A program made the position numbers and the translations under genes. Under the pieces are notes generated by a model. It saw nothing but the letters and a program-made list of their open reading frames with translations. It made no database searches and was not told the origin of the DNA. Positions 1 to 64,000 of a DNA stretch of 64,000 nucleotides are shown here, piece after piece (positions within the stretch are counted from its first letter, which is position 1; each line of letters starts with the position of its first letter). This DNA is from Kocuria sp. TGY1127_2. Lineage in GTDB: Bacteria; Actinomycetota; Actinomycetes; Actinomycetales; Micrococcaceae. The stretch lies in contig NZ_AP022834.1 of NCBI RefSeq assembly GCF_013394385.1, forward strand, positions 1,302,001 through 1,366,000, written 5' to 3'.

Positions 1-339
1 CTTTGTCGATGTGAGGAGAAAGCTCACATCCCGTGACGGGATGATAACGGCAGGCACACTCGACCCACCTGGGCTTTAGTCCTATGGTGTCACAACTGAT
101 CGGGTCAGGATGACTTTTGACGTTGATCGGCCCCGGCTTGGAGGGCAAAATAGCCCTTCGATCCCCGTAGAATTGGGAAACTAGAATTTCAACAGTGTTC
201 GGGATCACCCACTGCCTGGTTCTACTTGATAGTGTAGGCAATCCAGTGTTGGCTTAGAGTCAACGCGATTGCGATGCACCCATCGCAAAGCTCGGTCCGG
301 GGCATGTCCGGAGCGATCCAATATTCAGGAGGAAAATAC
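1..339. other. Upstream region of DUF3052 gene, no gene seen
   Basis: I see no convincing coding sequence here. It has a hairpin at 8-30 (8-bp arms GATGTGAG/CTCACATC) followed at once by a short palindrome (29-41, TCCCGTGACGGGA). A second perfect 8-bp inverted repeat, TTGCGATG/CATCGCAA with a 4-nt loop, lies at 269-288, about 50 nt before the DUF3052 start. In many actinobacteria a DUF3052 gene lies near aceE (pyruvate dehydrogenase E1), often divergent from it. The left part could therefore be the 5' region of a gene running leftward out of the window, but this cannot be seen. Confidence 0.4.
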
Positions 340-753
340 GTGAGCGAGACCAAGACCGCCGGAGATCGTCCGGCTGTCCTGCTTGGTTTCAAGGATGGGG
401 ATCTCATCCAAGAGTTCGGATATGACGAGGACGTCGATTTCGCCCTTCGGGACGATCTGGAAGACGTCACCGGATCCGAGCTCCTCGACGAAGAAGACCA
501 GGAAGTTGTGGACGCCGTTCTCTTCTGGTGGAGAGATGGCGAAGGTGACCTCGTGGACGCCCTTGTCGACTCGCTGACCACCCTGGACGAGGGCGGTGTT
601 GTCTGGGTCATGACCCCGAAAGCGGGGCGGGACGGTCATGTGCCACCTGCCGATATTCAGGAAGCGGCTCCGACGGCCGGCCTCAAGCTCACCACGAGTG
701 TTCAGGTCAGCGAAGAGTGGTCCGCGACACGACTGGTGACGACTCGATTCTGA
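340..753 (+). CDS. DUF3052 family protein
   Basis: A 137-residue acidic soluble protein of unknown function belonging to the actinobacterial DUF3052 family, recognised from its body (LLGFKDGDLIQEFGYDEDVD, FWWRDGEGDLVDALVD) and from its position just upstream of tRNA-Val. The GTG start at 340 is chosen because a strong ribosome binding site (AGGAGG, 327-332) lies about 7 nt upstream; an in-frame ATG at 274 has none and would read through the inverted repeat at 269-288. No signal peptide or membrane segment is visible. The family often lies beside pyruvate dehydrogenase E1, but no biochemical role is known to me. Confidence 0.9.
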   Translation: MSETKTAGDRPAVLLGFKDGDLIQEFGYDEDVDFALRDDLEDVTGSELLDEEDQEVVDAVLFWWRDGEGDLVDALVDSLTTLDEGGVVWVMTPKAGRDGHVPPADIQEAAPTAGLKLTTSVQVSEEWSATRLVTTRF

Positions 754-884
754 GTCTCGAGAGGGTGTGTTCAACGCCACGGCGTTGAAGCCCTTCTCGA
801 ATTAACACCGGTTCATCGGTTCATGTACTGTAATCAATCAGATCGGGTGCTGGCCGCTGTAAAAGCGGCCCACTCGATTGTCAA

Positions 885-957
885 GGGTCTTTAGCTCAGC
901 TGGTAGAGCGCCACGTTTACACCGTGGATGTCATCGGTTCGATCCCGGTAGGACCCA
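885..957 (+). tRNA. tRNA-Val (TAC)
   Basis: A 73-nt cloverleaf. The acceptor arms GGGTCTT and AGGACCC pair, the D arm reads GCTCAGCTGGTAGAGC, the anticodon loop is TTTACAC with anticodon TAC, and the T arm carries GGTTCGATCCC. The discriminator base is A957. CCA is not encoded (CCG follows). Confidence 0.97.
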
Positions 958-969
958 CCGACAGCACAA

Positions 970-1000
970 GGCCGGTTCCTTTCACAAGAAGGAGCCGGCC
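970..1000 (+). terminator. Hairpin after tRNA-Val
   Basis: An inverted repeat of GGCCGGTTCCTT with AAGGAGCCGGCC around a 7-nt loop, 12 nt past the tRNA. Only a weak T-tract follows (GTCTGCGTTG), so it may be a processing or termination hairpin without a strong U-run. Confidence 0.6.
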
Positions 1001-1144
1001 GTCTGCGTTGCTGTAGGGGAAGATCAGCTCACGGTGTCCCCACCGCGTCGTCATGTTCCGGTCATGTGTACGCCGTGTGCGATCCCGAAGCAGTTTTCGG
1101 GGTGCCCCTGCTCGTCAGCAACGTTTTGCGCGTAATCTGGACTC

Positions 1145-2674
1145 ATGGCAGTTGAAAGCACTTCTCCCCAAAAGTCCGAGGCAAATTCCGGCAAGGCGCA
1201 GATCGGTGTGACTGGTCTGGCGGTTATGGGCGCCAATCTGGCGCGCAACCTGGCCCGCAACGGTTACACCGTTGCGTTGCACAACCGCACCACAGCCAAG
1301 ACCGACGAGCTGTTGGCCAAACACGGCGAGGACGGTCAATTCATCCGGACCGAAACCCTGCAGGAATTGGTCGACTCTCTGGAACGTCCAAGGCGGATCC
1401 TTATCATGGTCAAGGCCGGTGCGCCGGTTGACGCCGTGATCGAATCCTTGATCCCGTTGTTGGACCAGGACGACATCATCATCGACGGCGGAAACTCCTA
1501 CTTCAAGGACACGATCCGACGCGAGAAGGAGTGCGCCGAACACGGCCTGCACTTCGTCGGTGTCGGAGTCTCCGGTGGCGAAGAAGGAGCTCTCAACGGA
1601 CCGTCGATCATGCCGGGTGGCTCCAAGCAGTCCTACAAGTCTCTCGGTCCCATGCTCGAAAAGATTTCAGCCAAAGCCGACGACGGCGCCCCGTGCTGCG
1701 CGTGGATCGATACAGATGGCGCCGGTCATTTCGTCAAGATGGTCCACAACGGCATCGAATATGCCGATATGCAGGTTATTGGGGAAGCCTTTGATCTCCT
1801 CCGCTCCGTTGCCGACCTCGAACCCCAGGAGCAGGCCGAGGTCTTCCAGGAGTGGAACAAGACCGATCTGAATTCGTACCTGATCGAGATCACCTCAGAG
1901 GTGCTGTCCCAGGTGGACGAGAAGACCGGTAAACCGCTCGTGGACGTCATCGTCGACCAGGCGGGACAGAAGGGAACAGGTCGGTGGACCGTTCAGTCTG
2001 CTCTTGATCTCGGTTCCCCCGTGTCGGGGATCGCTGAATCAGTCTTCGCGCGTGCACTGTCTTCATCCAATCCCGCTGCGCGCGAAGAAGCGCAGGAGAA
2101 GCTGCCCGCGGGCCTGATCGCAGCAACTGGGGTCGCCAAGGGCGATCCCGAGTTCGTCGAAGATGTGCGCAAGGCTTTGTACGCTTCCAAGCTCGTTTCC
2201 TACGCCCAGGGCTTGGACATGCTCTCTTCCGCCGGCGAAGAATTCGGCTGGGACCTCAAGCTGGACACCATCGCGTCGCTGTGGAGGAACGGCTGCATCA
2301 TCCGTGCCGAACTGCTTGCGGAGATCATGGAGGCGTACAAGGGAGACAACGCGCCGGTGAACATGTTGCTCGCTCCCGGGTTCCTGAGCACCCTCGAAGA
2401 TCTGCTGCCGTCCTGGCGTCGTGTGGTCAGCAAGGCTACGGCCCTGGGCGTTCCCGTCCCGGTCTTCGCCTCGTCACTGTCCTATTACGACGGCCTCCGT
2501 CGGGGCCGTCTTCCCGCCGCCTTGATACAGGGACAACGGGACTTCTTCGGCGCTCACACGTATCAACGCGTCGACGAAGACGGAACCTTCCACACCTTGT
2601 GGTCCGAGGACCGTTCAGAGGTCAGCAGCGCGGGCGAGAAGGCTCCTGCTCCCGTGGGCCGGCAGACCAAGTAG
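1145..2674 (+). CDS. gnd: 6-phosphogluconate dehydrogenase, decarboxylating
   Basis: Converts 6-phosphogluconate to ribulose 5-phosphate and CO2 with NADP in the oxidative pentose phosphate pathway, in the cytoplasm. The N-terminal Rossmann motif GVTGLAVMGANLARN lies at about residues 22-36, the substrate region GVGVSGGEEGA near residue 140 and the helical domain with FVKMVHNGIEY near 200. At 509 residues it is of the long bacterial class (usually 470-485), with about 18 extra N-terminal residues that are Ser/Lys rich and probably disordered. It stands alone, upstream of a shared bidirectional terminator. Confidence 0.97.
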   Translation: MAVESTSPQKSEANSGKAQIGVTGLAVMGANLARNLARNGYTVALHNRTTAKTDELLAKHGEDGQFIRTETLQELVDSLERPRRILIMVKAGAPVDAVIESLIPLLDQDDIIIDGGNSYFKDTIRREKECAEHGLHFVGVGVSGGEEGALNGPSIMPGGSKQSYKSLGPMLEKISAKADDGAPCCAWIDTDGAGHFVKMVHNGIEYADMQVIGEAFDLLRSVADLEPQEQAEVFQEWNKTDLNSYLIEITSEVLSQVDEKTGKPLVDVIVDQAGQKGTGRWTVQSALDLGSPVSGIAESVFARALSSSNPAAREEAQEKLPAGLIAATGVAKGDPEFVEDVRKALYASKLVSYAQGLDMLSSAGEEFGWDLKLDTIASLWRNGCIIRAELLAEIMEAYKGDNAPVNMLLAPGFLSTLEDLLPSWRRVVSKATALGVPVPVFASSLSYYDGLRRGRLPAALIQGQRDFFGAHTYQRVDEDGTFHTLWSEDRSEVSSAGEKAPAPVGRQTK

Positions 2675-2689
2675 TTCGACCCGGTTATT

Positions 2690-2735
2690 GACGAAAACGC
2701 CCGCTCGCAGTGAATCGCGAGCGGGCGTTTTCGTC
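2690..2735. terminator. Bidirectional terminator between gnd and cysE
   Basis: A perfect hairpin with arms of about 19 nt (beginning GACGAAAACGCCCGC) and a short loop. The arms carry an A-run on the left and a T-run on the right, so it can terminate both gnd (plus) and cysE (minus), whose 3' ends converge here. Confidence 0.92.
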
Positions 2736-2749
2736 AACAGAAGCAGACT

Positions 2750-3334
2750 TTAGATCCACATGGCCGGGTCGATGTAGGTCACCGGATCGACTAATGGTGC
2801 TTTCTTCTCCGGGGTCCGGGGACGTGCCTCGGCCGGGATCCCGGTGACGATCGATGAAGCGGGGGCGTCGTGCACGACGACGGCGTTGGCGCCGACCGCT
2901 GAATCGTCTCCGATCACAATCGGTCCAAGAACTTTGGCGCCCGCCCCGACCGTGACGCGGTTCCCGAGTGTGGGGTGCCTCTTGACTTTCTCCAGGGAAC
3001 GGCCGCCCAGGGTCACTCCGTGGTAGAGCATGACGTCGTCACCGATCTCGGTGGTCTCGCCGATCACGACGCCCATACCGTGGTCAATGAAGAAGCGTCG
3101 ACCGATGGTTGCCCCCGGATGGATTTCGATCCCGGTGAGCCAGCGGGTGAGCTGGGAAAGGGTGCGGGCCAGGGTGCGAAGCTCATTCTTCTGCCACAGC
3201 CGGTGAGTTATCCGGTGGATCCAAATGGCGTGAAGTCCCGAGTAATTGAGGACAATTTCAAGGTCCCCTCGCGCTGCGGGGTCGTGCGTGCGTGCTGTGG
3301 TCAGGTCTTCCCTGAGACGGCTGAGGAAACTCAC
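2750..3334 (-). CDS. cysE: Serine O-acetyltransferase
   Basis: Acetylates L-serine with acetyl-CoA to give O-acetylserine, the substrate of CysK encoded just upstream. The protein shows the left-handed beta-helix hexapeptide repeats ([20 protein letters not shown], later [23 protein letters not shown]) and the conserved [11 protein letters not shown] segment. It is of the short (EpsC-type) class. I chose the GTG at 3334 (194 residues, starting [11 protein letters not shown]), because that is where family similarity begins; the ribosome binding site is weak. A longer frame to 3496 exists, but its extra 54 residues are low-complexity and its start would lie inside the hairpin at 3487-3518. It lies 210 nt downstream of cysK on the same strand. 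Confidence 0.93.
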
Positions 3335-3486
3335 GGTGTCGCTTTCATCGTGGGGTGCGGGCGCAGAGGGCTCTGAGGCACTCGGCTGCCGGCGAGGTAC
3401 AGGTGGGATGCAGATGCTTCGTCTGGGTTCAACCGCTGATTTGCCGCCCCTATTCCCGCAAACGGGGACGGAGGCCGAAATCAGAA

Positions 3487-3518
3487 CTGTGCCCACACGA
3501 ATTCTCGCGTGGGCACAG
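3487..3518 (-). terminator. Hairpin between cysK and cysE
   Basis: An inverted repeat CTGTGCCCACACG / CGCGTGGGCACAG with one mismatch and a 6-nt loop, 27 nt after the cysK stop. On the minus strand it is followed by a moderately T-rich stretch (TTCTGATTT). It could terminate cysK or reduce read-through into cysE. Its position argues for the downstream cysE start. Confidence 0.65.
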
Positions 3519-3544
3519 GCTGCGTACTGAAACGTGAGTGGTGA

Positions 3545-4480
3545 TCAGCCGCGGATGTCTTCGTACAGAACGGTCGAAATGTAACGCTCCGCGAAGTCGC
3601 AAACCACGGTCACGATGAGCTTGCCTTCGTTCTCGGACTTCTTGGCCTCTTCCAATGCGGCCCAGACGTTGGCTCCGGAAGAGATACCGCCGAGGATGCC
3701 TTCTTCTGCACCGAGCTGTCGGGCGACGCGGACGGCGTCGTCGAGGTTCACGTCGGTTACGGAGTTGTAGATCTCGCGATCCAGCGTCTCCGGGAGGAAA
3801 TTGGCACCGAGGCCTTGGATCTTGTGAGGGCCGGCCTTGCCTTCGGTCAGAAGCGGGGAATCGGAAGGTTCTACCGCAACGATCTTGATGTCCGGGTTCT
3901 GCTCCTTGAGGTACTTGCCCGCGCCCGAGATGGTTCCGCCTGTGCCAATGCCCGCAACGAACAGGTCGACCTCGCCATCGGTGGCATCCCAGATCTCGGG
4001 TCCGGTGGTGTCGTAGTGAACCTGGGGATTTGCTTCGTTTTCGAACTGACGGGCCAGGACGGCGTTGTCTGAGTTCTCCACGATCTCGGCGGCCTTGTCC
4101 ACGGCGCCGCGCATGCCTTCGGCACCCGGGGTCAGGACGATTTCGGCGCCGTAGGCGCGCAACATCACTCGACGTTCGGTCGACATGGTCTCGGGCATGG
4201 TCAGAACGACCTTGTACCCCCGTGCGGCACCGACCATGGCCAAGGCAATGCCGGTGTTGCCGGAAGTGCCCTCGACGATGGTCCCACCCGGACGCAGCTG
4301 TCCCGACTTCTCGGCGGCATCGATGATGGCCTTGCCGATGCGGTCCTTGACGGAATTAGCGGGGTTGTAGAACTCAAGTTTGACCGCCACGTTGCCGGGC
4401 AGGTCCTTGTCCAGCTGGTTGAGCTTGACCAATGGGGTCGCCCCAATGGCCTCGGTGACGTTGTCGAGAATTTTAGCCAT
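3545..4480 (-). CDS. cysK: Cysteine synthase A (O-acetylserine sulfhydrylase)
   Basis: A PLP enzyme that makes cysteine from O-acetylserine and sulfide, the last step of the sulfur assimilation pathway whose reductive part is encoded at 39.6-46.6 kb. The PLP lysine lies in NSVKDRIGKAI (about residues 42-52), the substrate loop is EGTSGNTGIALAM, and the phosphate-binding loop is GIGTGGTISGAGKYL. Its 311 residues are normal for the family. A ribosome binding site (AAAGG) lies 8 nt before the ATG. An imperfect palindrome at 4527-4545 lies in its promoter region. Confidence 0.97.
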   Translation of the reverse strand: MAKILDNVTEAIGATPLVKLNQLDKDLPGNVAVKLEFYNPANSVKDRIGKAIIDAAEKSGQLRPGGTIVEGTSGNTGIALAMVGAARGYKVVLTMPETMSTERRVMLRAYGAEIVLTPGAEGMRGAVDKAAEIVENSDNAVLARQFENEANPQVHYDTTGPEIWDATDGEVDLFVAGIGTGGTISGAGKYLKEQNPDIKIVAVEPSDSPLLTEGKAGPHKIQGLGANFLPETLDREIYNSVTDVNLDDAVRVARQLGAEEGILGGISSGANVWAALEEAKKSENEGKLIVTVVCDFAERYISTVLYEDIRG

Positions 4481-4526
4481 GTTGTCGCCTTTCTAGAGCT
4501 GTAAAACGGCGTAAACGAGAAAGGTC

Positions 4527-4545
4527 CCGTACTGTTTCACTACGG
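4527..4545. promoter_or_regulatory. Imperfect palindrome upstream of cysK
   Basis: CCGTACTGTTTCACTACGG: arms CCGTA-n-TG and CA-n-TACGG are symmetric, 47 nt before the cysK start and 19 nt past the msrA stop. Size and symmetry fit a dimeric repressor or activator site. It does not match the McbR box (TAGAC-N6-GTCTA), and I saw no second copy at the sulfite reductase promoter. Confidence 0.4.
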
Positions 4546-4563
4546 TAGCCCGTGAGTGCCGCC

Positions 4564-5100
4564 TTAGGCGGCTACGAGCCACATCTTGTAATATTCCCTG
4601 GCTCGGCGGAGCTTGGGATCGATGATCACTTGGCAGTACCCGTTGTTGGGGTTCTCACGTTCGAAGTTCTGATGAATGTCTTCTGCCGGGTGAAAAGTTT
4701 CGAGCGGCTCCAAAGTCGTGACGATCGGCCGGTCGAAGAGCTGTTGAGCCCGGTCGATCTGGCTCTGGAAGAATCTCTTCTCTTCTTCGTCCTTATAGAA
4801 CAGGGCCGAACGGTACTGAGTCCCGACGTCGTACCCTTGCCTGTTCAAGCTGGTGGGGTCGTGGGTCGTGAAGAACATGTCCATGATGACGTCTTCCGGA
4901 ACCACGTTCTCGTCGAATCGGACTCGTATCGCCTCGGCGTGACCGGAGCTGCCGCCGCAAACTTCTTCGTAGGTCGGGTGGGACGTGCGGCCTCCGGTGT
5001 ATCCGCAGACCGAGGACTCCACTCCTCGAGTTCGTTGGTAAACGGCATCCAAGCACCAGAAACATCCGGCGGCTACGGTGAATTCTTTCATGCGCTCCAT
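4564..5100 (-). CDS. msrA: Peptide-methionine (S)-S-oxide reductase
   Basis: Repairs oxidised methionine in proteins, reducing the S-epimer of the sulfoxide. The catalytic motif GCFWCLD is at residues 12-18 (nucleophile Cys13), followed by GVESSVCGYTGG. A further cysteine in NNGYCQV may act in resolving. At 178 residues it is the usual single-domain length, with no MsrB fusion. The ATG at 5100 has GGGAGG about 8 nt upstream; a second in-frame ATG three codons later is possible. It is divergent from the Nif3-like gene, with an 86-nt shared promoter region. Confidence 0.96.
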   Translation of the reverse strand: MERMKEFTVAAGCFWCLDAVYQRTRGVESSVCGYTGGRTSHPTYEEVCGGSSGHAEAIRVRFDENVVPEDVIMDMFFTTHDPTSLNRQGYDVGTQYRSALFYKDEEEKRFFQSQIDRAQQLFDRPIVTTLEPLETFHPAEDIHQNFERENPNNGYCQVIIDPKLRRAREYYKMWLVAA

Positions 5101-5186
5101 TCTGGTCCTCCCGGAGCCGTGACGTCACCGGGGTTCGCTGTTGGGGGAGCCGTGGCAATGAATACGGCAATCCTTAGACTGGATTC

Positions 5187-6095
5187 ATGAAGACTCCTCG
5201 CTTGAACGACGTCGTCCGTGCAGCTCATGAACTCTGGCCAGTTTCGCTCGCCGAAGGGTGGGACGCGAGCGGCCTGGTGAGCGGACGAGGAGACCAGCTC
5301 GTCCGAAGAATCATGTTCGCGGTAGATGCCGTCCAAGCCACTGCGCGGGAAGCGGTCGGGGCCGAGTGCCAATTGCTCCTGACCCACCACCCGTTGTTGC
5401 TCCGCGGCGCCCAATTTCTGCCGGCGTCCAGCGACAAGGGCGCCGTATTGCATACTTTGATTGAAGGCGGATGCGGCCTGTTGGCTTCCCACACCAATGC
5501 GGACAGCATGGCAGGAGGCGTCTCTGATGCGCTGATGACAGCCTGTGGAATCGAGACTTCCGTTCCGTTGTGTGACCCCGATTCCGAGACCGGGATCGGC
5601 CGGGTAGGTGACCTTCCGGAGGAAATCACGCTCGAGAGATTGGGGCAGAGGCTGTCCTCCACTTTGCTGCCGACCGCTGGGGGGCTCCGAATCGCTGGCC
5701 CGAGGGACGGCGTCGTGCGCCGCGTTGCGGTGTGCGGCGGTGCGGGAGATTCGTTGTTCGCCGAGGTTCGGAGCGCAGAAGCCGACGTTTACGTCACTGC
5801 AGATCTTCGGCACCATCCGGCGTCAGAAGCACGTGAACGCGCGCTGTTGGCCGGGGGAAAGCCGTACCTTATCGACTGTTCGCATTTCGCGAGTGAAGAA
5901 CTGTGGCTCGCTCATGGCGCACGGATGCTCCGTAGCAGGCTGGCTGCGCAAGGGTATGAGGTCGAAACGCTGTTGAGCAGTCTCAATACTGATCCCTGGG
6001 ATTTCACAATTCATCCGGATTCCGCCCCGTCATCCGCGTCGACGGAACCGGATGCGATCGGCTATGCGCGGGAACGACGGACCGCAGGCCAATAG
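5187..6095 (+). CDS. Nif3-like dinuclear metal center protein
   Basis: Belongs to the Nif3/YbgI/DUF34 family, often labelled 'GTP cyclohydrolase I type 2'; the real physiological role is unsettled. Metal-binding signatures are visible: LLTHHPLLLRG (about residue 66), a SHTNAD segment near residue 100 and DCSHFASEE near 230. It has 302 residues and lacks the long PII-like insertion that some homologues carry between the two halves. No membrane segment. It is divergent from msrA and followed by rnpB on the opposite strand. Confidence 0.9.
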   Translation: MKTPRLNDVVRAAHELWPVSLAEGWDASGLVSGRGDQLVRRIMFAVDAVQATAREAVGAECQLLLTHHPLLLRGAQFLPASSDKGAVLHTLIEGGCGLLASHTNADSMAGGVSDALMTACGIETSVPLCDPDSETGIGRVGDLPEEITLERLGQRLSSTLLPTAGGLRIAGPRDGVVRRVAVCGGAGDSLFAEVRSAEADVYVTADLRHHPASEARERALLAGGKPYLIDCSHFASEELWLAHGARMLRSRLAAQGYEVETLLSSLNTDPWDFTIHPDSAPSSASTEPDAIGYARERRTAGQ

Positions 6096-6118
6096 ACGTT
6101 ACGTTTTCTCTGCTTTGC

Positions 6119-6495
6119 GGGGGACGGGTCGGCCTATAAGCCGGGTTTTGTACTGGCGCTCGGTTTCCCTTGCGCAGCGGCGATCATCCATCTAGCCCCT
6201 TGATTGCTCAAGGGGTCAAGCGGCCTACCCGAATGCTTGGGGCGAGCAGCCCTCGTGACGCACTCTGTCTGGCCTTGCTCCGAATGGGGTTTACCGAGCT
6301 TCCCGCGTCACCGCGGGAACTGGTGGTCTCTTACACCACCGTTTCACCCTGACCCGCCGAGGCGGGCGGTCTGCTTTCTGTGGCACTGGCCTGCGGGTTG
6401 CCCCGAGTGGACGTTATCCACCATTCTGCCCTGCGGAGCCCGGACTTTCCTCGAGGCGTGATACACGCCGCGCGATCGCCCGGCCGACCCGTCCG
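6119..6495 (-). ncRNA. rnpB: RNase P RNA, class A
   Basis: The catalytic RNA of RNase P, which trims tRNA 5' ends. Read on the minus strand, the 5' end CGGACGGGTCGGCC pairs with the 3' end GGCCGACCCGTCC (helix P1). Conserved cores are present: GAGGAAAGTCCGGGCTCC, ACAGAAA, GATGGATGATCGCC and near the 3' end CAAAACCCGGCTTATAGGCC. The stretch 6096-6519 holds nothing else; apparent reading frames across it are incidental. Ends are given to within a few bases. Confidence 0.96.
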
Positions 6496-6519
6496 TTGGA
6501 CAACTCTACACTGGAAGGG

Positions 6520-7281
6520 ATGTTGATTTTGCTTCCTCCCTCAGAGTCCAAGACCGCTCCCGATTCAGGTCCGAGCGTCAACCTTTCGGAGCTGAGCTTT
6601 CCCGAACTCACAGAAGCCCGCGAAGCCATGCTCGAGCGGCTCATTGAGGTCAGCTCTCGTGACGACGCTGCCGACTTCCTTAAAACGGGTCCTAGCTTGA
6701 CCACGGAGGTCCAACGGAACACTCGTCTCGCTCACGAAGCCAGCGCACCGGCGCTAGACGTCTACACCGGGGTGCTTTTCGACGCGTTGGACTACCCGAG
6801 CCTCTCGACGAATGCCAAGGAGCGGGCTCGACGGTCCGTGGTGGTCATCTCCGCGTTGTGGGGAGCGGTGCGACCAGAAGATGTAATACCTGCTTATCGC
6901 TTGTCCATGGGGTCCAGGGTCGCACCGAAGGGCACCCTCGCGGCGTGGTGGCGATCGGAGCTCAAGCCGGTTCTGGACGAATACAGCCGAGGCCATCTGG
7001 TGATCGATTGCAGGTCATCGAGCTATGCGGCGGCATGGAGGGCACCCTCCGAGAGGACGGTGACGATTCGGGTCGAACGGGAACTCGATGGCAAACGTCA
7101 GGTCGTCTCACATATGGCCAAACATTTCCGCGGGAAAGTCGCCCGAGCGCTCCTCGAATCCGAAATGGTGCCTGAGAGCGTCCCAGAACTCGTCGAGATT
7201 CTTAACTCTCAATGGAAAGTTGAGTTTCAGGAAGGGGGCGGTTCGGGGCAATCCTTGACTTTGGTTCTCGGTAGTGACTAG
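6520..7281 (+). CDS. yaaA: YaaA family peroxide-stress protein (DUF328)
   Basis: A 253-residue cytoplasmic protein of the YaaA/DUF328 family; in E. coli YaaA lowers free iron and limits DNA damage under hydrogen peroxide stress. Family marks are the N-terminal LILLPPSESKT, YTGVLFDALDY, ISALWGAVRPEDVIPAYRLS and the C-terminal SHMAKHFRGKVARAL. The ATG at 6520 fits the family N-terminus. A TTG at 6496 is in frame but abuts rnpB. A Shine-Dalgarno-like GGAAGG is too close (1 nt) to act normally, while a -10-like TACACT (6507-6512) ends 7 nt before the ATG, suggesting a leaderless mRNA. Confidence 0.92.
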   Translation: MLILLPPSESKTAPDSGPSVNLSELSFPELTEAREAMLERLIEVSSRDDAADFLKTGPSLTTEVQRNTRLAHEASAPALDVYTGVLFDALDYPSLSTNAKERARRSVVVISALWGAVRPEDVIPAYRLSMGSRVAPKGTLAAWWRSELKPVLDEYSRGHLVIDCRSSSYAAAWRAPSERTVTIRVERELDGKRQVVSHMAKHFRGKVARALLESEMVPESVPELVEILNSQWKVEFQEGGGSGQSLTLVLGSD

Positions 7282-7320
7282 GTGATACGCGAAGTTCAAA
7301 GGTCAAGTTAGACCTCATGT

Positions 7321-7902
7321 TTAATCTTCGGAGTGGCCGAATGGGTCCTCGTCGACCCCGGGCGTCCACGTCAGGCCGGCAACCCCCCAGCCTTCCTTCT
7401 TGATGGCTTTCTTGGCTCGCTTTCCCCATCGCTCATTGAGGCGATCGACGTAGAGCTTGCCGTCCAGGTGATCGGTCTCGTGTTGCATGACCCGCGCGAA
7501 CCACCCATTTGCCTCGAACTCGATGGGTGCTCCGAACTCGTCCTGGGCATTGACTCGGACCCAATCGGCGCGTTTCAGCGGGAAGGAGAGACCCGGTACC
7601 GAAAGGCAGCCCTCGGCTTCTTCTTCCTTGTCCGGTTCCACCTCGGAAATTTTGCCGAGCGTAAGACGGGGATTGATGAGTACCCCTCGGTCGGGGGCGT
7701 CGTCGTCGTTTTCATAGGAGAAAGTGAAAAGCCGCCACGGGACGCCGACCTGTGTTGCCGCAAGGCCTACTCCATGGGCGAGGTCCATGGTCTCGTACAT
7801 GTCGGCCACAAGCGTGCGCAGATCGTCATCGAAGACCGTGACTGATTGCGTCGGTGCGTGCAGGACGGGTTCGCCGGTAATCACGATGGGGCGTACGGGC
7901 AT
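7321..7902 (-). CDS. def: Peptide deformylase
   Basis: Removes the N-formyl group from nascent proteins using a bound metal ion. All three signature motifs are present: GVGLAATQVG (residues 44-53), EGCLS (97-101, metal ligand Cys99) and QHETDHLDG (140-148, two metal-binding His and catalytic Glu142). It has 193 residues. The ATG at 7902 is chosen for its GGAG about 5 nt upstream and the family-like start MPVRPIVITGEPVLH; a longer frame reaches 7941. The last 30 or so residues (KKAIKKEGWGVAGLTWTPGV) are typical of actinobacterial deformylases. It converges on yaaA with a 39-nt gap that holds only a weak 5-bp hairpin. Confidence 0.96.
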   Translation of the reverse strand: MPVRPIVITGEPVLHAPTQSVTVFDDDLRTLVADMYETMDLAHGVGLAATQVGVPWRLFTFSYENDDDAPDRGVLINPRLTLGKISEVEPDKEEEAEGCLSVPGLSFPLKRADWVRVNAQDEFGAPIEFEANGWFARVMQHETDHLDGKLYVDRLNERWGKRAKKAIKKEGWGVAGLTWTPGVDEDPFGHSED

Positions 7903-8227
7903 GAGGTCTCCAGTGCAGATCAAGTGTTGATGTCTACCCATACCGTATCGATCTTTCTGTCGATTGGCTCTTCGGGCGGGTGCTATGGGGTCCCCACCAG
8001 GTGGGGGAGAAAACCGATTGGGTGGGCGGCTCCGAATACTTCATATAACCAGTTCGGCAACTTCCGATGATTCGTTGATGCTCGCTTGTCCGTGGGTCGA
8101 GGCTTCACCTTCAGATGAGTGGACCGAATAAAGACTAGGATGACGGGAGAAAACATGATGTGACGTTCGGCGACCCCTTGTGCAGAGGTTGTTGCGGTGT
8201 CCATCTCACCGTCGGATCATCTGACGT

Positions 8228-8947
8228 GTGATCACTCAGCGCAAGACCGCCTCTGGAAAACTAGGTGGTTTCGAGCCCGGTCTACAGGCCGGCGGAATGA
8301 CAATGGTGATTATGGCCCGAAGCTTCCGTGCCACGGACGAAGAGCCCCGGGATCCTGAAGTGGCGGAAGCCGTCAGGGCCTCGGAAAGCGAGCACGATCT
8401 GCTCGAAGCCTTGATGGGCTGTGCCTCGAGGGGCAACCAGAACTGTTTTGAGCGCTTGTACGACCTGCTGGTTCCTCGGATTTATGGTCTCGTCCAGCGC
8501 ATTCTGCGCAACCGTTCCCACGCCGAGGAAGTCACCCAGGAAGTCTTCCTCGAGGTGTGGCAGAAAGCTCCTCAATACGATCCTTCCCGCGGCGCGGTGG
8601 GATCCTGGGTCACGGTGATTGCCCATCGCCGGGCGGTGGACAGGGTCCGTGCGACACAGTCGGCCTGGGATCGGGAGATGCGCACGGGGAAAACCGAGTT
8701 CAGGGAAACGTATGAGCACGTCGAGTCCACCGTCCAGCAGAGCCTCGAGAGCGAATCCGTTCACGCGGCCCTCTCGCGTGTACCGCAAACCCAGGTAGAG
8801 GTGATGACATTGGCGTACTTTGGCGGCTTGTCCCAGAGCAAGATCGCCACAATGTTGGAGATACCGCTGGGCACGGTGAAAACGAGAATGAGACAGGGAT
8901 TGAAGCGGCTACGGTCCGAGTTGGGAGGCGAATATGAAGCGAGTTGA
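8228..8947 (+). CDS. sigK: ECF sigma factor, SigK type
   Basis: An extracytoplasmic-function sigma factor. Region 2 is seen in NCFERLYDLLVPRIYGLVQR and HAEEVTQEVFLEVWQKAPQY, and region 4 in LSQSKIATMLEIPLGTVKTR, a helix-turn-helix that would bind the -35 element. SigK identity rests on the RskA-type anti-sigma gene immediately downstream (14-nt overlap). The start is uncertain: GTG 8228 is the longest frame, while ATG 8297 and ATG 8312 (GGTGA just upstream) are also possible, and the N-terminal 50 residues are not conserved. The preceding 286 nt hold no gene; CCGAAT occurs at 8032 and 8125, resembling the -10 I recall for mycobacterial SigK, but no matching -35 is clear. Confidence 0.88.
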   Translation: MITQRKTASGKLGGFEPGLQAGGMTMVIMARSFRATDEEPRDPEVAEAVRASESEHDLLEALMGCASRGNQNCFERLYDLLVPRIYGLVQRILRNRSHAEEVTQEVFLEVWQKAPQYDPSRGAVGSWVTVIAHRRAVDRVRATQSAWDREMRTGKTEFRETYEHVESTVQQSLESESVHAALSRVPQTQVEVMTLAYFGGLSQSKIATMLEIPLGTVKTRMRQGLKRLRSELGGEYEAS

Positions 8948-9827
8948 AAATCCTTTGGAGGACGCCGTCGCTGCATATGCGCTCGACGCTCTGGAGCCCG
9001 AGGAGCAGAAAAGATTCGAGGCCGAGGCCTCTCGGGAGCAGAAAGAACTGGCGGATCAATGGAGTCAGGTGGGCGCTGCCCTGGGCCAGTCGATTCCGGC
9101 AGAACAGCCGCCCGCGGCCCTCAAGGAACGGGTGATGCGTCAGATTCAGGCGACTCCACAGCTGAATCGCGTCCCTCGGCACGCAGCTGGAGGAGTGGAC
9201 ACTCTCGAGGAGGACTACCCGTCGAGAGTCTTCCCGGTCGTTTCGGAGCATGACTCTTCGGGCCCGGCCGATGGGAAGTCTCTCAACCAACTGCCTCCGA
9301 ACCGCCTCAAAGCCCGCATCCGTTGGAATGTTGCCTCCGGTGTTGTGGCCGCGGCCTGTGCTGGACTGGCAGTCTTCGCAGGGGTCTGGGGAATGGATCA
9401 GAAGCGTCAGCTCGATGCGACCCGATCCGAACTCTCCGCGGCGCAAGCCCAGTCGAGTTCGTCGACGTCGGTTATTGGCCAGCTCTCCGCGGCCTCCGAT
9501 CTTTCGTTGGCCAAGGGAAATATGGATGGCGCGAATATTTCCGTGATGTATTCCGCCTCGCACAACATGGCGGGAGTCGCGACGAATGATCTCCCGAAAC
9601 TGCCCGAGGGCAAGGTCTACATGATGTGGCTCATGGACAAAGATCATCAGGTCATCGGCAAGGGAGCCCTGAATTCCGGAGAGACCTCCGACTCGGCTTC
9701 GGGCGGTGAAATGACCACCATGACGGACCAGGACCTTCGTGACGTAGCGGCATTCGGTGTGACTGTGGAAAACAAGGACGCGACCTCGCCTACGGGCGAT
9801 CCGTTCATGCTCGAATCCGAAAGCTGA
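8934..9827 (+). CDS. rskA: Anti-sigma-K factor RskA family
   Basis: A membrane-anchored anti-sigma factor of 297 residues. The N-terminal cytoplasmic part (about 1-125) contains the sigma-binding region (DAVAAYALDALEPEEQKRFE). A single membrane helix spans about 131-153, followed by an external RskA domain (about 190-297) with GKVYMMWLMDKD and GAFGVTVENKD-like segments typical of the family. By analogy with the mycobacterial pair it would hold SigK at the membrane until regulated proteolysis releases it. Its start overlaps the sigK 3' end by 14 nt, implying coupled translation. Confidence 0.92.
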   Translation: MKRVENPLEDAVAAYALDALEPEEQKRFEAEASREQKELADQWSQVGAALGQSIPAEQPPAALKERVMRQIQATPQLNRVPRHAAGGVDTLEEDYPSRVFPVVSEHDSSGPADGKSLNQLPPNRLKARIRWNVASGVVAAACAGLAVFAGVWGMDQKRQLDATRSELSAAQAQSSSSTSVIGQLSAASDLSLAKGNMDGANISVMYSASHNMAGVATNDLPKLPEGKVYMMWLMDKDHQVIGKGALNSGETSDSASGGEMTTMTDQDLRDVAAFGVTVENKDATSPTGDPFMLESES

Positions 9828-9876
9828 CGAACCCATAAGACATCAATGCGGAAAATTGTGCACTTCTCGGCTAATC

Positions 9877-9889
9877 TGAACACTGTTCA
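9877..9889. promoter_or_regulatory. BioQ-like operator upstream of bioY
   Basis: The 13-bp palindrome TGAAC-ACT-GTTCA is perfect and lies 77 nt before the bioY start. It fits the TGAAC-N3-GTTAC-like motif I recall for BioQ, the TetR-family repressor of biotin genes in Corynebacterium and Mycobacterium. Its site ahead of a biotin transporter operon makes that reading likely. bioQ itself is not in the window. Confidence 0.7.
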
Positions 9890-9891
9890 AA

Positions 9892-9906
9892 ATCCGACAG
9901 TCGGAT
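9892..9906. repeat. Second palindrome upstream of bioY
   Basis: ATCCGAC-A-GTCGGAT is a perfect 15-bp inverted repeat, three bases after the BioQ-like site. It could be a second operator, or a short hairpin in the 5' leader. I do not recognise the motif. Confidence 0.5.
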
Positions 9907-9966
9907 TCGACTGGCCCTTCACGGTCTCATGGGCCCACGGCGTCCGTGAAAGAAATGGAGCAGACA

Positions 9967-10560
9967 GTGAGTTCAGTATCCCGTGACACCCCGACGGCCA
10001 CTCCTGCGGCGCCCGCCTCGGCTGCACATTCAATCGCCTACATTGCGGTTTTCGCGGCCCTGGTCGGGGTCCTGGGGATGCCAGGAAACATCCCGCTTCC
10101 CGGGTTGGTCCCGATTACGGCACAAACGTTAGGCGTCATGCTTGCCGGTGCTGTTCTCGGTCCATGGCGGGGCGCATTGTCCATGACGCTGTTCTTGGCG
10201 CTCGTCGCCTTGGGATTGCCATTGCTCTCTGGAGGGCGCGGCGGCTTGGGCGCATTCGTCGGCCCGAGCGCCGGCTATCTCGTTGCGTGGATCCTGGGAG
10301 CGGCTGTGGTCGGCGTCGTCGTGCGAGCAGGAAATGGGCGCCCCACATGGGTTAAAGTATCTGTTGGCTGCATCCTCGGAGGCATGATCTCGCTCTACGC
10401 AGTCGGAATACCCGTGCAGGCGGCCGTGACCGGAATGTCCTTGGCCCAGACCGCTACGGCATCGCTGCTTTTCCTCCCCGGCGATCTCATCAAGGTCGTT
10501 ATCGCCACTCTCGTGACCATGGGGCTCTGGAAGGCCTACCCGAGAGCATTCCAGAAGTGA
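9967..10560 (+). CDS. bioY: Biotin transporter substrate-binding subunit BioY
   Basis: The S-component of an ECF-type biotin transporter: a six-helix membrane protein that binds biotin and docks to BioM/BioN. Family marks are GNIPLPGLVPITAQTLGVML (about residues 37-56), the glycine-rich GGRGGLGAFVGPSAGYLVA and the C-terminal LFLPGDLIKVVIA. I chose GTG 9967 because GGAG lies 6 nt upstream; a GTG at 9946 is in frame without such a site. The mature N-terminus begins with a Thr/Pro/Ala-rich stretch. It heads a five-gene operon; its stop overlaps the ligase start (GTGA). Confidence 0.95.
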   Translation: MSSVSRDTPTATPAAPASAAHSIAYIAVFAALVGVLGMPGNIPLPGLVPITAQTLGVMLAGAVLGPWRGALSMTLFLALVALGLPLLSGGRGGLGAFVGPSAGYLVAWILGAAVVGVVVRAGNGRPTWVKVSVGCILGGMISLYAVGIPVQAAVTGMSLAQTATASLLFLPGDLIKVVIATLVTMGLWKAYPRAFQK

Positions 10561-11705
10561 CACCAACGGACGGCGACATTTCCCCGCATCGTATCCGCGT
10601 CGTGAAGGGGCGGGATCACGGACACGTTCTGCGAGAAGCGCTGTCCATCCGGCGCAAGGGAGGCGTCCCTCTCGTCGGTGACGAGCGCTGGAGCGAAGCT
10701 CGATGGAATTCTTTGGTCAAGAGGGCTTCCGAAGCAAGAGTTCCGAGCCAGGCAGCGTGGGCCGCCCTGACGTCCGGCACTACAGGGGAACCACGCATCG
10801 TCGTGAGAACCCAACACTCTTGGGATATCTCATATCCGGGTCTGAACCGATTGGCGAAGATCGGTTCAGAGGACCTGATGCTGATCCCCGTCCACCCGGT
10901 CTCGTCCATGGCTACCTATGCTGCGTCCCACGCAGAATTCACAGGGTTCCGCTTCCACGTTCCGAGGACGCGCCGAATCGTTCCCGATGACATCGCCCAA
11001 ACCACGGTCATGCACGGCACCCCGTGGCACCTGCGAGACGTAGTCGACCTCCTCGACGCCGGCCACCCGACGGCTCTGAAGTCCGCGATCGTCGGAGGAG
11101 ACAGACTGCCTGCGCCGCTCAGGGTTAGAGCCGAGGACCACGGACTGCACGTCGTGAGCTACTTTGGCGCAGCAGAGCTGTCCCTGGTGGCCGCCGACGC
11201 CGGGGATGGTCTCCGTGCCTTCCCCGGTGTAGATCTTGAAATCCGGGACGGCATCCTCTGGGTCCGGACAAGTCAACGCGCACTTGCCGTACTGGGCACC
11301 GGTAGTGGCCTCAGAGCCGACGGGCCATGGGCAACAGTCGGAGACAGGGCAAGACTCAACGATGGTCTGCTGGAGCTTCACGGTCGTGACGATGACGCCA
11401 TTCTCACGGCGGGAGCCACCGTCATACCCGCCGAGGTCGAAGATGTGCTCAACTCGATGCCGGGAGTATCCGCCTCACTCGTACTCGGCATCCCCAACGG
11501 GCGTGCCGGGCATCTGGTGGCCGCGGCCATCGAGACGAACCGGATAGAGAGCCCGCCACCATTGACGTCCATTCAAGACATGGCCCGGCGTCATCTGACC
11601 CCAGCTCAGCTTCCCAGGCTATGGAAAACATGCGAATACCTGCCTCGAACAGGGGTCGGCAAAATCCGGCGACTCTCGCCCGAAGAATTCCAGGCGCTTC
11701 GCTGA
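10557..11705 (+). CDS. Short AMP-forming acyl-CoA ligase in biotin operon
   Basis: An adenylate-forming (ANL superfamily) enzyme of 382 residues, expected to activate a carboxylate as acyl-AMP and join it to CoA. Core motifs are visible: ATP-binding LTSGTTGEPR (71-80), YFGAAELS, the GDRARLNDGLLELHGRDDD hinge region and the C-terminal catalytic lysine in TGVGKIRR (Lys369). It lacks the N-terminal 120-150 residues of ordinary fatty acyl-CoA ligases, and its length matches actinobacterial MenE. There is no menaquinone gene nearby and it is translationally coupled to bioY, so a MenE label is doubtful. The substrate is unknown; pimelate or another biotin-related acid is a guess from context. Confidence 0.82.
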   Translation: MTPTDGDISPHRIRVVKGRDHGHVLREALSIRRKGGVPLVGDERWSEARWNSLVKRASEARVPSQAAWAALTSGTTGEPRIVVRTQHSWDISYPGLNRLAKIGSEDLMLIPVHPVSSMATYAASHAEFTGFRFHVPRTRRIVPDDIAQTTVMHGTPWHLRDVVDLLDAGHPTALKSAIVGGDRLPAPLRVRAEDHGLHVVSYFGAAELSLVAADAGDGLRAFPGVDLEIRDGILWVRTSQRALAVLGTGSGLRADGPWATVGDRARLNDGLLELHGRDDDAILTAGATVIPAEVEDVLNSMPGVSASLVLGIPNGRAGHLVAAAIETNRIESPPPLTSIQDMARRHLTPAQLPRLWKTCEYLPRTGVGKIRRLSPEEFQALR

Positions 11706-11760
11706 ACACACCGTTAGCTGGTAATCCATAGCCCTGCGAACGGCTACTACAAGGAATCCC

Positions 11761-12882
11761 ATGCAGAACATTGCCATAACAGCCGGGCTCCGGACCCCCA
11801 TCACCGGTCGATCACGCGCGCTCGCGGACTACGGTGTCGAAGAATTGGCCGCCATGGTCTTGGCAGAATTGGCAACGACAACCGGCCAGCGCCCAGTCGG
11901 TGTGATACTCGGCAATTGCACCGGCCCAGGGGGCAACCTCGGACGGAATGCGGCATTGGCTGCGGGGTTCGGCCAAGAGTGCATAGGTTGGGGTATCGAC
12001 GCTCAGTGCGGTTCTGGTTTGGCCGCCGTCCAACAGGCCATGCATCACGTCGCGGCCACAAGAGCGACCATGATCGCCGGCGGAGCCGAATCCGCGTCGA
12101 CCGCTCCGACGCGTTCGCACCACGGAGTTCCGTTTGCACGGGCACGTTTTGCGCCCCGCGGATTCCCCGATCCGGACATGATCGAAGCCGCCGACGAGCT
12201 GGCCCACCTGAAGGGCATCTCACGCGAAAGCCAAGAATCCTTTGCGGAGCGCAGTCACGAGCTTTCCTTAGGAGCGAAGTCTTTCCTCCGAGCAGAGACG
12301 GTCTCCGTGGCCCGGGACCCGGCCGGTACAACGATTATTGACGATGGTCCGCGGCGCCTCGGGAGCAACGCCCTCCGACGCTTTTCACCTGTTTCCGACG
12401 CGCCGAGTGCCACGGTCACCCCAGGCACCACCGCGCGCATTTCGGACGGTGCAGCGGGCGTCGTCGTGACAACCCAGGACAGTATCACCGGCCCCCACTG
12501 GAAGGTCCTGGCCTCGACAATGACCGGGGGAGACCCGTCTCTTCCCGGGATCGTACCGGTAGCAGCAACCCGTGAGGCCCTGGACAGAGCAGGCCTGAGG
12601 ATCGACGATCTGCAGGCCATCGAGGTCGTCGAGGCATTCGCGGCGCAAGCTCTCGCGGTACTCGACGCTCTGGGGATGAGCCATCATGGAGAGATCGACC
12701 CACGAGTCAACTCGTGGGGCGGCGCTCTGGCTTTGGGTCATCCATGGGGCGCATCCGGAGCAGTGAGCCTCGTGAGACTCCTGCACCGACTCAGACATGA
12801 AGGACCTGGTTCCCTGGGGCTGACAACCTGCGCCATTGGCGGAGGGATGGGCGCAACAATGATTCTGGAGTACGTGGAATGA
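11761..12882 (+). CDS. Thiolase family acyltransferase in biotin operon
   Basis: A degradative/biosynthetic-type thiolase of 373 residues, expected to cleave or condense acyl-CoA thioesters. The nucleophile is Cys83 in DAQCGSGLAAV, the catalytic histidine His327 in GGALALGHPWGASGA and the second cysteine Cys357 in LTTCAIGGGMGA. One change stands out: the usual N-E-A-F motif reads V-E-A-F (VEVVEAFAAQ), losing the asparagine that normally holds an active-site water. No dehydrogenase or hydratase of beta-oxidation is nearby. It lies 55 nt after the ligase and its stop overlaps the bioM start (ATGA). Confidence 0.85.
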   Translation: MQNIAITAGLRTPITGRSRALADYGVEELAAMVLAELATTTGQRPVGVILGNCTGPGGNLGRNAALAAGFGQECIGWGIDAQCGSGLAAVQQAMHHVAATRATMIAGGAESASTAPTRSHHGVPFARARFAPRGFPDPDMIEAADELAHLKGISRESQESFAERSHELSLGAKSFLRAETVSVARDPAGTTIIDDGPRRLGSNALRRFSPVSDAPSATVTPGTTARISDGAAGVVVTTQDSITGPHWKVLASTMTGGDPSLPGIVPVAATREALDRAGLRIDDLQAIEVVEAFAAQALAVLDALGMSHHGEIDPRVNSWGGALALGHPWGASGAVSLVRLLHRLRHEGPGSLGLTTCAIGGGMGATMILEYVE

Positions 12883-13571
12883 GCATCAGCATTGAGAATT
12901 TGCGCGTCGAGGCGGACGGACCCGAGGGGCACACCGTCCTGCTGGACGGAGTCACCACAACTCTGGAGGCGCCTCGCATTGCGATTATCGGCGAGAACGG
13001 CTCCGGCAAGTCGACACTGACCAAAGCAATAGCGGGGCTTGTGCGTCCTTCCTCCGGTTATGTGACGGTGAACGGGATCGATTCCGTCAAGAACGTCAAA
13101 CGGCTACGGCGCGCAGTGGGCTTCGTCTTCGCCAATCCGGGAGCGCAAACCATCATGCCCACGGTTCGCGAAGACATAGCTCTCACGTTGCGCGGACGCA
13201 GGCTCACCCGGGAAGAGACCGCGGCCAAGGTCGAGGAAGCCATCCGACTGCACGAACTCGAGGACCTCGCCGAACGGCCCTGCCACGCTCTCTCCAGCGG
13301 ACAGATGCAACGCCTCGCTCTGTGCTCGGTGCTCGTGGGGGAACCGGATCTCGTCATTGCCGACGAACCCACAAGCCTCTTGGATGCACGGCACCGCAGA
13401 ATCATCGCGCGTCGCCTCCTCGAGCCGGCGGCCCCACAAGTTCTCTTGGTAACTCACGACCTGGACCTCGCCCGTCGCTGCGACCAGGCAATTCTCATCG
13501 CCGACGGAAAACTCGCAGCACAAGGCGAGCCGGCCGAAGTCATCGAAACCTACGAACGGGTCTTGGCATGA
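12879..13571 (+). CDS. bioM: Biotin ECF transporter ATPase BioM
   Basis: The ATP-binding subunit that powers biotin uptake with BioY and BioN. Walker A is GENGSGKST (residues 38-46), the ABC signature LSSGQMQRLAL, Walker B LVIADEPTSLLD and the switch histidine in LLVTHDLDLA. At 230 residues it is the short single-domain form, as in known BioM proteins. Coupled by ATGA overlaps to both the thiolase before it and bioN after it. Confidence 0.95.
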   Translation: MSISIENLRVEADGPEGHTVLLDGVTTTLEAPRIAIIGENGSGKSTLTKAIAGLVRPSSGYVTVNGIDSVKNVKRLRRAVGFVFANPGAQTIMPTVREDIALTLRGRRLTREETAAKVEEAIRLHELEDLAERPCHALSSGQMQRLALCSVLVGEPDLVIADEPTSLLDARHRRIIARRLLEPAAPQVLLVTHDLDLARRCDQAILIADGKLAAQGEPAEVIETYERVLA

Positions 13572-14182
13572 TCTCGCTCTACTACCCGGGATACAGCTTC
13601 GTCCACCGCCTCCCGGCAGGCGTCAAGCTGTTGCTCTTTGCGCTCTTCGCTCTGGCGCTCTCCTTGGCCCCCGCGACCTGGTGGACCATCGGCGTATGTA
13701 TTGCCATAGCGCCCGCGGGCTACGCGCTCGCAGGCTTGGGTATAGGGCTGTTTCTGCGCGATCTGAGAGGACTTGTCGTGTTGGTTGCCTTTCTGGCCGT
13801 GACACAGGCCGTTTTCCTTGAGCCCTTGGAAGCGGTCCGTAATACGGTCCGGGTGATTTCGGTGATCATGCTGGCTCAGGTGGTCACGCGCACGACTCCC
13901 GTGCAAGGCATGATCGAAACCTGTGAACGCGTACTCGGACCCTTCCGGCGTCTTGGAATCAACCCGGAACGGGTCGGATTGGCCATGGCCCTGACCTTAA
14001 CCTCGGTCAACCAATTGGGCGGGATCATCCGCGAAGTCCGGGACGCACAGAAGGCTCGAGGGGCCCGGATTGCTCCTTGGGCGTGGGTCATGCCGGTTCT
14101 GGTGTTGACGCTCCAGCACGCGGACCAGGTCGGGGATGCGTTGGAAGCCAGAGGAATCGGTGGTGCAGACGAGGCGGAGTGA
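13568..14182 (+). CDS. bioN: Biotin ECF transporter transmembrane subunit BioN
   Basis: The EcfT-type membrane coupling subunit of the biotin transporter, 204 residues with four or five membrane helices (about 18-35, 37-62, 66-85, 95-108 and near 172-183). The two short Ala-Arg-Gly motifs that contact the ATPases are present at residues 163-165 and 194-196. The ATG at 13568 overlaps the bioM stop and fits the family start (MISLYYPGYSFVHRLPAG). A much longer frame on the same strand is out of frame with bioM's protein and has no support. Confidence 0.94.
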   Translation: MISLYYPGYSFVHRLPAGVKLLLFALFALALSLAPATWWTIGVCIAIAPAGYALAGLGIGLFLRDLRGLVVLVAFLAVTQAVFLEPLEAVRNTVRVISVIMLAQVVTRTTPVQGMIETCERVLGPFRRLGINPERVGLAMALTLTSVNQLGGIIREVRDAQKARGARIAPWAWVMPVLVLTLQHADQVGDALEARGIGGADEAE

Positions 14183-14216
14183 GACCGGCCGAGAGTTCCG
14201 TTACGGTATACAGAAA

Positions 14217-14270
14217 ACGAGGCCCGAATGCTTGCGTCCAGGGAATCCTGCGGCAACATTCGGGCCTCGT
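14217..14270. terminator. Terminator between bioN and tRNA-His
   Basis: A perfect 14-bp stem (arm ACGAGGCCCGAATG) around a 26-nt loop that holds its own small hairpin (CAGG/CCTG). On the minus strand the stem is followed by TTTTC, so it best serves tRNA-His; it also lies 35 nt past bioN and could act on both. Confidence 0.85.
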
Positions 14271-14273
14271 ACT

Positions 14274-14350
14274 TGGGGTGAGCGACGGGGGTTGAACCCG
14301 CGACCTCCTGGACCACAACCAGGCGCTCTGCCGACTGAGCTACGCCCACC
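14274..14350 (-). tRNA. tRNA-His (GTG)
   Basis: Read on the minus strand: acceptor GTGGGCG pairs with CGCTCAC, the anticodon loop TTGTGGT carries GTG, and the T arm reads GGGTTCAACCC. The extra 5' G (position 14350) opposite the discriminator C is the His identity mark. CCA is encoded at the 3' end (14276-14274). Confidence 0.97.
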
Positions 14351-14484
14351 AAGATGCGATGTCCTTCGCGGCTGACAACCTGCGATCGGACAACGAATTA
14401 GAGCTTACATGAGCGGCGCCGACGGAGCCAATTCGACGCCACGTCACTGGAGTGATAAGCGTCACGACTCGTAGAATCCGTGGG

Positions 14485-15114
14485 CTATTCGCCTGAATTC
14501 CCGTCGGAGGAAGCAGGGGAGAAACGTCGCGAGATGTCCCGTGCCTCGTCGGAGTTCGGACCCGGTTGGGGCACGAACACGGCTTCGCGATAGTACTGAA
14601 GCTCGACGATCGAATCCTTGATGTCTCCCAGGGCGCGGTGATTCCCTGTTTTGGCCGGGGCCTGGTAATAAGCCCGTGGGTACCAGCGGCGGGAGAGCTC
14701 CTTGACCGTCGAGACGTCGACAACTCGGTAGTGCAGATGCTCGATGACGCGCGGCATGTCCCGCGAGAGGAACGTCTTGTCAGTTCCTATCGAATTTCCG
14801 CCCAATTGGGCTTTTCCGGCTTCCGGCACATATTTTTTGATGTGCGCCAGAACCAAGTCTTCGGCCTCGGACATGGACAGGCCTTCGTCGAGTTCGTCGA
14901 GGAGACCCGAGGTGGTGTGCATGTTCCGTACGAAATCATTCATCTGAGCCAAGGCTTCAGGCTCCGGTTTGATTAGAACGTCCAGGCCGTCGTCCAGAAT
15001 GTTCAATTCTGCGTCCGTGATCAGGACCGCGACCTCAATCAGGGCGTCGCGCTCCAGGTCCAAGCCGGTCATCTCGCAGTCGATCCATACTATTCGTTCA
15101 TTCGTTTTAGACAC
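14485..15114 (-). CDS. orn: Oligoribonuclease
   Basis: A DEDDh 3'-5' exoribonuclease that degrades di- and short oligonucleotides to mononucleotides at the end of RNA turnover (and pGpG). Motif ExoI is WIDCEMTGLD (Asp and Glu near residues 12-14), ExoII is GGNSIGTDKTFL and ExoIII is GNHRALGDIKDS with the catalytic His. The 209 residues include a C-terminal tail (from about residue 185, FVPQPGPNSDEA) beyond the E. coli length of 181; such tails are usual in actinobacteria. It stands alone, divergent from mptB. Confidence 0.96.
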   Translation of the reverse strand: MSKTNERIVWIDCEMTGLDLERDALIEVAVLITDAELNILDDGLDVLIKPEPEALAQMNDFVRNMHTTSGLLDELDEGLSMSEAEDLVLAHIKKYVPEAGKAQLGGNSIGTDKTFLSRDMPRVIEHLHYRVVDVSTVKELSRRWYPRAYYQAPAKTGNHRALGDIKDSIVELQYYREAVFVPQPGPNSDEARDISRRFSPASSDGNSGE

Positions 15115-15245
15115 CCTTCAAACCTACCTCGCGGTCCCTTCCTCGCCTAAGGGTCGGCGCGTTCCCTTCTGTGTCTGTAAAATCGAACGGAGTCTCGCCC
15201 CAGTTCTGGCGGACTTCAGGCCACGAGATATCTGCAGGGGGAAGC

Positions 15246-16775
15246 TTGAGCCACAGCGCGATGCTTCGGAGGCGACGCACCAGGGAACCCCGGTTCGTGC
15301 AACGGAGCCCGCTCCGCACCATCATTATGGGAACGATCGGTTCCCTCCTGCTGATGTTCGGATCATTCGGTATTGGGTGGCTCGCACCCATCTCCTCCCT
15401 ACGGCTTCAACCGTGGATTATCTCGCTGAGGTATACCGATGGCGCGGTAGTTCTGTGCATTGTCGTCACCTCCATCGGCGCCATGGCCCTGACGCGCGAA
15501 TGGATGCGATTGAGCCAGAAGGTCGATTGGGCGCAGAAAACGGCCAAGAAATGGGTCACTGCGGCGATCATCTCTTGGTCTATCCCGTTGATGGTCGCAT
15601 TCCCGCTGTTCAGCCGCGATGTTTACTCTTATTTCGCTCAGGGGCGTCTCTACCAGTCGGGTCTGAACCCGTATGAAGCCGGAGTCTCCTCGGTCAACAA
15701 CTTCCTGCAAAACGGCGCAGATCAATTGTGGAGTCAGTCCCCTCCGCCGTATGGTCCCGTCTTTCTGTGGATAGAAGGATTGGTAGTACAAGTCGCCGGC
15801 GATTCTCCGGACATCGCTTTCTATCTATTCCGCGGAGTGGCGCTCATAGGCGTGGCCCTGATCGCCTATTTTCTTCCCAAACTCGCCAAGCTCCACGGCG
15901 TCAATCCTACGAGGGCCTGCTGGCTGTGCTTGGCGAACCCAATGTTCTTGGTGCATTTCGTGGTCTCCGCGCACAATGATGCCTTGATGATCGGTCTGAT
16001 GATGGCCGCGGTGTATGTCTCTGCTCGATGGAGGAATACCGCCGGCGGGCTGGGTGGAATCACACTCACGACCATCGCGGTTGCGGTCAAGCCGATAGCG
16101 TTGCTGATCCTCCCGTTCATCGGCCTGCTCTGGGCTGGCCGCGGTGCTTCGTGGCCCAGGAAATTCGTATACTGGTTCCTCACCGCAGGGATCGCGCTTC
16201 TGGAACTGTGGCTCATGGGTCTCGCGAATGGGTTCGGCTTCGATTGGGTCGGAGCGCTTTCGACGACGGGCGGCGTGTGGATCTGGTACGCCCCGGTCGG
16301 GCTGTTCAGCTTCTTGGTTCGCTTGTGGGGCGACTCCGTGGGCTTACCCGGTGGGGACCTCCAATCCTTCGTGCAGAAGATCGGCCAAATGGTGGGCGTG
16401 CTCGGCGCCGCGATTCTCGCATTCGTGGGACGGGACGAGAAATTGATTCGGCGCATCACGATCGCTTTGACGCTTGTCGTCATGCTCAACCCCATGATTC
16501 AGGCCTGGTACGTGGTTTGGCTCATCCCATTTTTTGCTGCCACGGGAATCCGCTCGGATTGGCACGTCGATTTCTTCCTTTTGACCACGCTCTTTTTCAT
16601 GATGTGGGCCGTGTCCGATCAATTGGATGTCTTCCCTTATCTGAGCTTGGACGTGAACATGGGTCGTCTCGTCGCGGCCGTTGTTGCTCTGATGTACGGG
16701 CTGTACATCATGTTCATCGATCCATCGACCCGGCGCGTTTTTCGGCGGGAACGCAGGGTCAGCGCAATCGTTTAG
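15246..16775 (+). CDS. mptB: MptB-type polyprenol-phosphomannose mannosyltransferase
   Basis: An integral membrane GT-C glycosyltransferase related to MptB, which adds alpha-1,6-mannose from polyprenyl-phosphomannose to the lipomannan core. The marker loop FSRDVYSYFAQGRLYQSGLN follows the early helices and holds the likely catalytic Asp; SPPPYGPVFLWIEG and FVVSAHNDALMIGLMM also match. About a dozen membrane helices are visible. Start uncertain: TTG 15246 has a good GGGGGAAG site 4-5 nt upstream and gives 509 residues; ATG 15261 and GTG 15171 are alternatives. It implies a mannosylated lipoglycan in the envelope. Confidence 0.87.
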   Translation: MSHSAMLRRRRTREPRFVQRSPLRTIIMGTIGSLLLMFGSFGIGWLAPISSLRLQPWIISLRYTDGAVVLCIVVTSIGAMALTREWMRLSQKVDWAQKTAKKWVTAAIISWSIPLMVAFPLFSRDVYSYFAQGRLYQSGLNPYEAGVSSVNNFLQNGADQLWSQSPPPYGPVFLWIEGLVVQVAGDSPDIAFYLFRGVALIGVALIAYFLPKLAKLHGVNPTRACWLCLANPMFLVHFVVSAHNDALMIGLMMAAVYVSARWRNTAGGLGGITLTTIAVAVKPIALLILPFIGLLWAGRGASWPRKFVYWFLTAGIALLELWLMGLANGFGFDWVGALSTTGGVWIWYAPVGLFSFLVRLWGDSVGLPGGDLQSFVQKIGQMVGVLGAAILAFVGRDEKLIRRITIALTLVVMLNPMIQAWYVVWLIPFFAATGIRSDWHVDFFLLTTLFFMMWAVSDQLDVFPYLSLDVNMGRLVAAVVALMYGLYIMFIDPSTRRVFRRERRVSAIV

Positions 16776-16835
16776 CATCGCGGAGTGGAGAGCCACGGCC
16801 TTGCGCGGTAATCTAGACGAGGTCAACTTGGCCAC

Positions 16836-16908
16836 GCCTCAGTAGCTCAGTGGATAGAGCAGGAGCCTTCTAATCTCTTGGTCGGGGGTTCGACTCCCTC
16901 CTGGGGCA
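16836..16908 (+). tRNA. tRNA-Arg (TCT)
   Basis: Acceptor GCCTCAG pairs with CTGGGGC, D arm GCTCAGTGGATAGAGC, anticodon loop CTTCTAA with TCT, T arm GGGGGTTCGACTCCC, discriminator A. CCA is not encoded (ACGA follows). Confidence 0.97.
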
Positions 16909-16913
16909 CGAAA

Positions 16914-16962
16914 AACCCCGCCATATCGGGCCATGTGCCCGCCTATGGCGGGGTTCCTTTTT
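16914..16962 (+). terminator. Terminator after tRNA-Arg
   Basis: A 12-bp perfect stem (AACCCCGCCATA/TATGGCGGGGTT) followed by CCTTTTTG, five bases past the tRNA: a standard intrinsic terminator. The left arm is preceded by five A, so it may also act on the small minus-strand gene at 16997-17212. Confidence 0.92.
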
Positions 16963-16996
16963 GTGAGTCGGGACCGGGTGGGCTGCTCGAGCAGAT

Positions 16997-17212
16997 TCAC
17001 GAGTCGCTGGATCGGCTCTGGGAGACCAGCTTCCATGCTCCGAGCATATTCGACTGGTCGGTGTAGGTTCCTTGTCTGCCATCTTCTAGTTCGATGGCAA
17101 CGTGTCCTCCGCGCTTCAATGCCGAGGTGATGGTTGCACCGGCAAAAGTATCGCCGACCGTGTAGGGGAAGATCGGTCCATTCTGCGGGATGGATTCTGG
17201 GAATTCGTTCAT
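16997..17212 (-). CDS. Small hypothetical protein, leaderless
   Basis: A 71-residue reading frame of unknown family. The centre (VGDTFAGATITSALKRGGHV, then AIELEDGRQGTYTDQSN) looks like a small beta-rich fold, with a Ser-rich tail. No signal peptide or membrane segment. I keep it because a good promoter sits exactly in front: -35 CTGACC (17246-17241), 16-nt spacer, -10 TATACT (17224-17219), ending 6 nt before the ATG, so the mRNA would begin at or next to the start codon. No Shine-Dalgarno sequence is present. Downstream it meets the tRNA-Arg terminator, which could end its transcript too. Confidence 0.6.
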   Translation of the reverse strand: MNEFPESIPQNGPIFPYTVGDTFAGATITSALKRGGHVAIELEDGRQGTYTDQSNMLGAWKLVSQSRSSDS

Positions 17213-17218
17213 GTGCCG

Positions 17219-17246
17219 AGTATAGGCACCTGTTTGCCCTGGTCAG
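17219..17246 (-). promoter_or_regulatory. Promoter of small leaderless gene
   Basis: CTGACC (4 of 6 to TTGACA), 16-nt spacer and TATACT (5 of 6 to TATAAT). The -10 ends 6 nt before the ATG at 17212. Confidence 0.65.
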
Positions 17247-17309
17247 CTAGGAAATTTGAGCAAATTTGCGGGAACGCGCACCACTGGTTGAAACGTCGTA
17301 TTCGGGCGA

Positions 17310-18317
17310 CTAGGGCTTTGCTAGTCGTGGAGGCAAATGGTTGCCCGCCATCATGCAACGAACCGAACCACCTGCCGACTCGATCATTGATACATCGACC
17401 GGCTCGAGATTCGCGTGGGCGGAAATCGCCCTGCGTTGTTGCGGCGTCAGGCTCGAGGCGGCCGTCGTGGAGAGGACGAGCGTCGGTCCGCCGACGGCAG
17501 ATACTTCCAAGCAATTGCCTGCAAATCTCTGGATCTGAGATTCTTCGAGCTCTATAACCTGACGGCCTGTCGATTGCAGACTGTCGAGAACCATGGCTCG
17601 TTGCCTGGGATCGCGGATCATACTTGCCCCGATGAGGGCCATGTGGGTTCCAACGGACATCAAAACGTTGGTGTGGTAAACGGGTACGCCTCGGGCGTCG
17701 AGGGCGTCGAAAACCACCGGCTGAAAACCCAGATCCGAGCAGAACCTGTCGAGCAATCGATCCGAGGCCCTCTGGGAGCGGCACACGTAGGCAAGCCGAT
17801 GGACATGGTCGAGGACCATGGCTCCGGTTCCCTCTAAATACTGCCCCTCGGATTCGGCAGCGCTGTAATCGACGACGCGTCGAACTACTCCGCTTTTTCG
17901 CAGGTGGGCGAGAACGTCCTCGCGCCGTTCGGCGCGCCTGTTGGGGGCATGCATGGGGTAGAGGACGATGGTTCCGTCATCATGCGTGCTGAACCAGTTG
18001 TTGGGGAAGACACTGTCCGGAGTTTCGTTCGTAAGGTCCTCAAAGACCGCGACGCCGAGGCCCAGTTCTTCTAGTTTCCCGGCAAGGCAAGTGACTTCCT
18101 CGAAAGCAAGGCGTGCCACTTGACTTGGGTCCTGGGCGGGCCGGCTTTGGAAACGGTTGTCCAACTCCGTGAAGGGGTTGGGCGCGAATCGATGCGGACG
18201 TACCAGGACTATCTGTTGTGGGGCTTGGTGGGGCCGGGCATCCCCTGAACAGGCACGGCTCTGTGGATGATCTCCCTCCACGCTCGGGTTTGCTTCGCTC
18301 ACAACGCGCTGGGTCAA
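17310..18317 (-). CDS. ctlX: Citrulline utilization hydrolase (CtlX), amidinotransferase family
   Basis: A guanidino-modifying-superfamily hydrolase, 335 residues, of the CtlX type linked to citrulline breakdown; relatives include dimethylarginine dimethylaminohydrolase. Substrate-site segments are PDSVFPNNWFSTHDDGT, EGTGAMVLDH, a VYHTNVLMSVG segment with the catalytic His, and the C-terminal GGSVRCMMAGNHLP with the nucleophilic Cys. The TTG at 18317 is chosen because AAGGAG lies 7 nt upstream. The N-terminal 30 residues are not conserved. No ornithine or arginine catabolic partner gene is adjacent, so the substrate is inferred from the family only. Confidence 0.85.
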   Translation of the reverse strand: MTQRVVSEANPSVEGDHPQSRACSGDARPHQAPQQIVLVRPHRFAPNPFTELDNRFQSRPAQDPSQVARLAFEEVTCLAGKLEELGLGVAVFEDLTNETPDSVFPNNWFSTHDDGTIVLYPMHAPNRRAERREDVLAHLRKSGVVRRVVDYSAAESEGQYLEGTGAMVLDHVHRLAYVCRSQRASDRLLDRFCSDLGFQPVVFDALDARGVPVYHTNVLMSVGTHMALIGASMIRDPRQRAMVLDSLQSTGRQVIELEESQIQRFAGNCLEVSAVGGPTLVLSTTAASSLTPQQRRAISAHANLEPVDVSMIESAGGSVRCMMAGNHLPPRLAKP

Positions 18318-18655
18318 CGGGGCACTCCTTATCCGGATCGCGGTCGAACGGCTCGCATAAGACGATATAGAACAGCAATATGGGTCCGAAATTCCTAAAA
18401 TGAGAACAGATTGTTAGTTTTTGAGTCGAAATGCACCATTCTGCTGTTCAATATGGAAATTTGGTGTCCTGAACCGAGTGCCCACGTGAGTCCTCCCAAA
18501 CAGAGCAAACCGTCGTTGGCGTGGGCGAGTTATCCACAAACACACGCCTTATCGAGGAACGGACCGGAGGCGCGGCGAGATTCTGAGGCAAGCTCTTTCC
18601 AGGACGTGCGATCGCGTAGCTCGCGACGTGGACCGAATGGACTGGAGGATCCGAT
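18318..18655. promoter_or_regulatory. Divergent control region, ctlX / ssb
   Basis: A 338-nt spacer with locally high A+T and no gene. CAATATGG occurs twice, once at about 18377 and once at about 18448. The second copy is inside TTC-AATATG-GAA, a short dyad. AACA-GAT-TGTT near 18403 is another dyad. These are plausible sites for a regulator of ctlX, but I recognise none of them. The last 30 nt hold the ssb ribosome binding site (GGAGG). Confidence 0.4.
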
Positions 18656-19231
18656 ATGACTGACTACGTGACTATTCGCGGCTTCGTCGCCACGAAACCG
18701 GACCTGCGAACGCTCCCCAACGGGACCGCCGTGTGCTCATTTCGTCTGGCTTCCACGGCGCGTTGGTTCGACGGCAAAACAGGCGATTGGACCGTGGGCC
18801 ACACCAACTGGTTCACCGTGAATTCGTTTCGTTCGTTGGGCACCAACGTTGCCGCCAGCGTGGACGTTGGCCAGCCGTTACTGGTGCAGGGAAAACTCAA
18901 AATCCGGAATTGGGAAACGGCGCATCGGGAAAAACGGACGAGCGTGGACATCGAAGCACGGTCTGTGGGCCTCGATCTGGCTTTCGGCACCTCGACATTT
19001 GTTCGCGCTGGAGGAAGCCGGAGCAGGCAAGGGGAGATCACGTCGGGCACCTCAAACAAGGTCCGCGGTTCATGGGGGAACCTCCCAGAATCTCAAGATT
19101 CCGCCGAAAGCGCCGCGCAAAGCCCTGGACGGTTGACATGTGGCGGGATAGGTGGTGCGGAGGGTGAGCGAGACAACGGGGCGACCGCCCAAGCCGCGAG
19201 TGTCGAACGCCAACTATTCGTTTCTTCGTAG
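18656..19231 (+). CDS. ssb: Single-stranded DNA-binding protein
   Basis: An OB-fold protein (about residues 3-105: VTIRGFVATKPDLRTLPNGT, then NWFTVNSFRSLGTNVAASV and VQGKLKIRNWET) expected to bind single-stranded DNA in replication and repair. It is probably a second SSB, not the main one with rpsF/rpsR. The C-terminal 80 residues are polar, and the protein ends QLFVSS. It lacks the acidic tip (DDDLPF-like) through which normal SSBs recruit partners. GGAGG lies 7-8 nt before the ATG. Upstream of a lipoprotein and ettA. Confidence 0.85.
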   Translation: MTDYVTIRGFVATKPDLRTLPNGTAVCSFRLASTARWFDGKTGDWTVGHTNWFTVNSFRSLGTNVAASVDVGQPLLVQGKLKIRNWETAHREKRTSVDIEARSVGLDLAFGTSTFVRAGGSRSRQGEITSGTSNKVRGSWGNLPESQDSAESAAQSPGRLTCGGIGGAEGERDNGATAQAASVERQLFVSS

Positions 19232-19346
19232 TGCTCGGCCTTCCAGCTGGGATCCATCGGTCCGAAGGGAGGATCGCTCGGTATGAGAACGACGGTGGAA
19301 GTATTATGACGTCGACGTCGGACATGGGCGTTTCGTCGTCACGTGG

Positions 19347-19814
19347 ATGCGAACGGGGGTTTATGTGGGCAAGGGTCAAAGATCATCACGGAGACAATGG
19401 CCGATCGTACTGGTCGCTTTCGGGCTGGTCGGCGGTATTTCCGGGTGTTCCACGGCCGGGGCAGAACCGCAGACGCCAGTCGGAGAAGTATCCGGCGCGA
19501 CAAGCTCCGATGACCAGGTCCAAGTAGATGCAGCCAAGATCAAGGAAGCCGTTGAGGCCGCGTTATCCGATGGCGACGTGACCGAAGCCCGCGTTCGCGA
19601 GGCGATCATACAGAGCGGGCGGAGCGGCGACGATGTGGAGACCGGCCAGGACAGCACGCCCACGGGGTTGAACGTGGACAACGTGGACGCGGCGGTCAAA
19701 ACCCACGAGCAATGCGTCATGGTCGATGTTCGGGCTGATCGGACGGTGACCGCCGTCGGCGCGCCTGCGCTCAGCACCGGACGTTGCATGATTGGGCATG
19801 CCTACACGGGCTAG
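19347..19814 (+). CDS. Putative lipoprotein (possible DUF6993)
   Basis: A 155-residue exported protein. Basic N-terminus (RSSRRQ), hydrophobic stretch at about 18-33 and lipobox ISGC place the lipidated cysteine at residue 34. The mature part has an acidic linker and a small domain with two cysteines (EQCVMVDVRADRT, then TGRCMIGHAY) that may form a disulfide. It resembles proteins now called DUF6993 in Arthrobacter relatives, from memory only. The ATG at 19347 has no clear ribosome binding site; GTG 19365 follows a run of G and is a possible start. It ends 23 nt before ettA. Confidence 0.75.
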   Translation: MRTGVYVGKGQRSSRRQWPIVLVAFGLVGGISGCSTAGAEPQTPVGEVSGATSSDDQVQVDAAKIKEAVEAALSDGDVTEARVREAIIQSGRSGDDVETGQDSTPTGLNVDNVDAAVKTHEQCVMVDVRADRTVTAVGAPALSTGRCMIGHAYTG

Positions 19815-19837
19815 GCAAACATAGTAGCCTTGTCCAT

Positions 19838-21520
19838 ATGGCTGAATTTATTTACACGATGTCTAAAGCCCGCAAGAAGGTGGGCGACAAGGTCATCCTG
19901 GACGACGTCACCATGTCGTTCTACCCAGGCGCCAAAATCGGCGTCGTCGGCCCCAACGGCGCCGGTAAGTCCACCATCCTCAAGATCATGGCTGGTCTGG
20001 ATGAACCGTCTAACGGTGAAGCACGACTGAGCCCCGGTTACTCCGTGGGCATCCTGTTGCAGGAACCGCCCCTCAACGAGGAGAAAACCGTTCTTGGCAA
20101 CGTCGAGGAAGGTGTTGGAGTGATCAAGGAAAAACTTGATCGCTACAACCAGATCTCGGAAGAGATGGCCAACCCGGACGCCGATTTCGACGCGCTCATG
20201 GAAGAAATGGGCAAGTTGCAAGGCGACATCGACGCGGCCAACGCCTGGGACCTGGATAGCCAACTGGAACAGGCTATGGACGCCCTGCGTTGCCCGCCCG
20301 GCGACGCGGAAGTCAGTAAGCTCTCCGGTGGCGAGCGCCGTCGTGTTGCACTGTGCAAACTGCTTTTGCAGAAGCCGGATCTTCTCTTGCTCGATGAGCC
20401 CACCAACCACCTCGATGCCGAGTCCGTGCTCTGGCTCGAACAGCACCTTTCGTCCTACGAGGGCGCCGTCCTCGCAGTAACCCACGATCGCTACTTCTTG
20501 GACCACGTCGCCGAGTGGATCTGCGAGGTGGAGCGCGGACGCCTGTACGGATACGAAGGCAATTACTCCACCTACCTCGAGACCAAGCGCAAACGCATGG
20601 AAGTCCAGGGCAGGAAGGACGCCAAGCTCGCCAAGCGCCTGGCGGACGAACTCGACTGGGTTCGTTCGAGTTCTAAGGGTCGTCAAACCAAATCGAAGGC
20701 TCGCCTCGCGCGATACGAAGAGATGGCGGCAGAAGCCGAGAAAACCCGCAAACTCGACTTCGAGGAAATCCAGATACCTCCGGGACCCCGGCTGGGCAAT
20801 CTGGTCATCGAAGCCGAGGACTTGCAAAAGGGCTTCGGAGACAGAAGCCTCATCAAAGATCTGTCGTTCTCGTTGCCGCGCAACGGCATCGTAGGCGTGA
20901 TCGGGCCGAACGGCGTGGGCAAGTCCACACTGTTCAAGACGATCGTTGGTTTGGAGCCGTTGGACGGTGGAAATCTGAAAATCGGCGACTCCGTCAAAAT
21001 CGCCTACGTCGATCAGAACCGAGCCAACATCGATTCCGAGAAATCGCTCTGGGAAGTCGTCTCGGACGGCCTCGACTACATCCAGGTTGGTCAAGTCGAA
21101 ATGCCTTCGCGAGCTTACGTTTCGGCTTTCGGATTCAAAGGGCCGGACCAGCAGAAGAAAGCGGGCGTCCTCTCCGGTGGTGAGCGCAACCGACTGAACC
21201 TCGCGTTGACGCTTAAACAGGGTGGAAATCTTCTTCTCCTCGACGAGCCGACCAACGACCTCGACGTGGAAACTCTCGCATCGCTCGAGAATGCACTCCT
21301 TGATTTCCCGGGCTGTGCCGTGGTCGTCTCTCACGACCGTTGGTTCCTCGACCGCGTGGCCACTCACATCCTTGCTTGGGAAGGCACCGAGGAAGAACCG
21401 GACAAATGGTACTGGTTCGAAGGCAACTTCGAATCTTATGAAGAAAATAAGGTCGAAAGGTTGGGGCCCGACGCTGCTCGACCCCATCGCCTGACTCATC
21501 GTCGCCTCACACGCGACTAG
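19838..21520 (+). CDS. ettA: Energy-dependent translational throttle protein EttA
   Basis: An ABC-F ATPase (two ABC domains, no membrane part) that binds the ribosomal E site and gates the first elongation step according to the ATP/ADP state. Domain 1: GPNGAGKST (about 37-45), LSGGERRRVALCKLLL, LLLLDEPTNHLD. Domain 2: GPNGVGKST (about 352), LSGGERNRLNLAL, LLLLDEPTNDLD. The linker (about 250-310) and the ending ERLGPDAARPHRLTHRRLTR are characteristic of EttA. The ATG at 19838 fits the family start MAEFIYTMSKARKKVGDK; there is no Shine-Dalgarno sequence, and TAGCCT ends 7 nt upstream, so a leaderless mRNA is possible. Confidence 0.96.
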   Translation: MAEFIYTMSKARKKVGDKVILDDVTMSFYPGAKIGVVGPNGAGKSTILKIMAGLDEPSNGEARLSPGYSVGILLQEPPLNEEKTVLGNVEEGVGVIKEKLDRYNQISEEMANPDADFDALMEEMGKLQGDIDAANAWDLDSQLEQAMDALRCPPGDAEVSKLSGGERRRVALCKLLLQKPDLLLLDEPTNHLDAESVLWLEQHLSSYEGAVLAVTHDRYFLDHVAEWICEVERGRLYGYEGNYSTYLETKRKRMEVQGRKDAKLAKRLADELDWVRSSSKGRQTKSKARLARYEEMAAEAEKTRKLDFEEIQIPPGPRLGNLVIEAEDLQKGFGDRSLIKDLSFSLPRNGIVGVIGPNGVGKSTLFKTIVGLEPLDGGNLKIGDSVKIAYVDQNRANIDSEKSLWEVVSDGLDYIQVGQVEMPSRAYVSAFGFKGPDQQKKAGVLSGGERNRLNLALTLKQGGNLLLLDEPTNDLDVETLASLENALLDFPGCAVVVSHDRWFLDRVATHILAWEGTEEEPDKWYWFEGNFESYEENKVERLGPDAARPHRLTHRRLTRD

Positions 21521-21528
21521 AGACCTCA

Positions 21529-21578
21529 GTAACGACGACGGCCGCTCACCCTCATAGGGGAGCGGCCGTCGTCGTTAC
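21529..21578. terminator. Bidirectional terminator, ettA / tesB
   Basis: A perfect 19-bp stem (GTAACGACGACGGCCGCTC and its complement), extended by CCCT/GGGG near the loop. It lies between the convergent ettA and tesB genes and can serve both, although the flanking T-runs are short. Confidence 0.9.
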
Positions 21579-21608
21579 CGGTGCAGGCTCATAAGGCGTG
21601 ACCTCGCA

Positions 21609-22529
21609 TCACGAATCCGCGCCGTCTTCACGGACGCGGACCATGGCCTCTTGAGTGGTCGTGGCTACCAGAAGGCCTTCCCTGTTGAAAATTCGTCCGC
21701 AGGACAGCCCGCGTGAATTCGATGCATTAGGGGAGTTCTGGACATACAGCAACCACTCGTCGGCCCGTGCCTGACGGTGCCACCAAATCGCGTGGTCCAG
21801 AGACGCCATGGTCAGACCTGGGTCCTGCCACGTTTTTCCATGGCCCCGGAGGATCGGATCCATGGGGGTGTAATCCGAGGCGTAAGCGATCGCCGCGCGA
21901 TGGATCAACGGGTCATCAGGTAAAGCCCCATGGGTTTTGAACCACACCGCATTGACCGGTTCCCGAGACTCGGAAGGCTTCAAATAGATCGGGTCCGTAA
22001 TGTAGCGAATCTCGAAAGGCCGACCGTGGACCACGCGGCGGGCCAGGGGATGGTCCAGGTGCCCCCAGAGTTCCTTGGGACTGCGCAGACTCTCGGGCTC
22101 CGGGATGTCGGTCGGCATCGGCTCCTGATGCTCAATCCCCGGTGCGTGTGTTTGGAACGACGCGATAGACGAGAGAATGACTTTCCCGTCTTGATAAGCG
22201 TGAATACGGCGAGCTGAGAATGACCTTCCGTCCCGCATGCGCTCTACGCCAAAGGTGATGGGCTTGGTGACATCTCCCGGGCGCAGAAAGTATCCGTGCA
22301 TCGAGTGGATCGGTCGGTCGGGATCCACCGTTCGGCTGGCCGCCATGACGGACTGAGCGAATACCTGACCGCCGAAAACCCGTGGCGTTTCCGGGCTGAC
22401 GGTGTAGCCGACGAATATATCCTCCGTGGTCCGTAACGGAGTATTCGGCTCGAGGTCGAGCATACTCAACAGAGAGCGGGTCGGATCGAAATCCTCCGCA
22501 GGAATCTGGGAATCGTGGAAAGTACTCAC
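21609..22529 (-). CDS. tesB: Acyl-CoA thioesterase II
   Basis: Hydrolyses acyl-CoA to free acid and CoA. Double hot-dog fold of 306 residues. The first hot-dog has VFGGQVFAQSVMAASRTV and FLRPGDVTKPI; the second has YASDYTPMDPILRGHG with the catalytic Asp, SLDHAIWWHR and C-terminal SRGLSCGRIFNREGLLVATT containing the Thr/Gln region. The GTG at 22529 has no Shine-Dalgarno sequence, but a promoter, ATGACA (22564-22559), 17-nt spacer, TAAGAT (22541-22536), ends 6 nt before it, so the mRNA is probably leaderless. Confidence 0.94.
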   Translation of the reverse strand: MSTFHDSQIPAEDFDPTRSLLSMLDLEPNTPLRTTEDIFVGYTVSPETPRVFGGQVFAQSVMAASRTVDPDRPIHSMHGYFLRPGDVTKPITFGVERMRDGRSFSARRIHAYQDGKVILSSIASFQTHAPGIEHQEPMPTDIPEPESLRSPKELWGHLDHPLARRVVHGRPFEIRYITDPIYLKPSESREPVNAVWFKTHGALPDDPLIHRAAIAYASDYTPMDPILRGHGKTWQDPGLTMASLDHAIWWHRQARADEWLLYVQNSPNASNSRGLSCGRIFNREGLLVATTTQEAMVRVREDGADS

Positions 22530-22535
22530 CCATCG

Positions 22536-22564
22536 ATCTTAGAGCCAGTCGAATCCTGTGTCAT
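22536..22564 (-). promoter_or_regulatory. Leaderless promoter of tesB
   Basis: -35 ATGACA (5 of 6 to TTGACA), 17-nt spacer, -10 TAAGAT (4 of 6 to TATAAT), ending 6 nt before the GTG start at 22529. The predicted transcription start falls on the start codon. Confidence 0.7.
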
Positions 22565-22616
22565 AAGGGGCAAAGCGAACGTGCCGACGATGTCGGCTCG
22601 GGCGAGGAAGGACATA

Positions 22617-23312
22617 ATGGATACAAAAGTCCCCGTCGATCGTGAAATCATGCCCACACCGTCCTCTTCCGCACCACTGAAATTCGCCGACCTCCGGGAA
22701 GCCAAGGATCTTGCGACCCTGTTGTCCCGGGTAAGGTCCATCGATTCGTCATCGGCCGTGAGGCTTCAAGCCCATGGGTCCGTCGTGGCCGTATGGGTCC
22801 CCGTCATGAGCGCGGAAACTCTTCTCGAACAGGTTCCGACTGTTCTCGGGATGCGCGCTTTGCATCTGTCGGAACCGTCGGAGATAGATGTCACTGTTGA
22901 AGCTGCGGCAGTGCTTGATCGGCTTGCTCGGATCGACAAAACGGGCGGCATGATCGAGATTCCGCCAACGACGGTCCATGCACCGTGGTCCGGAATAGTA
23001 CCTCCGTCCTCCGGCTGGATACGTCAAGGACATCTGGACTCGGAAACCGTGGAAACCATAGCGCGTGACGGAATGTCTGCAGTCGAACAAGCATTGCCCT
23101 CGAACCCCGGTGGAGCCGTCGTCAGCACCGTTCGAGCCCGAATCTGGGGGACGGCGACGTCGTTCGACATGGTCTCAGGTGCGGCCTTCGGGGCTACAGT
23201 GTTGGGATTCAATGAATCGGTCAAGGGCTTCGATGTCTACACGTGCGGACCATGGCACCGCATATCCAATGAAAGCGGTCACATACTCTCCCGCCCGGGG
23301 AGCAACCTGTAG
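22617..23312 (+). CDS. Conserved-looking hypothetical protein
   Basis: A 231-residue soluble protein that I do not recognise. The N-terminal part (LKFADLREAKDLATLLSRVR) is helical; the middle alternates strands and helices (VVAVWVPVMSAETLLEQVPT); the C-terminal part (MVSGAAFGATVLGFN, then GFDVYTCGPWHRISNESGHI) is likely compact. No signal peptide, membrane segment or metal motif. The ATG at 22617 has AAGGA about 6 nt upstream; a longer frame to 22515 overlaps the tesB promoter and start. Codon use matches its neighbours, so it is probably real. Confidence 0.75.
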   Translation: MDTKVPVDREIMPTPSSSAPLKFADLREAKDLATLLSRVRSIDSSSAVRLQAHGSVVAVWVPVMSAETLLEQVPTVLGMRALHLSEPSEIDVTVEAAAVLDRLARIDKTGGMIEIPPTTVHAPWSGIVPPSSGWIRQGHLDSETVETIARDGMSAVEQALPSNPGGAVVSTVRARIWGTATSFDMVSGAAFGATVLGFNESVKGFDVYTCGPWHRISNESGHILSRPGSNL

Positions 23313-23342
23313 TTCGGAGCACGCGGCCGGGACGGGGCCCGG

Positions 23343-23738
23343 TTAGCCAGGGGTATTGGTCATGGCTCTGGCCGCCCGGTCGAAATAATCCCACATCATG
23401 CCATCGAGCATGGGTGGAAGATCCAAGGTGTCAAGCGATTCGCGCATGAACTTCAACCAGGTTTCCCGTGCCCATGAGTCGATTTCGAACGGCGCATGAC
23501 GCATCCTCAAACGTGGGTGGCCCCTGCGTCGACTATAAGTCGTGGGCCCGCCGAAATATTGTTCCAGGAACATCTCGAGCCGTTCGCGCGCGGGCTCCAG
23601 ATCTTCTTCGGGGTATAGCGCCCGAAAGTCCGGATCCGCAGCTACACGGTCGTAGAATTCCGTGGTCAGTTTGTGGAAAGCGTCGTGCCCGCCGATCTGT
23701 TCGTACGGACTGGGTGCAGAAGAAGCCGGACTCGTCAT
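23343..23738 (-). CDS. glbO: Group II truncated hemoglobin
   Basis: A 2-on-2 truncated globin of 131 residues (TrHbO type) that binds heme and reacts with oxygen, peroxide or NO. The proximal histidine is His81 in RMRHAPFEID, the group II tryptophan is Trp94 (G8) in ARETWLKFM and the distal region is LEMFLEQYFGGP with Tyr. The start fits the family (PYEQIGGHDAFHKLTTEFYDR follows a short Ser/Pro leader). A -10-like TAGAAT (23753-23748) ends 9 nt before the ATG and no ribosome binding site is seen, so the leader is at most a few bases. Confidence 0.95.
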   Translation of the reverse strand: MTSPASSAPSPYEQIGGHDAFHKLTTEFYDRVAADPDFRALYPEEDLEPARERLEMFLEQYFGGPTTYSRRRGHPRLRMRHAPFEIDSWARETWLKFMRESLDTLDLPPMLDGMMWDYFDRAARAMTNTPG

Positions 23739-23789
23739 AGAAAAATCATTCTACTGACGAGCCCGGCTGCCGAGAAGTCCCAAGATCGC

Positions 23790-26336
23790 TTAGGAAATCA
23801 CATCGGCTGACTGGACGCGCAGCGCGCGTTCAATGGAGTCCCGACCTTCCATGACCTGGCGCCTGAGGGAATCTTTGCCCTCGCCCAACTGAACCAGGAA
23901 TTCTTCCGCAGCGTCGAGAACATCGCGGTCTACGATCTGCGGAAAGAGACCGGTGACGATCTGCTGCGAGATTTCGTGGGACAGCTCCCTCCACAGTTTT
24001 TCGATCGACGCAAAGTACCGGGACACGAAGGGCCTGATCAAGGAGTCCCTTGTGGTCGTGTTGAATCCTGCGATCGCGGAGCGCTGGATGACGTTCGGAA
24101 GATCGTGGCTTTCGACCACGAGCTCCCAAACCTTCTCCTTGGCTTCGTGCGTCGGTATTGCTGCCCGCGCCTGGGCGGCACGCTGGGCCCCGGTCGACGT
24201 CTTGTCTGACTCGGCGGCGGAGTCGATATCAGAAAGGCCCTTGCGGCCAGCGGCCACGAGCGCAGTCAGCAGCTTCCATGCGAGGTCCTTGTCGATGGCC
24301 AGCCCGGGCAGCCGGGTCGAACCGGCCAGCAGCGATTCGACGGTGTCAAGCTGTTCGTCACTCGTCGCATGGGAGGCGAAGGCCTGTACGAATTGCAATT
24401 GTTGATCGGAACCCTCGGGAGCCGACTGGGAGATTTCCCACAGCTTGGAGGCTGCTTTCTCCCGAGTCTCTTCCTGGGCATCGGGCCGGACATACATGCG
24501 CAGGGTCGTCGCGAGATTGCGAAGCTGCGTCAGGATCGTGGTGGAATCCGTCTCGGCGCCGATATTGTCCAACAACAAGTCGACGAAGTGTCGTGCCGGA
24601 ATCTGCCCGTCACGCGTGCCATTCCACGCCGCACCCCACACGACTGCTCGGGGCAGGGACTCCTCGAAGTCCCGAAGATGAGTCTTGGCGGTGTCGAACG
24701 ATGCGTCGTCGAGACGAACTTTGGCATACGCGAGGTCTTCGTCGTTGAGCAGTATGAGTGCTGGACGCTGGCGCCCCGCCGTATCCGGAATTTCCGTCCG
24801 TTCGCCGTCGACGTCGAACTCGACGCCGTGCACACGAACCAGCTTCCCGTCGATGAAATCGTAGAAACCGGCCGTCATGCGGTGCGGACGGAGCGTCGGG
24901 TACTCATTGGGCGCGGTCTGGATGACCTCCAAAAGGGTGATCATTCCGTCTTCGTTGACCTCGACCGACGGGGTCAACGTATTGACACCTGCGGTCTCCA
25001 GCCAGGCTCGGGACCAGGATTGCAATTCCCGCCCGGACGTGGCCTCCAGCTCGACCATAAGATCGGCCAGCGTTGCGTTTCCCCATGAGTGTTTGGAGAA
25101 GTACGCATTCAGGGCCTTCATGAATTCTTCCTGGCCGACCCAAGCGACCAGTTGGCGAAGTACCGAAGCGCCCTTGGCATACGTGATGCCGTCAAAATTC
25201 ACCTGGACGTCATGAAGGTCCTTGATGTCCGCGACGATCGGGTGCGTCGAAGGCAACTGATCCTGGCGGTACGCCCATGTCTTCTCCATCGCGGAGAATG
25301 TTGTCCAGGCATGCGTGAATCGGGTGTTTTCCGCGGCGCTCAGGTGTGACATGAACTCCGCGAACGATTCGTTGAGCCACAGGTCATTCCACCACTTCAT
25401 GGTCACGAGATCGCCGAACCACATGTGTGCCAGCTCGTGCAGAACCGTGATGGCTCGCCGTTCGATCATGGCATCGGTGGTCTTTGAACGGAAAATGTAG
25501 TCCTCGAGGATCGTGACGCAGCCAGCGTTTTCCATGGCCCCTGCGTTGAACTCGGGGACGAAGAGCTGATCGTATTTGTCGAAGGGGTAGGGAACCCCGA
25601 ACTGACGCTCGTAGAATTCGAAGCCTTGTTTGGTCAGCGTGAAGATCTCTTCATGGTCCAGGTACTCGATCAAGGATCTGCGCGCGTAAATATCCAGAGA
25701 GATGGTCCGGCCGTCAGTGGTGGTCAGAGCATCGGACACCTTCGAGTACGGACCGGCCACGAGCGCTGTGATGTATGAGGAAATACGCGGAGTGGGTTGG
25801 AAGGACCATATGTCGGCCTCGGAACCCTCCTCGCGTTGGGCCACCGGCTGATTCGAAATGACGTTCCAGGCCGTGGGGGCCTTCACGGTGAACGTGAACT
25901 CTGCCTTCAAATCGGGTTGTTCGAAAACAGCGAAGACGCGGCGGGAATCCGGGACCTCGAACTGGGAGTACAAATACACTTCTCCGTCGACGGGGTCCAC
26001 GAAACGGTGAAGACCCTCGCCGGTATTGGTGTAAGCGGCGTCGGCGACGACGGTCAGGTGATTGATCTCCGCCAGGTCCGGCAGAGCAATTCGGACACCG
26101 TCCGAGACTTCCGCCGGATCCAGCTCTTGACCGTTCAGGGTCACGGAGTGGACCCGTTCCGTAATGGCATCGATAAAGGTCGAAGAACCCGGTACGGCTT
26201 CGAATTCAACGGTGGTGGTCGAGGGGAAATATGTCTCCGAAGCAGTCAGGTCCAGGTCAACGCGGTAGGCACGAACCTTTGTCACGACCTCTGCGCGTTC
26301 GGCTGCTTCCTGGCGCGTCAGATTGAGTCCCGGCAT
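23790..26336 (-). CDS. pepN: Aminopeptidase N
   Basis: A zinc M1 metallopeptidase that removes N-terminal residues from peptides in the cytoplasm. The exopeptidase motif GAMENAG and the zinc site HELAHMWFGDLVTMKWWND ... NESFAEF are intact, and a DUF3358-like ERAP1 C-terminal helical domain fills the last 300 residues. At 848 residues it is the normal actinobacterial length. The ATG at 26336 is chosen over GTG 26345 because AAAGG lies 9 nt before it. It is divergent from rpiB across 112 nt. Confidence 0.96.
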   Translation of the reverse strand: MPGLNLTRQEAAERAEVVTKVRAYRVDLDLTASETYFPSTTTVEFEAVPGSSTFIDAITERVHSVTLNGQELDPAEVSDGVRIALPDLAEINHLTVVADAAYTNTGEGLHRFVDPVDGEVYLYSQFEVPDSRRVFAVFEQPDLKAEFTFTVKAPTAWNVISNQPVAQREEGSEADIWSFQPTPRISSYITALVAGPYSKVSDALTTTDGRTISLDIYARRSLIEYLDHEEIFTLTKQGFEFYERQFGVPYPFDKYDQLFVPEFNAGAMENAGCVTILEDYIFRSKTTDAMIERRAITVLHELAHMWFGDLVTMKWWNDLWLNESFAEFMSHLSAAENTRFTHAWTTFSAMEKTWAYRQDQLPSTHPIVADIKDLHDVQVNFDGITYAKGASVLRQLVAWVGQEEFMKALNAYFSKHSWGNATLADLMVELEATSGRELQSWSRAWLETAGVNTLTPSVEVNEDGMITLLEVIQTAPNEYPTLRPHRMTAGFYDFIDGKLVRVHGVEFDVDGERTEIPDTAGRQRPALILLNDEDLAYAKVRLDDASFDTAKTHLRDFEESLPRAVVWGAAWNGTRDGQIPARHFVDLLLDNIGAETDSTTILTQLRNLATTLRMYVRPDAQEETREKAASKLWEISQSAPEGSDQQLQFVQAFASHATSDEQLDTVESLLAGSTRLPGLAIDKDLAWKLLTALVAAGRKGLSDIDSAAESDKTSTGAQRAAQARAAIPTHEAKEKVWELVVESHDLPNVIQRSAIAGFNTTTRDSLIRPFVSRYFASIEKLWRELSHEISQQIVTGLFPQIVDRDVLDAAEEFLVQLGEGKDSLRRQVMEGRDSIERALRVQSADVIS

Positions 26337-26448
26337 GTGGGCCACCTTTCAATGAGAATTCGGTCTGCCTCTCAGGTTATTACAGGAGCCGGTAGGCTTG
26401 AACGCGCCACACGATTTCATCGCTTAATCTACGAGGACGGGATAAGAC

Positions 26449-26943
26449 GTGCGCGTTCATATTGCCACTGACCATGCGGGGCTCGACCTGAGCCGCTACC
26501 TCATCGAATCACTCACTGAACTTGGTTATGACATGGTCGATCACGGCCCACAGGGGTACGATCCGCAGGACGATTATCCGGCCTTCTGCATCAATGCGGC
26601 TCTCGCGGTACGGAAGGACCGGGAAAACGGAATCGATTCCCTGGGTGTCGTCCTCGGTGGTTCCGGCAACGGCGAGCAAATGGCGGCAAACAAGGTTCCG
26701 GGGATCCGTGCGGCGTTGGCATGGAACCATGAAACTGCGGCACTTGCCCGTGAGCACAATAATGCGCACGTCGTTGCCGTCGGGGGCCGTCAGCACGAGA
26801 AAGAAGAAGCCTTGGACATCATCAAGGTCTTCTTGGCCCAGAGTTTCCCCGGCGAAGAACGACACGTCCGCCGGATCGGTCAGATGGAAGAGTTCGAAAA
26901 CACCGGTCACATCGAGGGCAAACACCTCGATACCGATGACTGA
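26449..26943 (+). CDS. rpiB: Ribose-5-phosphate isomerase B
   Basis: Interconverts ribose 5-phosphate and ribulose 5-phosphate, next in pathway to gnd product at the start of the window. Actinobacterial RpiB type, 164 residues. Substrate and catalytic segments: ATDHAGLDLS near the N-terminus and GGSGNGEQMAANK with the catalytic Glu76 (the Glu replaces the Cys of E. coli RpiB); AREHNNAHVVAVGGRQH follows. GTG start at 26449. It lies 47 nt before the glycosylase and may share its transcript. Confidence 0.95.
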   Translation: MRVHIATDHAGLDLSRYLIESLTELGYDMVDHGPQGYDPQDDYPAFCINAALAVRKDRENGIDSLGVVLGGSGNGEQMAANKVPGIRAALAWNHETAALAREHNNAHVVAVGGRQHEKEEALDIIKVFLAQSFPGEERHVRRIGQMEEFENTGHIEGKHLDTDD

Positions 26944-26990
26944 ATTCGAGTCTCGGCGCACGCAATTCGTCAACGCCAGGGGGAGAGGTC

Positions 26991-27887
26991 GTGCCTGAAG
27001 GGCATTCGATACATCGTGTCGCCCAGCGATTTCACGATGCATTCGTAGGGCAGCCTCTGAGGGCTTCGAGCCCTCAGGGAAGGTTCGCGCAAGGGGCCGC
27101 ATTACTGGATGGTGCCACGGCCGTCGAGTCGTACGCTCACGGCAAGCATTTCTTTCTGGAGTTCGACAACCAGCTGACGCTCAACGTGCATTTGGGCATG
27201 TACGGGGCGTGGACCTTCGGTGGGGACGCCGGATTCCGTGCGGCCTCCTCCATCGGCGCACCGCGAAAAATGGGTGAAAGCGAGACCATCGGGGTATCTG
27301 ACGATCCGGCTTCCGAATATTCGGGGCCTCCTGCACCGAAACCTACGACCCGAGTTCGGCTGGAGTCCGGCAACGGGTGGGCCGATCTGGTAGGAGCGAC
27401 GACGTGCCGAGTTCTGGAACCAACCGGTGTCGTGGAACTTCGCAAGACTCTGGGTCCTGACCCGCTCGACCACGGAGCTGACCCCGAACCTTTCTACCGT
27501 TCCTGTTCCAAGACGTCGCGGCCCATTGGGGCGGTGTTGATGGATCAGAAAGTCATCGCGGGCATAGGGAACATCTTTCGTGCCGAATCTCTTTTCCGGG
27601 CCGGTCTCAATCCGCACGTGATCTCCCATCAACTCTCGGAGGAGACCACGGCGATGCTGTGGCGTGACAACGTCAAGCTTATGCGGGCGGGCGTCGAATT
27701 GGGGCGCATCGTCACGACGGCGCCCGAACATCGACCGGGCATCTCGTCCACCGAGGCATGGCCGACCCACGCGAATTATGTCTATGCGCGTGCCGGTTAC
27801 ACGTGCCGGGTGTGTGGAGGAGAAACCATCGTGATGGAGGAAATGTCAGGCCGAAAGCTCTATTGGTGCACGGTCTGCCAAGCCTGA
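26991..27887 (+). CDS. DNA glycosylase/AP lyase, Fpg/Nei family (Nei2-like)
   Basis: Excises oxidised pyrimidines and nicks the resulting site. The catalytic N-terminal proline and glutamate open the mature protein (PEGHSIHR), the helix-two-turn-helix is QKVIAGIGNIFRAESLFRAG and the C-terminal zinc finger has CRVCGG ... WCTVCQ. At 298 residues it includes an insertion near 75-110 (rich in Ser, Pro, Gly) relative to E. coli Nei. GTG start at 26991 with GGGGGAGAGG just upstream. Probably cotranscribed with rpiB; actinobacteria commonly pair these two. Confidence 0.92.
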   Translation: MPEGHSIHRVAQRFHDAFVGQPLRASSPQGRFAQGAALLDGATAVESYAHGKHFFLEFDNQLTLNVHLGMYGAWTFGGDAGFRAASSIGAPRKMGESETIGVSDDPASEYSGPPAPKPTTRVRLESGNGWADLVGATTCRVLEPTGVVELRKTLGPDPLDHGADPEPFYRSCSKTSRPIGAVLMDQKVIAGIGNIFRAESLFRAGLNPHVISHQLSEETTAMLWRDNVKLMRAGVELGRIVTTAPEHRPGISSTEAWPTHANYVYARAGYTCRVCGGETIVMEEMSGRKLYWCTVCQA

Positions 27888-27969
27888 GTCGCCGACTCAC
27901 GCCGTGAAGAGCGGAGAGATGGAGACGAATCAGGACGTCGAAAGCGGTGTTCAGATGATCGGCTTTAAA

Positions 27970-28001
27970 CAAATCCGCCTCCGAATTCTCGGAGGCGGAT
28001 T
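27970..28001 (-). terminator. Terminator after tRNA-Gly
   Basis: A 13-bp perfect stem (AATCCGCCTCCGA) with a four-base ATTC loop, followed on the minus strand by TTTGTTTAAA. It terminates tRNA-Gly and may also act on the glycosylase transcript arriving from the left. Confidence 0.9.
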
Positions 28002-28009
28002 GACCAGAG

Positions 28010-28080
28010 AGGGGATGACGGGAATCGAACCCGCGTAATCAGTTTGGAAGACTGAGGCTCTACCATTGAGCTACATCCCC
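28010..28080 (-). tRNA. tRNA-Gly (TCC)
   Basis: Minus-strand cloverleaf: acceptor GGGGATG pairs with CATCCCC, D arm GCTCAATGGTAGAGC, anticodon loop CTTCCAA with TCC, T arm GGGTTCGATTCCC, discriminator T. CCA is not encoded. Confidence 0.97.
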
Positions 28081-28155
28081 GGGGTGGGCCTCGACAATAT
28101 AACCGCACCTTTGGACCGTTCGTCAAATCGATCACGGACCGTGTCGCAGGAAAGA

Positions 28156-28185
28156 TTCGCACATTGGGGCATTCACGCATAAACT
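28156..28185 (+). promoter_or_regulatory. Promoter of tRNA-Pro
   Basis: -35 TTCGCA (28156-28161), 18-nt spacer, -10 TAAACT (28180-28185), placing the transcription start at about 28192, 7 nt before the mature tRNA. Confidence 0.6.
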
Positions 28186-28198
28186 AGCGTATGCCTTA

Positions 28199-28271
28199 CG
28201 GGGCGTAGCGCAGTGGCTAGCGCGCCTGCTTTGGGAGCAGGAGATCGCAGGTTCGAGTCCTGTCGCCCCGA
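28199..28271 (+). tRNA. tRNA-Pro (TGG)
   Basis: Acceptor CGGGGCG pairs with CGCCCCG, D arm GCGCAGTGGCTAGCGC, anticodon loop TTTGGGA with TGG, T arm CAGGTTCGAGTCCTG, discriminator A. CCA is not encoded. Confidence 0.97.
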
Positions 28272-28427
28272 CGTTGGAACATTTGGACCGACGAATGCCG
28301 GCCCTAGTGGCTCAGTATTCGTGAGGTCACGATGTGACTCTGACACCTGAAAATCAGAGGTATTCGACATACTGTCCCGCAGACAGCGGGACGGTTCCTG
28401 ACCCCGAATCGTAGGAGATCAACGGAA

Positions 28428-29765
28428 GTGAAGACCGCCGTCGAGAAACTGAATCCGACCCTGGCAAAGATCCAGGTTGATGTTCCTTTCGAGGAATTCA
28501 AGCCGTTTCTCACCAAGACTTACAAGGAACTGGCCGAGCAGATCCAGATGCCTGGCTTCCGTAAGGGCAAGATCCCCAACCAGCTCATCGAGCAGCGCGT
28601 CGGGTTTGACTTTGTGGTGGAGAACGCACTGAACGAAGGCCTCAACGGCTTTTACCAGGAGGCCTTGTCCGAGAACGAGCTGACTCCTTTGGCTCAGCCT
28701 GAGGTCGCCGTTCAGAACAAGCCGGAAGAACAGGACCGCGAGGCGGATGTCTCTGTCTCGATCGAGGTTGTCGTTCGCCCGGAGGTTGAGCTCCCCGAGT
28801 ACTCCGACATCAAGGTCGAGGTCGACGCCGTGGAGGTCACTGCCGAGGACGAGCAGAAGGCCCTCGACGAGCTGCGCGGTCGTTTCGGGACCCTCAAGTC
28901 GGTTGAGCGCCCCGCCGCTCAGGACGACTTCGTGACGCTGGACCTCAACGCGATGATCGGTGACGAGGAAGTCGACGCCGCGAATGACCTTTCCTACCAG
29001 GTGGGTGCGGGCACCATGCTTGATGGTCTCGACGAAGCCATCACCGGTTTGTCCGCTGGCGAGGACGCCACCTTTGAGACCAAGTTGGCCGGCGGAGAGC
29101 ACTCGGGCGAGGAAGCTACCGTCAAGGTCAAGGTCACCGCGGTCAAGGAACGCGAATTGCCCGAGGCCGACGACGACTTCGCGCAGCTCGCTTCGGAATT
29201 CGACACGATCGACGAGCTGAAGGAAGACCTCAAGAACCAGGCTGCCCAGGCCAAGGTCGTGGAGCAGGGCAATACCGCTCGCGACAAGGTTTTGGACAAG
29301 TTGGTCGAGCTCATCGAGGTTCCGGTTCCCGAGAAGGTCATCGAAGACCAGATCGAGCAGCACTTCAATAATCCGAACGCCGAAGCAGACCACGACTCCG
29401 AAGAGCACCGTGCCGAGGTTCGCGAGAACACCGAACGCGCCTTCCGCAACGAAGTCATTCTGGATGCCATCGCGGACAAGGAAGAAGTCGGCGTCGAACA
29501 GTCCGAACTGATCGACTACATCATCTCAATGTCCTCGCAGTACGGCATGGACCCCAACCAGTTCGCGCAAATGCTGGATTCTTCCGGTCAGGCCGGAATG
29601 ATGGTCGGCGAGGTTCGTCGCTCCAAGGCGCTTGCCAGCGTTCTGGAGAAGGCCGAGGTCGTGGACTCTGAAGGTAACTCGGTCGACCTGTCCTCGTACA
29701 TCAAGCCGCAGGGCGATGGAGAGACCGTCGAAGCCGAGAAAGACGTCGAGTCCACCGAAGCATAG
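28428..29765 (+). CDS. tig: Trigger factor
   Basis: The ribosome-bound chaperone and prolyl isomerase that meets nascent chains. The ribosome-docking loop is visible as [19 protein letters not shown] (about residues 43-61), then the PPIase domain (about 150-235, [19 protein letters not shown]) and the helical substrate-binding arms. The 445 residues end in an acidic tail. GTG start at 28428 behind GGAG. It is upstream of clpP1-clpP2-clpX, the usual order in actinobacteria, but a very strong terminator lies between. Confidence 0.96.
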
Positions 29766-29792
29766 TTGATTCGCTCGCACTCGAGCGCAACA

Positions 29793-29848
29793 GGTACGAC
29801 GAAGGGGGTGAAGACCGGGGAACCGGTCTTCGCCCCCTTCGTCGTACC
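29793..29848 (+). terminator. Very long hairpin terminator after tig
   Basis: A 26-bp stem with one G-U pair and a GGAA tetraloop, starting GGTACGACGAAGGGGG, 27 nt after the tig stop. Unusually long and stable for a terminator; no T-run follows, so it may also protect the 3' end or be cut by an RNase. Confidence 0.85.
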
Positions 29849-29922
29849 TGCAATATGACCGCAGGAACGCAACGTGAGTGGTGCTATGAGCGAAAACGTG
29901 GCCCGACGGGGAGGGCACGGCA

Positions 29923-29933
29923 CGCCATCAGCG
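29923..29933. promoter_or_regulatory. ClgR-like operator upstream of clpP1P2
   Basis: On the minus strand CGCTGATGGCG, preceded by AGTT, fits the ClgR core CGCYNANRGCG that I recall from Corynebacterium, where ClgR activates clpP1P2. It lies 130 nt before the clpP1 start. The clgR gene is not in the window. Confidence 0.55.
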
Positions 29934-30062
29934 AACTATTGGTGCTAACCCGGGCGAGGAGGGAATTCGCCTACTAGTCTCGAAGGCAGAACAAGTGACC
30001 CGGCGCCTTGAAATGTCAGGGTCCGGAGTAACTCCAAGACATCGAGAGAGGTCAGAAGCATT

Positions 30063-30728
30063 ATGGCTCATAACCTTCCATACGACGCGGGTACCCGACA
30101 GGGCGCGGCGAATAATCAGCCCGTCATGAGTCGCGAGACGGGCAACGGCCAGGACGAGCATGTCTACAACCGGTTGCTCAAGGAACGCATCATTTGGTTG
30201 GGCTCCGAGGTACGCGACGACAACGCGAATCTGATCTGCTCGCAGATGCTTCTTTTGTCTGCGGAAGATCCCAAAGCGGATATCTACCTTTACATCAACT
30301 CCCCGGGTGGCTCGATCACGGCAGGGATGGCGATTTATGACACCATGCAGCTCATCCCGAACGATGTGGTGACCATCGCGACAGGTATGGCCGCATCAAT
30401 GGGGCAGTTCCTCCTTTCCTCGGGCACTCGAGGAAAGCGCTACGCGACCCCCAACGCACGGATCCTCATGCACCAGCCTTCCGGCGGCATCGGCGGTACT
30501 GCTTCGGATATCCGCACCCAGGCTGAGTTGATTCTGTCGATGAAGCGTCGTCTTTCAGAATTGACGGCGGAGCAAACCGGCAAGTCCGTGGAGCAGATCC
30601 TGGAAGACAACGACCGCGACAACTGGTTCACCGCGGACGAAGGGCTCGAATACGGGTTCTTCGATCACATCGCCCAGAGCGCCGGTTCGGTCTCCGGCGG
30701 CGGGGGAACGCTCAAGGACGAGAAGTAA
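30063..30728 (+). CDS. clpP1: ATP-dependent Clp protease proteolytic subunit 1
   Basis: A serine peptidase forming the ClpP1P2 tetradecamer with the adjacent clpP2 product; ClpX (downstream) or ClpC feed it substrates. Nucleophile in [15 protein letters not shown], catalytic His in [11 protein letters not shown], and the Asp follows in the handle. The first 30 residues are probably a propeptide. At 221 residues it is somewhat longer than usual because of this N-terminus and a glycine-rich tail ([13 protein letters not shown]). A start at ATG 30126 is also possible. Preceded by a ClgR-like box. Confidence 0.95.
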
Positions 30729-30789
30729 GACCGCGTGGGCCACGGGCCCAAGGCGATCAAGGCACAGACTTTTCAGGAGAAACAGACAC

Positions 30790-31473
30790 ATGAACTTCAA
30801 TTCACCGCATGCTCAGGGCGCCGCGGCAACCGGCGTCGAGATGCCTTCCAACCGATACGTTCTTCCGAGCTTCGAAGAGCGGACTCCCTACGGTTACAAA
30901 CGCCAGGACCCCTACGCGAAGCTTTTCGAAGACCGCATCATTTTCCTGGGCGTCCAGGTTGACGATGCGAGCGCCGACGACATTATGGCTCAGCTGCTCG
31001 TGCTCGAAGCCCAGGATCCGGACCGTGACATCACGATGTACATCAATTCGCCCGGCGGCTCATTCACGGCGATGACGGCGATTTACGACACGATGCAATA
31101 CATTCGACCCGAGATCCAGACGGTCTGCTTGGGTCAGGCTGCTTCGGCCGCCTCGGTCCTGTTGGCCGCGGGTACTCCGGGCAAGCGTCTGGCACTGCCG
31201 AATGCCAGGGTCCTGATTCACCAGCCCGCACTGGCAGGCCAGCAAGGGGGCCAGGCATCGGATATCGAGATCCACGCCAACGAAGTCATGCGGATGCGCA
31301 CCTGGTTGGAGGATACCCTCGCTCTGCACTCGGGCAAGGATTCCAAGACGATCAACAAGGACATCGAGCGGGACAAGATCCTTACCGCGAAGGACGCGCA
31401 CGAGTACGGACTCATTGACCAGGTCCTCGAGTCTCGCAAGATCAACAAGCCGCAGATCAATACGCAGGACTGA
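30790..31473 (+). CDS. clpP2: ATP-dependent Clp protease proteolytic subunit 2
   Basis: The second ClpP, 61 nt after clpP1 and surely cotranscribed; the two form a mixed peptidase in actinobacteria. Nucleophile in GQAASAASVLLAAGTPGKR, His in ARVLIHQPALAGQQGGQ, and the handle residues in ERDKILTAKDAHEYGLIDQV. 227 residues with an N-terminal propeptide-like segment of about 35. AGGAG lies before the ATG. A terminator hairpin follows at 31493-31531. Confidence 0.96.
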   Translation: MNFNSPHAQGAAATGVEMPSNRYVLPSFEERTPYGYKRQDPYAKLFEDRIIFLGVQVDDASADDIMAQLLVLEAQDPDRDITMYINSPGGSFTAMTAIYDTMQYIRPEIQTVCLGQAASAASVLLAAGTPGKRLALPNARVLIHQPALAGQQGGQASDIEIHANEVMRMRTWLEDTLALHSGKDSKTINKDIERDKILTAKDAHEYGLIDQVLESRKINKPQINTQD

Positions 31474-31492
31474 TCTCGGCTGATTCTCAAAG

Positions 31493-31531
31493 GACGCCGT
31501 CCGGTTCGATACTAACGAACTGGACGGCGTC
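31493..31531 (+). terminator. Hairpin after clpP2
   Basis: A 10-bp stem (GACGCCGTCC/GGACGGCGTC) with an inner GTTCG/CGAAC stem and an AT-rich loop, 20 nt past clpP2. It separates clpP2 from clpX, whose own promoter must lie in the remaining 220 nt. Confidence 0.8.
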
Positions 31532-31753
31532 GTCGTCTGTCAGGACCCTCCCCTCAACGCTTCCCGGCATAGACACCTGGTCCTCTCAGGCGTATGAACG
31601 CGGTGGTCATGGGCCGATTTTCGAGGCACTGAAGTGGCGCGAATAATGCCCAGGACGTTGTCAACCTGTAGCCTAGTGAGTGCGAGCCATCCATGATGTA
31701 CGGATACCCGTCACGTGGCTTCCACGCAAGACCTTCAGAGATGAGGAGCCAGC

Positions 31754-33049
31754 ATGTCGAGAATCGGTGAGAGCACGGACCTGCTTAAATGTTCTTTCTG
31801 CGGAAAGTCGCAGAAGCAGGTGCGCAAGCTCATCGCGGGACCTGGCGTGTACATCTGCGACGAATGCATCGAGTTATGCAATGAAATCATCGAAGAAGAG
31901 CTTGCCGAAGTCTCTGAGATCACTTCGATGGAATTGCCTCGCCCCCGAGAGATCTTCGAGTATCTGCAAGAATTCGTGATCGGCCAGGAACCTGCCAAGA
32001 AGGCCCTTTCGGTGGCTGTTTACAATCACTACAAGCGCATTCAGGCGAAGGACTCGGGGCAGCCGCAGAGCGGTCAGTCATTGCTTGCAACGGGCGGCGA
32101 GGACGTCGACCTGGCCAAATCGAACATTCTTCTGGTCGGACCGACGGGTTCCGGCAAGACCTACTTGGCCCAAACCTTGGCTAAGAAACTCAACGTCCCC
32201 TTTGCGATGGCCGATGCCACGAGCCTGACCGAAGCCGGTTACGTTGGCGAGGACGTCGAGAACATCTTGTTGAAGTTGATTCAGTCCGCCGACTACGACG
32301 TCAAGAAAGCGGAAACGGGGATCATTTACATCGACGAGATCGACAAGATCTCGCGCAAATCCGAGAATCCGTCGATCACGAGGGACGTATCCGGCGAAGG
32401 AGTTCAGCAGGCACTCCTCAAAATCCTCGAAGGCACCGTGGCCGCAGTTCCTCCGCAGGGGGGACGCAAACATCCTCAACAGGAATTTCTGCAAATCGAT
32501 ACGACGAACGTGCTCTTCATCGTCGCTGGTGCATTCGCTGGCCTCGAGGACATCGTTGGTTCAAGGGTCGGCAAAAAGGGGATCGGTTTCGGCGCACCCA
32601 TAGAGCAGGCTTCCAAGGAAACCGACATCCTGCAGAAGCTCCTTCCGGAAGATCTGCTGAAGTTCGGGCTGATTCCCGAATTCATCGGTCGCCTTCCCGT
32701 TCTCACGAGTCTGTCCAGCCTCGATGTCGAGACACTGGGCCGTGTTCTGACGGAGCCGAGGAACGCCTTGATCAAACAGTACAAGCGCATGTTCGCTCTG
32801 GACGACGTCGAGTTGGAATTCGAAGACGACGCGATCCGGGCAATCGCGGAATTGGCCATGGAACGGGGGACAGGCGCTCGTGGGCTCCGCTCCATCCTGG
32901 AAGATCTTCTCCAGTCCGTCATGTTCGATATTCCTTCACGTGAGGACGTCGCGCAGGTCATCATCACGAGTGAAGTGATCCGGAACGGCGCCGAACCCCA
33001 GATCGTCACTCGAGACATGTTGGATGCCGAGAAGAAAGATGCGTCCTAG
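31754..33049 (+). CDS. clpX: ATP-dependent Clp protease ATP-binding subunit ClpX
   Basis: The AAA+ unfoldase that recognises tagged substrates and threads them into ClpP1P2. N-terminal zinc-binding domain [19 protein letters not shown] ... CDEC (residues 14-38), Walker [13 protein letters not shown] (about 130), Walker [14 protein letters not shown], pore loop GYVGEDVEN, the ClpP-binding loop segment KKGIGFGAP, and sensor 2 in [13 protein letters not shown]. 431 residues, normal length. GAGGAG lies before the ATG. Confidence 0.97.
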
Positions 33050-33232
33050 ACATTGGTTTCACCTTTGAAAAGTCAGCGATAGGGCACAGCAAAAGATCAC
33101 GATTCGGTCTCCGTGACGTGTGATCACTGCATTTCGATAACGGTTTCATCAAGATTTTCTCCTCAGTTTGAGTGGTGCTTTCGCGCGTGCTTAGCTTGGT
33201 CCGGCGACGGCACGAACCACACAGGAGATGAC

Positions 33233-33721
33233 ATGCACCGAATCTTGCGAATAGCCGTTTCCTCCTTTTGGGGAATTACGGGAGTTTTTGCGGTCACCGT
33301 CATGGTGGACCAAAGAATCTTGAGTCTTTCCGACCAGACCGTCGGCTTTTTTCTCGTTCTGGCGATCGTGGGGGTCGTCCGTTTGTCCATGTACGCGGTA
33401 GCGGTTCGCTGTGGAATCGAGCCGGAACCTCGGACACGTGATTCCATAACGGCGGGTTTCATCGTGACGTCGTGTGCGGTGGCTTATGGGTGGCTCATTT
33501 TGGGAATTCTCGTGGGCACCAACGCGGTCAGTTTGAGTTACCAATCCTCGGTCAAACCGACCTACGGGTGGATATCACTGGTTTTGATACTGCTGTCAGC
33601 GGCGAACTACGCGATTGACCTGCACCGGCTCCGCCGAGGGCACTTGTCCGAGAACAAGAAAGTGGTTCGTGAAACCACGGATTCTGAATCCCGAGACTTG
33701 GCGCATCACGGCCGGGCATAA
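33233..33721 (+). CDS. Small four-helix membrane protein, unknown
   Basis: A 162-residue protein with four likely membrane helices (about 5-25, 33-55, 70-92 and 107-127) and a charged C-terminal tail (LHRLRRGHLSENKKVVRET). I do not recognise the family. The ATG at 33233 has AGGAG 6 nt upstream; the longer frame to 33113 has no such site. It lies between clpX and a DsbA-type oxidoreductase, 71 nt before the latter; there is no evidence of a joint role. Confidence 0.75.
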   Translation: MHRILRIAVSSFWGITGVFAVTVMVDQRILSLSDQTVGFFLVLAIVGVVRLSMYAVAVRCGIEPEPRTRDSITAGFIVTSCAVAYGWLILGILVGTNAVSLSYQSSVKPTYGWISLVLILLSAANYAIDLHRLRRGHLSENKKVVRETTDSESRDLAHHGRA

Positions 33722-33792
33722 ATTCTTTGAGCGCTGCGTTACACCCACTGGAACAGTTCACAGCTTGTCATTTCCAAGGAGTGGGATTACCA

Positions 33793-34413
33793 GTGACACA
33801 GAATACCGAATTTTGGTTTGACCCGATTTGCCCGTGGGCATGGATGACCTCGCGCTGGATGAGCGAAGTGGAGGAGCTCCGTGATGTCGAGGTGACATGG
33901 AACCCCTTCAGCCTCGCAGTACTCAACGAAGGCAAAGACCTGGACGCCGGTTATCGGAAGAACATCGACGCTTCGTGGGGTCCCGCGCGCGTCGCGATGG
34001 CCGTTCGTGAGGAGCAGGGCCAGGAAAAGGTCAAGCCCTTTTACGACGCGGTGGGGACGGCACTTCACCCCGAGAAGACCGATGAGTCCGACAACCGGCG
34101 TCGATTCCGAGCGGCGATCGACAAAGCTCTCGAGGAAACCGGGCTGCCGCCCGAACTTGCGGACTATGCCGAGAAGGACACCTACGACGAGGAACTCCGT
34201 CGATCCAACGCACGGGCTCTCGAGCTGGTCGGCGACGATGTCGGGGTTCCGATCATCTCGGTTGACGGCACCGCATTCTTCGGACCGGTGATGTCACCGG
34301 CACCCAAGGGCGAGGACGCGGCCAAAGTTTGGGACGGAACGCTCGCCCTTGCTTCTTACCCCGGATTCTTCGAACTCAAAAGGTCCCGCACGAACGGGCC
34401 GATCTTCGACTAG
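33793..34413 (+). CDS. DsbA family oxidoreductase, Rv2466c-like (mycothiol-linked)
   Basis: A thioredoxin-fold protein of 206 residues, similar to mycobacterial Rv2466c, a mycothiol-dependent reductase. The active site is FWFDPICPWAWMTSRW: the motif reads Cys-Pro-Trp-Ala, so only the N-terminal catalytic cysteine of the usual CPWC pair is present, consistent with a monothiol mechanism. The cis-proline loop is VGVPIISVDGTAFFGPVMSP. The GTG at 33793 fits the family start; AAGGAG is 11 nt upstream, a rather long spacing. No signal peptide, so cytoplasmic. Its stop codon overlaps that of the opposite gene. Confidence 0.88.
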   Translation: MTQNTEFWFDPICPWAWMTSRWMSEVEELRDVEVTWNPFSLAVLNEGKDLDAGYRKNIDASWGPARVAMAVREEQGQEKVKPFYDAVGTALHPEKTDESDNRRRFRAAIDKALEETGLPPELADYAEKDTYDEELRRSNARALELVGDDVGVPIISVDGTAFFGPVMSPAPKGEDAAKVWDGTLALASYPGFFELKRSRTNGPIFD

Positions 34414-35963
34414 ACCTTCTCGGATTTCTGGGACCGGCCGGAATCGCTGACTTGGCTGCCGCGAGGATGCACAGAGTCTGAGTCGCTTTTCGTTCTCGAG
34501 TGATCCGGGGAGTCCCCAGAAGTCCTTCGACCGGAATTGCGCCGGGCCTCTTTGGCTCGGCGCTTTTCTTGTGAGCTGGCCCAGGTGTAGTTGACGGCTT
34601 CGTCCGACGTGTACGAAAGCATGGCGAAAACCTGACTGGCCATGAGCACGAACACCGCGTAGACATTGCTCGAGTCCGCGGTATCGGTCACGATCTGAAT
34701 CGCGACCACGATGAAGCTTGCCCCTAAAAAGGCTAGGTTGATTTGGCGGGCCCTATGATGCCCCCGGACAACGTTGATCGCCAACAAGACCTGGAATAAG
34801 GCGACGAGAGTCACCCCGATTGTCACGATTGTCAGGGCATAGTTCCACAGGTCGTTGCCCGTATCGTTGACGAAATTGCGAGCTGACACCGAGAGGTCGT
34901 TGTCGGCTTCCTCGATGACACCCGGACTGAAGATTCGGAAAAGGCTTCGGCCGAGCTGCAGAAGTGCCACCAAAGACACCAGCCCGGCCGCGATCCAGAC
35001 ATCCGGCGGGGCCTTCTTGGCGAGTTCGGACAGGTTTCGGTGCTTGTGGTCGGGGTCTTTTGCTTGCTCGGTTTCGTGATCACCGGGGACGACCTCGTCG
35101 AGGTCGACGATCGGCAGGTTCCCGTCTGTATTGATGTGATCCCCGCCCCCGTTGCGCGAGTTGTAGCCGCCCATGAAGTCATTCAGCGTCTCGTGGCTGA
35201 CGCCCGGGTTCTTATATTCGAGGGTGGATACGACGTAGTCGCGCTCCTGATCGGTGTCCGGATCGACCTTGTGGGTTACTTGGAAAGTGAAGAGGGACAA
35301 ACCCACAGCGTGGTCGTAGGTGGCCGCGGCCAACCAGTCGACCTCCAAACCTCCGGGAAGCTTCCAACCTTTAGGGGTCTTCCAGAAGCGCACATGGTGA
35401 CGCTTGCTGGGGTTGCCCCCGACTTCCTGCTGGTAGGCAAAGTCCTGTTTTCGACCGAATAGCATCAGTGGGCTGACGGGTGCCTCCGGATAGGAGCTCT
35501 TGCGCAAGGAGGAGACGACGATCCGCCAGGAGCTCTTCAGGGACACATTTTCAGCCTTGGTCCATCCGGCGTTGGTCATTGCCTCATGGATGTCGTCTTC
35601 TTCAGCCTTGAAGGAAAGATTGACGGGATCCCCGAGGAGACCGTCGCTGGTTTGCGTGCGGCCGAAGAAGTAGTCGGGCACGTAAATATTGGTCAGGATC
35701 CGGTGCATCCGGGGGAGCGTCAGGTAGGAGGCCAGGCCCCAGAAGATCAAGATGAAGAGGACGGACCACCAACTCAGGTGCACCGCTTCGGTCAAGGACA
35801 CAACGGCCAACCAGAGGGATGCCAGACCGGCGAAGACGAAATAGATCTTGTCGGACAATCCGTCGACCAGCCTTCGGCTGTCCGAAAACTGTTGCTTGAT
35901 TCGGCTTTCTCCGGACTTTTCCGTGTCTCCCTGGTAAACGGGATAATTCGGATCGTCTCTCAT
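34410..35963 (-). CDS. Membrane protein with LssY C-terminal-like domain
   Basis: A 517-residue membrane protein. Two helices at about 40-80 are followed by a soluble region resembling the LssY C-terminal domain (VNLSFKAEEDDIHEAMTNAG, SPLMLFGRKQDFAYQQEVGG, then HHVRFWKTPKG and DYVVSTLEYKNPG). Four further helices fill about 320-480, then a long charged Ser/Arg-rich tail. The function of LssY-type domains is not established. The ATG at 35963 has AAGGA 6 nt upstream; a longer frame to 36065 lacks support. Its stop shares CTAG (34410-34413) with the DsbA-family gene. Confidence 0.85.
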   Translation of the reverse strand: MRDDPNYPVYQGDTEKSGESRIKQQFSDSRRLVDGLSDKIYFVFAGLASLWLAVVSLTEAVHLSWWSVLFILIFWGLASYLTLPRMHRILTNIYVPDYFFGRTQTSDGLLGDPVNLSFKAEEDDIHEAMTNAGWTKAENVSLKSSWRIVVSSLRKSSYPEAPVSPLMLFGRKQDFAYQQEVGGNPSKRHHVRFWKTPKGWKLPGGLEVDWLAAATYDHAVGLSLFTFQVTHKVDPDTDQERDYVVSTLEYKNPGVSHETLNDFMGGYNSRNGGGDHINTDGNLPIVDLDEVVPGDHETEQAKDPDHKHRNLSELAKKAPPDVWIAAGLVSLVALLQLGRSLFRIFSPGVIEEADNDLSVSARNFVNDTGNDLWNYALTIVTIGVTLVALFQVLLAINVVRGHHRARQINLAFLGASFIVVAIQIVTDTADSSNVYAVFVLMASQVFAMLSYTSDEAVNYTWASSQEKRRAKEARRNSGRRTSGDSPDHSRTKSDSDSVHPRGSQVSDSGRSQKSEKV

Positions 35964-36086
35964 GGGGGTCCTTTGCCTCGGGTCGTACTGACTCGGCCCC
36001 GCGGTCGGAAGAATGCGGGGCCGAGCCTTTCTCGAGCAGAGCTTCCGCACACTGCGGCCTGTCACGGAAGACTCACTGCTATCAGG

Positions 36087-38705
36087 TTATTCGCCCGGTA
36101 CCAGCTCGACGTCTGACACTCCGATGTCGCCGGCCGATGCGGCCAGCTCGATCTCTCTGGCGTTGCCAGCGGCTTTGAGATCCTCCAGCCCCGCTCGCAA
36201 TTGAGCGATCTGTTCGGTCGGAGCAGAGATGGTTGCGGAGGAAACCTCCGTGCGCTGCTTGACCTTTGCCTCGGACTTCGACTTGCGAAGTCCAGACAGC
36301 GCCCGGCCGACCACAGTCAGCACTTCGGGATCTCCGGACTCGGCCGTTTCTGCCCAGCCTTGAGTCGTCGGCCAGGATGCGCGGTGGACTGAGCCTTCCC
36401 GCCACCAGGACCAGACTTCCTCTGTGGCGAACGGGAGGAACGGTGCGAAGAGGCGAAGGAGCGCATCGAGCGTGGTTGCGAGTGCCGCGTGCACGGAGGC
36501 CTGCTCAGCCTCTCCTCTGGCGCCATAGGCGCGATCCTTGACCAATTCGACGTAGTCGTCCGTGAACGTCCAGAAGAATGACTCGGTCATCTGCAGCGCG
36601 CGCGCATACTCGTATTTGTCGAAAGCTTCAGTTGCGGCGTTGACGACGGCGCCCAGCTGGGCGAGCAATGAATGGTCTAAGCCGTTCGTCACGACGTCGG
36701 CAGTTGCTCCCCGACCTATGATGGATGACTCGTCGACCCCTTGCATCAGGACGAACTTGGACGCATTGAGCAGTTTGATGGCCAGGCGACGACCGATCTT
36801 CATCTGGCCTTCGTCGTAGGCGGTGTCTGCGCCCAGACGCGCGGAAGCGGCCCAATACCTGACAGCATCCGCCCCGTGCTTGGTCAAAACCTCGTCCGGA
36901 ACAACGACGTTGCCCTTGGACTTGGACATCTTCTTGCGATCCGGGTCAAGGATCCACCCCGACAGCGCGGTATTGGTCCACGGGATCGTCGACGCCAGAG
37001 TCTCGGCACGTACCACGGAGCTGAACAGCCAAGTTCGGATGATGTCGTGGCCCTGGGGACGCAGGTCCATCGGGAATGTTTTCTCGTGCAGACCCGCATT
37101 CACGGCCCAGCCTGTTGCTATTTGTGGCGTCAAAGAAGACGTCGCCCACGTGTCGAGGACATCCGGATCGGCAGTGAATCCACCCGGCTGATTCCGCTGG
37201 GACTCGTCGAATCCCTTCGGAGCCTGCGCCGCAGGATCGACCGGCAACTGGTTCTCGTCCGGGAGGATCGGATTGTCGTAATCCGGCTCGCCCGCCTCGT
37301 CGACCGAGTACCACAGAGGGAACGGGACCCCAAAAAAGCGTTGCCGCGAGATGAGCCAGTCTCCGTTGAGGCCTTCGACCCAGTTCTCGTAACGAGATCG
37401 CATAAAGGTGGGATGCCACTGGATTTCGCGCCCGCGCTGGATGAGGTCTTGACGCCGATCAGCGTCCCGTCCGCCATTGCGGATGTACCACTGGCGCGAG
37501 GTCACGATCTCGAGCGGCTTGTCGCCCTTCTCATAGAACTTGACCGGGTGCGTGATTTTCTTCGGCTCGCCCTCCATCTCGCCGGACTCGGCGAGCATTT
37601 CGACGACAGCCTTCTGGGCGGAGAAAACCGTGGCGCCGGCCAAACGTTCGTATCGTTCGCGCGCTGCGCTGTCGGTAATCCACTCGGGGGTCTCCCTGCT
37701 GAAGCGACCGTCACGGCCGATCAGCGCACGCGTGTCCAGCTGGAGCTCTCGCCACCAGGTTACGTCCGTGGTGTCGCCGAAGGTGCAAATCATGGCGATG
37801 CCCGAGCCTTTGTCGGGCTGGGCGAGCTCATGAGCTTTGACGGGAACCTCGACGCCGAACAGCGGGGAGGTCACGGTGGTTCCGAAGAGATCCTTGTAAC
37901 GGTCGTCATCGGGATGGGCCACCAAAGCCACGCAGGAAGGGAGCAGCTCAGGGCGGGTGGTTTCGATCCAAACCTTGCCGCCATCGGGGCGGTGGAAAGA
38001 CACGCGGTGGTAGGCGCCCTCGCGTTCTTTGTCCTCGAGCTCGGCCTGCGCGACGGCTGTACGGAAGGACACGTCCCACATGGTCGGCGCCTCGGCCATG
38101 TACGCGTTACCTGCCTGGAGGTCTTTGAGGAAAGCCAGCTGGGAAACTTTTCGGGAGTGATCGTCGATGGTTCGGTAAGTCCGGTCCCAGTCGACGGAGA
38201 GGCCCAAAGTCATGAAGAGGTGTTCGAAGACTTTTTCGTCCTCGACGGCAAGCTCTTCGCACAGCTCGATGAAATTCTGGCGTGAGACCACATCCCAGTC
38301 GCGCTGGTTCTTCGCGGGCTTCTCGGGTGGCCGGTAATCCTCGATGTAGGGCTTCGTGGGATCGCATCGTACGCCGTAGTAATTCTGGACGCGTCGTTCC
38401 GTCGGTAGGCCGTTGTCGTCCCAGCCAAGGGGATAGAAAACGTTCTTGCCCGTCATCCGCTGATAGCGGGCGATGACATCCGTCTGGGTGTAGGAGAACA
38501 TGTGGCCCACGTGCAACGAACCGGAGGCCGTAGGCGGAGGGGTGTCGATAGAATAGACGGAGGCCCGCTCGGTGTCCTCGTTGAATGCGTAAGTCCCGGC
38601 GGAGCGCCAGAACTGCGAGTACTTCTCCTCGAGCCCTTCGAGTCCGGGCTTGTCGGGAACGGTCACTGTGGTGGGCGTGTCTGTGCCCTGGTCGAATTCA
38701 GCCAT
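36087..38705 (-). CDS. valS: Valine--tRNA ligase
   Basis: Class I aminoacyl-tRNA synthetase that charges tRNA-Val (one is at 885-957). The HIGH-like motif is PPPTASGSLHVGHMF (about residues 54-68), the editing domain lies at about 210-400 and KKMSKSKGN near 580. 872 residues, matching the actinobacterial short form without the long C-terminal coiled-coil of E. coli. No Shine-Dalgarno sequence before ATG 38705; CAGAAT ends 6 nt upstream, so a leaderless mRNA is possible. No T-box seen. Confidence 0.97.
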   Translation of the reverse strand: MAEFDQGTDTPTTVTVPDKPGLEGLEEKYSQFWRSAGTYAFNEDTERASVYSIDTPPPTASGSLHVGHMFSYTQTDVIARYQRMTGKNVFYPLGWDDNGLPTERRVQNYYGVRCDPTKPYIEDYRPPEKPAKNQRDWDVVSRQNFIELCEELAVEDEKVFEHLFMTLGLSVDWDRTYRTIDDHSRKVSQLAFLKDLQAGNAYMAEAPTMWDVSFRTAVAQAELEDKEREGAYHRVSFHRPDGGKVWIETTRPELLPSCVALVAHPDDDRYKDLFGTTVTSPLFGVEVPVKAHELAQPDKGSGIAMICTFGDTTDVTWWRELQLDTRALIGRDGRFSRETPEWITDSAARERYERLAGATVFSAQKAVVEMLAESGEMEGEPKKITHPVKFYEKGDKPLEIVTSRQWYIRNGGRDADRRQDLIQRGREIQWHPTFMRSRYENWVEGLNGDWLISRQRFFGVPFPLWYSVDEAGEPDYDNPILPDENQLPVDPAAQAPKGFDESQRNQPGGFTADPDVLDTWATSSLTPQIATGWAVNAGLHEKTFPMDLRPQGHDIIRTWLFSSVVRAETLASTIPWTNTALSGWILDPDRKKMSKSKGNVVVPDEVLTKHGADAVRYWAASARLGADTAYDEGQMKIGRRLAIKLLNASKFVLMQGVDESSIIGRGATADVVTNGLDHSLLAQLGAVVNAATEAFDKYEYARALQMTESFFWTFTDDYVELVKDRAYGARGEAEQASVHAALATTLDALLRLFAPFLPFATEEVWSWWREGSVHRASWPTTQGWAETAESGDPEVLTVVGRALSGLRKSKSEAKVKQRTEVSSATISAPTEQIAQLRAGLEDLKAAGNAREIELAASAGDIGVSDVELVPGE

Positions 38706-38781
38706 GCCGACATTCTGTCACGGCTTCGCGGAAACAGCCCACGCGATGACCCGACGCATGAGGTCGGACAGTGTTACCTAT

Positions 38782-38803
38782 TTTGTCGTAATGTCCAGAC
38801 AAA
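38782..38803. promoter_or_regulatory. Inverted repeat between valS and SDR
   Basis: TTTGTC-N10-GACAAA is a perfect 6-bp-arm repeat, 48 nt upstream of the SDR start and 77 nt upstream of valS. The spacing of 16 bp between arm centres fits a TetR- or MarR-like dimer. The regulator is unknown. Confidence 0.4.
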
Positions 38804-38850
38804 TAGAGATTCTACTATCGAACGTGTGGATCCGTTTGTAGTCTTGGACC

Positions 38851-39642
38851 ATGACGCAGCAGACCACAGACAACTCGCCCCGACAAACCAAAGCTACGAA
38901 GATCGCGGTCGTGTCCGGAGCGAGCTCCGGAATCGGAAGAGAAGCGGCCCGCCAGCTTGCGGAGCAGGGGTGGACGATTTATGCCGTGGCCCGCAGACTC
39001 GAGCGACTCGAGGAGTTGGCCAAGGAGACGGGTGTCATCCCTCACGCATTGGATGTCACGGACAGGGAAGCCGTAGAGGAGCTTGCCGAAAGGGTTATCG
39101 AAGAGCAGGGAACCGTCGACGCGTTGCTCAATATTTCGGGCGCCGCTATCGGTGTCGACTCCGTGGCAAGCGGAAATCCCGAGGACTGGAAACAAATGTT
39201 CGAACTCAACGTCGTCGGAACCCTCAACATGACGCAGGCGTTCCTGCCCGCGTTGCGGGCGAACGGTCAAGGCACCGTAATGAACCTGACGTCCACCGCT
39301 GCGGAAGCAGGATACGAAGGGGGCGGCGGATACAACGCCGCGAAATTCGGGGAACGAGGTATGACGCAGGCTCTGCGACTCGAAGAGGCCGAAAACAACA
39401 TCCGTGTCGTCGAGATCTGCCCGGGAATGGTCCGGACCGAAGAATTCTCCGTCAAGCGGCTCGGTGGTAGCCAGTCGGCCGCGGACAACGTGTACAAGGG
39501 AGTGAAAGAGCCTCTCACCGCGGGAGACGTCGCGCGAGTCGTCGCGTTTTCGGTGACGCTTCCGCACCATATCAATTTGGACCAGATCACGATGCGCCCG
39601 GTTGCTCAGGCTGCGCAGTACAAGGTGATTCGCCAGTCTTAG
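38851..39642 (+). CDS. Short-chain dehydrogenase/reductase
   Basis: A classical SDR of 263 residues, similar to YdfG-like NADP-dependent alcohol or 3-hydroxy acid dehydrogenases. The cofactor motif is SGASSGIG (residues 23-30) preceded by basic residues, ARRLERLEE favours NADP, the NNAG motif is altered to NISGAA and the active site is YNAAKFG with an upstream Ser-Thr. Substrate unknown. The ATG at 38851 lacks a ribosome binding site; TAGTCT (38839-38844) ends 6 nt before it, indicating a leaderless mRNA. Confidence 0.9.
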   Translation: MTQQTTDNSPRQTKATKIAVVSGASSGIGREAARQLAEQGWTIYAVARRLERLEELAKETGVIPHALDVTDREAVEELAERVIEEQGTVDALLNISGAAIGVDSVASGNPEDWKQMFELNVVGTLNMTQAFLPALRANGQGTVMNLTSTAAEAGYEGGGGYNAAKFGERGMTQALRLEEAENNIRVVEICPGMVRTEEFSVKRLGGSQSAADNVYKGVKEPLTAGDVARVVAFSVTLPHHINLDQITMRPVAQAAQYKVIRQS

Positions 39643-39651
39643 GAATTCTCC

Positions 39652-40422
39652 ATGGATCTTGGAATCCTCGAAAACCTCCACCTCGTGGCTTGCGGGCACG
39701 GTACGCGAAATGAACTCGGGCAAAGAACGATTGCGGCTCTGGTCGAGTCGATCAACCGTAGAATTCCGCAGGAAGTTCATGGGGCTTCGGTGGACGTTCA
39801 GAAGCCCGAGGTCGGCGACGTCGTTGCCGGCCTGCCCATTGACCGTTCGGGAATAATCATTCCGCTTCTTCTGTCAACCGGATTCCACACACGGGTTGAC
39901 CTCAAGAACGCGGCCCGACGGTTCGGTGAAGCCGGGTCCGGAACCTTCCAAACGGTCGACCATCAGATCGTCGCGGCCGACCCACTGGGCCCGTCGGTAC
40001 GTTTGGCGCGGCTTCAGGCACGACGGCTCGCAGAGACCGGATGGCGGCGGGGCGATGCCGTCGTCATGGGCGTCGTGGGGTCATCGGTTGCCGCTGGAAA
40101 GGCTGACGCGGAAACGCAGGCCTCGTACCTGGAAAGGGTTCTTCAGTCGCCGGTTGGCCTGGGATTCGGGGCGGCGGCCAGCCCCACGGTCTCAGAAGCG
40201 GTCGATGAGTGCAGACGTCAAGGTGCCCCACGCGTATTCGTCTCCTCCTACATCCTTGCTCCAGGAACGTTCCAGGACCGCTTGATGGATACTGATGCAG
40301 ACAGTGTGAGCGATACTCTGCTCAGAACGGATGACCCGCGCTCCCTGGAGCTTGTCTCGGAGGTTGCGCTCTCCCGCGCAGCGGAGTGCTTTCATCGGTT
40401 TCTTCAGCCGGACAGTGCGTGA
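39652..40422 (+). CDS. Sirohydrochlorin chelatase-like (CbiX/SirB family)
   Basis: A 256-residue protein with two CbiX-like halves. It would insert Fe2+ into sirohydrochlorin to make siroheme for the sulfite reductase encoded next. The metal and substrate histidines are seen in LVACGHGTRN (near residue 13) and in LLLSTGFHTRVDLKN (near 78); the C-terminal half has VFVSSYILAPGTFQDRL. Its place beside cysI/cysH/cysG supports a ferrochelatase role. It lies 9 nt after the SDR stop and may be carried on that transcript. Confidence 0.88.
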   Translation: MDLGILENLHLVACGHGTRNELGQRTIAALVESINRRIPQEVHGASVDVQKPEVGDVVAGLPIDRSGIIIPLLLSTGFHTRVDLKNAARRFGEAGSGTFQTVDHQIVAADPLGPSVRLARLQARRLAETGWRRGDAVVMGVVGSSVAAGKADAETQASYLERVLQSPVGLGFGAAASPTVSEAVDECRRQGAPRVFVSSYILAPGTFQDRLMDTDADSVSDTLLRTDDPRSLELVSEVALSRAAECFHRFLQPDSA

Positions 40423-40624
40423 ACGAAGCCTCGGACCCTCGGAGGCAACCAGTGGTCGGGAATCGGCGAGGCTGATCGCCGCGGTGCGCCCTTCAGGCTG
40501 TCTTGTGCCGGCATGCAGGCATTTCGCCATCGGCAGAGGTCGAGTGTGACTCCGAAAGACGTTGTGTTGATGCGTGTTGAGTTCGGGCTTTTGCTGGTCG
40601 CCCAGTCTTCCTAGAGTTCCATGC
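40423..40624 (+). promoter_or_regulatory. Promoter region of sulfite reductase gene
   Basis: A 202-nt spacer. TAGAGT (40612-40617) ends 7 nt before ATG 40625 and would give a leaderless mRNA; no Shine-Dalgarno sequence is present. A direct repeat GTGTTGA occurs twice (40564 and 40574) about 40 nt upstream of the -10, where an activator could bind. No clear -35. Confidence 0.45.
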
Positions 40625-42346
40625 ATGGTTGCAGACACACGGGATAACCAACGAGGCGCCGCGTCCGCAAAACCGCGCGCCAAAAAGCCGAACGCACAGT
40701 GGAAGATCGACGGCACTGAGCCGATGAACCACAACGAAGAGTTCAAGCTCGAGGACAGCGGGCTCAACGTGCGGCAGCGCATCGAAGAGCAGTACGCCCA
40801 CGAGGGTTTCGACGCGATCACCGATGACGACCTGCACGGTCGGTTCCGCTGGTGGGGCCTTTACACCCAGCGACGCCCGGGCATCGACGGGGGACGCACG
40901 GCCAAGCTCGATACCCGTGAACTCGAAGATCGTTACTTCATGATGCGTATCCGGCTTGACGGCGGCCAGCTCAGTCTCGAGCAACTGCGAACCGTCGCGG
41001 GAATCTCGGAAGAATTTGCGCGCGGCACCGCGGACGTGTCCGACCGGCAGAACATACAGCTGCATTGGATCGAGGTCGAGAACGTTCCCGAAATCTGGCG
41101 TCGGCTCGAGAGCGTAGGCCTGTCGACCACGGAAGCTTGCGGTGACGTCTCCCGCGTAATTCTGGGATCTCCGTTGGCCGGCGTCGCGGCGGATGAGATT
41201 CTGGATCCGACACCGGTGATCGACGGCATCAAGAGTCGATTCATTGGCGATCCGGAACTGGCCAATCTGCCCCGAAAATTCAAGACGGCGATCTCAGGGC
41301 ACCCCAGCCAGGACGTCGTGCACGAAATCAACGACATCTCCTTGGTCGGGGTCCAACACCCCGAGCACGGGGTGGGCTTCGACCTGTGGGTCGGGGGCGG
41401 GCTCTCGACCAACGCGATGCTCGCCAAAAGGCTTGGGGCCTTCGTGACCCCGGAGCAGGCGCCCGAGGTATGGCACGGCGTCATCCGCATCTTCCGCGAC
41501 TACGGATACCGCCGACTGCGGAACCGCGCCCGATTGAAATTCCTCATGGCCGATTGGGGCCCGGAGAAATTCCGACAAGTCCTCGAGGACGAATACCTGG
41601 GCTATTCGCTGGCCGACGGCCCGGAGCCGATCGCTCCTGAACACTCTGGCGATCACGTGGGTGTTCACCCGCAGAAGGACGGCAAATACTATGTCGGTCT
41701 GAATCCTATGGTGGGCAGAGTCAATGGCGCGACGCTCAATGCCCTGGCGGACCTCATGGAACAGCATGGTTCGGCCAGACTGCGTACGACGCCCTACCAG
41801 AAGTTGGTGGTTCTGGACATTCCCGAGGAATCGGTCGCCTCCTTCGTCGAGAAGGCCGATGAACTCGGGCTGACGGCGGCACCGTCCGTCTTCCAGCGGG
41901 ACACCATGGCGTGCACCGGTATCGAATTCTGCAAGCTGGCCATCGTCGAGACCAAGGACACCGCGACGAGGGTCGTCGGAGAACTCGAAGAGAGGCTAGC
42001 CGACGTACGGGATCAACTTCCCGAACAGCTGAGTCTCTACGTCAACGGTTGCCCCAACTCGTGCGCGCGTATTCAAACCGCCGATATTGGGCTCAAGGGT
42101 CAGATCATCCCTGACGGGGAAGGCGGACAGACCTCGGGATTCCAAGTGCACCTCGGCGGAGGACTGGCCAATTACCGAAATGACGCCGCGGGCGAGCTCG
42201 GGCGGACCGTCCGGGGCTTGAAGGTCGCTTCCGACGATGTCGCCGAATACGTCGAGAAGCTGATCCGACGGTACATAGCCTCACGCGAAGAAGGGGAAAC
42301 CTTCGCTCGCTGGGCCAAGAACGCCGACGAAGAGGAGCTAGTATGA
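40625..42346 (+). CDS. Ferredoxin-dependent sulfite reductase
   Basis: Reduces sulfite to sulfide with six electrons, using a siroheme and a [4Fe-4S] cluster. 573 residues, of the SirA/NirA-type actinobacterial class. The cluster cysteines are seen as TMACTGIEFCKLA and NGCPNSCAR, and siroheme-binding arginines lie in FMMRIRLDGG and SDRQNIQLHW. No N-terminal extension beyond a Lys-rich leader. It starts the sir-cysH-cysD-cysN-cysG series with ATGA or GTGA overlaps after it. Homologues are sometimes labelled nitrite reductase, but the sulfate genes around it favour sulfite. Confidence 0.95.
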   Translation: MVADTRDNQRGAASAKPRAKKPNAQWKIDGTEPMNHNEEFKLEDSGLNVRQRIEEQYAHEGFDAITDDDLHGRFRWWGLYTQRRPGIDGGRTAKLDTRELEDRYFMMRIRLDGGQLSLEQLRTVAGISEEFARGTADVSDRQNIQLHWIEVENVPEIWRRLESVGLSTTEACGDVSRVILGSPLAGVAADEILDPTPVIDGIKSRFIGDPELANLPRKFKTAISGHPSQDVVHEINDISLVGVQHPEHGVGFDLWVGGGLSTNAMLAKRLGAFVTPEQAPEVWHGVIRIFRDYGYRRLRNRARLKFLMADWGPEKFRQVLEDEYLGYSLADGPEPIAPEHSGDHVGVHPQKDGKYYVGLNPMVGRVNGATLNALADLMEQHGSARLRTTPYQKLVVLDIPEESVASFVEKADELGLTAAPSVFQRDTMACTGIEFCKLAIVETKDTATRVVGELEERLADVRDQLPEQLSLYVNGCPNSCARIQTADIGLKGQIIPDGEGGQTSGFQVHLGGGLANYRNDAAGELGRTVRGLKVASDDVAEYVEKLIRRYIASREEGETFARWAKNADEEELV

Positions 42347-43047
42347 CCGCCACCTCGGAGACTGAACTTCGGTCCCTTGCCCGCAGTGGCGAGGAACGCC
42401 TCGAATGGGACTCCTCGGCCCAGGACGTCATCTCTTGGGTTGCGGAAAACTTCGACACCGCCGATATCGCCGTGGCTTGCTCGATGGCAGATGCCGTCCT
42501 GCCCGCGCTGGTCGCAGACCAGGTGCCCGGCGTGGACGTGCTTTTCCTCGACACCGGATATCATTTTGCTGAAACCATGGGAACGCGCGACATGGTCCAG
42601 GAAAGCTTGGACGTCAACATCGTCGACCTCAAACCCGAGCTGACGGTTGAGGAACAAGACAAAACCTATGGCAAGGATCTGTTCGGATCCGATCCGACCG
42701 CGTGCTGCCGCATGCGCAAGGTCGAGCCTCTCAACAAGGCGCTCGAAGGCTACAAAGTATGGTTCACCGGAGTGCGCCGGGAGGAAGCGCCCACCCGGAC
42801 GAATACGCCTCTGGTCACGTGGGACGATACGCACGGTCTCATCAAGGTGAACCCCTTGGCTCCCTGGTCCTTCGACGAATTGGTCGACTACGCCAACGAG
42901 CACAAAGTGCCGGTGAATATGCTCCTGACCGACGGGTACCCCTCGATCGGGTGCCAGCCGTGCACGCGCCGAGTAGCAGAAGGCGAGGATCCGCGCGCCG
43001 GTCGTTGGGCCGGTCAATCCAAGACAGAATGCGGGATCCACCTGTGA
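42343..43047 (+). CDS. cysH: Adenylyl-sulfate reductase (APS type CysH)
   Basis: Reduces activated sulfate to sulfite with thioredoxin. 234 residues. Cysteine pairs Cys121-Cys122 (CCRMRKVEPL) and Cys204/Cys207 (GCQPCTRR) form the CC-CxxC site of a [4Fe-4S] cluster, characteristic of the APS-using class, and the catalytic Cys230 lies in SKTECGIHL. There is no cysC (APS kinase) in the cluster, in line with direct use of APS. The ATG overlaps the previous stop (ATGA). Confidence 0.95.
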   Translation: MTATSETELRSLARSGEERLEWDSSAQDVISWVAENFDTADIAVACSMADAVLPALVADQVPGVDVLFLDTGYHFAETMGTRDMVQESLDVNIVDLKPELTVEEQDKTYGKDLFGSDPTACCRMRKVEPLNKALEGYKVWFTGVRREEAPTRTNTPLVTWDDTHGLIKVNPLAPWSFDELVDYANEHKVPVNMLLTDGYPSIGCQPCTRRVAEGEDPRAGRWAGQSKTECGIHL

Positions 43048-44039
43048 CCGCAAGGATCGAAAGAGCGACTGACGTCATGAGCACCGACATCACATCCGGC
43101 ACGGCCCGCGTGGCCGAAAGCTACCTCGAGAGCCAGCCCACGGGCCAGAACCTGACCGACCTGGACATTCTGGAGTCGGAGGCCGTGCACATCATCCGTG
43201 AGGTGGCCGCGGAGTTCGACCGGCCCGCAATGCTCTTTTCCGGGGGCAAGGACTCTGTGGTCATGACCCACCTTGCCGCCAAGGCATTCTTCCCGGCCAA
43301 GATCCCCTTCCCACTGGTCCACATAGATACCGGACACAATTTTCCCGAGGTGCTGGATTATCGCGATCGGGCGGTTGCGCGGCTCGGAACACGACTCGTG
43401 GTCGGATCCGTGCAGGAGTACATCGACAGGGGAGAACTCGAAGAACGAGCGGACGGAACGCGAAATCCGCTGCAGACGATCCCCCTCCTCGACACAATCT
43501 CCCACAATGGCTACGACGTGGTCTTCGGTGGGGGCCGCCGCGATGAGGACAAGGCCAGGGCCAAGGAACGCGTTCTGAGTCTCCGAGACGACTTCGGTCA
43601 ATGGGACCCTCGTAGCCAGCGGCCCGAGCTGTGGAACCTGTACAACGGGCGCCACACACCGGGACAACACGTTCGGGCGTTCCCCTTGTCCAACTGGACC
43701 GAATTGGACGTGTGGCGTTATATCGAGCGTGAGGGGATCGAGATCCCGAGCCTGTACTACGCGCACGAACGTGATACTTTCCTGCGCGACGGGATGATTC
43801 GGGCCGTCGGGGAAGTCTCCCAGCCGGAATCGCACGAGGAGGTCGTGCCTCGCGTGGTTCGATACCGCACCGTTGGTGACATGTCGTGCACGGGTGCCGT
43901 CGAATCGACGGCGTCGACCGCCTCCGACGTGGTCCAAGAAGTCGCGATCTCGACTCTTACCGAGCGCGGTGCAACGCGAGCCGACGATCGCATTTCCGAG
44001 GCGGCCATGGAAGACCGCAAGAAGGACGGGTATTTCTAA
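43044..44039 (+). CDS. cysD: Sulfate adenylyltransferase subunit 2
   Basis: The small, pyrophosphatase-loop subunit that makes APS from ATP and sulfate together with CysN. The PP-loop is FSGGKDSVVM (near residue 65), and VFGGGRRDEDKARAKER and DMSCTGAVES are family marks. 331 residues from GTG 43044, which overlaps the cysH stop (GTGA) and follows GGGA. ATG 43077 is an alternative. A far longer frame runs back into cysH from 42702 and is rejected because it overlaps conserved cysH sequence. Confidence 0.94.
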   Translation: MTARIERATDVMSTDITSGTARVAESYLESQPTGQNLTDLDILESEAVHIIREVAAEFDRPAMLFSGGKDSVVMTHLAAKAFFPAKIPFPLVHIDTGHNFPEVLDYRDRAVARLGTRLVVGSVQEYIDRGELEERADGTRNPLQTIPLLDTISHNGYDVVFGGGRRDEDKARAKERVLSLRDDFGQWDPRSQRPELWNLYNGRHTPGQHVRAFPLSNWTELDVWRYIEREGIEIPSLYYAHERDTFLRDGMIRAVGEVSQPESHEEVVPRVVRYRTVGDMSCTGAVESTASTASDVVQEVAISTLTERGATRADDRISEAAMEDRKKDGYF

Positions 44040-45416
44040 ATGACCATCACCGATACGCTCGCGGCTTCGAGCATGAATACTCGGACACTGTTCCGGTTCG
44101 CGACCGCCGGGTCCGTCGATGACGGAAAATCGACGCTGGTCGGGCGGCTTCTCTTCGATTCCAAGGCGATTCTGGCCGACCAGTTGGAAGCCGTGGCCCG
44201 CACATCGGCTGAACGCGGCTTCGGGTCCTCCGGAGAGGAACTCGATCTCGCGTTGCTGACCGACGGGTTGAGAGCCGAGCGCGAACAGGGGATTACGATC
44301 GATGTCGCCTATCGGTACTTCGCGACCGACACGCGAAATTTCATTCTCGCGGATTGCCCGGGCCACGTGGAATACACCAAGAACACCGTCACTGGAGCAT
44401 CGACGGCCGACGCGGTGGTTCTGCTGGTCGATGCACGGAGCGGGGTCCTCGAACAGACCAGGCGACACCTGGCCGTGGCCCGTTTGCTGCGCGTGCCGCA
44501 TGTGATTGTCGCGGTCAACAAAATCGACCTGGTCGATTACGCTGAGTCAGCGTATCGAGGAATCGTCGAGGATATCCGCCGGGTCGCGACGGAGCTTGGC
44601 ATCGACACGGTTTTGACCGTGCCCGTGTCCGCCCTCAAGGGCGACAACGTGGTGAGCCCGTCCGCAAAGACCCCGTGGCACACCGGTGAGACCCTTTTGG
44701 GTCTCCTGGAAGAATTACCGGATCGAGACCGCAGCCTCCAGACGGCTGAGCCCTTCCGCATGGCCGTGCAGACCGTCATCCGGCCGCAGGGATCTTTGGC
44801 CCAAGGCTTGGACGAGGACGAATTCCGCGACTTCCGGGGATACGCGGGCCAGATTTCGGCCGGGTCCATCAACGTAGGCGATCGGATCGCCGTCGCGGCC
44901 ACCGGCGGGAGGACACGCGTGACCGCTATCTGGAGCGGGTCGGACCGGATCGTCTCGGCTCGTTCTCCTCAGTCGGTCGTGCTCGAAATCAATGACCAGC
45001 TGGACCTGACACGGGGATCCATGCTGACGGACGCCGAAGAAGTGCCGACCGCTCACCGAGAATTCGGGGCGCGGATTGCCTGGTTGTCGAGCAATCCGTT
45101 GGTTGCCGGGTCCAAGGTTCTTGTCAAACACGGCACAGCCACCGTCAAGGCGATAATCGAGGAGGTACGGGGGCGACTGGACCTTACGAATCTGGCGGAT
45201 ATCCCGTCGGAGACGCTCGACCTCAATGATATCGGTTCGGTCAGGCTCAAGACCGCGTCGGCGTTGCCGGTGGAAGACTACGAATCACACCGTCAAACGG
45301 GAGCTTTTCTGGTTATTGACCCTCAATCGGGGGACACCCTGGGAGCGGGCATTGCTGCACCGGAGCAACCCGAGGCCGAGGCGTCCGCCGACGACTGGCT
45401 GATGGCCGAAGGGTAA
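44040..45416 (+). CDS. cysN: Sulfate adenylyltransferase subunit 1 (GTPase)
   Basis: The EF-Tu-like GTPase that drives CysD. G1 GSVDDGKSTLVGRLL (about residues 20-34), G3 DCPGHVEYTKN, G4 NKIDLVDY. 458 residues, ending in an acidic tail; it has no CysC kinase fused, unlike mycobacterial CysNC, so APS and not PAPS is the product. The ATG immediately follows the cysD stop (TAA, then ATG). Confidence 0.96.
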   Translation: MTITDTLAASSMNTRTLFRFATAGSVDDGKSTLVGRLLFDSKAILADQLEAVARTSAERGFGSSGEELDLALLTDGLRAEREQGITIDVAYRYFATDTRNFILADCPGHVEYTKNTVTGASTADAVVLLVDARSGVLEQTRRHLAVARLLRVPHVIVAVNKIDLVDYAESAYRGIVEDIRRVATELGIDTVLTVPVSALKGDNVVSPSAKTPWHTGETLLGLLEELPDRDRSLQTAEPFRMAVQTVIRPQGSLAQGLDEDEFRDFRGYAGQISAGSINVGDRIAVAATGGRTRVTAIWSGSDRIVSARSPQSVVLEINDQLDLTRGSMLTDAEEVPTAHREFGARIAWLSSNPLVAGSKVLVKHGTATVKAIIEEVRGRLDLTNLADIPSETLDLNDIGSVRLKTASALPVEDYESHRQTGAFLVIDPQSGDTLGAGIAAPEQPEAEASADDWLMAEG

Positions 45417-45428
45417 CGACACGAGCCC

Positions 45429-46637
45429 ATGACCTACCCACTCGGCTTGCAACTGCGCGGGCGCGAGGTGCTCGTCGTCGGCGGCGGTCCCGTCGCGACG
45501 CGTCGCATACGTGCGCTCGTGTCCGACGGAGCTCACGTCATCGTCGTCGCCCCAAGCGTCAGCCAGGAGATACGAGAACAAAGTCATCGCGGAGAACTCG
45601 TATGGCACGAGCGAGGCTTCCAGAGCTCCGATCTCGATCAGGTCTGGCTGGTTCTTGCCCACACGTCAGAACCGTTCGCACAGGATGAGGTGGCCGTGGA
45701 AGCCGAGCGACGAAGGATTTTCTGCGTCAAAGGCGGCGATCCCCACGCCGGGACCGCCTGGGTCCCGAGCGTTGCGAAAGCCCACGGAGTCACGGTTGCG
45801 GTCAACGCGGGCAGGGACCCCCGACGTGCCAAGGCCGTCTCCTCGTGGGTATCGGCTGCTCTCGACGCCGGTGAGGCGCCCGTCAGGCCACGCTCGGGGG
45901 CAGCCGCACTGGCGGCAGACCAAGTGCCCGGGACCGTTGCGCTGGTCGGGGGCGGCCCCGGAGACATGGATCTATTGACGGTTCGGGGGCGGTTCCTCGT
46001 CGCCATGGCGGACGTCGTGGTCGCGGACCGACTCGGACCACGCGAGGTCCTGACAAGGATCCGAGAGGACGCCCGCGTGATCGAGGTCGGCAAGAAAGCC
46101 GGCCACCATCCGGTTCCTCAGGGCGACATCAACCAAATCCTCGTCCAGGAAGCTCGAAAGGGGTTGCGCGTCGTACGTCTGAAAGGCGGCGACCCGTTCG
46201 TGCTCGGCCGCGGCGGCGAGGAAGTTGAGTATTGCGCTGCTCACGGGATCGAAACCGAGGTCGTTCCAGGCGTGACTTCGGCGATTTCCGTGCCGGCTGC
46301 CGCGGGGATACCCGTGACGCATCGAGGCGTGGCGACGGGGTTCTCAGTGATTACCGGACATCAGCACATTGCCGAAGTACCCGGGGGCGCCGAGCACACC
46401 TTGGTATTGCTCATGGGAGTCACGCGACTTTCCGAGACCGCAAGCCGCCTGATCGATGCGGGAAGAAGGCCGAGTTCGACACCGGTTGCCGTGATCGAAC
46501 GCGGCTGGACCCCTGAACAGCGTACGACCTTCGGGACTTTGTCGACGATCGGTAAAGTTGCACGGGAACGCGGGGTTCGGGCGCCGGCGGTGATCGTCGT
46601 GGGCGACGTCGTCCGCTTATCCCCTGAATTCGTCTGA
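45429..46637 (+). CDS. cysG: Precorrin-2 dehydrogenase / uroporphyrinogen-III methyltransferase fusion
   Basis: A CysG-like fusion for siroheme: the N-terminal half (about 1-150, VLVVGGGPVATRRIRALV, NAGRDPRRAKAVSSWV) oxidises precorrin-2, and the C-terminal half (about 165-402) is the SAM-dependent methyltransferase with VALVGGGPGDMDLLTVRG, VRLKGGDPFVLGRGGEE and VVPGVTSAISVPAAAGIPVT. Whether the N-terminal half also chelates iron is unclear; the separate CbiX-like protein at 39652 probably does. 402 residues; 12 nt after cysN. Confidence 0.95.
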   Translation: MTYPLGLQLRGREVLVVGGGPVATRRIRALVSDGAHVIVVAPSVSQEIREQSHRGELVWHERGFQSSDLDQVWLVLAHTSEPFAQDEVAVEAERRRIFCVKGGDPHAGTAWVPSVAKAHGVTVAVNAGRDPRRAKAVSSWVSAALDAGEAPVRPRSGAAALAADQVPGTVALVGGGPGDMDLLTVRGRFLVAMADVVVADRLGPREVLTRIREDARVIEVGKKAGHHPVPQGDINQILVQEARKGLRVVRLKGGDPFVLGRGGEEVEYCAAHGIETEVVPGVTSAISVPAAAGIPVTHRGVATGFSVITGHQHIAEVPGGAEHTLVLLMGVTRLSETASRLIDAGRRPSSTPVAVIERGWTPEQRTTFGTLSTIGKVARERGVRAPAVIVVGDVVRLSPEFV

Positions 46638-46659
46638 AACGGATCGTCGAGGAATCCGG

Positions 46660-47049
46660 TCAGCGCGCGTGCCGAGCAATTTTGAGCGCTGAGGTGATCA
46701 GAGGCAGCTGGAGCGGAAGCCTGCCGAAAGCTCGTACCTTGCGGGCAGGCTCCTCATGGCGGTAATCCCAGGCCATCTTGAAGTTCCCGGGCCACACCCC
46801 CAGGTACAGGGCCGTGGCTGCTTGCCCTCCGACGCGACGAGTGTGGGGAATCAGCAGCAAGGCCGACACGCCGAGCTCCACGACGCCTGAGCCAAGGGTC
46901 CATGTCCGCGCCGAGCCGGGGAGGCGGGGCGGAACCAGCCCTTCGAATACTGTAGGGCGGAGGAAATGCAGGGTCCCCGCCGTGGCCAAGAATGCGCCGT
47001 GGAGGAGAGCGGACCGACGTGCACTTTTGCGTTGCTGATAAGTCGTCAT
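46660..47049 (-). CDS. DoxX-like small membrane protein
   Basis: A 129-residue protein with about four hydrophobic segments (15-32, 50-70, 75-95 and 110-125). The pattern HGAFLATAGTLHFLRPTVFEG and VGVSALLLIPHTRRVGG resembles DoxX-family proteins, whose role is poorly known. It faces the sulfate cluster with only 22 nt between the stops, and no obvious terminator. Confidence 0.7.
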   Translation of the reverse strand: MTTYQQRKSARRSALLHGAFLATAGTLHFLRPTVFEGLVPPRLPGSARTWTLGSGVVELGVSALLLIPHTRRVGGQAATALYLGVWPGNFKMAWDYRHEEPARKVRAFGRLPLQLPLITSALKIARHAR

Positions 47050-47195
47050 ACGTCGAGTCTAGGACCGTGAATCCGATACCCCCGCAATCCGCCTCGGTAA
47101 GGCTCGGGACAATGGTGGCCTGAATGGTCGTATTGGGTATCGAACCACCCGCTCGGCGCTCATACCGCGCCCCGATTTTAATCACGGTCAGGGGT

Positions 47196-47224
47196 TAGAC
47201 AGGGATGTCACTACTGCTTAGACT
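47196..47224 (+). promoter_or_regulatory. Promoter of ileS T-box transcript
   Basis: -35 TAGACA (47196-47201, 5 of 6), 17-nt spacer, -10 TAGACT (47219-47224, 4 of 6). Predicted start about 47231, just upstream of the T-box. Confidence 0.7.
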
Positions 47225-47230
47225 GAGAGG

Positions 47231-47490
47231 TAGTGCGAAGACCCGGCCATCACCGGCGAGCAATCCGGAAGAACGGGCAGTACCTGTGATGTCCCACCTA
47301 TGCGTTGCGGCGCGGGAATTCACGGAATAGATACAGCCTTATTAGACCCGGACGGGTAGGCCCGAGACAGCCGTCATGAAGCGGCCGAGTCCGCTGAGAC
47401 ACTCCCGCGGTGGCCTTTCCATGGCCACCGCGGGCAGTCCCAGTTGTTCGGCAAGTGAGGTGGTACCGCGTCGTTTCGGCGTCCTGACGC
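47231..47490 (+). ncRNA. T-box riboswitch (ileS), short stem I, Ile specifier
   Basis: The leader of ileS senses uncharged tRNA-Ile. A short stem I (CCGG/CCGG) holds the specifier ATC at 47249-47251 in its loop. A strong 12-bp hairpin follows at 47404-47434 (CCCGCGGTGGCC). The T-box consensus AAGTGAGGTGGTACCGCG lies at 47453-47470, followed by GGCGTCCTGACGC. No intrinsic terminator with a T-run follows, and the ileS start is 57 nt past the T-box, so the switch more likely works at translation by hiding the ileS ribosome binding site, as in other actinobacteria. Confidence 0.9.
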
Positions 47491-47526
47491 AACCGAATGT
47501 TCCATTTCGAGATCCAGGATGACCGC

Positions 47527-50500
47527 GTGAGCACTCACTATCCCAAGGCCACCAGCAACTCTTCGGATGCCGTTCCGGCTTCCCCTTCTTTCCCTGCCCT
47601 GGAGGAGGGCGTCCTCGAGTATTGGCGCGAGGACGGCACCTTCGCTCAGAGCATTGAGCAGCGTGACCGCGGTCAAGGTTCTACCGAAGAATTCGTGTTC
47701 TACGACGGTCCTCCCTTCGCGAATGGGTTGCCGCATTACGGTCACTTGCTCACCGGTTACGTCAAGGATCTCGTCGCCCGCTATCAGACCCAGCGCGGAA
47801 ACAAAGTCGACCGACGCTTCGGCTGGGACACTCACGGCCTGCCGGCTGAGCTCGAAGCGATGAAGCAGCTCGGTATGACCGACAAGCAGCAGATCGAAGA
47901 GATGGGCATCGACAAATTCAACGATGCGTGCCGGTCTGCCGTCCTCAAGTACACCGACGAGTGGCAGAAGTACGTCACCCGTCAAGCGCGCTGGGTCGAC
48001 TTCGAGAACGACTACAAGACGTTGAACGTCGAGTACATGGAATCGGTCATCTGGGCTTTCAAGCGCTTGCATGACAAGGGACTGACGTACCAGGGGTTCC
48101 GGGTCCTTCCATACTGCTGGAAGGACGAGACTCCTTTGTCCAACCATGAGCTGCGCATGGACGATGACGTCTACAAGGACCGTCAGGATCCCACCGTGAC
48201 GGTCGCGTTCATGCTCAAAGACGGTGACTCCGAGATCAGCCATGAACTCGCCGGAGTTGCGGCCATCGGCTGGACCACTACTCCTTGGACGATCCCCGCC
48301 AACCTTGCCCTGGCCGTCGGACCCGAGATTGACTACGTCGTCGTCCCCGCCGGCCCCAACGGGACCGCCGCGGAGGCGAGCCGCTTCTTGCTTGCGGCCG
48401 AACGTCTGGCCGATTACGCGCAGGATCTGGGTTACGAGGACGTCGAAGCGGCACAGGGCGCCGTCGAAACCCACTACCAGGGCAAGGATCTGGAAGGGAT
48501 TCGCTACGAACCGGTTTTCGATACTTTCGCCGACACCGACAAATACCCGACCGAAAACGCGTGGCAGATCCTGCTGGCCGATTACGTTACGACGACGGAC
48601 GGCACCGGGATCGTTCATCAGGCCCCGGCCTACGGTGAAGACGACCAAGCAACCTGCGAACGCTACGGAATCCCCGTCGTCCTGACGATCGATGAGGGAG
48701 CGAAAGTGCTGCCCCTCTTCACTGGTACCGAGCTCGAAGACATCGTCGGACTGCAGGTCTTCGAATCCAATACGCCGATCGTCAGGCACCTGCGTTCCAA
48801 GGCCGTGCTGTTGCGGGAGAAATCGTATGTTCACTCCTATCCGCATTGCTGGCGGTGCCGGAATCCTCTGATCTACCGCGCCATCACCTCGTGGTATGTC
48901 TCCGTCACCGAGTTCAAGGACCGGATGGTCGAGCTCAACGAGGACATCAACTGGATCCCGGAAAACGTCAAGCACGGTCAGTTCGGCAAGTGGCTGGACA
49001 ACGCTCGCGACTGGTCGATTTCTCGAAACCGGTATTGGGGCTCGCCGATCCCGGTATGGGTCTCGGACGATCCGAATTATCCGCGGACGGACGTCTACGG
49101 ATCGCTCGCCGAGTTGGAGGCAGACTTCGGCAGAATGCCGCTCAACCACGAGGGGAAGCCGGATCTGCATCGCCCGTTCATCGACGAGCTGACTCGTCCG
49201 AACCCCGATGACCCCACCGGGAAATCGACAATGCGTCGTGTACCTGACGTGCTCGACGTGTGGTTCGATTCCGGATCGATGCCGTACGCGCAGGTTCACT
49301 ATCCATTCGAGAATAAGGAATGGTTCGAGAACCATTACCCGGCCGATTTCATCGTCGAATACATCGGGCAGACCCGTGGATGGTTTTACACTCTGCACAT
49401 CCTCGCTACGGCGCTCTTCGACCGCCCGGCTTTCACCAATGTGATCTCCCACGGCATCGTTCTCGGCTCGGACGGACAGAAAATGTCCAAGTCACTGCAG
49501 AACTACCCGGATGTGACCGAGGTCTTGGACCGAGACGGATCCGACGCGATGCGCTGGTTCCTGATGTCCTCACCGATCCTTCGCGGCGGCAATCTGATCG
49601 TCACCGAACGCGGAATTCGTGAGGGCGTTCGGCAGGTCATGCTGCCTCTGTGGAACGCCTATCATTTCTTCACGTTGTACTCGAACGCGGCTTTCGACGG
49701 TCGTGGCTACGACGCTCGCTTCCGGTATTCGTGCGAGAACGTGATGGATCGTTTCATCTTGGCGAAGACGCGGCAGCTCATCGAAGAAACCACGGCGGAT
49801 TTCGAGCGGTACGACGTCTGGAGCGCGTGCGAGCACCTCCGCGTCTACGCAGATGCCCTGACCAACTGGTACGTGCGTCGCTCACGCGAGCGCTTCTTCG
49901 ACGAAGACATCGCGGCATTCGACGTTCTGTACACATGCTTGGAGACCGCGTGCCGTATCGCAGCCCCTTTGCTGCCGATGGAGGCCGAAGAGATCTGGCG
50001 CGGGTTGACCGGAGGCCGTTCCGTACACCTCACGGATTGGCCGAAGGAGGGGGTCCTGGCGCAGGAGCACGATCTGATCGACCTGATGGAGACCACCAGA
50101 TCCATCTGCTCGGCCGGCTCGGCTCTGCGGAAGGCCGAGAACCTTCGTGTTCGTCAGCCCTTGGCAACCATGACGGTCGCAGTTCCCCGGGGCAAGGAGC
50201 TGGCTGGCACATTCGCCAGCATCATCGCCTCTGAACTGAATATCAAGAAGGTCATCGTTTTGGAGTCCGAGGAGGTTTCGGCGGAGTCGTATGGCATTTC
50301 GCGCAGTCTCAAGGTCAATGCTCGGGCTGCGGGACCTCGTTTGGGAAAACAGGTCCAGGTCGCCATCAAGGCTGCGAAGTCCGGGGACTGGAAGGTCGAG
50401 CAGGATGGCACCGTCGTCGTGGGCAGCGAGACGCTGGAATCCGGCCTTGCCCTGCACGAAGGTGAGTACGAACTGGAAACCGTGGTCGCAGAGGGCAACG

Positions 50501-50820
50501 ACGCGGACCAAGCAGTCTCAGTCATCGACGGTGGTTTCATCGTGCTCGATACTCGACTCACGCCTGACCTGCAGGCGGAAGGAACTGCCCGCGACATGGT
50601 TCGTGTGATCCAGCAAGCGAGGAAAGACGCAGGTCTTCAGGTCTCCGATCGGATTCGGACGGTCGTTCGTGATTCGGCTGAGGTCGTCCAGGCGCTGCGT
50701 GCGAATGAAAAACTGGTCGCGGGGGAGACTCTGACGACCGAACTGGTCTTGGAAGAAGACTCACAACCGTCCGTGACCGTGGAAACGGTAGCCGACGAAA
50801 CCGTAAAGAGTGATGCATGA
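47527..50820 (+). CDS. ileS: Isoleucine--tRNA ligase
   Basis: Class I synthetase that charges tRNA-Ile. HIGH-like [15 protein letters not shown] (about residues 58-72), editing domain at about 190-400 with [15 protein letters not shown], and KMSKS in [11 protein letters not shown] near 650. 1097 residues, the long eukaryote-like class. The GTG at 47527 has AGGA 7 nt upstream; a longer frame to 47497 lies inside the leader. Controlled by the T-box upstream. folC overlaps its stop (ATGA). Confidence 0.97.
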
Positions 50821-52343
50821 GCGACCAACCTTTCAACGACGACGATTCCCAGGACCCGTCCGAGGACCTTCCCGAGGAGCTGAGCCCGTTGGGCCCGGAG
50901 GACATCGAGGAAGCAGAAGACATCGACCTAGACGAGGACGCCGATGTGGCCTCGCCGACGTCGGATGATTCAGGGGAGACGAGTGACGACGCCTTTTCGG
51001 TCGAATCCATCTTCGCGGAGCTCAAGGGAAGAGCGCCGGAGACTCAGATCGCTCCGCGGCTGGATGCGATGCGGATGGCCATGGATTTCCTCGGAGATCC
51101 GGCACATAGTGCCCCGGTCATCCACATCACCGGGACCAACGGAAAGACGTCCACGGCTCGTCTCGTGGAACGGCTTCTGATGGCCCATGATCTGCGCCCC
51201 GGCCGGTACACCTCGCCGCATCTTGAGCGCGTCAACGAACGTATTTGCGTGGACGGCGAACCCGTCGATGACCGCACGTTCGTCCGGGTGTGGGACGAAA
51301 TTCGTCCTTCCCTGGAGCTCGTCGACCAGCGTTTGGCGGATCAGGGCGATGTACCTCTGACCGAGTTCGAAGCCATGACGGCATTGGCGTTCGCGATCTT
51401 TGCCGATGCCCCGGTGGACATCATGGTCCTGGAAGTCGGCCTCGGCGGAGAGTGGGACGCCACGAACGTTGCGAACGCGCAGGTTTCCGTGGTGACTCCT
51501 ATCGATCTGGATCACACTCACATGTTGGGAGACACGGTTGAGGACATCGCCTCGGAGAAGGCCGGCATCATCAAAGCCGCCGGTTTCCTGGTCTCGGCCG
51601 CCCAACAGCCTTCGGTGGCGGAGATTCTCCTGGGTCGGGCCCGAGAGCGCGAGGCCGAATTCCGTTTCGAAGGCGTCGAATTCGGCGTGACGGAAAGGAC
51701 CCCGGGGGTCGGCGGCCAGGTCGTGACGATACAGGGGTTGGCTGCTCGATACCCCGATGTGGCCCTCCCACTGTTCGGAGAGCATCAGGCCGAGAACGCG
51801 TCCCTGGCGATTGCCGCCGTCGAAGCGTTGTTGGGAGGCGGGGAGAAAGAGCTGTCTATTGATCTCATCCGTACGGCTTTCGAAGAGGTCACCTCACCCG
51901 GCCGGCTCGAGGTCGTCCGAACCGCCCCGGTCGTGGTGCTGGATGCAGCGCACAATCCCCATGGAATAGTCGCTTCCGCTGCCGCGGTTCGTGAATCCTT
52001 CGATATCAGGCAACTGAACCTTGTCGTAGGAATCCTGAGAGACAAGGACGCGCTGGGGATGCTCGAGATCATGCGGGAACAGTACGCGGAGTCCACGGAT
52101 TTCGAAACGCGGTTGTACGTGACGGCATCGACGTCACCACGGGCCATTCCCGCCGAGGAACTCGCTGATCTCGCGTTGACCGCAGGTTTCGACGAAGACG
52201 CGATCGAAATCCATCAACGCATCGACGACGCATCGGTTGCGGCGATTTCGGATGCCGCAGCCCGTGAAGAGTTGGACGCCGCCGTGCTGATCACGGGTTC
52301 GGTCACCGTCGTCGGCGAAGCACGCGTACTTCTCGGACGGTAG
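50817..52343 (+). CDS. folC: Folylpolyglutamate synthase / dihydrofolate synthase
   Basis: Adds glutamate to folates and makes dihydrofolate. Mur-ligase fold with P-loop [15 protein letters not shown] (about 104-118), [43 protein letters not shown] and the C-terminal [11 protein letters not shown]. 508 residues; the first 60 are highly acidic (runs of Asp/Glu) and are an extension beyond the usual 430-460. Coupled to ileS by an ATGA overlap. Confidence 0.96.
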
Positions 52344-52352
52344 GAGGATCAC

Positions 52353-52796
52353 ATGGCACGCCTGACAAAGGCACAACGCGAGTGGCGTCCCGGCCAGGTC
52401 AAGAAACCCGGCTCGGTCAAAGTCATGTTCGCCTCGACGGTGCTTCTGCTAGAGGCCTTCGTCGTGTTCTTCGGGACATTGGCGTATTTCGGTCTTCAAC
52501 ACCTGCATTCTGGTACCGGAACCAAGATCACGGTGATGGTCGGGGGAATCGTCCTGGCTGCGGCATTCGTCTACAACTGTGCGGTCCTGAGGAAGTCGTG
52601 GGGGTACGCGATGGGCTGGATCCTCCAATTGCTCTTGGTTGCTACCGGCTTCCTTCTTCCCGCGATGTTCATCGTCGGTCTCTGCTTCCTTGCGGCATGG
52701 TGGTACTCCATGGTTACGGGTACCAAGATCGACAGAGAGAAGAAGGAACGCTGGGAAGCCGAGCAGGAGTGGGAGCGCACCCACGGGCAGGCCTGA
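52353..52796 (+). CDS. DUF4233 membrane protein
   Basis: A 147-residue membrane protein with four helices (about 25-45, 57-77, 88-105 and 108-118) and a charged C-terminal tail, of a family that commonly follows folC in actinobacteria. Function unknown. The ATG at 52353 has GGAGG 6 nt upstream. The next gene starts 4 nt after its stop. Confidence 0.9.
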   Translation: MARLTKAQREWRPGQVKKPGSVKVMFASTVLLLEAFVVFFGTLAYFGLQHLHSGTGTKITVMVGGIVLAAAFVYNCAVLRKSWGYAMGWILQLLLVATGFLLPAMFIVGLCFLAAWWYSMVTGTKIDREKKERWEAEQEWERTHGQA

Positions 52797-52800
52797 CCGG

Positions 52801-54057
52801 ATGAACCCATGGGTGGGCGGCGACGCCGGAGAACCCGACCCCGCACAGATCGATCTGGAGCTCGAATCAGAGGCAATCTTCAGATCGTGGGGGCGGAAAA
52901 GGCCTGGCCTTCATCGTGATGTCGCCGCTGCCCGGTCCGTGCTCGAGTCCCTTGGCGGCACGCAGTCCACACCTACCGTGCTCGTCACGGGATCCAAAGG
53001 CAAAGGCCAGACGGCGGCGACCGCCGCGGCGTACCTGAGCGCCGCAGGTTTCCGGACCGGTTTGGTCGCGTCCCCGGGCATTCTGTCGAATCTTGACCGG
53101 TTCAGCCTGGACGGAATGGTAGTCGGTGTAGACGAGTACAACCGGTGGCTCTGGCGAACCGAAGACGCCGTTCGTCGCGCTTACGTCGAGCCCGACGGTT
53201 ACCTGTCGCCGACGGGCCTGTTCACGGTTATGGGCCATGCGATGCTTCAGGCGAACGGAGCGGATGTGATCGTCCATGAAGCCGGGATGGGCGGCTCGCA
53301 CGACGAAATCTCCGTTTTCGACCGCCTGGCCGTGGGTTTTACGAGCGTATTTCCCGAGCATCTGGATGTATTCGGACCTACTCTGGCCGATGTTGCGCGA
53401 GAGAAGTTCGGCCTGATCCGACCTCGCGACATTGTTTTCACCGTTCCGCAGGACAGCGTTGTGACAGACGTGATGCGCTCTCTTTGCGCGAGTCGTGCTG
53501 TTGAACCGCACGAGATTCCGGCCGGAGATTTCCTGAGCCAGAATCAGAATTTGGGGTGTGAACTGGCCAAGTACGCCGCGAGGGTACTGGGACGGGAACC
53601 GTATTCGGGCACCGTTGAATTGGACCGGCCCGGTCGAGGGCAGTTTTATGTGACTCGGAATGGGGCCGAATTCTGCCTCGACGCGTGCATCGATCCGTCA
53701 GGTCTGGCGGCGGCGGTCGAACGGGCCGAAGAACGCTGGGGCGAGGTATCGACAGTGTACTGGTCGGTTCCCACGACCAAAAATATTGAGGGGATGGCTC
53801 GGTGGCTCGAGGACCGGAGCGTCGAGCATTTCTTCGTACCCCTTGTGAGCGATCATTTGGACTACGATCTCTCGGCCGAAACGGAGGGTCGCCTACGGAT
53901 CGCATCTCGGGACCGTCTTCTCGAGAGACTGCACCCGCATTCGCTGCTTGCTGGAACCATAACTTTCGGCACCTCCGTCTTGAATGAGATCGGGGTCACG
54001 GCAACGCGCCTCTTCCGCCCCGTTAGGATCGAGAGCGGAGACTTACCCCATATTTAG
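52801..54057 (+). CDS. Divergent FolC-like ligase (Mur ligase family), unknown substrate
   Basis: A 418-residue relative of FolC, not a copy of the folC just upstream. It keeps the P-loop VTGSKGKGQTAA (62-73), the SPGILSNLDRFSLDG stretch (FolC: SPHL..ERI.IDG), the glutamate of FolC's LEVGLGG in HEAGMGG, and PEHLDVFGPTLADVAREK in place of LDHTxxLGxTxxxIAxEK. It lacks the C-terminal DxAHNP motif; that region reads VYWSVPTTKNIEGMARWLED. So it can bind ATP but probably joins different groups. It sits between DUF4233 and ndk, where most relatives I know have nothing. Confidence 0.75.
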   Translation: MNPWVGGDAGEPDPAQIDLELESEAIFRSWGRKRPGLHRDVAAARSVLESLGGTQSTPTVLVTGSKGKGQTAATAAAYLSAAGFRTGLVASPGILSNLDRFSLDGMVVGVDEYNRWLWRTEDAVRRAYVEPDGYLSPTGLFTVMGHAMLQANGADVIVHEAGMGGSHDEISVFDRLAVGFTSVFPEHLDVFGPTLADVAREKFGLIRPRDIVFTVPQDSVVTDVMRSLCASRAVEPHEIPAGDFLSQNQNLGCELAKYAARVLGREPYSGTVELDRPGRGQFYVTRNGAEFCLDACIDPSGLAAAVERAEERWGEVSTVYWSVPTTKNIEGMARWLEDRSVEHFFVPLVSDHLDYDLSAETEGRLRIASRDRLLERLHPHSLLAGTITFGTSVLNEIGVTATRLFRPVRIESGDLPHI

Positions 54058-54067
54058 GAGTTCATTG

Positions 54068-54481
54068 ATGTCCGAACGTTCGCTGGTCCTGGTCAAACCC
54101 GATGGAGTCGAGCGCAATCTCATCGGCGCCATCCTGTCCCGCATCGAAACCAAGGGTTACAAGATTGTTGAGCTCCAGAAGCTCACGCCAACCCGTGAGA
54201 TCCTCGAGCAGCATTACGAGGAACACAAGGGCAAGCCCTTTTATGAGCCTCTCCTCGAATTCATGATGTCCGGCTCCGTGGTGGCGGCAGTGGTTGAGGG
54301 CGACCGCGTCATCGAGTCCGTTCGGACCTTGATGGGACCGTCGGACCCCACCGCTGCGGCCCCCGGAACCATTCGTGGGGATCTCAGCCGGGACTGGGGA
54401 GAGAAAGTCCAGAAGAACTTGGTTCATGGTTCGGACTCGCCCGAGTCTGCCGAACGCGAGATCGGCATCTGGTTCGGCTAG
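54068..54481 (+). CDS. ndk: Nucleoside-diphosphate kinase
   Basis: Transfers the gamma-phosphate between NTPs and NDPs through a phosphohistidine. The active-site His120 is in NLVHGSDSPESAEREI, and KPDGVERNLIG opens the fold. 137 residues, normal. The ATG at 54068 has AGGAG 8 nt upstream. It lies 10 nt after the FolC-like gene, so the ileS-folC-DUF4233-FolC-like-ndk run may be one transcript. Confidence 0.97.
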   Translation: MSERSLVLVKPDGVERNLIGAILSRIETKGYKIVELQKLTPTREILEQHYEEHKGKPFYEPLLEFMMSGSVVAAVVEGDRVIESVRTLMGPSDPTAAAPGTIRGDLSRDWGEKVQKNLVHGSDSPESAEREIGIWFG

Positions 54482-54512
54482 ACACGCCCGGGCGCGACGC
54501 CCTATGGAAATT

Positions 54513-54557
54513 AACGACGAGGCCCCCGCAGACGCAGTCTGCGGGGGCCTCGTCGTT
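54513..54557. terminator. Bidirectional terminator, ndk / VKOR
   Basis: A perfect 20-bp stem (arm AACGACGAGGCCCCCGCAGA) with a 5-nt loop, between convergent ndk and the VKOR-family gene (ending at 54569). Confidence 0.92.
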
Positions 54558-54568
54558 GAGAGACTGGC

Positions 54569-55213
54569 TCAAATCATTGAAAGAATATTAGAGAAGAACC
54601 GGATGAAGATGATTCCGAAGAGAACCAAGAGAATCATAATGACGAGGAACCAGGACCATCCGGGCAGCGACTCGGCCAAGCGGGGAGATACGGGAATCAC
54701 CCCTGTTCGGATATTCCGCATGGTGACATTGACCGCCAACGCGGTCTGAACGATCCAAACGATCATGCAGTAGAGGCACAGAGCGTCAATCTGGAAGGTG
54801 GTCTCGTACCACAGCCAAAAAGTGAAGAGTGACCCCAGGAGCACTCCCACTTCGACGCAGATCCAGTACCAGCGTGCGAAGCGAGCTCCTGCGAAGAGTC
54901 CCACGCCGATCGTAAGGATGACGGCGTAGGCCACGATCCCGATGAAAGGGTTGGGGAACCCGAAGAGTTCGGCCTGCGGTGTACGCATCACGGTTCCGCA
55001 GTTGAGAAGTGCATTGATATCGCAACTGGACTTGTGTCCGGCGTCGAGAAATACCTGGAGCCTCTCGAAGACCAACGCCGCGGAGGCTATGAACCCAATA
55101 GCGCCTGTGGTGACCAGAAGCCAAGCAAATGGTTTTTCACGTGCATCGGTGGTGCTCGAAATCGACGGATTCGCGCGACGCCGTGGCGCGGGATCGACGC
55201 TGGATGTGCTCAC
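54569..55213 (-). CDS. Vitamin K epoxide reductase family protein
   Basis: A membrane thiol oxidoreductase, probably reoxidising a DsbA-like partner and passing electrons to menaquinone, as known VKOR homologues do. 214 residues with about five helices (31-55, 90-108, 115-135, 143-165 and 187-208). Active-site cysteines are Cys64 and Cys72 in CDINALLNCG and the CxxC Cys146/Cys149 in LCLYCMIV. The N-terminal 25 residues are polar. No thioredoxin domain is fused. Confidence 0.92.
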   Translation of the reverse strand: MSTSSVDPAPRRRANPSISSTTDAREKPFAWLLVTTGAIGFIASAALVFERLQVFLDAGHKSSCDINALLNCGTVMRTPQAELFGFPNPFIGIVAYAVILTIGVGLFAGARFARWYWICVEVGVLLGSLFTFWLWYETTFQIDALCLYCMIVWIVQTALAVNVTMRNIRTGVIPVSPRLAESLPGWSWFLVIMILLVLFGIIFIRFFSNILSMI

Positions 55214-55677
55214 TGGTCATTCCTTGGGGTCGGTTCCGCACAGTAACCTTCTGTGCACGTACGGATTCATCTTATCGAGGCAACGTGAATGTAGTACTTG
55301 AGGTGTTACGAATTCGTCTCAAAGGTCGCTGGCAATTCAATGAACAGCGAGCCAAGGCTTGGCTGTGCGATACTGAGAGAGGTGAGAGCCGCGCCGCACG
55401 CGGCTCGAAGCCCAATGTGACGCCGACAGGTGCCGTGCACCGCTTCGGACAACGAAGCGAAGACCACCTTTGCACAAGACTTCAGCGAGATGCGAAGCTC
55501 GGCGGATCCATTGGCCCGTGTGGAGCCCTTCGCCGGCATCTCCACAGCGCAGGCTCGATGAGCCCCACCCGGGTAGAGAACGACTTCCGGTCGTCGCGTA
55601 GATCGCGGCAGGACCGACTTGAATGGCCAGATCGCGGGTGCGGCTCGGGATCGGCTCCATAGGAGTACTAACTAAAC
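55214..55677 (+). promoter_or_regulatory. Long leader and promoter region of rne
   Basis: 464 nt with no credible gene. A -10-like GATACT lies at 55369-55374; if used, the rne mRNA has a 5' leader of about 300 nt. A perfect 7-bp hairpin, GAGCCGC/GCGGCTC, is at 55386-55406. The ribosome binding site AGGAG (55661-55665) is 12 nt from the ATG, farther than usual. Long leaders on rne genes allow RNase E to control its own mRNA in E. coli; the same is plausible here. Confidence 0.5.
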
Positions 55678-58600
55678 ATGAGCATGCAGAACGAAGGCAC
55701 CGCCGCAGAAGGCGGGGCCGAAGTGGACGAACCCACGAACGCCCCCGAAGCGAATTCGCAGGAGACCGCCGAAACCGACGTCGAGCGCCAGGAATCCGGA
55801 ACGCCCGAGGCTTCTCAGCCGGCCGAATCCGATATTTCGGGGCAGGGACAAGAACACCAAGCGGGGGAGGAAGAAGAACCGAGCACTCCAGTAGCTGCGT
55901 TGTCTCCGACTTCTCTTCTTTTCCACGCTCCGGACCTCGACGAAATCAAAGCCGCAGCCTCGGCCAAGAAAAAGCACGAGGACTCCGACGAAGACGACGA
56001 AGAACCGGAGGAAGACGACTCGACCGAAGACGGCGAAGTCGTTTCCCGCCGCCGTCGCCGTCGACGGCGGGGTGGAGAAGACCTCGAACTGACGGGCGGG
56101 AACGACGACGACCCGCCCAACACCGTGACCAAGGTCCGGACGCCGCGTCTGACCGAGGGGGCGGCCTCGAATAAGGTCACTTCGGTCAAGGGTTCGACGC
56201 GGCTCGAAGCGAAGCGTCAGCGTCGCCGCGATTCCCGCGCCTCCGGACGGCGTCGTCATGTGATCACCGAAGCGGAGTTCCTAGCCCGTCGTGAATCGGT
56301 TGAACGCCAGATGATCGTTCGTCAGAAAGACGATCGGATCCAAATCGGCGTTCTGGAAGACGGCGTCCTGGCGGAGCACTTCGTGTCCAAAACCCAGCAG
56401 GACTCGCTCATCGGCAACGTTTACGTAGGCAAGGTCCAGAACGTACTTCCGTCCATGGAAGCCGCATTCGTAGACATCGGTCGCGGGCGCAACGCCGTCT
56501 TGTATGCCGGCGAGGTCAATTGGGACGCCTCCGGACTCGATGGCCAGCCTCGCAAGATCGAGAACGCGCTCAAATCAGGGGACTCGGTTCTGGTCCAGGT
56601 GACCAAGGACCCCATCGGGCACAAGGGTGCGCGTTTGACCTCCCAGGTCTCTCTCCCCGGCCGTTTTCTGGTCTACGTACCGGGCGGGTCAATGACGGGC
56701 ATCTCCCGTAAATTGCCGGATACCGAGCGGGCCCGTCTCAAGAAGATCCTCAAGGACAAACTGCCGGACGGGGCGGGAGTCATAGTCCGCACGGCCGCAG
56801 AAGGTGCTGCCGAAGAAGAGCTGGCCCATGACATCAACCGATTGCGCGCGCAGTGGGAAGACATCGAGTCCAAGTCCAAGTCCAAGAAGACCTTGGCTCC
56901 GGAGATGCTCTACCAAGAGCCGGACCTGACCATCAAGACGGTTCGCGACGTCTTTAACGAAGATTTCTCCGCCATGGTCGTTCAGGGCGACCAAGCGTGG
57001 GACAGCATTGAGGCGTACGTGACCTATGTGGCACCGGATCTGATCGACCGACTCAAGAAGTGGGATGGCGAGGAAGACCTCTTCGACCATTACCGCATTG
57101 AAGAAGGTCTTTCCAAGGCACTTGATCGCAAGGTCTTCTTGCCTTCCGGAGGCTCCTTGGTGATCGATCGCACCGAGGCGATGACCGTCATCGACGTCAA
57201 CACGGGAAAGTTCACCGGTTCCGGCGGAAACTTGGAAGAAACCGTGACCAAGAACAACCTGGAGGCCGCCGAAGAGATCGTCCGTCAACTGCGTCTGCGC
57301 GACATCGGCGGAATCATCGTCATTGACTTCATTGACATGGTTCTGGAATCGAACCGCGATCTTGTCCTGCGTCGACTCATCGAATGCCTGGGTCGGGATC
57401 GGACCAAACATCAGGTCGCCGAGGTGACCTCGCTTGGTTTGGTCCAGATGACGCGCAAACGCATGGGTACGGGCCTTCTGGAGGTCTTCTCCGAGACGTG
57501 CGAGCACTGCGCAGGCCGGGGCGTCATCGTCCACGACCAGCCGCTCAAGGGTCGCGCCGGCGGTGCAGGGACAGAGCACAACGGTCGAAACGACCGCAAG
57601 CGCAATAAGGACCGCGGCAAACAGCGCAATCACGACGAGCACCCGAAGCAGGACGAGGCGAAGGCCGAGGCCGCGCGCAATGCTCTGGCGAATATAGCGG
57701 CAGCTTCCTCTCATCAGGAAGACTCAGAATCCTCCGAAACCGGTGAAGATTCACTCAACCGTGGACAGCACACACCCGAATCGGGCGAATCGAAGTCCGC
57801 GAAGAAGCGCAAGCGCCGCAAGCGAAATAAGGACCGCAGTCCCGTGACTGGGTCCAACGAGGCCCAGGCCTCCGACAACGCTTCCGGCCAGGACCGTTCG
57901 AGCGGTCACCAGAAGGGTGTAGCCGAGGGTGAGCCGGACGCCGTCGTGACGATTCAGGGTGAGGTCGTCAGCCTGCCTCAAGGCTCCAAGGTGGACGAGG
58001 AGCAAGAGTCCTACGGCGAGCAAGGCTCGTTCAGTCTCGATTCTCTCGCGGCAGCTTTCGAAAACAAGGGGGCCTCAAGCAACCTCGACAATTCGGAGGA
58101 GCCGGTTTCCGAGGCGGAGGCTTCGGAAGAGGACCAGCAGGATCGTGAAGTTCGTCCGGTCCGACGCGGACGTCGTGATGCTGCTCGGAACCGCTCAGGT
58201 CGAGAAGGCGCAGAAGCGGCGCGTCGTGCGGCACTCGAGGCGCTTCAGGACATGAAGCCCGGTGGCCGCGGCGGACGTCGTAAGAAACCTGCGCAGGAAT
58301 CGAATCAGGACAAAAAGGCTGATCAACAGCGTTCCGACAAGCCGCAGCAGCGAGATACTCCGCGGCGCAAGACGTCACGGGCGGTTGTGGAGCCGGAGAA
58401 TGATCAGAATCTGACCGGCGTTGCGACGCCCGGGCAGCCGTCGAATACGCCGGAACCTGTTGCTGAGAAGGCCGCAACCGCGCCCCAGGCCACTCAACCG
58501 AAGAAGCGACGGAGTCGGCGTGCGGCCTCGAGCACGGGAGTCGGGGGAACGATCCAAGCGGGTGAGAGCGGAAAGGCCCAGGGCGGATCCGTGTCCACAG

Positions 58601-58698
58601 CCTCGTATTCGGCTGCCGCCGAGACCTCGTCGTCGAATGAGGATGTCCCGATGCTGGGCGTAGGAGTCAAGGCTTCCGAAATCCGGCGCCCGGAGTAG
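55678..58698 (+). CDS. rne: Ribonuclease E/G
   Basis: The main endoribonuclease for mRNA decay and rRNA/tRNA processing. 1006 residues. A disordered N-terminal acidic arm (1-195) precedes the S1 domain (about 225-310, GNVYVGKVQNVLPSMEAAFV), the DNase I-like catalytic part with MTVIDVNTGKFTG and IVIDFIDM, and the zinc link CEHCAGRG near 610. The C-terminal 370 residues are charged, low in complexity and rich in Arg/Lys/Glu: probably the scaffold for partners. The N-terminal arm and C-terminal tail around a central catalytic core are the actinobacterial arrangement. Start decided by AGGAG, 12 nt upstream. Confidence 0.96.
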   Translation: MSMQNEGTAAEGGAEVDEPTNAPEANSQETAETDVERQESGTPEASQPAESDISGQGQEHQAGEEEEPSTPVAALSPTSLLFHAPDLDEIKAAASAKKKHEDSDEDDEEPEEDDSTEDGEVVSRRRRRRRRGGEDLELTGGNDDDPPNTVTKVRTPRLTEGAASNKVTSVKGSTRLEAKRQRRRDSRASGRRRHVITEAEFLARRESVERQMIVRQKDDRIQIGVLEDGVLAEHFVSKTQQDSLIGNVYVGKVQNVLPSMEAAFVDIGRGRNAVLYAGEVNWDASGLDGQPRKIENALKSGDSVLVQVTKDPIGHKGARLTSQVSLPGRFLVYVPGGSMTGISRKLPDTERARLKKILKDKLPDGAGVIVRTAAEGAAEEELAHDINRLRAQWEDIESKSKSKKTLAPEMLYQEPDLTIKTVRDVFNEDFSAMVVQGDQAWDSIEAYVTYVAPDLIDRLKKWDGEEDLFDHYRIEEGLSKALDRKVFLPSGGSLVIDRTEAMTVIDVNTGKFTGSGGNLEETVTKNNLEAAEEIVRQLRLRDIGGIIVIDFIDMVLESNRDLVLRRLIECLGRDRTKHQVAEVTSLGLVQMTRKRMGTGLLEVFSETCEHCAGRGVIVHDQPLKGRAGGAGTEHNGRNDRKRNKDRGKQRNHDEHPKQDEAKAEAARNALANIAAASSHQEDSESSETGEDSLNRGQHTPESGESKSAKKRKRRKRNKDRSPVTGSNEAQASDNASGQDRSSGHQKGVAEGEPDAVVTIQGEVVSLPQGSKVDEEQESYGEQGSFSLDSLAAAFENKGASSNLDNSEEPVSEAEASEEDQQDREVRPVRRGRRDAARNRSGREGAEAARRAALEALQDMKPGGRGGRRKKPAQESNQDKKADQQRSDKPQQRDTPRRKTSRAVVEPENDQNLTGVATPGQPSNTPEPVAEKAATAPQATQPKKRRSRRAASSTGVGGTIQAGESGKAQGGSVSTASYSAAAETSSSNEDVPMLGVGVKASEIRRPE

Positions 58699-58993
58699 AG
58701 GAATGTGATGCGGGTCGCCCATGAACGACGGCGACACGCATCACCTCCACTTGCCCGTCTTCGTGCGGTACCGTAGGCTTGTTAGTCGGTGCTCATTGCC
58801 ACCTCATGACGGGCGTTATGGTCCGGGCCGTTCGAAGCGGGCTGAGACGGGAGATGAGCATGAGAGCGCAATGCCCGCGGTTTATGCCGTTGGAAGCGAG
58901 AAGGCCGGCCCTCCGTCTCAGTGAGGGGTCGTCTGAGCAGGCGCCCTCCCTAGAAACTTTGTACATATAACGTCGAGAGAAGTGAGTTCCCAA
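58699..58993 (+). promoter_or_regulatory. Leader region of rplU
   Basis: 295 nt without a gene. A long-range stem pairs CTGAGACGG (58842-58850) with CCGTCTCAG (58913-58921), extended by GAG/CTC, enclosing about 60 nt with GC-rich sub-hairpins. It lies 72 nt before the rplU start. A leader RNA controlling L21/L27 synthesis is possible; I could not match it to a known family. Confidence 0.45.
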
Positions 58994-59305
58994 GTGGTGT
59001 ACGCGATTGTCCGCGCTGGCGGCCGCCAAGAAAAGGTTTCCGTCGGAGACCTCGTGACCCTTGACCGCGTCGCCGGCGAGGCCGGCAGCACCATTGAGCT
59101 GCCCGTGCTGATGCTGGTCGACGGCGAGTCGGTCACTGCAGATGCCAAGAGCTTGGCATCCGCAAAGGTCACTGCAGAGAAGGTCGAGGACCTGCGTGGT
59201 CCGAAGATCGTTATCCAGAAGTACAAGAACAAGACCGGTTACAAAAAGCGCCAGGGCTTCCGTGCTGATCTGACCAAGGTCAAGATCACCGGCATCAACG
59301 CCTAG
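58994..59305 (+). CDS. rplU: 50S ribosomal protein L21
   Basis: A 103-residue ribosomal protein that binds 23S r[20 protein letters not shown] at the N-terminus and [20 protein letters not shown] at the C-terminus are conserved. I chose the first GTG of GTG-GTG at 58994, which yields the family start ([10 protein letters not shown]); GTG 58982 is in frame but lies on top of the purine-rich GAGAGAAG site. First of rplU-rpmA-obgE-proB. Confidence 0.94.
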
Positions 59306-59357
59306 TAACCGACAGCACGGTTTTCCGTCAGAAAATTTTAACCGAAGGTAGGCAGGT

Positions 59358-59615
59358 ATGGCACATAAAAAAGGTGCAAGCTCAACCCGTAACGGTCGCG
59401 ACTCGAACCCCCAGTACCTGGGTGTGAAGCGCTTTGGCGGCCAGGCCGTCAACGCCGGCGAGATCATCGTCCGCCAGCGCGGTACCCACTTCCACCCGGG
59501 CGACAACGTCGGCCGCGGGGGAGACGACACGCTCTTCGCTCTGGCCGCTGGCCAGGTCGAATTCGGCCGTCGTCGGGGTCGTAAGGTCGTCAACATTTTG
59601 GAAGCGGCCGAGTAA
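59358..59615 (+). CDS. rpmA: 50S ribosomal protein L27
   Basis: 85 residues. N-terminal [21 protein letters not shown] is the conserved arm that reaches the peptidyl-transferase centre, and the body [15 protein letters not shown] follows. The Firmicute-type cleavable N-terminal extension is absent. 52 nt after rplU. Confidence 0.97.
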
Positions 59616-59754
59616 CTCACTCGTTGCTTCACTGCCCGGCCATTTTGACCGGCAGAGATGAGAGGGCATGTGCTCATTCGCAGCGCACGCCCTCTTTTCT
59701 CGTTTAAAATCGTTAGAATCACCAAAAGCGCACGTGTCAGTTCGAGGAGTTTGT

Positions 59755-61368
59755 GTGGCGAATTTTGTGGACAGGGTCGTTTTGCACGCCAGCGGCGGGG
59801 CGGGCGGCGACGGCTGCGTGTCCGTGCGTCGAGAAAAGTTCAAGCCTTTGGGCGGACCTGACGGTGGCAACGGTGGTCACGGTGGCAATGTGATCCTCCG
59901 GGTTGACGGTCAATCGACCACATTGCTGGAATACCATCACTCCCCGCATCAGACGGCTCCCAAGGGAGACATCGGGCGCGGCGCTCTCAACCACGGTCGC
60001 CACGGTGAGGATCTTATCCTTTCCGTGCCGCAGGGGACCGTCGTCAAGACGAAAGAGGGAGAGGTCCTGGCGGATCTCGTGCGTGAAGGCGATGAATTCA
60101 TCGCGGCCCACGGCGGAATAGGCGGCAGCGGAAATGCCGCGCTGGCCTCCGTCAAGCGCAAGGCTCCTGGTTTCGCTCTCCTCGGTACGGACGGCGAGAC
60201 GCGGGACATCGTTCTCGAGCTGAAGTCGATCGCCGACGTCGCCTTGGTTGGCTACCCGTCTGCCGGCAAGTCCTCGCTGATCGCTGCGATCAGTGCTGCT
60301 CGCCCCAAAATCGCCGACTATCCGTTCACCACGTTGGTGCCCAATCTGGGCGTTGTGGAAGCGGGGGATACCCGCTTCACGGTGGCCGATGTACCCGGCC
60401 TGATCGAGGGTGCCTCGGACGGGAAGGGCCTCGGCCACCGCTTCCTGCGTCACGTTGAGCGCTGCGCCGCCATCGTGCACGTGATCGACTGCGCGACCCT
60501 TGAACCCCGTAGGGACCCCATCAGCGATTTCGAGACCATCAACGCGGAACTTTCGCGATATGAGGTGGATCCTTCGGCGGGAACCTCAACTCCACTGGTC
60601 GAAAGGCCTCACATTGCGGTTCTGAACAAGATCGATGTTCCGGAAGCTCGTGAATTGGCCGAGTTCGTGAGAAACGATCTTGAGGACCGCGGACTGCGGG
60701 TCGTCGAGATTTCCACGGCCTCGCACGAAGGGCTGCGCGAACTGACTTTCGCCATGGCAGAGCTTGTCGAGGAAGCTCGCGCCCATCAAGCCGAGACGGA
60801 GGTCGAGGAGCCGGCCCCGGCCGTCATCCGGCCCCGAGGCCACCGCCGCAAGAGAGAATCCGAGTTCACGATCCGTCATGAAGAACGGAATTTGGAGCCG
60901 CTCTTCCGCGTGCTGGGTGAGAAGCCGGAGCGTTGGATCAAGCAAACCGATTTCTCAAATGATGAAGCAGTGGGGTTCTTGGCCGATCGTCTCGCTAAGC
61001 TCGGTGTGGAAGACGAATTATTCAAACAGGGCGCCAAACCCGGCGACGCCGTGGTCATCGGATCAGAGGCGGACGCAGTGATCTTCGATTGGGAGCCGAC
61101 TATGGTGACCGGTGCGGAGAATCTGACGAGTCCACGCGGATCCGACGTCCGTCTCGAAGAACTCATTCGGCCCACGCGTGCTGAGAAGCGCGAGGACTAC
61201 CAGCAGCGAAAGGACGCACGAGCTGCGGCACGTGACGAGCTGGAATCCGAGCGCCTCGCGGGCAAATGGACCGAATCCGTGGAACAAAGGCGGGAACGCA
61301 AAGCACGGGAGTCAGCGGCCGGGACGAGCGACACGCAAGGAGACGAATCAGGGCATGAGCAAGGCTAG
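59755..61368 (+). CDS. obgE: GTPase ObgE/CgtA
   Basis: Ribosome-associated GTPase for 50S assembly and stress control. N-terminal glycine-rich Obg fold (about 1-160), G domain with [14 protein letters not shown] (near 165), [24 protein letters not shown]-terminal OCT domain (about 355-435, [20 protein letters not shown]) and an Arg/Glu-rich tail. 537 residues. GTG at 59755 with GAGGAG 5 nt upstream; the longer frame to 59668 has none. The 3' end overlaps proB by 14 nt. Confidence 0.96.
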
Positions 61369-62560
61369 AGGCAAACTCAAGAGGACTGAGGTACAGCGTT
61401 CCGCGGAAAACCGCGGGAAGAACCGAATCAGCCCCATTGAGAGCAGGTCGGACATTCCCAAGGCGCGGCGCGTGGTGGTCAAGGTCGGCTCATCGTCTCT
61501 GACCTCGATCGCCAACTCATTGGACGAGTTGGCAGTCGCGACGATCACGGATGTCTTGGCCAAAGCCCATGCGCGCAACGTCGAGGTGGTGTTCGTGTCC
61601 TCGGGCGCCATCGCAGCGGGTCTGGCTCCCTTGGGGTTGAGCCGTCGTCCCAAGGACCTCGCCACACAGCAGGCTGCAGCCTCGGTGGGGCAGTCACTGA
61701 TCATGACCCGGTACACCGAGCTCTTCACCAGGTACGACGTCACGATTTCGCAGGTCCTGGTCACGGCCGAGGATCTCATGCACCGCAACCGCTACCACAA
61801 CGCACACCGGCAGTTGGAACGCCTGTTGGACCTCAACGTGCTTCCGATCGTCAATGAAAACGACGCCGTCGCGACCCACGAGCTGAAATTCGGGGACAAC
61901 GACCGCATCGCTGCGTTGGTGGCCCACACCATCAAGGCGGACGCCTTATTGCTCTTGTCGGACGTGGACGCTCTCTACACCAAGCACCCTGCGGAAGGCG
62001 GAGAGCGGATTCCGGAAGTGACGGATCCGGAAAAGGACCTCGAAGGCGTGGAAATCGGTACGATCGGTCGAGCCGGCGTCGGCTCCGGCGGCATGGTCAC
62101 CAAGGTTGAGGCAGCCAAGATCGCCTCCAGCTCCGGGATTCCGGCGCTGGTAACCTCCACGGCCAATGCAGCAGCAGCTCTCGAAGGCCAGGACGTCGGC
62201 ACTTGGTTCAAGCCGACGGGCGGGCGCCGCTCGGTCCGACTGGTGTGGTTGGCCCAATTGGCCAAGACCAAGGGAGCCCTGACTCTGGACGACGGTGCCG
62301 TCAAAGCCATTCGTCGCCGCACCTCACTGCTCGCCGCCGGTGTCACCAAAGTCGAAGGCATCTTCCGGCCGGGAGAGGCCATCGCGCTCAAGGCGCCGAA
62401 CGGGAAGACTATCGCCCATGGCATCGCCGCGTATTCGAGCGAGGATTGCGCCAAGACGGCAGGCAAACATACCGATGACGCCCTCGACGAGCTCGGGGAG
62501 GGATTCGACGGTGTGCTGGTCCACGTCGACAATCTCGCTCTTTTACGCCGTAAGTATTGA
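61355..62560 (+). CDS. proB: Glutamate 5-kinase
   Basis: First step of proline synthesis, phosphorylating glutamate. Amino acid kinase domain: [12 protein letters not shown] (about 40-51), [26 protein letters not shown], then [16 protein letters not shown]-terminal PUA domain from about 310. 401 residues, with an extra Lys/Arg-rich N-terminal leader of about 35. The ATG at 61355 overlaps the obgE stop by 14 nt; AAGGAG is 12 nt upstream. Proline feedback control is usual for the family. Confidence 0.95.
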
Positions 62561-62602
62561 ACCTCTAGGGGATGCGCTCCGCCCGTGAGGGGAGGGAGAG
62601 TG

Positions 62603-62663
62603 GCGTCGTTGGGGAGGGCAGTGGCTTTTACTCAGAGTGAAAGCGGCTGATTCCCAACGACGC
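62603..62663 (+). promoter_or_regulatory. Nested hairpin between proB and proA
   Basis: GCGTCGTTGGG..A pairs with TCCCAACGACGC, enclosing a second hairpin (GCTTTTAC/GTGAAAGC). It lies 42 nt after proB and 19 nt before proA: perhaps a proB terminator or a proA leader element. TAAGGT (62670-62675) follows, ending 7 nt before the proA ATG. Confidence 0.5.
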
Positions 62664-62682
62664 TCCCGCTAAGGTTGGGGTC

Positions 62683-63990
62683 ATGAGCCAAAACGTACAG
62701 GCACAAGAGTCCACTTTTTCCGTTCCGGACGACATCCAGTCTGCGGTCAATGCGCTGGCCGATGACGCCCGCGCGGCTTCACGCACGCTGGCCACCGCGG
62801 ACCGAAGCCGGAAAGACCGGGCGTTGCTCCGTATCGCCGAGGCGATCGATGCCCAACGCGAAGTCATCCTTCGCTCGAACGAGGCTGACGTCGCCCGTGG
62901 CAAGGAGAAAGGGCTCGCCGAGAACCTAGTTGACCGGCTGACGCTCAACAACGACCGCATCGACGGTTTGATCGAGGCGCTCAAGAACTTGGCCTCGCAG
63001 GTCGATCCGATCGGCGAGGTCCTGGACGGCCAGATCCTGCCCAACGGACTTCGGGTTTCCCGGGTTCGCGTCCCGCTCGGCGTCGTCGGAGCCATCTACG
63101 AGGCTCGCCCGAACGTCACGGTCGATATTGCTGGCCTGGCCCTCAAGTCCGGAAATGCTGCCATGTTGCGGGGCGGCTCCGCAGCGCTTGAAACCAACAA
63201 AGCCCTGGTCGGCGTAATCCGCGATGCCCTCGACTCCGCGGGCCTGCCCATGGATTGCGTCCAATCGGTCGACGAGTACGGCCGCGACGGGGCCAACGCT
63301 TTGATGCTCGCGCGCGGCAAGGTCGATGTGCTGATTCCCCGAGGCGGCGGAAACCTCATCCAGTCCGTCGTGAACAACGCGCGCGTCCCGGTGATCGAAA
63401 CCGGCGAGGGCAATGTGCACATTTACCTTGACACCACGGCGACCGAAGAAAATGCTGTTCCGTTGGTTGTGAACTCCAAGATCCACCGTCCCTCAGCCTG
63501 CAACTCGGCCGAGACCCTGCTGATCCAGAAGGACGCCCCGGCGGCTGAGGCCGTGCTCACAGGCCTTCTTGATGCCGACGTCCGCCTGCACGTCGACGAA
63601 GCCGCCGCAGCGCTTGCCGGAGGATACTCAGGTCAGGTCGTTGCAGCGGAAGACGGCGACTGGGACTCAGAGAGTCTCGCTTTGGAAATGTCCGTTCGTG
63701 TCGTGGATTCGATGGACGAGGCCCTGGATCACATTCAGCGGTACTCGACCGGTCACACGGAACTCATTATCACCAATGACCTCCGAAAGGCTGATGAGTT
63801 CGTCGCTCGCATCGATTCGGCGACCGTGATGGTCAATGCATCTACGCGGTTTACCGACGGAGGCGAGCTGGGGCTCGGAGCCGAGGTCGGAATTTCGACG
63901 CAGAAGCTCCATGCCCGCGGGCCGATGGGTTTGGCTCAATTGACTTCCTCACAATGGGTTGTGCGAGGAGAAGGCCACACAAGGGGCTAA
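62683..63990 (+). CDS. proA: Glutamate-5-semialdehyde dehydrogenase
   Basis: Second step of proline synthesis: reduces glutamyl 5-phosphate with NADPH. 435 residues, aldehyde dehydrogenase fold. Motifs: RVPLGVVGAIYEARPNVTVD, GSAALETNKAL, DVLIPRGGGNLI and the catalytic cysteine in KIHRPSACNSAETLL; the C-terminus GLGAEVGISTQKLHARGPMG is conserved. It follows proB by 122 nt. Complete; the last 10 nt of the window hold nothing identifiable. Confidence 0.97.
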   Translation: MSQNVQAQESTFSVPDDIQSAVNALADDARAASRTLATADRSRKDRALLRIAEAIDAQREVILRSNEADVARGKEKGLAENLVDRLTLNNDRIDGLIEALKNLASQVDPIGEVLDGQILPNGLRVSRVRVPLGVVGAIYEARPNVTVDIAGLALKSGNAAMLRGGSAALETNKALVGVIRDALDSAGLPMDCVQSVDEYGRDGANALMLARGKVDVLIPRGGGNLIQSVVNNARVPVIETGEGNVHIYLDTTATEENAVPLVVNSKIHRPSACNSAETLLIQKDAPAAEAVLTGLLDADVRLHVDEAAAALAGGYSGQVVAAEDGDWDSESLALEMSVRVVDSMDEALDHIQRYSTGHTELIITNDLRKADEFVARIDSATVMVNASTRFTDGGELGLGAEVGISTQKLHARGPMGLAQLTSSQWVVRGEGHTRG

Positions 63991-64000
63991 ACTAGGGGTG

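Follow-up and report, generated by a model that had tools for sequence, protein, structure and literature searches.

A short ANL acyl-CoA ligase gene and a thiolase-like gene lie between bioY and bioM in a predicted biotin transporter operon of the window (the whole stretch of 64,000 nucleotides analysed here). This arrangement is not due to chance, and the pair is old. As a tentative explanation, to which we give somewhat less than an even chance, the two proteins would form a relay of CoA activation and acyl transfer serving the use or retention of scarce biotin-type acids, within an operon responding to low biotin. The evidence comes from the conservation of the locus, its operator, the active site of the thiolase-like protein, the BioY phylogeny and the biotin genes of the carrier genomes.

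Operon layout and conservation of the pair

ORF reading gave five genes on the + strand between 9967 and 14182, namely bioY, the ligase, the thiolase, bioM and bioN. The first-pass annotation had described a run in one direction with overlaps at three of the four junctions. The ORF coordinates bear this out (GTGA at 10557, ATGA at 12879 and ATGA at 13568), the sole non-overlapping junction being a 55-base gap between ligase and thiolase. The bioY, bioM and bioN genes are all present together according to Pfam and to the match of the window BioY with L. lactis BioY (4dve, 2.7e-23), whose PGDxxK motif is retained. The hairpin downstream of bioN is possibly the end of the operon transcript; the + strand carries no T-run there, and a consensus scan found no + strand terminator at the hairpin, its sole call being on the - strand (14242-14223).

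Features of the operon and its borders (positions in the window).
Feature	Position	Strand	Evidence
Predicted BioQ-type operator, TGAACACTGTTCA	9877..9889		perfect TGAAC-N3-GTTCA match
bioY, ECF transporter S-component	9967..10560	+	PF02632 5e-35; PGDxxK motif present
bioY, alternative starts	GTG 9967 or 9946	+	ORF open from 9946
Short ANL acyl-CoA ligase, 382 aa	10557..11705	+	Pfam AMP-binding 3.4e-10, AMP-binding_C 2.4e-5
Thiolase-like protein, 373 aa	11761..12882	+	PF00108 (Thiolase_N) 2.7e-25, PF02803 (Thiolase_C) 1.1e-30
bioM, ECF ATPase	12879..13571	+	ABC_tran 2.4e-28; ECF_ATPase_1 3.8e-52, under that model's cut-off
bioN, ECF T-component	13568..14182	+	CbiQ PF02361 5.5e-11
Strong hairpin 3' of bioN	14217..14270	+	folding energy -39.2 kcal/mol over 14205-14285 (z -4.6)
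tRNA-His	14274-14349	-	opposite strand, beyond hairpin

Scanning the contigs of the genome collection with the thiolase as query yielded 66 loci. The pair, or the part of it visible on the contig, adjoins bioY, bioM or bioN genes in 61 of them: 47 display bioY, ligase and thiolase and then bioM and/or bioN, all in one direction, six are truncated at a contig end yet compatible with this order, and eight are convergent or rearranged. Two of the remaining five are fragments (L141 and L162). The other three have no bioYMN genes beside the pair and count against our reading; they come from Sanguibacter (L125 and L143) and from one Geodermatophilus (L165), in which ligase and thiolase are also separated from each other. 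Genome G495 (L170), where the thiolase directly follows bioY with no ligase between them, was counted against it as well. Among the loci fetched from the family search, the order bioY-ligase-thiolase was found in 27/27, with bioM next within a short stretch in 26 (it was not seen in L055). Both enzymes are thus part of the operon, and the event named beforehand as fatal to the proposal, a pair not kept beside bioYMN in relatives, was looked for and did not refute it. The plasmid collection returned one record at 1e-30, from Nonomuraea.

Operator and probable biotin control

In the passages available of the C. glutamicum report, TGAAC-N3-GTTCA is a predicted BioQ site, and the bioYMN primer as printed has the identical 13 bases of positions 9877-9889 (PMC3398298). 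The same palindrome pattern stands ahead of other biotin genes of the window's own genome, at bioB and before a bioA-bioF::P450-bioD cluster, as in a BioQ regulon. Since the operon shares this pattern with bioB and with the cluster, its induction at low biotin is likely, and we infer that BioQ would be the regulator. The earlier idea of an acid connected with biotin status, in an operon turned on when biotin is low, fits both the biotin-type operator and the conservation of the pair with the operon. Perfect palindromes were seen near the bioY start in 15/55 related loci and nowhere else in 667 kb; that only 15 loci carry one weighs against our reading.

The thiolase-like protein has lost the Claisen base

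Active-site fingerprints were read in 89 pair thiolases, which include near-identical relatives, and in 37 ordinary thiolases; the fragments L162 and L141 were omitted and only rows longer than 300 aa were aligned. The nucleophilic Cys83 (CxS), the His327 of the GHP motif and a Trp following GHP are each present in 89/89 pair thiolases. In contrast, the Claisen base Cys (CxG; Cys378 in Zoogloea), found in 37/37 controls, is Ala in 64 and Ser in 25 pair members. The Asn of NEAF, also invariant in the 37 controls, is lost in 73/89 (Val in 69, the window protein among them, Thr in three and Ile in one, with Asn kept in 16), and the Met of VMG is Pro in 88/89 while 35/37 controls keep it. In a second sub-lineage of the pair, Ser occupies the base position in the 5/5 members read. 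According to the passages available of PMC3406046, Cys378 is the base that abstracts the proton, and Asn316 and His348 form the oxyanion hole.

The window protein carries a cysteine, Cys357, one residue ahead of the lost base. As a general replacement base this shifted Cys was rejected, being present in only 16/89 rows; it might substitute in these species, the window's own protein included, which is a point against our reading. A second such point is that the protein passes the general model TIGR01930 (245 bits, cut-off 240.55). Its AlphaFold2 model (pLDDT 95) has the thiolase fold, with TMq of 0.86-0.92 among the 50 Foldseek matches listed.

Judging from these residues, catalysis in the textbook manner is unlikely for the thiolase half. 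The first-pass annotation had suggested processing of a degraded biotin side chain; side-chain trimming by ordinary thiolysis is unlikely because the catalytic base is missing from the "thiolase" (Ala or Ser in 89/89). The pair may nevertheless take part in the salvage of degraded or altered biotin.

The ligase keeps its catalytic residues

The catalytic residue set of the ANL ligase is complete in the alignment. Indeed, E207, D263, R277 and K369 (A5 Glu, A7 Asp, A8 Arg and A10 Lys) are present in 86/86 aligned rows, and the P-loop Ser73 and Gly74 in 83/86 and 84/86, respectively. The curated models nearest to the window ligase (MenE, long-chain fatty acid ligase and acyl-CoA synthetase) all score under their cut-offs, a point held against our reading. 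In the AlphaFold2 model (pLDDT 90), the top TMq among the 50 Foldseek matches listed is 0.82, for the 4-chlorobenzoyl-CoA ligase 3cw9. The length is 382 aa in the window and reaches about 500 aa in other taxa. With regard to the N-terminal subdomain, profile position 58 of the ligase aligns with MenE residues 139-141; short forms need not fall outside the family, since the MenE model PRK07824 has 362 positions.

A separate BioY lineage accompanies the pair

A BioY tree of 77 rows, all longer than 150 aa, is split by a 100/100 branch into 59 and 18 rows. On the larger side, 58 rows have the pair inside the operon or beside it, and the last one (L210) has it elsewhere in the genome. The smaller side holds the BioY of 13 pair-less genomes of the same genus, three BioY lying beside the second sub-lineage of the pair, and L211 and L213, whose genomes carry that second sub-lineage elsewhere. 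Identity between the window BioY and the 13 pair-less BioY is only 33-38%, and the genes flanking the operon in the window are absent within 13 kb of the transporter in 5/5 pair-less loci examined. The pair is thus co-inherited with one BioY lineage, distinct from the lineage to which the genus's BioYMN without a pair belong. A single ancestral genus operon that simply lost the pair was rejected as an explanation, as the pair-less BioYMN belong to another lineage and, in the 5/5 examined, to another locus.

The two lineages cannot be told apart by their ligand residues: Asp172 and Lys175 are present in 77/77 rows. The Asn of the L. lactis TGGNGG motif, which we take to be a biotin-binding residue, faces an Arg in 61/61 rows of the inside or convergent type; in the other 16, the facing residue is usually Lys or Arg. 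Uptake does not require the pair, because pair-less BioYMN operons exist in 13 genus genomes, itself a point against our reading, and because C. glutamicum bioYMN imports biotin without a pair in the passages available (PMC3398298).

Biotin synthesis genes in carrier genomes

The reported absence of bioA, bioB, bioD and bioF from the window is correct; all four are matched elsewhere in the window's own genome, as the bioA-bioF::P450-bioD cluster plus bioB. A carrier set of 79 genomes was assembled from 49 of the 66 collection loci and 30 more (15 metagenome-assembled genomes, L160 and L162 were omitted; G541, the genome of L141 with a broken thiolase, and G495, with no ligase beside the thiolase, were included). 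At a threshold of 1e-30, a bioB match is missing in 40/79 carriers, and bioA is above cut-off in only 24/79. Biotin protein ligase is present in 79/79, and the idea that the pair replaces it was dropped for that reason.

In the family draw (n = 197; 34 carriers called by score, with neighbourhoods seen for 31, and 13 more genomes at 240-264 bits entered as non-carriers, of which five were examined and 5/5 had the second pair sub-lineage), a bioF::P450 match occurs in 11/34 genomes with the pair and 48/163 without it, which is no association (p = 0.84). Within the genus, counting G022 (pair fragments only) as a non-carrier, bioF matches 4/7 genomes with the pair versus 4/28 without, a weak positive association (p = 0.03). 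The phylum draw of 296 genomes, from which the ordinary thiolase controls were taken, contains only five pair thiolases scoring at least 490 bits, a number too small to assess co-occurrence.

One of the roles first proposed, salvage of precursors of biotin (pimelate or dethiobiotin, for instance), is therefore not supported: about half of the carriers have no bioB match, less than a third have bioA above cut-off and the family draw shows no bioF::P450 association. Supply of pimeloyl-CoA to BioF was attractive given the bioF::P450 gene and was set aside, bioF and bioB being missing in many carriers. The presence of the pair in genomes apparently unable to make biotin suggests that the step concerns the use of scarce biotin and not its synthesis.

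Possible roles of the pair

In the relay that we favour, biotin scarcity would lift the repression exerted through the operator at 9877, and BioY-BioM-BioN would import a vitamin of the carboxylic acid type, most probably biotin itself or one of its close vitamers. A carboxylic acid, in the simplest case the one imported, would be adenylated by the ligase and converted to its CoA thioester. The thiolase-like protein would then load the acyl group onto Cys83 and pass it to an acceptor other than the acetyl-CoA carbanion, or to water, since the base for Claisen condensation and thiolysis is lost. Such a relay would be neither a biosynthetic nor a beta-oxidation step. A more specific form of this proposal is more doubtful: a thiolase re-tooled as an acyl-transferase would act with the CoA ligase and the dedicated BioY lineage in an undescribed step of biotin use, in which biotin or a damaged form of it would be activated with CoA so as to be retained or repaired when scarce, across Actinomycetota and perhaps also with Firmicutes yhfTS.

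Biotin-sparing lipid metabolism is possible, though we consider it unlikely. When low biotin limits acetyl-CoA carboxylase, the ligase could activate external fatty acids or those from turnover, and the thiolase-like protein could channel the acyl groups to lipids, so that less malonyl-CoA is needed. Fatty acids spare biotin, and this explanation fits the low-biotin control, the pair in genomes without bioB, the lack of a bioF::P450 link in the family draw and the similarity of the ligase to fatty-acid ligases. However, it leaves unexplained the link to one BioY lineage and the position between bioY and bioM. Moreover, the ligase model fits aryl- and cyclic-acid ligases better than long-chain ones in Foldseek, a difference due partly to domain orientation.

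It is improbable that BioY imports pantothenate and that the pair couples CoA status with that of biotin. The precedent is B. subtilis YhfU/PanU: this BioY-family protein, whose gene opens the BirA-controlled yhfUTS operon, is required for pantothenate uptake in the passages available (PMC11487621, PMC4016012), which also counts against our own reading, and the pair-linked BioY does stand apart from the other BioY of the genus. Against this, the operator pattern is shared with the biotin synthesis genes, BioM and BioN are dedicated subunits like those of C. glutamicum, whose biotin system is proven (PMC3398298, passages available), and no pantothenate gene occurs among the ORFs of the operon.

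An ordinary beta-oxidation thiolase and ligase brought into the operon by chance, for instance shortening side-chain-extended biotin analogues, would agree with the thiolase fold and sequence, the TIGR01930 score and the retained acyl-Cys and GHP. We regard it as very unlikely given the loss of the base Cys (89/89) and NEAF Asn (73/89), neither of which is lost in the 37 ordinary thiolases, and the Ser of the second sub-lineage. The least probable is a precursor route, with the ligase producing pimeloyl-CoA, or acting on azelate or glutarate, and the thiolase shortening or extending the chain destined for BioF: the shared operator pattern at bioB and the bioA-bioF::P450-bioD cluster and the weak genus-level bioF link favour it, but it is mostly refuted by the carriers without a bioB match, and the three pair-bearing genus genomes with no bioF match (G011, G012 and G023), the family draw and the lost thiolase base also speak against it.

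Altogether, the actinobacterial pair is now separated from biotin synthesis and tied to one transporter lineage, and a vague annotation becomes two questions open to assay, which acid the ligase activates and what becomes of the acyl-Cys. If the pair does handle biotin or altered biotin, it would provide a new enzymatic step for vitamin salvage.

Comparison with known systems

The equivalog models matched by most pair members are PRK06690 for the thiolase (47/47) and PRK07638 for the ligase (35/36), which we take to be the YhfS and YhfT families, respectively. The window proteins score 222 bits with PRK06690 (cut-off 498) and 85 bits with PRK07638 (cut-off 518), in a layout like that of yhfUTS. 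The pair is found across Actinomycetota, perhaps as one family with Firmicutes yhfTS. B. subtilis yhfUTS and S. aureus bioY/yhfT-yhfS, of the BirA regulon, likewise combine a BioY-family gene, an acyl-CoA ligase and an acetyl-CoA acetyltransferase homologue under biotin control; in the passages available, these enzymes are named by homology only, with no assigned function (PMC4016012, PMC6391492, PMC7235819, PMC11089781). The Kocuria operon differs by its BioQ-type operator, the dedicated bioM and bioN that follow and the short ligase. Literature searches for vraA/vraB with biotin and for bisnorbiotin salvage found nothing.

C. glutamicum bioYMN is likewise a low-biotin-induced ECF operon, with the same palindrome in its primer, but it consists of bioY, bioM and bioN only, without a ligase-thiolase pair, in the passages available (PMC3398298). 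With the biosynthetic and T1 thiolases of Zoogloea ramigera and MSM-13, the thiolase-like protein has in common the fold, the nucleophilic Cys and the GHP His; it differs by Cys378 to Ala or Ser, Asn316 to Val, Met288 to Pro and a shorter loop. M. smegmatis TLP1 and other thiolase-like proteins also combine the thiolase fold with lost fingerprints. However, TLP1 retains no catalytic residue according to the passages available (PMC3406046), whereas the protein described here retains both the acyl-Cys and GHP.

Operon layout

The first-pass annotation had described bioY, an acyl-CoA ligase, a thiolase, bioM and bioN in a row with three of the four junctions overlapping. This was confirmed by ORF positions and Pfam. 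The overlaps are of the GTGA/ATGA type, and 55 bases separate the ligase from the thiolase (together, the pair). A hairpin (z -4.6) lies 3' of bioN, with tRNA-His farther on, on the opposite strand. The operon is flanked by def and orn-mptB; among six relatives of the genus, def was found in six and orn-mptB in four. Genes for a SigK-like ECF sigma factor and an anti-sigma factor (window 8228-9827) stand immediately 5' of the operon, and sigma/anti-sigma genes were present upstream in two of the six relatives (L037 and L038).

Features of the operon and of the fused biotin-synthesis gene (L034, locus; C1, contig of the same genome)
Feature	Position	Strand	Remark
BioQ-type operator	9877-9889		TGAACACTGTTCA, perfect TGAAC-N3-GTTCA palindrome
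bioY	9967-10560	+	ORF open from 9946; Pfam agrees
ANL-type ligase	10557-11705	+	Pfam agrees
Thiolase	11761-12882	+	Pfam agrees
bioM	12879-13571	+	Pfam agrees
bioN	13568-14182	+	Pfam agrees
bioF::P450 fusion (bioF, KAPA synthase)	L034:4006-6303 = C1:1698008-1700302	-	Operon with bioA, bioD

Conservation and inheritance of the pair

Scanning genome_contigs with the thiolase alignment yielded 66 loci, every title being Actinomycetota. The pair adjoins bioY/bioM/bioN genes in 61: 47 are ordered bioY-ligase-thiolase, then bioM and/or bioN, six are cut at contig ends and eight are convergent or rearranged. No bioYMN was found beside the pair at L125, L143 and L165, and L141 and L162 are fragments. 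All 27 further loci from a family search displayed bioY-ligase-thiolase, followed by bioM in 26. In G495, a genome of the phylum draw, bioY (L170) comes directly before the gene for the altered thiolase and bioMN; no ligase was matched in between, making this a thiolase-only version of the operon. In Sanguibacter gelidistatuariae, PEP-mutase-like and M24-peptidase genes separate ligase from thiolase (L143:4268-5946), and the genome's two BioY matches are both away from the pair. In the genus relative G011, the thiolase gene was matched as two separate pieces (L042:10266-11636), possibly reflecting an insertion or an assembly fault.

BioY was found in all 35 genomes of the genus. In the 13 pair-less genomes whose BioY locus was fetched, bioY is followed by bioM and, except at one contig-end cut, bioN is also present. 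Their BioY and BioM share 33-41% identity with the window proteins; BioY of the six pair-bearing relatives is 56-97% identical. In five pair-less genomes, examined over 13 kb around the transporter, no counterpart of the genes flanking the window's operon was detected. In a 77-row BioY tree, a 100/100 branch parts 59 rows from 18. On the larger side the pair lies inside or beside the transporter in 58 rows, and elsewhere in the genome in the last (L210). The smaller side holds the 13 pair-less rows, three rows beside a second sub-lineage of the pair, and L211 and L213, whose genomes carry that sub-lineage elsewhere. Judged from this split in the sequence tree, the main pair lineage is inherited together with one particular transporter. 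Such co-inheritance supports, but does not prove, that pair and transporter would have a common substrate or task. At L199, L201 and L202, the second sub-lineage is convergent with bioYMN of the other BioY lineage, and an apparent suf operon (by eye) adjoins it.

Active sites of the two enzymes

Fingerprints of 89 pair thiolases were compared with those of 37 ordinary thiolases. The nucleophilic Cys and the GHP His are kept throughout (89/89 and 37/37 for each). The position after GHP is Trp in every pair thiolase versus Leu, Val or Ile in every ordinary one, and the Met of VMG, kept in 35/37 ordinary enzymes, is Pro in 88/89. The Asn of NEAF and the base Cys are invariant in ordinary thiolases (37/37 each); the pair displays Val (69), Asn (16), Thr (3) or Ile (1) at the former and Ala (64) or Ser (25) at the latter. 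According to the available text of PMC3406046, Cys378 is the base and Asn316/His348 form the oxyanion hole; a reference title therein indicates that Cys378 to Ser altered acetyl-enzyme partitioning. The accessible portions of the open-licence literature searched yielded no description of a lost base Cys.

The thiolases at L199, L201 and L202 have GHAYG, GHAYA or GHPYG, the Asn, and Ser as base residue; for the second sub-lineage, which is from other genera of the family, Ser was read by eye at this position in 5/5 sequences. In a quick tree, 40 pair thiolases of both sub-lineages branch apart from 16 ordinary ones (SH-aLRT 100). The window thiolase is modelled with a thiolase fold (pLDDT 95) and scores above the cut-off of the general thiolase model TIGR01930. 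By its residues, it is not a standard thiolase. The pair thiolases keep the acyl-loading parts, with the carbon-carbon-chemistry parts altered, which suggests an acyl transferase.

As for the ligase, E207, D263, R277 and K369 are kept in 86/86 aligned rows, and the enzyme is complete at these catalytically important positions. The window form is short; relatives' forms are mostly about 340-410 or 440-500 residues, with starts estimated by rule. Its predicted model fits ANL enzymes, the highest TMq of the 50 matches listed (0.82) being to 4-chlorobenzoyl-CoA ligase in the thioester-forming state. The window ligase reached none of the curated cut-offs among the 25 models listed.

Biotin control and biotin synthesis

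TGAAC-N3-GTTCA is the predicted BioQ site of actinobacteria in the available part of PMC3398298. Seven perfect palindromes were found genome-wide, against zero occurrences of the reversed pattern used as a control. Three are at biotin loci (bioB, bioA, bioY), three within ORFs without visible biotin link and one (L032) where two overlapping ORFs end. In relatives, the palindrome was found near bioY (250 bases before to 30 after the estimated start) at 15 of the 55 loci with enough upstream sequence, eight of them in tandem, and nowhere else in 667 kb. The tandem copies, 15 bases apart and before or at the bioY start, are at L108, L109, L110, L120, L127, L132, L137 and L140, five of which are Microbacterium. 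Since the palindrome occurs at the organism's own biotin loci and at relatives' bioY, the operon is likely induced at low biotin.

In this genome, bioB is solitary and carries an operator at the 5' end; a further operator precedes an operon made up of bioA, a bioF-cytochrome P450 fusion gene and bioD. The bioA and bioB matches are above curated cut-offs, those of bioF and bioD below. The P450 half is similar to P450s of solved structure (5gwe, 7.6e-26); Pfam at 1e-5 listed no P450 domain for the fusion protein. A fusion-protein match (bioF, P450 or both) was obtained in 59/197 family genomes; neighbouring bioF and P450 matches are common in the family, with a single unbroken frame across both in five further genomes. 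With bioB and bioA-bioF::P450-bioD, the organism is probably able to synthesize biotin starting from a pimeloyl thioester. These genes lie outside the window and are hence invisible to a reader of the window alone.

Among 79 genomes carrying the pair, bioB was matched at 1e-30 in 39 (38 above cut-off) and not matched in 40; bioA was above cut-off in 24. Biotin protein ligase was found in all 79 of a set sharing 78 genomes with the bioB set (G000 in place of G179). In the family draw of 197, a bioF::P450 match (either half, 1e-60) was not associated with the pair (11/34 carriers vs 48/163 others; p = 0.84, kinship ignored). Within the genus, a weak pair-bioF link was observed (4/7 with the pair vs 4/28 without, p = 0.03, kinship ignored), all bioF matches, the window genome's included, being under the family cut-off; a pair-bioB link was not significant (6/7 vs 12/28, p = 0.09, kinship ignored). 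Since so many carriers are without bioB, the last enzyme, the pair is probably not dedicated to biotin synthesis alone. The earlier proposal of a CoA-linked acid tied to biotin status is right in connecting the two enzymes with biotin scarcity, in view of the operator and the co-occurrence with bioYMN; its precursor version is probably wrong.

Comparison with known systems

No function of the pair was found in the accessible portions of the open-licence literature searched. Our best reading, held tentatively, is a relay of CoA activation and acyl transfer that would act on biotin or a biotin-like acid. The main rival, a biotin-sparing lipid role, is less likely. A BioW-BioF fusion is already published (PMC9544090, available part). 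The 13 bases of the operator are identical within the C. glutamicum bioYMN primer printed in PMC3398298, in the part available. The available parts of PMC4016012, PMC6391492, PMC7235819 and PMC11089781 report that, in B. subtilis and S. aureus, bioY-type genes and yhfT-yhfS are under repression by BirA together with biotin; they describe yhfT-yhfS just as a putative fatty-acid ligase and a putative acetyl-CoA acetyltransferase. YhfU, the first gene product of the B. subtilis operon, is required for pantothenate uptake (PMC11487621, available part); thus, not every biotin-controlled BioY may be assumed to be a biotin carrier.
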